A stretch of DNA of 17,485 nucleotides from Clostridia bacterium. GTDB taxonomy: Bacteria > Bacillota_A > Clostridia > Peptostreptococcales > JAAYPU01. The notes under the pieces are model-generated. The model was not told the DNA's origin and did no database searches. It saw only the letters and a list, made by a program, of their open reading frames with translations. Both the position numbers and the translations under genes were made by a program. Below are positions 1 through 17,485 of this stretch, in pieces (position 1 is the first letter of the stretch; each line of letters begins with the position of its first letter). The stretch covers positions 1-17,485 of the forward strand of contig JAKSCF010000648.1 in assembly GCA_022360735.1 (NCBI GenBank). The letters run 5' to 3'.

Positions 1-1983
1 AAAAACATCATACAAGTTAGTAATGAAGCTGTAAGAGCCTTATTGTTATATGATTGTCCCGGTAATATCGGGCAGTTAAGAAGTGATATACAAGTTTCAT
101 GTGCCCGAAGTTTCCTAAATCATATGGTTGCCCAGACAAAAATGATGAAAATCGGAATGGATGAGTTACCCCCTGCCGCTAAAAAGGGCCTGTTAAGAAT
201 ACAAACCAATCGCTTTGAGACAGAGAAACTGATTGGAAATAATGACTTGATTGTACATCCTAAAGTGATACAGGATAAAGTGTTTCCAAATGAAGACGTT
301 TATACATTTCCTAATGAAATTTATCACTATATTGAAAACAGATATCTTGACTTACAGACTCAAGATATGTCTCAAGAAGTGATTAATCATATTATTGGCA
401 GCGAAATGGAAGAACGATTAGAAAAATTAATGAAAAGAGTAGAAGATAATATAAAACCTCTGGAAAAAAAAGATTTGATTAAGATAGTAGGTATTGAGGT
501 TATACATGCAGTTGAAAAAATTATAAAGGTAGCTAAGAGCCGATTAGGAATTAACGTAGAAAATTTGTACTATGTTTTGGCTGTCCATTTAAGTACAACA
601 ATAGATCGATTAAAACGTGGAAAGATTGTAAAACATCCGCAATTAGATAAAATACAACGAGAATATAAAAAGGAATATGCAGTAGCGAAAGAAATGGTTA
701 ATACCATTGAGGAAGAACTTGATATTGTGCTAACAGATGATGAAGCTGGTTTCATTACCATGTATTTAAGAATGATGACAAAAGAAAAAGAAACCGATGA
801 GGAAGGTAAAATTGGTGTTGTTGTATTATCTCACGGAAATGTAGCCAGTGCTATGGCTGATGTAGCAAACCGTCTTTTAGGCGTTATTCATGCCAAATTT
901 GTGGAGATGTCTTTAGATGAAAGTCCCAAGAGCGCATTAAATCGAGCAATCGATGTCTCTAAAAGTGCTGACGAAGGAAAAGGTGTTCTTTTGCTGGTGG
1001 ATATGGGTTCTCTGATTACCTTCGGAGAGCTTATTACAGAAAAAACAGGTATTAAAACAAGAAGCTTAAATAAAACGAATACCATAATGGTTATTGAAGC
1101 GGTCAGACGATCTATTCTTCCGGATGCTGATTTAAATGAAATAGCAGATACACTTGAAGAAAAATCAAAGTATATAAGCAGGTTGGTCAATACGGATGAA
1201 AAAATTCAAAATGAAAGCAAAAAAAATAGAGTGATTATAGCTATATGCATAACAGGACAGGGATCAGCTCAAAAAATAAAAGAACTATTAGAAGATGTAA
1301 TTATTGGATATAAAGAAGATGTAAAAATTTTACTTATTGGGGCATTAGCACCCAACATTAAAGAAAACATTTTAGACATACAAAGAAAGAATGATGTCAT
1401 TACAATTGTTGGAACCGTTAATCCAAATGTAAGTAATATTCCCTTTATATCCTTAGAAGATATTGTTAAAGGTGACGGTGTCAGCCGCCTTAAAAATCTA
1501 ATGAAACATAGTGATACTAAAGTAACTGATGAAGAAAAATACATACAAAAGTTTAAGCTGTTGGACTTAACTCATTCATCACTCAGTTTATTGGATATGG
1601 ATTCAAATTCTAAAGAGGAAGCCATTTTTCGTTTAAGTAGGTTATTGATTGAGAACAAATATGTAAAAGAAGGCTTTGTTTATTCAGTATTGGAGAGAGA
1701 AGAAATTGGCCCAACCTTTTTATCCAAAAAAGTCACTATTCCTCACGCAGATCCAAGCTATGTATTGAAGCCAGGTATAGCGTTAGGAAAACTAAGAAAG
1801 GAAATAGAATGGAATGGTAGAAAAATTAAGTTTATTATCATGCTGGCACTGACTTCTGACTGTATTAATGTTGTTGAAGAAATATATGATTTTTTTGAAG
1901 CAGAGAACAATGTAGAAAAAATAATTGAAAAAGATCAGTTTGAAGATATTATGGACACTTTAAGGATATATCAAGGGAGGTAA
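1..1983 (+). CDS. LevR-like sigma-54-dependent activator with PRD and PTS domains (5' end outside window)
   Basis: This is the C-terminal part (660 residues) of a PTS-controlled sigma-54 activator; the reading frame is open at base 1, so the N-terminal HTH and most of the AAA+ domain lie outside. Residues 1-40 are the end of the AAA+ domain (YDCPGNIGQLR). A PTS regulation domain follows at about 115-255, with H196 conserved but Tyr where PRDs usually have their second His (EAGFITMYL). A mannose-type EIIA domain lies at about 268-360 with H278 in the SHG motif, then a galactitol-type EIIB-like domain at about 408-495 with Cys416. A fructose/Ntr-type EIIA domain fills about 515-660 with H582 in TIPHAD. 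Classical LevR ends in a second PRD, so this EIIA ending is a variation. It lies 4 bp upstream of the EIIA gene and presumably senses PTS phosphorylation state to control it. The family call is firm; the target promoter is inferred. Confidence 0.9.
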   Translation, partial: KNIIQVSNEAVRALLLYDCPGNIGQLRSDIQVSCARSFLNHMVAQTKMMKIGMDELPPAAKKGLLRIQTNRFETEKLIGNNDLIVHPKVIQDKVFPNEDVYTFPNEIYHYIENRYLDLQTQDMSQEVINHIIGSEMEERLEKLMKRVEDNIKPLEKKDLIKIVGIEVIHAVEKIIKVAKSRLGINVENLYYVLAVHLSTTIDRLKRGKIVKHPQLDKIQREYKKEYAVAKEMVNTIEEELDIVLTDDEAGFITMYLRMMTKEKETDEEGKIGVVVLSHGNVASAMADVANRLLGVIHAKFVEMSLDESPKSALNRAIDVSKSADEGKGVLLLVDMGSLITFGELITEKTGIKTRSLNKTNTIMVIEAVRRSILPDADLNEIADTLEEKSKYISRLVNTDEKIQNESKKNRVIIAICITGQGSAQKIKELLEDVIIGYKEDVKILLIGALAPNIKENILDIQRKNDVITIVGTVNPNVSNIPFISLEDIVKGDGVSRLKNLMKHSDTKVTDEEKYIQKFKLLDLTHSSLSLLDMDSNSKEEAIFRLSRLLIENKYVKEGFVYSVLEREEIGPTFLSKKVTIPHADPSYVLKPGIALGKLRKEIEWNGRKIKFIIMLALTSDCINVVEEIYDFFEAENNVEKIIEKDQFEDIMDTLRIYQGR

Positions 1984-1987
1984 CCAG

Positions 1988-2470
1988 ATGGTAGTGACTG
2001 AAGAATTATTAAAAGAAGAATTGATAGTAATTAATATGAAAGCAAAAAATTCAGATGAAAGCATTAACAAACTTGCTGAAATTCTATATGAGAAAGGCTT
2101 TGTAAAAGAAAGCTATATCCAAGGGATATTGGAAAGAGAAAAGAATTTTCCCACAGGCTTACCAACAGAAGGTGTAGGTGTTGCAATTCCCCATACAGAT
2201 GCGGAGCATGTAAACAATCCAGCTATTGCAATAGCGGTGCTGGAAAAACCGGTTGCATTTAAAATGATGGGGGGAGCAATAGAGCAAGAAGTAGAGGTTC
2301 AAATATTATTTATGTTAGCTATTAAAGAATCGAAAACACAAATCGAGCTGCTTCAAAAACTAATGAATATTTTTCAAGATAAAAAGATATTAGAAAGCAT
2401 ACAAAAAAGCCTGACACCAGCAGAAATAAAAGAAAATTTTTCAGTGGTTACTAAGGATATTTTAGTATAA
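1988..2470 (+). CDS. gatA: PTS EIIA component, galactitol/fructose family
   Basis: The 160-residue cytoplasmic EIIA accepts phosphate from HPr and passes it to EIIB. The family motif GVGVAIPHTDAEH is present, with H69 as the expected phosphorylated histidine, and the length matches stand-alone GatA. The ATG at 1988 follows GGGAGG (1975-1980) that overlaps the end of the regulator gene, so the two are almost certainly cotranscribed and translationally close. The protein is visibly related to the last domain of the upstream regulator: a VKExxxxxILERE stretch followed by an IPH(A/T)D motif occurs in both. EIIB and EIIC follow, giving a complete three-gene Gat-type transporter. The substrate cannot be read from the sequence; Gat-family systems carry galactitol, other polyols and some pentoses. 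Confidence 0.9.
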   Translation: MVVTEELLKEELIVINMKAKNSDESINKLAEILYEKGFVKESYIQGILEREKNFPTGLPTEGVGVAIPHTDAEHVNNPAIAIAVLEKPVAFKMMGGAIEQEVEVQILFMLAIKESKTQIELLQKLMNIFQDKKILESIQKSLTPAEIKENFSVVTKDILV

Positions 2471-2492
2471 CGTTCAAGCGTATTGGAGTAAA

Positions 2493-2512
2493 AAAGAGGA
2501 TATATCTTCTTT
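2493..2512 (+). other. Short stem-loop between gatA and gatB
   Basis: AAAGAGGA (2493-2500) pairs with TCTTCTTT (2505-2512) around a TATA loop, with one G-U pair. No T-run follows, so it is not a typical terminator. The 140-bp gap between gatA and gatB is longer than expected inside a tight operon, and a processing or stability role is possible. I found no -24/-12 promoter in this gap. Confidence 0.3.
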
Positions 2513-2610
2513 ATTACTATAGAAGTTGTAATTATTCTTAATCCTTATGATTTGAGTATTCTTATGGGGGGTATTCAAAAGAACAATTTGAAAGGAAAGG
2601 TGATGATTAA

Positions 2611-2898
2611 ATGGCAAAAAAAATTCTAATTGCATGCGGCACAGGAATTTGCACATCGACAATGGCTACAAAAAAATTAATGGCAGGTCTTGAACGAAAA
2701 GGAAAAGAGAATCATGTAATTACTGTTCAGTGTAAAGTTTCAGAATTAGCTTCAAAGGCAAATGATTATGACTTGATTATTTCAACTACGCAGGTACCAA
2801 GCGGGATTAAGGTTCCTGTAGTTCAGGGCGTAGCATTTTTAACAGGTGTAGGCGTAGATAAAGTAGTTGATGAAATTATTGAGATCCTTGGCATATAA
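2611..2898 (+). CDS. gatB: PTS EIIB component, galactitol family
   Basis: This 95-residue cytoplasmic protein takes phosphate from EIIA onto a cysteine and gives it to the incoming sugar at EIIC. The N-terminal P-loop-like motif ACGTGICTST places the phosphocysteine at C9, as in GatB proteins, and the length is typical for a free-standing EIIB. The start is set by AAAGGTGAT (2596-2604) six bases before the ATG. EIIC starts 43 bp downstream after its own AGGAGG. An additional Cys14 sits just after the active loop. The call is secure at family level; the sugar is unknown. Confidence 0.92.
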   Translation: MAKKILIACGTGICTSTMATKKLMAGLERKGKENHVITVQCKVSELASKANDYDLIISTTQVPSGIKVPVVQGVAFLTGVGVDKVVDEIIEILGI

Positions 2899-2941
2899 GA
2901 ACATCTTTTAATTCCTATAATAATTATTAAAGGAGGAAAAT

Positions 2942-4285
2942 ATGGTAGTTTTAGATTACATTGTGGGTTTAGGCGCAAGTGTAATGATGCCTATCATCAT
3001 TACTATTTTCGCAGTAGCTTTAGGTGCTAAATTTGGTAAATCTTTAAGGGCGGGCTTAACGGTTGGTGTTGGCTTTATAGGTCTTAACTTAGTAATTGGT
3101 TTATTGAGTCAAAGCTTAGGACCTGCCGCTCAAGAAATGGTTGGTAGATTGGGACTGCAATTAACAATTATTGATGTTGGCTGGCCGGCAGCGGCAGCAA
3201 TAGCATTTGCATCAAGAGTTGGTGCATTGATCATACCTTTGGGGCTGGCTATAAACATTATTATGTTATTAACCAATACCACCCAAACGGTTAACATCGA
3301 TATTTGGAATTACTGGCATTTTGCTTTTACAGGTGCTTTTGTAGCTGCTGTTACAAACAGTATTTCATGGGGATTGTTTGCAGCGGGAGTTAATATGATT
3401 ATCATTATGGTAATTGCTGATTTAACTGCTCCAGGTGTAGAGAAATATAATGGGTTACCGGGGATTTCTCTTCCTCATGGTTTTTCAGGTGCTTATGTAC
3501 CGATAGCAATAATCGTTAATAAAATACTAGACATCATACCGGGCATAAACAAAATTAATGTAGATGCAGAAAAGCTTCAAAAAAGATTTGGTGTATTTGG
3601 TGAACCCATATTAATGGGAACCATTATTGGATTTATTATAGGTATTGGAGCAGGATATAATGTTAAAGATATTCTTAACTTAGGAATAAAACTAGGTGCT
3701 GTACTGGTATTAATTCCTAAAATGGCGGCAATGTTAATGGAGGGACTCATTCCTGTATCTGATGCAGCTCAGGAATTTATAGAAAAACGGTTTAAAAATA
3801 GAGGTAAAATTTATATTGGATTGGATTCTGCGGTAGGAATAGGGCATCCGACTACCTTGTCTGTTTCATTATTACTTGTCCCAATAACCATTTTTTTAGC
3901 AGCAATATTACCAGGAAATAAAGTTTTACCCTTTGCAGATTTAGCAGTTATACCTTTTGCCTTGGTTATGGTTGTTCCGGTTACTAAAGGAAATGTTTTA
4001 AGGACATTTATCGTTGGATTATTAATTGTCTCTGCGGGCTTGTTAATAGCAACAAATCTTGCACCATTACATACGGAGTGTGCCATAAATGCAAATTTTG
4101 CTATTCCAGAAGGTGCAACGATGATTTCAAGTATTTGCGACGGAGCAAACCCTATGACATGGTCGATAACAAGATTAATGGAATTAGAGGTAGTTGGAGC
4201 TGTTGTGATTGGAGTTATAGCACTATTTTTGGCCATTTACAATAGAAAAAGAATTATCAAAGAAAGTGCAGCGGCAACAGAATAA
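2942..4285 (+). CDS. gatC: PTS EIIC component, galactitol family permease
   Basis: This 447-residue membrane permease forms the sugar channel of the Gat-type PTS. It is hydrophobic throughout, with roughly ten predicted membrane segments and a short charged C-terminal tail (RKRIIKE). Family features include the N-terminal VVLDYIVGLGASVMMPIII helix, the GLPGISLPHGFSGAY loop after the first helix group, and GLDSAVGIGHPTTLS in the second half. Length matches GatC. The ATG follows AGGAGG (2931-2936). It is the last of the three transporter genes and is followed after 63 bp by a sugar-phosphate aldolase-type enzyme, so the imported sugar phosphate is probably handled by that enzyme. Confidence 0.92.
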   Translation: MVVLDYIVGLGASVMMPIIITIFAVALGAKFGKSLRAGLTVGVGFIGLNLVIGLLSQSLGPAAQEMVGRLGLQLTIIDVGWPAAAAIAFASRVGALIIPLGLAINIIMLLTNTTQTVNIDIWNYWHFAFTGAFVAAVTNSISWGLFAAGVNMIIIMVIADLTAPGVEKYNGLPGISLPHGFSGAYVPIAIIVNKILDIIPGINKINVDAEKLQKRFGVFGEPILMGTIIGFIIGIGAGYNVKDILNLGIKLGAVLVLIPKMAAMLMEGLIPVSDAAQEFIEKRFKNRGKIYIGLDSAVGIGHPTTLSVSLLLVPITIFLAAILPGNKVLPFADLAVIPFALVMVVPVTKGNVLRTFIVGLLIVSAGLLIATNLAPLHTECAINANFAIPEGATMISSICDGANPMTWSITRLMELEVVGAVVIGVIALFLAIYNRKRIIKESAAATE

Positions 4286-4297
4286 CCGGACACACAA

Positions 4298-4318
4298 TTA
4301 TACACATCAAGTGTATGA
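4298..4318 (+). other. Small stem-loop between gatC and the aldolase gene
   Basis: ATACAC (4300-4305) pairs with GTGTAT (4311-4316) around ATCAA, extended by a U-G and a U-A pair. There is no T-run. It lies just upstream of the aldolase ribosome binding site (AGGGGG, 4337-4342) and may be an intercistronic structure. Its meaning is uncertain. Confidence 0.25.
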
Positions 4319-4348
4319 ATGGATAGGTATCCTAAAAGGGGGAATCAT

Positions 4349-4993
4349 ATGCAACTTATGGATTTACGAAAAGAATTGATTTTAGCAGGTAAGCAGCTAA
4401 AAGAGTATGGTCTGATAACTTTAACAGGCGGCAATGTTAGCGGCAGAGATCCCAAAACAGGGCTAATAGCCATTACGCCCAGCGGTATGGAGTACCAGGG
4501 ATTATCATTAGAAGATATCGTCATTCTAGATATAGATGGCAGGATAGTAGACGGAAAAAGAAAACCATCTTCTGATCTAATGACACATTTACAAATATAT
4601 AGAACAAAAAAAGACATAAACGGTATTATTCACACACACTCAGCCTATGCCAGTTGCTTTGCAGTATTAAATAAAAGCATTCCAGTTGTGTCTACAACTA
4701 TGGCTAATGAAGTTGGAGGCGAGGTACCGGTCGCTAAATATGCGCCTGTTGGTTCACCTGAATTAGGCGAATATATCATTGACAAAATAGGAAATCAACA
4801 TGCCGTTTTATTACAAAATCATGGCGTTCTCACCTTTGGAAAGGATGTGCATCATGCGTTGGTATCAGCTGTTATGTTGGAAGACGCGGCAAAGGTATAT
4901 TACTTGGCTGAGAATATTGGAGAACCCATTGAATTGGCTCAAGAAGAAATTAAAAGAGCAAATGACTTATATCAGTATGCCTATGGCCAATAA
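4349..4993 (+). CDS. Class II aldolase/adducin-family enzyme (FucA/AraD-like sugar-phosphate aldolase or epimerase)
   Basis: This 214-residue zinc-dependent enzyme belongs to the fuculose-phosphate aldolase/ribulose-phosphate 4-epimerase superfamily. Visible motifs are GGNVSGRD (27-34), PSSD (73-76), HTHS with zinc ligands H95 and H97, and QNHG with H158. The residue after PSS is Asp76, as in AraD epimerases; FucA aldolases have the catalytic Glu there. However, the position of the AraD catalytic Asp120 is Asn120, and the protein lacks the longer AraD C-terminus. It is therefore neither a textbook FucA nor a textbook AraD. ATG 4349 is chosen because AAAAGGGGGA lies six bases upstream; an in-frame ATG at 4319 has no ribosome binding site. 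It follows the Gat PTS genes and probably acts on the imported sugar phosphate or a product of it. Confidence 0.85.
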   Translation: MQLMDLRKELILAGKQLKEYGLITLTGGNVSGRDPKTGLIAITPSGMEYQGLSLEDIVILDIDGRIVDGKRKPSSDLMTHLQIYRTKKDINGIIHTHSAYASCFAVLNKSIPVVSTTMANEVGGEVPVAKYAPVGSPELGEYIIDKIGNQHAVLLQNHGVLTFGKDVHHALVSAVMLEDAAKVYYLAENIGEPIELAQEEIKRANDLYQYAYGQ

Positions 4994-5011
4994 TGCTTAA
5001 ACATGTTTTCA

Positions 5012-5049
5012 TAGCTGGTGTCTTGTATTCCTATACAAAATACCAGCTA
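5012..5049 (+). other. Long intercistronic stem-loop without T-run
   Basis: TAGCTGGT (5012-5019) pairs with ACCAGCTA (5042-5049). The stem continues inward with G-U and U-A pairs, one C-A mismatch, then TTGTAT/ATACAA (5023-5028/5033-5038) closing a TCCT loop. That is 16 paired bases with one mismatch. It lies just after the aldolase stop and 5 bp before the ribosome binding site of the next ORF. Neither strand has a T-run after it, so an mRNA processing or 3'-end protecting role is more likely than intrinsic termination. Confidence 0.6.
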
Positions 5050-5068
5050 ATCTGAAAGAGGGATGAAT

Positions 5069-5512
5069 TTGAAAGTTTATCAATACAATTCACAAAGGTA
5101 TTTATTCGCTGTTATTCTTCCGACAATCTTCATGTTATTAATTCTGATCTACTCAGTGATAAATAATTTGATGAACTTAGGCTTTAATATTTTTACGTTA
5201 TGTATTGTAATTACTATATATGGACTGTACAACAATTGCTTATCATTGAGCACACCTCAGGTCATTATTGATGATGATAAAAAACTTGAATTTTCTGCTT
5301 TTGGAAGAGCACATAGTTATTTATGGTATGATATCAAGCAGATTAGAGTAAAAGAATTCTATGGAAAAAAAATATACGTAAGACTGGATAATAAAGGAAG
5401 ATATTGGATTAAATCATCTATGTACAACAATGGAGATGAGCTCTATCAAAAATTTACAGAACTAGAAAGAAAACTTCACCCTAATTTATTAAAATTCAAT
5501 TGCAAAAAATAA
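5069..5512 (+). CDS. Small membrane protein with two N-terminal helices and a PH-like cytoplasmic part (hypothetical)
   Basis: I do not recognise this gene as a named family. The product is about 147 residues. Two adjacent hydrophobic segments (about residues 10-32 and 35-56) are followed by a soluble part of about 85 residues rich in beta-strand patterns, including YLWYDIKQIRVKEF and KIYVRLDNKGRYWI. This resembles bacterial PH-like/YcxB-type membrane proteins with a topology of two helices plus a small beta domain. TTG at 5069 is preferred because AAAGAGGG (5055-5062) then has normal spacing; the ATG at 5063 directly abuts that ribosome binding site, so a start there (149 residues) is possible but less likely. 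It is the last gene before a strong terminator and may be cotranscribed with the PTS operon. Confidence 0.65.
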   Translation: MKVYQYNSQRYLFAVILPTIFMLLILIYSVINNLMNLGFNIFTLCIVITIYGLYNNCLSLSTPQVIIDDDKKLEFSAFGRAHSYLWYDIKQIRVKEFYGKKIYVRLDNKGRYWIKSSMYNNGDELYQKFTELERKLHPNLLKFNCKK

Positions 5513-5517
5513 TTGTG

Positions 5518-5554
5518 AAAAAAGGATAATTCGGCTAATCAATTATCCTTTTTT
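5518..5554. terminator. Bidirectional intrinsic terminator ending the PTS region
   Basis: GGATAATT (5524-5531) pairs perfectly with AATTATCC (5541-5548) around a 9-nt loop. Six A (5518-5523) precede it and six T (5549-5554) follow, so it works on paper in both directions. It starts six bases after the stop of the small membrane protein and separates the PTS genes from the sigma-54 promoter region. Confidence 0.88.
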
Positions 5555-5579
5555 CTAATACGTTAAAAGCAAACATATA

Positions 5580-5656
5580 AAATTGATTATATGCAATATT
5601 CCAACAAAAAATGCCACAAAAAATGCCACGCAGGATGTGTAATTAAATTGATTATA
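5580..5656. repeat. Direct repeats upstream of the sigma-54 promoter (possible activator sites)
   Basis: Two repeat pairs are nested here. AAATTGATTATA occurs exactly at 5580-5591 and 5645-5656. Between them AAAAAATGCCAC is repeated in perfect tandem at 5606-5617 and 5618-5629. They lie roughly 55-135 bp upstream of the -24 element, where activators of sigma-54 promoters normally bind. A binding role is inferred from position and repetition; the sequence is AT-rich, so the 12-mers with few G/C could be partly chance. Confidence 0.5.
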
Positions 5657-5712
5657 AATTCTAAAATGTCTATTTTTATGGCTTTATAACAATTCAAATG
5701 ATTCATATCAAG

Positions 5713-5730
5713 TTGGTACGATACTTGCTC
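5713..5730 (+). promoter_or_regulatory. Sigma-54 (-24/-12) promoter of the dehydrogenase operon
   Basis: The sequence TTGGTACGATACTTGCTC has the invariant GG at 5715-5716 and GC at 5727-5728, separated by exactly 10 bases. It matches the TGGCACG-N4-TTGCW consensus apart from T for C after GG. It lies 26 bp before the E1-alpha ATG, with AGGAGGA (5744-5750) in between. Sigma-54 control is established for acetoin dehydrogenase operons in several Gram-positive bacteria. Confidence 0.85.
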
Positions 5731-5756
5731 TTAACATTAAAATAGGAGGATTTTTC

Positions 5757-6716
5757 ATGGACATAAAAAGGGAAACACTAACGGAGATATTTAAGCGAAT
5801 GAATGAAGCCCGATGCTTTGAAGAAAAGGTCAGCTATTTTTTTGCGCGAGGAATGGTTCACGGCACAACACACCTTTCTGTTGGAGAAGAAGCTTCCGGC
5901 GTAGCGTCATGCATGGCTTTGGATGACGGGGACCTCATCACATCTACCCATAGAGGACACAGTCAAGTCATAGGCAAAGGCATTGATTTAAATAAAATGA
6001 TGGCAGAGCTGTTAGGAAAAGCTACCGGGTATTGTAAAGGAAAAGGCGGCTCTATGCATATTGCAGATGTTGAGGCCGGTAACCTAGGGGCCAATGGTGT
6101 GGTTGGCGGCGGTCACGGTATAGCTGTGGGTGCGGCATTAACTCAGCTAATGAAAAAAACAGGTAAAGTAGTCCTTTGTTTTTTCGGTGACGGTGCATCA
6201 AATGAAGGCAGCTTTCATGAGGCTGTCAACTTAGCATCTGTGTGGAAGCTGCCCGTTATATTCTTTTGCGAGAATAACCTTTATGGCATGTCGGTACCTA
6301 TGTCAAAACATATGAATATAAAAGACATAGCAACCCGTGCGGATTCATACGGCATACCAGGGTATATAGTAGATGGAAATAATGCGGTAGAAGTATATAA
6401 AATGGTAAAACAAGCAGCCCAATACACCCGAAGTGGAAAGGGCCCGGTGCTCATTGAAAGCAAAACCTATAGATGGTTAGGACATTCCAAAAGTGATGCC
6501 AATGTCTACAGAACAAAGAATGAAATAGAAGAATGGAAACAAAAGTGTCCGATAAAAAGATTGAAAGCGTATCTTATAGAAAATGAAATCTTAAAAAAAG
6601 AAGAAATCAATGAAATTCAAAAAAAGGCAAAAGAAGATATAGAAAAAGCCGTAGAGTTTGCTGATAATAGTCCAAACCCATCGTTAGATACCATTATAGA
6701 GGATGTTTACGCATAA
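5757..6716 (+). CDS. 2-oxoacid/acetoin dehydrogenase E1 component, alpha subunit (acoA/pdhA-like)
   Basis: This 319-residue thiamine-diphosphate subunit, together with E1-beta, decarboxylates a 2-oxoacid or cleaves acetoin and loads the acyl group onto E2 lipoate. The TPP motif runs from GDGASNEG (144-151) to ENN (172-174), the standard GDG-X26-NN layout. Other family motifs are STHRGHSQVI, GKGGSMHIAD, GANGVVGGGHGIA and the conserved-loop segment YRWLGHSKSD. The size is that of AcoA and of single-domain PdhA; the sequence cannot decide firmly between pyruvate, acetoin and another 2-oxoacid. The sigma-54 promoter just upstream favours an Aco-type operon. The ATG follows AGGAGGA with six-base spacing. 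E1-beta starts 14 bp after its stop. Confidence 0.9.
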   Translation: MDIKRETLTEIFKRMNEARCFEEKVSYFFARGMVHGTTHLSVGEEASGVASCMALDDGDLITSTHRGHSQVIGKGIDLNKMMAELLGKATGYCKGKGGSMHIADVEAGNLGANGVVGGGHGIAVGAALTQLMKKTGKVVLCFFGDGASNEGSFHEAVNLASVWKLPVIFFCENNLYGMSVPMSKHMNIKDIATRADSYGIPGYIVDGNNAVEVYKMVKQAAQYTRSGKGPVLIESKTYRWLGHSKSDANVYRTKNEIEEWKQKCPIKRLKAYLIENEILKKEEINEIQKKAKEDIEKAVEFADNSPNPSLDTIIEDVYA

Positions 6717-6730
6717 AGGAGGTGTAAGAA

Positions 6731-7714
6731 ATGAGAGAAATAACATATGCACAAGCCATACGAGAAGCCATGAGTGAAGAAATGCATAGAGACGAAAATG
6801 TCTTTTTGCTGGGGGAGGATGTAGGACTATATGGCGGTGCTTTTGGAGTTTCGGTAGGCATGTATGAAGCGTTCGGAGAAGAACGAGTAAGAGATACACC
6901 CATTTCTGAAGCGGTCATTGCCGGTGCAGCAGCAGGAGCAGCAGTCACCGGAATGAGACCCATTGCAGAAATTATGTTCATGGATTTTACGACCATTTCA
7001 ATGGATTCCATTGTGAACCAAGCCGCTAAAATGAGATATATGTTTGGAGGAAAAGCCCAAGTGCCCATGGTTTTAAGGTGTCCCGCAGGATCAGGTACCG
7101 GGGCTGCAGCCCAGCATTCACAAAGCTTAGAGGCCTGGTTCTGTCATGTGCCCGGATTAAAAGTCGTCACACCTTCGACACCTGCTGATGCAAAGGGACT
7201 ACTAAAGGCATCTATTAGAGATAACAACCCTGTTATTTTTATAGAACAAAAGCTGTTATATAGAAAAAAAGGCATGGTGCCCAATGATAAAGATTTTATC
7301 ATTCCACTGGGAAAAGCGGATATAAAGAGACAAGGAAAAGACGTAAGTATCATCACCTATGGAAGAATGCTGGAAAGAGTATTAAAGGTTTCCGATGAAG
7401 TTGAAAAAGAAGACATTCATGTAGAAGTCATAGACCCAAGAACGCTGCTTCCCCTTGATTGCGACACCATTATCCAATCTGTCATTAAAACAGGCAGAGC
7501 GATTATTGTTCATGAAGCAGTGAAAACAGGTGGTTTTGGTGGAGAAATTGCATCTACCATTACGGAAAGTGAAGCTTTTGACTATCTGGATGCACCGGTC
7601 ATAAGACTGGGTGGTAAAGATGTACCCATTCCATATAATCCGGAACTTGAAAAAGCTGTAGTACCAAGGGAAGACGAAATAAAAAAAGCAATCTATCAAG
7701 TGATGAACCGATAA
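6731..7714 (+). CDS. 2-oxoacid/acetoin dehydrogenase E1 component, beta subunit (acoB/pdhB-like)
   Basis: This 327-residue partner of E1-alpha builds the alpha2-beta2 decarboxylase. Visible hallmarks are [14 protein letters not shown] near the N-terminus (G28-E29-D30), [20 protein letters not shown] with the conserved H129, the [11 protein letters not shown] segment and the C-terminal transketolase domain with [13 protein letters not shown] and [12 protein letters not shown]. Length is typical. AAAGGAGGTG (6715-6724) overlaps the E1-alpha stop codon, so the two subunits are tightly coupled. Substrate specificity is unresolved, as for E1-alpha. Confidence 0.92.
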
Positions 7715-7727
7715 AGGAGGTGTCCAG

Positions 7728-8933
7728 GTGGCGATAGAAGTGATTATGCCAAAGGCCGGCATGGATATGCAAGAAGGCACTGTGGTTAAATGGTTTAAAA
7801 AAGAAGGAGATTATGTCAAACAAGGCGAAATATTATTAGAAATCATAACGGATAAAGTCAACATGGAAGTTGAAGCTGAAGTCAGCGGTACTTTATTAAA
7901 AATAAATGCCCAAGAAGGCGATATATTACCGGTGTTTTCAGCGATAGCCTATATTGGCGAAGCCGGCGAGCAAAATGAAAAAGTAAGAGCAACTCCTGCT
8001 GCAAGAAAAAAAAGCAAGGCACATGGGCTTGACTTAACAAAGATTCAGGGCAGCGGTCCAAATGGAAGAATTCAAAAGATTGATGTTACAACCCACCTTA
8101 ATGAAATGAGCAAGGCAACACCCCTGGCAAAGAAAATAGCCCAAATGGAAAATATAGATATAACAAGCCTTAAAGGCAGCGGCTTTAAAGGGAAGGTTAT
8201 AAAAGAAGATGTCTTAAATTCAATGGATGGCGGAGAGCAAGATATGAACCGGCTGATACCGCTAACGCCTATGAGAAAAGCTGTAGCAAAGCGAATGAGC
8301 GATTCTTTTTTTACAGCACCTGCTTTTACATTAAATATTGATGTAGATGTGACCAATATGAAAGGTTTGCGAGACAATTTAAAAAATATTATTTTTAATG
8401 AAACAAAAGAGAAGCTTACCTATACACATGTCATCGTCTTGGCATGTGCAAAGACGTTACAAAAACACCCCATTATCAATTCCACTTACACAGATGACGG
8501 TATTTTACTACATGACCATGTGAGTATTGCATTAGCAGTTGGATTAGATGAAGGTTTATTGGTGCCGGTTATTAGAAGTGCAGAAAAAATGTCCCTAAAA
8601 GAAATTGTAACAGCTTCAAAAGACTTAGCTTCAAGAGCAGCTAATATGAAGCTAAAACCTGAAGAACAAGAAGGCAGTACGTTTACAATAAGTAATATGG
8701 GCATGTATGGTATTAAACATTTTAATCCAATCATCAACCAGCCCAATAGTGCTATTTTAGGCATCAGTACTATCATCGATACGCCTGTGGTAATAGAAAA
8801 TGAGATTAGAATTCGACCTATTATGAATGTCTGCATGACCATTGATCACCGTGTCATCGATGGCACACCGGGAGCCAAATTTCTAAAAGAGTTAAAAGAC
8901 ATATTAGAAAACCCTATTCAAATTATCCTTTAG
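7728..8933 (+). CDS. Dihydrolipoamide acyltransferase E2 with one lipoyl and two tandem subunit-binding domains
   Basis: This 401-residue core enzyme transfers the acyl group from lipoate to CoA. The domain order is a lipoyl domain (1-80, lipoylated K43 in TDKVNME), a first peripheral subunit-binding domain (about 86-122, ATPAARKKSKAHGLDL then GSGPNGRI), a second one (about 129-164, ATPLAKKIAQMENIDI then GSGFKGKV) and the catalytic domain (about 175-401). The active-site motif DHRVIDG gives H374 and D378. Most E2 proteins have a single binding domain, so the tandem pair is notable. Linkers are short and lack Ala/Pro-rich stretches. The start is GTG at 7728 after AAAGGAGGTG; no ATG upstream fits. 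No E3 (dihydrolipoamide dehydrogenase) gene is in the window, so E3 must come from elsewhere. Confidence 0.92.
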   Translation: MAIEVIMPKAGMDMQEGTVVKWFKKEGDYVKQGEILLEIITDKVNMEVEAEVSGTLLKINAQEGDILPVFSAIAYIGEAGEQNEKVRATPAARKKSKAHGLDLTKIQGSGPNGRIQKIDVTTHLNEMSKATPLAKKIAQMENIDITSLKGSGFKGKVIKEDVLNSMDGGEQDMNRLIPLTPMRKAVAKRMSDSFFTAPAFTLNIDVDVTNMKGLRDNLKNIIFNETKEKLTYTHVIVLACAKTLQKHPIINSTYTDDGILLHDHVSIALAVGLDEGLLVPVIRSAEKMSLKEIVTASKDLASRAANMKLKPEEQEGSTFTISNMGMYGIKHFNPIINQPNSAILGISTIIDTPVVIENEIRIRPIMNVCMTIDHRVIDGTPGAKFLKELKDILENPIQIIL

Positions 8934-8976
8934 TCTATATAGCAGACCTTCGGTTTTAGAATGGATAATGAAGTTT

Positions 8977-8998
8977 TTGCAGATTGTTGCAGATTGTT
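8977..8998. repeat. Tandem 10-bp direct repeat upstream of ptsH
   Basis: GCAGATTGTT is repeated back to back (8979-8988 and 8989-8998), preceded by TT that continues the period. The 10-bp period is about one DNA helical turn. It lies 44 bp before the HPr start in the E2-ptsH gap. A protein-binding role is possible but unproven. Confidence 0.45.
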
Positions 8999-9041
8999 AG
9001 GAAAGAGTTTTCACTTACGTAAAAAGCAAAGGAGTGATATA

Positions 9042-9317
9042 ATGTTTAAAAGAAATGTAAAAGTAATGAATAAGTCTGGTTTACATGCAAGACCCGCCGC
9101 TATGTTTGTTCAAGAAGCATCAAAATTTCAATCAGGAGTGGAAATCTTTTCTAATGCAAAAAAGTTTAATGCTAAGAGCATTATTTCTATATTGTCATCA
9201 GGAATTATGTGTGGCACTGAAATAGAAATTTGTGCGGACGGAATAGACGAAGTGGAGGCAGTGAATAAACTAGCTGAATTGGTAGAGTCAGGATTTGGAG
9301 AAGAAAAAATATTTTAA
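9042..9317 (+). CDS. ptsH: Phosphocarrier protein HPr
   Basis: HPr is the general PTS carrier that takes phosphate from Enzyme I and passes it to EIIA proteins. The product is 91 residues. The active site SGLHARPA has the phosphorylated H15, and the regulatory Ser46 lies in AKSIISIL. Both positions match Gram-positive HPr, so it should also serve HPr kinase/CcpA signalling where those exist. ATG 9042 is chosen because AAAGGAG lies about seven bases upstream and the protein then aligns with His15 numbering; an in-frame TTG further upstream would add 27 non-homologous residues. It is unusual to find it directly after an E2 gene; ptsI follows 102 bp downstream. Confidence 0.93.
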   Translation: MFKRNVKVMNKSGLHARPAAMFVQEASKFQSGVEIFSNAKKFNAKSIISILSSGIMCGTEIEICADGIDEVEAVNKLAELVESGFGEEKIF

Positions 9318-9419
9318 ATTGTTTCTGAAACCTATTGTTACTATAGAAAAATACTTACAGACGTTGTGGAAAACACCAAATTACAATTGAAGAAATTAAT
9401 TAATAGGAGGAAAAAACAA

Positions 9420-11126
9420 ATGCTAAAAGGAATTGCTGCTTCACCAGGGGTTGCTTTGGGAAAAGTCTTAATCAAAAAAGAGGAAACCTTTGAAATCAAA
9501 CAAGAAACAGTTTTAAATGCGACAGAAGAAATCGACAAATTTAATGCTGCAATAAGTCAGTGCGAAACAGAATTGCAAAAAATATGTCAGCACACTAAAG
9601 AGAATATCGGAGAAGAAGAAGCACTAATATTTGAAGCTCATATCATGATTCTTCAAGATATAGAACTTTTGAAAAAAGTTAAAGAAATGATTCAAACTGA
9701 AAGTACCAATGCAGCCTACGCATTATCTCAAGTTAGGGATGAATTTATTTCTATATTTGAGATGATGGAAGATGCGTATTTAAAAGAAAGAGCAGCAGAC
9801 ATTAAAGATGTCACGGACAGAGTCATAAGAATTTTATTGGGCATCCAAACAGAAGACTTATCGCATTTAGATGAACACGTTATTATTGTAGCCAAAGACT
9901 TGACGCCTTCAGATACTGCTCAATTGGATAAAGAAAAGGTAATTGGTTTCATCACTGAAACCGGCGGAAGCACCTCACACTCGGCTATTATGGCAAGAAC
10001 TCTTGAAATACCTGCTGTAGTGGGTGTTAAAGGTGCTTTGGAAAATATCAAAGATGACGATTTTATAGCCTATGATGGAGATGAAGGCTGTATATATGTC
10101 AATCCGGATGAGAGCTGTATCAATATGCTTAAGAAAAAGCAAGAAGAATATAATACTTTTAAAGAAAGTTTAAAGCAATTAATAGGTCAAAATAGTATTT
10201 CTAAAGATGAGATACAAGTAGAATTGGCAGCAAATATTGGAACACCGGATGACCTGGAAGGCGTTTTGAAAAATGATGCGGAAGGAATAGGCTTATATCG
10301 AAGTGAATTCCTATACATGGACAGAAACAATCTTCCAAGTGAGGATGAACAATTTGAAGCCTATAAAAAAGTAGCAGAAGGCATGGAAAATAAACCTGTA
10401 GTCATTCGTACACTAGATGTAGGCGGGGATAAAGAAATCAATTATCTGGATTTGCCCAAAGAGATGAACCCCTTTTTAGGATATAGAGCCATTCGTGTTT
10501 GTCTGGATCGAAAGGATATCTTTAAAACTCAATTAAGAGCTTTACTTAGAGCAAGCCATTATGGCAATATCAAGATCATGTTCCCAATGATTTCAAGTGT
10601 AGAAGAAATAAGATCTGCAAAAGCAATTTTATCAGGATGTAAAAAAGAGTTACAAAATGAAAATTTACCTTTTAATGAAAATATCGAAGTGGGCATCATG
10701 ATAGAAATACCTGCAGCAGCTGTGATTTCGGATTTATTGGCTAAAGAAGTTGACTTTTTTAGTATCGGGACCAATGATTTGATTCAATATACGGTTGCCG
10801 TAGATCGGATGAATCAAAGTATCAGCTACTTATATACACCTTTTCATCCGGCTCTACTCAGGTTGATTAAAACAGTTATTGATAATGGTCATAATCAAGG
10901 CATTTGGGTCGGTATGTGTGGTGAAGTAGCAGGTAATCCTGATTTGATTCCAATTCTATTGGGAATGGGGTTAGATGAATTTAGTATGAGTGCCGGTTCC
11001 GTACTGAAAGCACGATATATTGTTAAAAATACCAGTCAAGCATTAATGGCTAAAAAAATAGATGATATATTAAATCTTTCAACCGCAGAAGAAGTAAAGC
11101 AATACATTAACCAATTAAAGGTATAA
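9420..11126 (+). CDS. ptsI: PTS Enzyme I (phosphoenolpyruvate-protein phosphotransferase)
   Basis: Enzyme I autophosphorylates from PEP and phosphorylates HPr, starting every PTS cascade. The 568-residue length matches the family. The phosphohistidine is H187 in GGSTSHSAIMART. The PEP-binding domain shows GIGLYRSEFLYM, RTLDVGGDKE, the SIGTNDLIQY segment and active Cys500 in GMCGEVAG. ATG 9420 is chosen because AGGAGG (9405-9410) sits nine bases upstream; an in-frame GTG at 9366 would add 18 residues without a ribosome binding site. With ptsH it completes the phosphate relay to the Gat EIIA encoded 7 kb upstream. A hairpin follows its stop at 11171-11200. Confidence 0.95.
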   Translation: MLKGIAASPGVALGKVLIKKEETFEIKQETVLNATEEIDKFNAAISQCETELQKICQHTKENIGEEEALIFEAHIMILQDIELLKKVKEMIQTESTNAAYALSQVRDEFISIFEMMEDAYLKERAADIKDVTDRVIRILLGIQTEDLSHLDEHVIIVAKDLTPSDTAQLDKEKVIGFITETGGSTSHSAIMARTLEIPAVVGVKGALENIKDDDFIAYDGDEGCIYVNPDESCINMLKKKQEEYNTFKESLKQLIGQNSISKDEIQVELAANIGTPDDLEGVLKNDAEGIGLYRSEFLYMDRNNLPSEDEQFEAYKKVAEGMENKPVVIRTLDVGGDKEINYLDLPKEMNPFLGYRAIRVCLDRKDIFKTQLRALLRASHYGNIKIMFPMISSVEEIRSAKAILSGCKKELQNENLPFNENIEVGIMIEIPAAAVISDLLAKEVDFFSIGTNDLIQYTVAVDRMNQSISYLYTPFHPALLRLIKTVIDNGHNQGIWVGMCGEVAGNPDLIPILLGMGLDEFSMSAGSVLKARYIVKNTSQALMAKKIDDILNLSTAEEVKQYINQLKV

Positions 11127-11170
11127 AGACTTGTTTGATACTAAAATAGATATGTTTTTATGAATCATTT

Positions 11171-11200
11171 TGCAGGAACGGCCTCTACAGCCGTTCCGCA
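11171..11200 (+). other. Stem-loop after ptsI (terminator-like, no T-run)
   Basis: GGAACGGC (11175-11182) pairs perfectly with GCCGTTCC (11190-11197), and TGC/GCA extend it around a bulged A. The GC-rich stem of 11 bp has a 7-nt loop. It is the likely 3' boundary of the ptsHI transcript, but GCTTATCG rather than a T-run follows, so factor-dependent termination or processing is as likely as intrinsic termination. Confidence 0.5.
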
Positions 11201-11330
11201 GCTTATCGTGAATACATCCGTATTTGTTTAGCAATAAAAAAAATGCTGTAAATTTAGAATATTTTATATATCCTAAGCAGATTTAAAGTTAAAATGTTAG
11301 TATTTGTATGAAAAAAAATTCAATTTTTTG

Positions 11331-11359
11331 TTTACAATATTTAATTATTCGAATATAGT
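11331..11359 (+). promoter_or_regulatory. Sigma-A promoter of the iron-sulfur flavoprotein gene
   Basis: TTTACA (11331-11336) and TATAGT (11354-11359) are separated by exactly 17 bp, each matching the vegetative consensus in five of six positions. The start codon of the oxidoreductase is 45 bp further on. A 10-bp palindrome, TATTCGAATA (11346-11355), overlaps the spacer and -10 and could be an operator. Confidence 0.75.
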
Positions 11360-11403
11360 AATATATAGATATATACAATTACTTTTGAATTAGGAGAGAG
11401 ATT

Positions 11404-12873
11404 ATGGCAACCAACTATAATATTAAAACAGACAGAACTTTTACCATTATTAGAAAATACGGATTTATTTTTACGCTTTCCGTAGCTATTATTGGTTTGT
11501 GGCAGCCTCTAATAGGACTTTTGGTTATACCGGTTATGATCGGATTAACACTGTATTCTTTTTTTAAGGGACGATATTGGTGCGGGAATATATGTGCTCA
11601 CGGAAGTTTGTACGATTCGGTTTTAATTAAGTTTAGCAGAAACACAAAAATACCCAAGTTTTTTCGCTCAAAAACGTTAACAATACTTTTTTTTACTTTC
11701 TTTATGTTGATGTTGACAAGAAGATTCATAAAGGTAATAGGGTTATATGGGTCAGCCATGTTTTTCGAAAGGTTAGGATTCATATTTGTGATGAGTTATA
11801 TTATGGTAACCATCGTCGGAGGAACTTTGGGGTTACTATTTGCTCCCAGAACATGGTGTAACTTTTGCCCTATGGGAACCGTCCAAAAATTATCCTATAG
11901 CTTGGGAAAAAAATTAGGCGTAACCAAAACAACAGATGAAAAGGTAACCGTGTCCCATAAATCCATGTGCCATCAATGCGGAAAATGTGCAAGAGTGTGT
12001 CCCATGCAGCTGGCACCTTTTAAGGAATTCTCAGATCACAATCAATTTGATCATGAAGCTTGTATACGTTGTTTAACCTGTGTTGAGAATTGTCCGGCAG
12101 AGATTTTAACATTAAATAATCAAAAAACTGCCCAATTGATCAAAAATAATATCAATACATCAGGCTTTGAGAGCAGAACAAGAATTAAAGCTCAGATTGA
12201 AGAAATTAAAGAGCTGACAAATGATATCAGGGCGTATACATTAAAATTTATTGAGCCCCAGAAAGTAAGCTATAGCCCGGGACAGTTTATGCTTGTGAAA
12301 ATTTTAAATGATCCTGAAACCTTTAGAGCCTATACCATTTCATCTACCAATGATGATGAAACCAAAGTTCGAGTTACTGTAAAAAGCGTTGAAAATGGTT
12401 ATGGGACATCTATTATCTTCAATCAGTTTAAAACAGGTGATATCATTGATTTAGAAGGGCCAATGGGTAGAGAATTGGTCATCGAACCTTCAGCAGAAAA
12501 AGTGCTCCTTATTGGTGTAGGAATTGGTGTTACGCCATTTTTACCCATCGTCCACGACATCCTAAACAATAATAATACCATAAAAGAAATAAAATTACTC
12601 TTTGGAACAAAATATGAAAAGGAACAGGTTTATAAAGAGGCATTAGAAAATCTTGAGAAAGAAAGTAAAGGAAGATTTGAATTTAGAAGGATTGTGTCAC
12701 GAGAAAATGATTGGAAAGGACGAAAAGGCCATGTAACCGATCATCTTTCCGATATCAATTTAGCGGGATATAAAGTATATATGTGCGGTCCCAAAAAGGC
12801 CATGGAGTCATCTTTAGAAAAGTTAATAGAATTAGGCGTTCCACCGGAAGATATAAGGTACGAAAGCGCTTAA
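11404..12873 (+). CDS. Fused membrane iron-sulfur/flavin oxidoreductase (NapH-like membrane domain, 2x[4Fe-4S], FNR-like module)
   Basis: This 489-residue protein combines modules that are usually separate. The N-terminal part (about 18-150) has about four membrane segments and two cysteine pairs of NapH/CcoG type: C60/C64 in WCGNICAHG and C152/C155 in WCNFCPMG. Two ferredoxin motifs follow: C189-C192-C195-C199 and C220-C223-C226-C230. Residues about 255-489 form a ferredoxin-NADP reductase-like module with the FAD motif RAYTISS (308-314), the nucleotide motif GVGIGVTPF (371-379) and CGP (461-463). It can be read as a complete NAD(P)H-to-membrane electron path, or the reverse. Partner and direction are unknown. 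The ATG follows AGGAGAGAG and a sigma-A promoter, and the gene appears to be a single transcription unit. Confidence 0.88.
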   Translation: MATNYNIKTDRTFTIIRKYGFIFTLSVAIIGLWQPLIGLLVIPVMIGLTLYSFFKGRYWCGNICAHGSLYDSVLIKFSRNTKIPKFFRSKTLTILFFTFFMLMLTRRFIKVIGLYGSAMFFERLGFIFVMSYIMVTIVGGTLGLLFAPRTWCNFCPMGTVQKLSYSLGKKLGVTKTTDEKVTVSHKSMCHQCGKCARVCPMQLAPFKEFSDHNQFDHEACIRCLTCVENCPAEILTLNNQKTAQLIKNNINTSGFESRTRIKAQIEEIKELTNDIRAYTLKFIEPQKVSYSPGQFMLVKILNDPETFRAYTISSTNDDETKVRVTVKSVENGYGTSIIFNQFKTGDIIDLEGPMGRELVIEPSAEKVLLIGVGIGVTPFLPIVHDILNNNNTIKEIKLLFGTKYEKEQVYKEALENLEKESKGRFEFRRIVSRENDWKGRKGHVTDHLSDINLAGYKVYMCGPKKAMESSLEKLIELGVPPEDIRYESA

Positions 12874-12880
12874 ATTTTCA

Positions 12881-12915
12881 CCCTTATTAAAGACCCACAG
12901 CCATCTTTAATAGGG
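12881..12915 (+). other. Stem-loop after the oxidoreductase gene
   Basis: CCC(T)TATTAAAGA (12881-12893) pairs with TCTTTAATAGGG (12904-12915) with a single bulged T and a 10-nt loop. It begins eight bases after the stop codon, where a terminator is expected, but AAAATAAG follows instead of a T-run. Confidence 0.5.
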
Positions 12916-12941
12916 AAAATAAGATTGGATCGTATAACCTG

Positions 12942-12971
12942 AATACCACGCTCATAAATGAGCGTGGTATT
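12942..12971. terminator. Strong 14-bp perfect hairpin, probable terminator
   Basis: AATACCACGCTCAT (12942-12955) is perfectly complementary to ATGAGCGTGGTATT (12958-12971) with only AA between. The 3' arm ends in TATT and is followed by ATAAATT, a weak T-tract. As the second hairpin between the oxidoreductase and the MocR gene it probably separates the two units. It contains ATACCA, also found at 13059-13064, so an additional regulator-binding role cannot be excluded. Confidence 0.55.
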
Positions 12972-13007
12972 ATAAATTGGATGGCAAAAATAATCTTGGA
13001 TTGGTGG

Positions 13008-13036
13008 TTGTCGAGTCATGAATATGGGAATATAAT
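13008..13036 (+). promoter_or_regulatory. Sigma-A promoter of the mocR-aminotransferase unit
   Basis: A consensus -10 TATAAT (13031-13036) has TTGTCG (13008-13013) 17 bp upstream, matching TTGACA in four of six positions. Transcription would start near 13043. This makes the ATG at 13101, not the one at 13056, the sensible start for the regulator gene. Confidence 0.65.
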
Positions 13037-13060
13037 AAATTAACATACATATTGGATGAT

Positions 13061-13078
13061 ACCAATTTTAAAATTGGT
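13061..13078. promoter_or_regulatory. Perfect 18-bp palindrome, candidate operator in the mocR leader
   Basis: ACCAATTTTAAAATTGGT equals its own reverse complement. It lies about 18-36 bases after the predicted transcription start and just before the ribosome binding site AAAGGA (13087-13092). The position suits a self-repression site. TTGGAT is also scattered nearby at 12925, 12977, 12996 and 13052. Confidence 0.55.
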
Positions 13079-13100
13079 TGATGTCGAAAGGACTTACAAC

Positions 13101-14612
13101 ATGGATATTAAAATTACAAGAAACAGCAGTACGCCGCTATACATACAAATTTATCATCAAATTCAAGAAGAAATACTGGCCGGGCGATTGCCTTCCGGTT
13201 ATCGTCTGCCGCCTGAGCGAAAATTAGCAGCAACGTTGAATGTAAACAGAAGCACCGTGCTGAATGCTTACAGAGAATTAAAAGCCAGTGGTTTGGTGGA
13301 TTCACAAGTAGGTAAAGGGACTATTGTGGCACAGCCTGCAACTTTTGGGGATGAAAATAATCAAAACATGGTCAACCCCATTTCCTGGGGACAAATTTAT
13401 AATCAAAATGCACATAAAAATAATGATTCCATTGTATTGGATTTAATAGAAATTACCAATAAAGCCGATATTATTTCATTTGCTGCCGGAATGGCTTCAC
13501 CGGAATTATATCCAATGGATGATTTAACTAAAATCACGGTAAAGGTGATGCAAGACTATGGATACAAAGCATTGGTGCATACCCCTATTGAAGGCCATGT
13601 GGGTTTACGAAACAGCATTAAGGCATTACAAGAAAGTATGGGGATTACATCTAAAATAGAGGAAATCATGATTTTATCCGGGTCTCAGCAAGGACTGGAT
13701 TTAATTGCCAGAGTATTGCTGGAAACAGGAGACACCATCCTTGTTGAAGAACCAACTTATTTAGGTGCTTTACAGCTTTTCAGGAATATGGACGTAAGAG
13801 TTATTGGTGTACCAATTGATCAAAATGGTATGCGTATGGATATCCTTGAATCCCATATCATTCGATATAAACCAAAGTTAATCTATACCATGCCTACTTT
13901 TCAAAACCCTACAGGGGCCGTCATGAGTTTAGAAAGACGTAAGAAATTGCTTGATTTAGCTTATTACTTTGAAATACCAATCATTGAAGATGATGCGTAT
14001 GGCTTTCTCAGGTATGATGGAGAAACTTTACCTACCCTAAGAGCCATGGATAGTTATGGTTATGTTTTATACCTCAATACTTTTTCTAAAATATTATTTC
14101 CGGGGTTGAGAGTTGGTTGGTTTACGATTCCAAGGGCAGTAGTTAAACAATTTGCTCTGGCAAAGCAAAATATAGATATTCATACCAATAGTTTAAGTCA
14201 ATGGATTTTAAACCAATATATTACCGAGAAATTGTTATCAAGTCATTTAGAAAAGGTTAAGAAAGCGTATTTGAAGCGTAGGGATTGCATGTTGAATGCT
14301 TTACAAAAATATCACCCCAGCGGAGTGACCTGGAATGTCCCGGAAGGGGGATTATATATTTGGTGTAAATTACCCGAAAATATTGATGCTTCAAAAATAT
14401 TGATTAGTGCCGGCAAACATAATGTTGCTTTTGTACCCGGAGAGACATTTTACTCAGCAAGACAAGGCAAAAATTATATGAGACTTAATTTTACATGCCC
14501 TAGTATTAAGGCAATTGAAAAAGGAATTAAATGTTTAATGACAATTATTAATGATGAAATCAATAGCGATAAGGAAAACACAACCTATATGGATACAACT
14601 CCAATTTATTAG
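13101..14612 (+). CDS. MocR-family transcriptional regulator (GntR HTH fused to PLP aminotransferase domain)
   Basis: This 503-residue fusion regulator has an N-terminal GntR-type winged helix (about 8-75: STPLYIQIYHQIQ, SGYRLPPERKLA, NVNRSTVLNAYRELKASGLV), a linker of about 40 residues, and a fold-type I aminotransferase domain. Here K330 in NTFSKILFPGLR is the PLP lysine, and IIEDDAYGFLRY holds the pyridine-binding Asp. MocR proteins use the PLP domain to sense an amino acid, amine or vitamin and usually control a neighbouring gene. ATG 13101 has AAAGGA eight bases upstream and the HTH starts right after; an upstream in-frame ATG at 13056 has no ribosome binding site and would run through the palindrome. 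The next gene, 25 bp downstream, is a related aminotransferase and the likeliest target. Confidence 0.92.
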   Translation: MDIKITRNSSTPLYIQIYHQIQEEILAGRLPSGYRLPPERKLAATLNVNRSTVLNAYRELKASGLVDSQVGKGTIVAQPATFGDENNQNMVNPISWGQIYNQNAHKNNDSIVLDLIEITNKADIISFAAGMASPELYPMDDLTKITVKVMQDYGYKALVHTPIEGHVGLRNSIKALQESMGITSKIEEIMILSGSQQGLDLIARVLLETGDTILVEEPTYLGALQLFRNMDVRVIGVPIDQNGMRMDILESHIIRYKPKLIYTMPTFQNPTGAVMSLERRKKLLDLAYYFEIPIIEDDAYGFLRYDGETLPTLRAMDSYGYVLYLNTFSKILFPGLRVGWFTIPRAVVKQFALAKQNIDIHTNSLSQWILNQYITEKLLSSHLEKVKKAYLKRRDCMLNALQKYHPSGVTWNVPEGGLYIWCKLPENIDASKILISAGKHNVAFVPGETFYSARQGKNYMRLNFTCPSIKAIEKGIKCLMTIINDEINSDKENTTYMDTTPIY

Positions 14613-14637
14613 ATAAAAAAAGTAAAGGAGGATAAAA

Positions 14638-15828
14638 ATGAAAGTTCAATTGGCTAACAGAATGAATTCTATTCAAGCATCTGAGATAAGAGAGTTATTG
14701 AAGTTAACAGAAAAACCCGAAATCATATCCTTTGCAGGAGGGCTGCCTGATCCAAACGTTTTTCCTATAGAAGAGCTTAAAAAAATAGCTTGTTCCGTTT
14801 TGGATGAAACCGGAAAAGAAGCTTTACAATATGCCCCAACAGAAGGATATACGCGTTTAAGAAATCAAATATCGCAAAGGATGAATAAAAGATTTGGCAC
14901 TCAATTAACAGGCAGCAACATATTGATTACAAGCGGCTCTCAGCAAGGTTTGGATTTATCCGGAAAAATATTTTTAAATGAAGGGGATACCATTTTATGC
15001 GAAAGCCCCACCTACTTGGGAGCGATTAATGCATTCAATGCTTATAAACCCAGATATATTGAGATACCTACAGATGAAAGTGGTATGGATATACAGGCAT
15101 TAGAAAAAACATTATTAAATGAGAAAAAAATCAAATTGATCTATGCCATACCTGATTTTCAAAACCCAACCGGCAGAACCTGGTCGGAAAAAAGACGTCG
15201 GCAATTTATGCAGGTAATGCGCCAATATGATATACCTGTTATTGAGGATAATCCTTATGGAGAATTAAGATATGAAGGGACGCCTATACCGTCTCTTAAC
15301 GCGTTAGACCATAGAGGTCAAGTGATTTTTTTGGGTACATTCTCAAAGACGTTTTGTCCAGGTCTTCGATTAGGATGGGTGGCAGCCGATGAAGCTACGC
15401 TAAAACATTATATTTTATCGAAGCAAGGTTTAGACTTGCATACATCCTCTCTCAGCCAAAGAGAATTATCGAGATTTTTAGAAATTTATGATATGGATAC
15501 CCATATAGATAAAATTAGAAATGTATATAAGCGGCGCAGAGATTTAATGATTAATACCATGAAATCAACTTTTCCTCAAGAAATACATTATACAGAACCA
15601 AATGGCGGCTTATTTTGCTGGGTAACGGTGCCTGAGTATATTGATACAAAAGAAGTATTAATAAAAAGCATCAAAAATAATGTCGCCTTTGTTCCGGGTG
15701 AATCTTTCTATCCTAATAGTAAAAAGAAAAATACTTTAAGGCTTAATTATTCAAATGCTTCAGACGAAAACATAGTGATCGGCATCACAAGACTGGCTAA
15801 AATGCTAAATGAATTTATAAAACATTAA
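14638..15828 (+). CDS. PLP-dependent class I/II aminotransferase (2-aminoadipate/LysN-like)
   Basis: This 396-residue cytoplasmic fold-type I aminotransferase resembles the LysN/2-aminoadipate and aromatic aminotransferase subgroup. Visible motifs are ISFAGGLPDPNVFP near the N-terminus, QYAPTEGYTRLR, SGSQQGLDL, PDFQNPTGR (PLP contact Asn), VIEDNPYGELRY (PLP-ring Asp) and the Schiff-base K237 in GTFSKTFCPGLRLGW. The C-terminal substrate Arg lies in TLRLNYS. It shares most of these motifs with the C-terminal domain of the preceding MocR protein, so the two are paralogous. AAAGGAGG (14624-14631) precedes the ATG by six bases, and the 25-bp gap implies cotranscription. The amino donor and acceptor cannot be read from the sequence. 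Confidence 0.9.
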   Translation: MKVQLANRMNSIQASEIRELLKLTEKPEIISFAGGLPDPNVFPIEELKKIACSVLDETGKEALQYAPTEGYTRLRNQISQRMNKRFGTQLTGSNILITSGSQQGLDLSGKIFLNEGDTILCESPTYLGAINAFNAYKPRYIEIPTDESGMDIQALEKTLLNEKKIKLIYAIPDFQNPTGRTWSEKRRRQFMQVMRQYDIPVIEDNPYGELRYEGTPIPSLNALDHRGQVIFLGTFSKTFCPGLRLGWVAADEATLKHYILSKQGLDLHTSSLSQRELSRFLEIYDMDTHIDKIRNVYKRRRDLMINTMKSTFPQEIHYTEPNGGLFCWVTVPEYIDTKEVLIKSIKNNVAFVPGESFYPNSKKKNTLRLNYSNASDENIVIGITRLAKMLNEFIKH

Positions 15829-15952
15829 TTGAGAATTTTACTTCCTTTCAGGTGAAAGACAACAACTATGCAATTGAATGCAGGGTGTATAAATATTTGT
15901 TTTTCTTATATTGTAGATTTTCTAAAAGCTACAATTATTTCTACATAATTAT

Positions 15953-15961
15953 TGTTATAAT
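15953..15961 (+). promoter_or_regulatory. Extended -10 promoter of the leader-rlmA unit
   Basis: TGTTATAAT is a perfect TGnTATAAT extended -10 element. No good -35 hexamer stands 16-18 bp upstream, which is usual for extended -10 promoters. Transcription would start near 15968, giving about 28 bases before the leader ORF. An imperfect inverted repeat, GTAGATTTT/AAAAGCTAC (15913-15932), lies just upstream. Confidence 0.6.
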
Positions 15962-15995
15962 TATAGATGAGAATATGGATAAGGAGGTAGTCTTT

Positions 15996-16022
15996 ATGAT
16001 TATGTATATTAGATTAAGATAG
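15996..16022 (+). CDS. Leader peptide MIMYIRLR, putative macrolide-arrest sensor
   Basis: A nine-codon ORF (ATG ATT ATG TAT ATT AGA TTA AGA TAG) has a very strong ribosome binding site, AAGGAGG (15981-15987), eight bases upstream. It ends one base before a hairpin switch and 73 bp before the rRNA methyltransferase start. The Arg-Leu-Arg ending is the +X(+) motif known to stall macrolide-bound ribosomes, as in the MRLR segment of the ErmD leader. Inference: with drug, the ribosome stalls with Leu7 in the P site and Arg8 in the A site, which changes folding of the RNA downstream. The ORF and ribosome binding site are seen directly; drug sensing is inferred from motif and context. Confidence 0.82.
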   Translation: MIMYIRLR

Positions 16023-16083
16023 CACCGCGAGTTATTTGCGGTGTATCCGTATTATATAACTCGCTTTTTCGAATTATATAATA
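16023..16083 (+). promoter_or_regulatory. Transcription attenuator with three competing hairpins upstream of rlmA
   Basis: Hairpin A pairs CACCGC (16023-16028) with GCGGTG (16038-16043). Hairpin B pairs GCGAGTTAT (16027-16035) with ATAACTCGC (16056-16064) and is followed by TTTTT (16065-16069): an intrinsic terminator. Hairpin C pairs TATTATATAA (16050-16059) with TTATATAATA (16074-16083). A and C can coexist, but each overlaps one arm of B, so A plus C is an antiterminated state. The methyltransferase ribosome binding site GGAGG (16086-16090) stays outside all stems. A ribosome stalled on the leader would cover up to about 16030, blocking the 5' arm of B and so allowing read-through. The pairings are seen; the switching mechanism is inferred. 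Confidence 0.82.
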
Positions 16084-16095
16084 TTGGAGGATAAT

Positions 16096-16929
16096 ATGAA
16101 TAAAATCTTAAAATTTAGTAACAGCGAAAAATTTCTTAAATGCCCAATTTGCAATGAGGAATTAGTCCTTAGTAAAATGAGTTTGTACTGTACTAACAAA
16201 CATTGTTTTGATGTATCAAATTCAGGATATGTAAATTTAACTCTAAATAATAGAAAACAGACATACAACAAAGACTCATATCTTAATAGAAGAGCGGTTT
16301 TCAATACAGGATATTACTCACATATACTACAAGAAGTTATAAATACATTGGCAAGTATAAACACTGTCAAGACAATTCTTGATGTAGGTTGTGGAGAAGG
16401 CTATTACTCAAGAGAAATTTACAAAAAACTTAGGAAAGAAATAATTGCATTTGATATCTCAAAGGATTCAATCCAAATGGCATCAAAAATTGATTTGAGT
16501 GATTCAATTAAATGGTTTGTCGGCGATTTAACACAGCTCCCAATAAAGGACAATTGCATTGATTGTATACTGGATATTTTTTCACCAGCCAACTATTCTG
16601 AATTTAGAAGGGTATTGGTAGAGGCTGGATATATTATTAAGGTTATTCGAGGAAACATGCACATGGTAGAGCTACGTAATATAGTAAGTGAATATTTGAG
16701 AAATCAAGAATACTCAAATGAACGTATTATCTCGTTGTTTAAAGAGAATTGCTCATTTATATATCAAAAGAACGTTTCTGCTTCATATGAAATTACGAAT
16801 GACAAACTTCAAGTATTTACCAAGATGACTCCACTTTTATTTAATATGAGTATGAATCATAAAAAACATGAATTTGTTGAGATACCTAGTCTAACAATTG
16901 AAGGTGAGATATTACTGGGTAAAGTTTAG
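16096..16929 (+). CDS. rlmA: RlmA-family 23S rRNA (guanine-N1) methyltransferase
   Basis: This 277-residue SAM-dependent methyltransferase belongs to the RlmA family, which methylates N1 of G745 (RlmA-I) or G748 (RlmA-II, e.g. TlrB) in 23S rRNA helix 35 near the macrolide-binding tunnel. The N-terminal zinc ribbon is C16-P-I-C19 with C32 and H36/C37, followed by FDVSNSGYVNL as in RlmA. The SAM motif is ILDVGCGEG (94-102), with D119 of AFDISK likely contacting ribose. DIFSPANYSEFRRVL and KMTPLLFN correspond to family-specific segments. ATG 16096 has GGAGG five bases upstream; an in-frame TTG at 16084 lies before that ribosome binding site. The Gram-positive context suggests the G748 type, and the drug-responsive leader suggests a role in macrolide tolerance; both need testing. 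Confidence 0.85.
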   Translation: MNKILKFSNSEKFLKCPICNEELVLSKMSLYCTNKHCFDVSNSGYVNLTLNNRKQTYNKDSYLNRRAVFNTGYYSHILQEVINTLASINTVKTILDVGCGEGYYSREIYKKLRKEIIAFDISKDSIQMASKIDLSDSIKWFVGDLTQLPIKDNCIDCILDIFSPANYSEFRRVLVEAGYIIKVIRGNMHMVELRNIVSEYLRNQEYSNERIISLFKENCSFIYQKNVSASYEITNDKLQVFTKMTPLLFNMSMNHKKHEFVEIPSLTIEGEILLGKV

Positions 16930-16935
16930 TTTATG

Positions 16936-16979
16936 CATGTCCGAGTTTTTACTGTCTAATTATAAGTTTCTTTACTTTA
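16936..16979 (+). repeat. Left terminal inverted repeat (44 bp)
   Basis: The repeat begins CATGTCCGAGTTTTTACTG and ends TTTCTTTACTTTA. All 44 bases are the reverse complement of 17442-17485; the next inner base differs (A against G). Such length and identity cannot be chance. Confidence 0.93.
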
Positions 16980-17060
16980 ATATTTATACGATTCATGCTT
17001 ATGTCAGTAAAAAATTGCATTTAAATATCCGCTAGTTTAACATATAGCACAGTAATTCCT

Positions 17061-17099
17061 AACACGTCCCTGATTATGCAAAATGGGACGTGTTTTCTT
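17061..17099 (+). terminator. Intrinsic terminator downstream of rlmA
   Basis: AACACGTCCC (17061-17070) pairs perfectly with GGGACGTGTT (17085-17094) around a 14-nt loop. The stem ends in TT and is followed by TTCTT, giving a TTTTCTT tract. It lies 131 bp after the rlmA stop and inside the inverted-repeat segment, so it probably ends the rlmA transcript. Confidence 0.75.
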
Positions 17100-17190
17100 A
17101 TAATGTAATTCTACTACTAATGGGATTGTATAGATATATCAAAAAGTGACAAAATAGCCGAAAATAATAATATACTAAATATTATTATTT

Positions 17191-17297
17191 AAGGAGGAGA
17201 GCTTCTTGAAAAGAAATTGGGATATTGTATAAATCCATATGGAAAATTCGATTTGAATATGGAAGAAAGGTTGACTTTAGACATATTAGCCAGTTAG
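17191..17297 (+). other. Orphan ribosome binding site with tiny ORFs (possible small-peptide or decayed gene)
   Basis: AAGGAGGAG (17191-17199) is a near-perfect ribosome binding site. At normal spacing it leads only to TTG 17206, which encodes eight codons (MKRNWDIV) before a stop at 17230. Another frame is open from about 17193 to a TAG at 17295-17297 and would encode CINPYGKFDLNMEERL and a few more residues. One frameshift could join the two. This may be the remnant of a small gene, a short regulatory ORF, or nothing. I do not recognise the peptide. Confidence 0.3.
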
Positions 17298-17315
17298 TAA
17301 GTAATATGATTTAAC

Positions 17316-17372
17316 ATATAGGGCCATGGCTTAAGCAGAATTTATTTATTTCTGTAAGCCATGGTCCTATAT
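17316..17372. other. Long 18-bp stem-loop inside the inverted-repeat element
   Basis: ATATAGGGCCATGGCTTA (17316-17333) pairs with TAAGCCATGGTCCTATAT (17355-17372), interrupted only by one G-U pair. An inner CAGAA/TTCTG stem extends it toward the loop. It is followed by ATTTGATTT, a weak T-tract. It could be the terminator of the tiny transcription unit beginning near 17177, or a structural part of the element. Confidence 0.55.
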
Positions 17373-17441
17373 ATTTGATTTAGACTTATTTATATATACT
17401 TTGTCCCTGGTTACAGCTTCGCTGGTACTACCCCTAAATAC

Positions 17442-17485
17442 TAAAGTAAAGAAACTTATAATTAGACAGTAAAAACTCGGACATG
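17442..17485 (-). repeat. Right terminal inverted repeat (44 bp, at window edge)
   Basis: This is the exact reverse complement of 16936-16979 and ends in AAAACTCGGACATG at the last base of the window. The repeat might extend further, although the base preceding the left copy (G16935) can only be compared with sequence beyond the window. Confidence 0.93.

Follow-up and report, generated by a model that had tools for sequence, protein, structure and literature searches.

Could a short open reading frame of nine codons, ending in Arg-Leu-Arg, act as the drug sensor of the rRNA methyltransferase gene that follows it? An earlier note on this DNA proposed as much from the sequence, suggesting that the encoded peptide senses macrolides and induces an rlmA gene. 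We examined the whole 17,485-nt stretch (hereafter, the window), in which the leader, helices, and methyltransferase gene described below lie on the plus strand. The leader at 15996..16022 encodes MIMYIRLR (ATG ATT ATG TAT ATT AGA TTA AGA TAG, with the stop codon at 16020-16022), and its Shine-Dalgarno (SD) sequence AAGGAGG (15981..15987) is separated from the ATG at 15996 by an 8-nt spacer, TAGTCTTT. Reading the sequence thus bore out the proposed leader in every particular: its SD, its spacing, its coordinates, and the +X+ arrest motif, here RLR, at its C-terminus. Further upstream, TGTTATAAT (15953..15961) resembles an extended -10 promoter element and, judged by eye, is suitably placed to serve the leader; the sigma-70 scan, which requires both hexamers, did not call it. 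To set the leader against chance, we generated 20,000 dinucleotide-shuffled versions of the 267-nt intergenic region at 15829-16095. An ORF of 5-20 residues ending in R/K-x-R/K appeared in 106 of these when any start codon and a loose SD were allowed, and in 4 when an ATG and a strong SD were required; one ending in RLR, with ATG and strong SD, appeared once. On the strength of the 4 in 20,000 we rejected a chance ORF: the window leader is more than chance.

The gene behind the leader (16096..16929, preceded by the SD sequence GGAGG at 16086..16090) encodes a 277-aa RlmA-family 23S rRNA (guanine-N1) methyltransferase, so that domain matches agree with the earlier note on this point as well. 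The protein carries both the zinc ribbon (PF21302, 44.8 bits, cut-off 27) and the SAM methyltransferase domain (PF13649, 48.7 bits, cut-off 27) by which family membership was judged, matches the solved structure of RlmA (PDB 1p91, E 7.4e-25), and has zinc-ribbon residues C16, C19, C32, and H36 that are invariant in 22 aligned sequences. It did not reach the cut-offs of the RlmA(I) equivalog PRK11088 of NCBIfam (154.6 bits, cut-off 303) or of the Erm(32) model (77.7 bits, cut-off 550). In a tree of 39 chosen proteins, the window protein groups with P0002, P0020, L001, L053, L054, and P0018 (100/99). This group belongs to a 14-row clade (95/96) whose named members include homologues from Streptococcus mitis, Clostridium tetani, and Companilactobacillus; the Priestia and Lysinibacillus proteins stand apart from this clade. 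From its position in the tree, the enzyme is likely RlmA-II, the TlrB type that methylates G748 and protects against tylosin, rather than RlmA-I. P0001 is 99% identical to the window protein. As for its surroundings, a MocR/PdxR-like regulator gene and then a second aminotransferase gene, whose product matched no GntR domain, occupy 13056-15828, and the product of a neighboring gene, P0241, has its nearest named relatives in Alkalithermobacter and Tepidibacter (62%).

The identity of the gene bears on one rival explanation, amino-acid attenuation, in which the ribosome would pause on the leader when charged Arg or Leu tRNA runs short. RLR does hold two arginines and one leucine, and the RNA can form competing helices, as described below. 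However, three codons are few for sensors of this kind, and the gene encodes an rRNA methyltransferase rather than a biosynthetic enzyme. We consider amino-acid attenuation the least credible of the explanations weighed here, and extremely unlikely.

A leader of this kind should recur in relatives if it matters, and the earlier note had pointed to a search for conserved RLR leaders upstream of other rlmA genes. We scanned 350 nt upstream of those distinct RlmA-like proteins for which 150 nt or more of preceding DNA was available, requiring a strong SD (L053 and L091 had too little upstream DNA and were left out). A leader was present ahead of 9 of 65 proteins, window included, and only 1 of 137 control ORFs from the same loci; the nine represent six different leader peptides, with some near-identical variants among them. 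At 39.5% identity to the window protein or above, 7 out of 12 proteins had a leader; it was absent in L020, L024, L025, L059, and L070, all but L059 being 40-45% identical. The expectation therefore holds for most close relatives and fails for five. A scan of genome contigs returned 13 loci, including 11 full-length relatives at 51-52% identity, and all 11 carried the leader MTAHMRLR. Across a wider scan of 97 loci with a protein match, some of which are the same place fetched twice, we found the RLR-ending leaders MIMYIRLR (window), MTAHMRLR, MTAYMRLR, and MVTFMRLR, as well as MSIAFIRLR, MGISFRRLR, and a GTG-started MIIQFIRLR in remote clades. MSIAFIRLR (L028) has a weak SD only and is outside the nine strong-SD leaders, and we excluded doubtful leaders from the loose scan (two 4-residue TTG ORFs in L048 and GTG ORFs ending in RLK in L030). 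The RLR-stop is constant across distinct leaders and the first residues vary, and the RNA flanking MTAHMRLR, MTAYMRLR, and MVTFMRLR is the same as in the window. If the leader had arisen by chance or were a relic that senses no drug, the five leaderless relatives would be readily explained, but the shuffles, the constant RLR-stop behind varying first residues, the conserved helices, and the resistance genes next to one relative (L002, see below) all argue against this, and we hold it to be very improbable.

The earlier note was aware of no worked example of an inducible leader for an RlmA homologue. This was wrong. In Bacillus subtilis, tylosin-dependent stalling at the RYR of the leader MIIQFIRYR induces tlrB (yxjB, RlmA-II), on evidence that includes a toeprint, an AYA mutant, a terminator, and an SD-sequestering hairpin (Yakhnin et al. 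2019, PMC6851288). The tlrB leader responds to tylosin and not to erythromycin, control acts through both termination and SD hiding, and 180 leaders with a C-terminal R/K-X-R/K are predicted ahead of tlrB homologues in Gram-positives (PMC6851288). With this precedent the main claim to novelty falls, and we rejected the description 'first RlmA example'; the surprise of the window leader is accordingly limited, and the functional guess of a macrolide-sensing leader is plausible. The tlrB system resembles the window in its RlmA-family gene, its short leader with RxR directly before the stop, and its terminator and SD-hiding hairpin, both of which are predicted in the window, and differs in its RYR motif and nine residues (RLR and eight in the window); no overlapping antiterminator is identified there, whereas the window has three competing helices.

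These competing helices lie between leader and gene and were missed in the earlier reading of the locus, of which the leader and gene part stands. By fold prediction and alignment, helix H1 (16022..16044) pairs 16022-16030 with 16036-16044, and helix H2 (16027..16064) pairs 16027-16035 with 16056-16064 and, as an inner part, 16037-16041 with 16047-16051. A run of five T residues (T5, 16065..16069) directly follows H2 and makes it terminator-like in the window. Helix H3 (16046..16088) pairs 16046-16059 with 16074-16088 and takes in the opening bases of the gene's SD. H2 is incompatible with both of the other helices, which can form side by side. In an alignment of nine rows and five leader types, window included (A3), H2 was paired in 99.3% of 134 cells, with two pairs showing changes on both sides, and H1 plus H3 in 95.6% of 160 cells. 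Sliding the helices by 1-3 columns lowered pairing to 31-54% and 26-54%, respectively. For H2, four of five measures were reached in 8 of 500 shuffles and the remaining one in 52 (unremarkable); for H1 plus H3, three were reached in 15 of 500 and two were unremarkable (66 and 470 of 500), and since the A3 rows are related and few, these counts are not probabilities. No Rfam family matched the window at its gathering score; the best weak match in 15900-16110 was osmY (15.6 bits vs 46.9).

From these elements we infer how stalling, inducer, switching, and the methylated base might fit together. In the absence of drug, the leader would be translated and the ribosome released, after which the nascent RNA can form H2, in the window a terminator-like structure with T5. 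RNA that escapes would refold into H1 and H3, and H3 would hide the gene's SD. When a macrolide binds the tunnel, the ribosome would stall while holding Leu7 in its P site, with Arg8 waiting in the neighboring A site, and would cover the RNA to about 16030. The 5' arm of H1 would then lie under the ribosome stalled at RLR, and covering it would take away both this arm and the base of H2; we propose that the terminator is thereby spoilt. The upper part of H2 would meanwhile occupy the 5' arm of H3, so that the SD stays free, and the enzyme produced would methylate 23S rRNA in or close to the macrolide site. We propose that a ribosome-mediated attenuator of this kind, a variant of those known from tlrB, ermD, and mef, probably makes the RlmA-family 23S rRNA methyltransferase gene macrolide-inducible.

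The same sensor could instead work purely at the level of translation, with T5 incidental and H2 not terminating. In ermC-type translational attenuators, a stalled ribosome shifts 1:2/3:4 pairing to 2:3; the attenuator proposed for the window shares this stalled-ribosome logic, and the arrest motif and enzyme of ermC differ. A purely translational switch would fit the conservation of H1, H2, and H3 without the U-tract: T5 after H2 is found in the window only among the leader types seen, and in its place the others have TTATTGGG, TTATTGAAG, TTTCGGGC, or TATTGCAG. A terminator scan also found none in the region, with a loop limit of 8 that excludes H2. However, H2 ends exactly at T5 in the window, and tlrB uses both levels (PMC6851288). 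Folding predictions speak to both sides. For a window transcript truncated shortly after the U-tract, folding from the stop codon onward favored H2 (0.99), which counts against a purely translational switch; when the fold began at the leader start, H1 prevailed over H2 (0.82 vs 0.18), a modeled result that speaks against termination. We regard the purely translational switch as a serious contender that is nevertheless somewhat improbable, and continue to favor the reading in which termination takes part.

We also folded six of the nine A3 rows (window, L001, L021, L022, L054, and L103) with the stalled ribosome represented as a mask. Masking to P+13 or P+15 removed H1 and favored the upper H2 in the truncated transcript in 6 out of 6 rows. 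The full-length transcripts gave a less uniform picture. For the window, the ribosome-free prediction was H1 at 1.0 and an openness of 0.1-0.3 for bases one to three of the SD; masking to P+15 gave no clear opening (0.27-0.46), and at P+13 and P+11 the first SD G was 0.83-0.85 open and the next three bases 0.05-0.07. Upon masking, the SD opened clearly in L001, depended on the mask in L021 and L022 (closed at P+15), and gave a mixed result in L054 and L103. Ribosome-free and read from the leader start, L021, L022, and L103 preferred H2 with the SD largely open, and L001 and L054 were mixed, so that in these five the OFF state is not predicted from the leader start. Read from the stop codon, it is predicted in L001, L021, and L022 and less so in L054 and L103. 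The energies are therefore mixed across rows and support the switch in part, and the switch is backed by conservation more than by energies.

If the architecture is as proposed, the inducer might still be a different tunnel or peptidyl-transferase drug (a ketolide or lincosamide) or one restricted group of macrolides, such as that of tylosin. This is suggested by the response of the RYR leader of tlrB described above and by the Listeria hflXr leader rli80, which has RLR and responds to lincomycin and erythromycin (PMC6310831). The hflXr system resembles the window in its RLR motif, its alternative terminator/antiterminator, putative in the window, and its ribosome-directed resistance gene, and differs in its 14-residue leader and HflX GTPase gene. 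The residues before RLR also differ within the window's own group (MIMYI vs MTAxM). On the other side, a further report gives the mef(E) leader as MTASMRLR and the erm(K)/erm(D) leaders as MRLR, and the mef(E) and erm(K) MRLR-type peptides respond to erythromycin-type drugs (PMC4335068); the window, for its part, has IRLR. The mef(E)/mef(A) peptide described there is nearly identical to MTAHMRLR and MTAYMRLR of the window's relatives, but the gene and the RNA are different. We place an inducer of one of these kinds a little short of an even chance. An erythromycin-type sensor (MRLR) may also control an enzyme from a group known for tylosin protection, in which case the inducing drug and the drug protected against would not match; a comparison of the two would be informative because MRLR leaders elsewhere sense 14/15-membered drugs and RlmA-II is known for tylosin.

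To follow the RNA across genomes, we ran a covariance model of the attenuator RNA (R1) with Infernal's stricter filters. Matches to the window protein occurred in 27 of 391 genomes of a class draw (E to 1e-40), 20 of 397 of a family draw (E to 1e-50), and 22 of 398 of a phylum draw (E to 1e-40). R1 matched in 4 of the 391 class-draw and 19 of the 397 family-draw genomes, or 22 distinct genome handles (G001 is in both draws), and each match lies directly ahead of an rlmA-like gene by coordinates; the copy in G585 reaches the contig end, where an rlmA begins. In the family draw, R1 missed one of the 20 genomes in which the protein had matched, G628. Its locus, L059 (53% identity), has ATGAGATTAAGAT just ahead of the start codon, an MRLR-like remnant, with the hairpins absent (R1 23.4 bits, E 0.016); from its sequence, the attenuator stretch looks to have been lost in nature, a natural loss of control. 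We rejected the idea of a general module ahead of many genes, given that the R1 matches of the 22 genome handles all precede an rlmA-like gene and that a single plasmid exception was found, and that of an RNA shared with mef(A), given R1 scores of 18.9 bits (E 0.14) and 20.3 bits (E 0.07) on two mef(A) phage loci.

The RNA architecture differs from that of B. subtilis-like leaders: with E values up to 1 allowed, R1 matched none of L028, L029, and L085, which serve as stand-ins for the B. subtilis locus itself and were called B. subtilis-like by peptide (MIIQFIRLR, L085) and sequence reading. Clostridia also carry tlrB-like leaders of the B. subtilis kind upstream of the gene (L085, L028, and L029), and in L085 the GTG-started leader is followed by a terminator-like stretch, GGTACAG/CTGTGCC-TTTTTT. 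In open-licence PMC texts, we found MTAHMRLR, MTAYMRLR, MVTFMRLR, and MIMYIRLR printed in no main text, and neither these texts nor the beginnings of abstracts yielded a published report of this attenuator RNA.

Several relatives of the window locus are on mobile elements. Specifically, in L002 an IS3 transposase gene is followed by that of a Mef(A)-like pump (542 bits against a cut-off of 675), then by the leader, rlmA, blaACI (an ACI beta-lactamase, 675 bits, above the cut-off of 640), and a gene resembling recombinases (best model 130 bits, short of its cut-off). Among the genes of L001 are those of a primase-like protein and a MobQ relaxase (238 bits, above the cut-off of 200); L130 has a serine recombinase and MobA/MobL, and L131 a resolvase/recombinase and DUF5720; on a Priestia plasmid, a remote rlmA adjoins a predicted msr(I). 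No mobile-element gene was found among the eight L129 proteins scanned, and none was noticed among the listed ORFs of the window, four of whose proteins were profile-scanned. Searches with the leader DNA gave no match in the phages searched, no match for the L001 leader in the plasmids searched, and only weak partial plasmid matches, mostly in Spiroplasma, for the window leader; viral pattern scans returned one contig. Two further observations concern the surroundings of such units. Right after the window's rlmA, a MITE-like 51-nt inverted repeat (16936-16986 and 17435-17485, 98% complementary, 448 nt apart) ends at the contig end. In L090 (1075-2000), the leader-rlmA unit from IMG/VR seems, by eye, to interrupt a recombinase-like frame just ahead of the leader.

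The plasmid exception is L103, pHD0315_2-5 of Paraclostridium bifermentans, where the leader RNA (3201-3310; 84.7% over 59 nt, E 3e-9; leader MIINFMRIR, with a C-terminal RIR) precedes not an rlmA but an RlmN/Cfr-like radical-SAM gene (3311-4330; TIGR00048, 261.6 bits, cut-off 290). Beside this gene, the plasmid carries a predicted tetB(P) and genes for HflX and for a Mef(A)-like pump (350.7 bits against a cut-off of 675). By eye, a short ORF behind an SD and ending in RLRG (1751-1798) lies ahead of hflX, and another, MNAKQAVIIFGI (350-388), also behind an SD, ahead of the Mef(A)-like gene; from the sequence, three consecutive resistance-type genes may each have a leader of their own. Genes related to the L103 radical-SAM gene also occur beside leader-rlmA units, directly ahead in L129 (65% identical) and about 2.8 kb ahead on IMG/VR contig 2639762957 (63%). 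Among nine radical-SAM loci scanned, an RxR leader was found at L103 only; within 350 nt ahead of the gene it was absent at the other eight (L129, L133-L136, and L138-L140). R1 gave no match on L133-L137 and 13.3 bits (E 0.27) on L139.

Taken together, we tentatively suggest, as a possibility slightly less probable than its opposite, that this attenuator RNA, which no Rfam family matched, represents a portable family. It would sense macrolide-stalled ribosomes through leaders ending in [M/I]R[L/I]R-stop, and clostridial mobile elements would have carried it between genes for different 23S rRNA methyltransferases, RlmA-like ones and in one instance an RlmN/Cfr-like one. What is added here to the tlrB precedent is a second conserved RNA architecture, the placement of several relatives among mobile resistance genes, and a single example with another 23S methyltransferase; the 180 predicted leaders may include the window type. 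If the proposed attenuator operates, inducible control of RlmA would extend from Bacillus to mobile elements of gut Clostridia, a second RNA architecture would do the same job as the tlrB leader, and rlmA-like genes would be candidate mobile macrolide-resistance genes.
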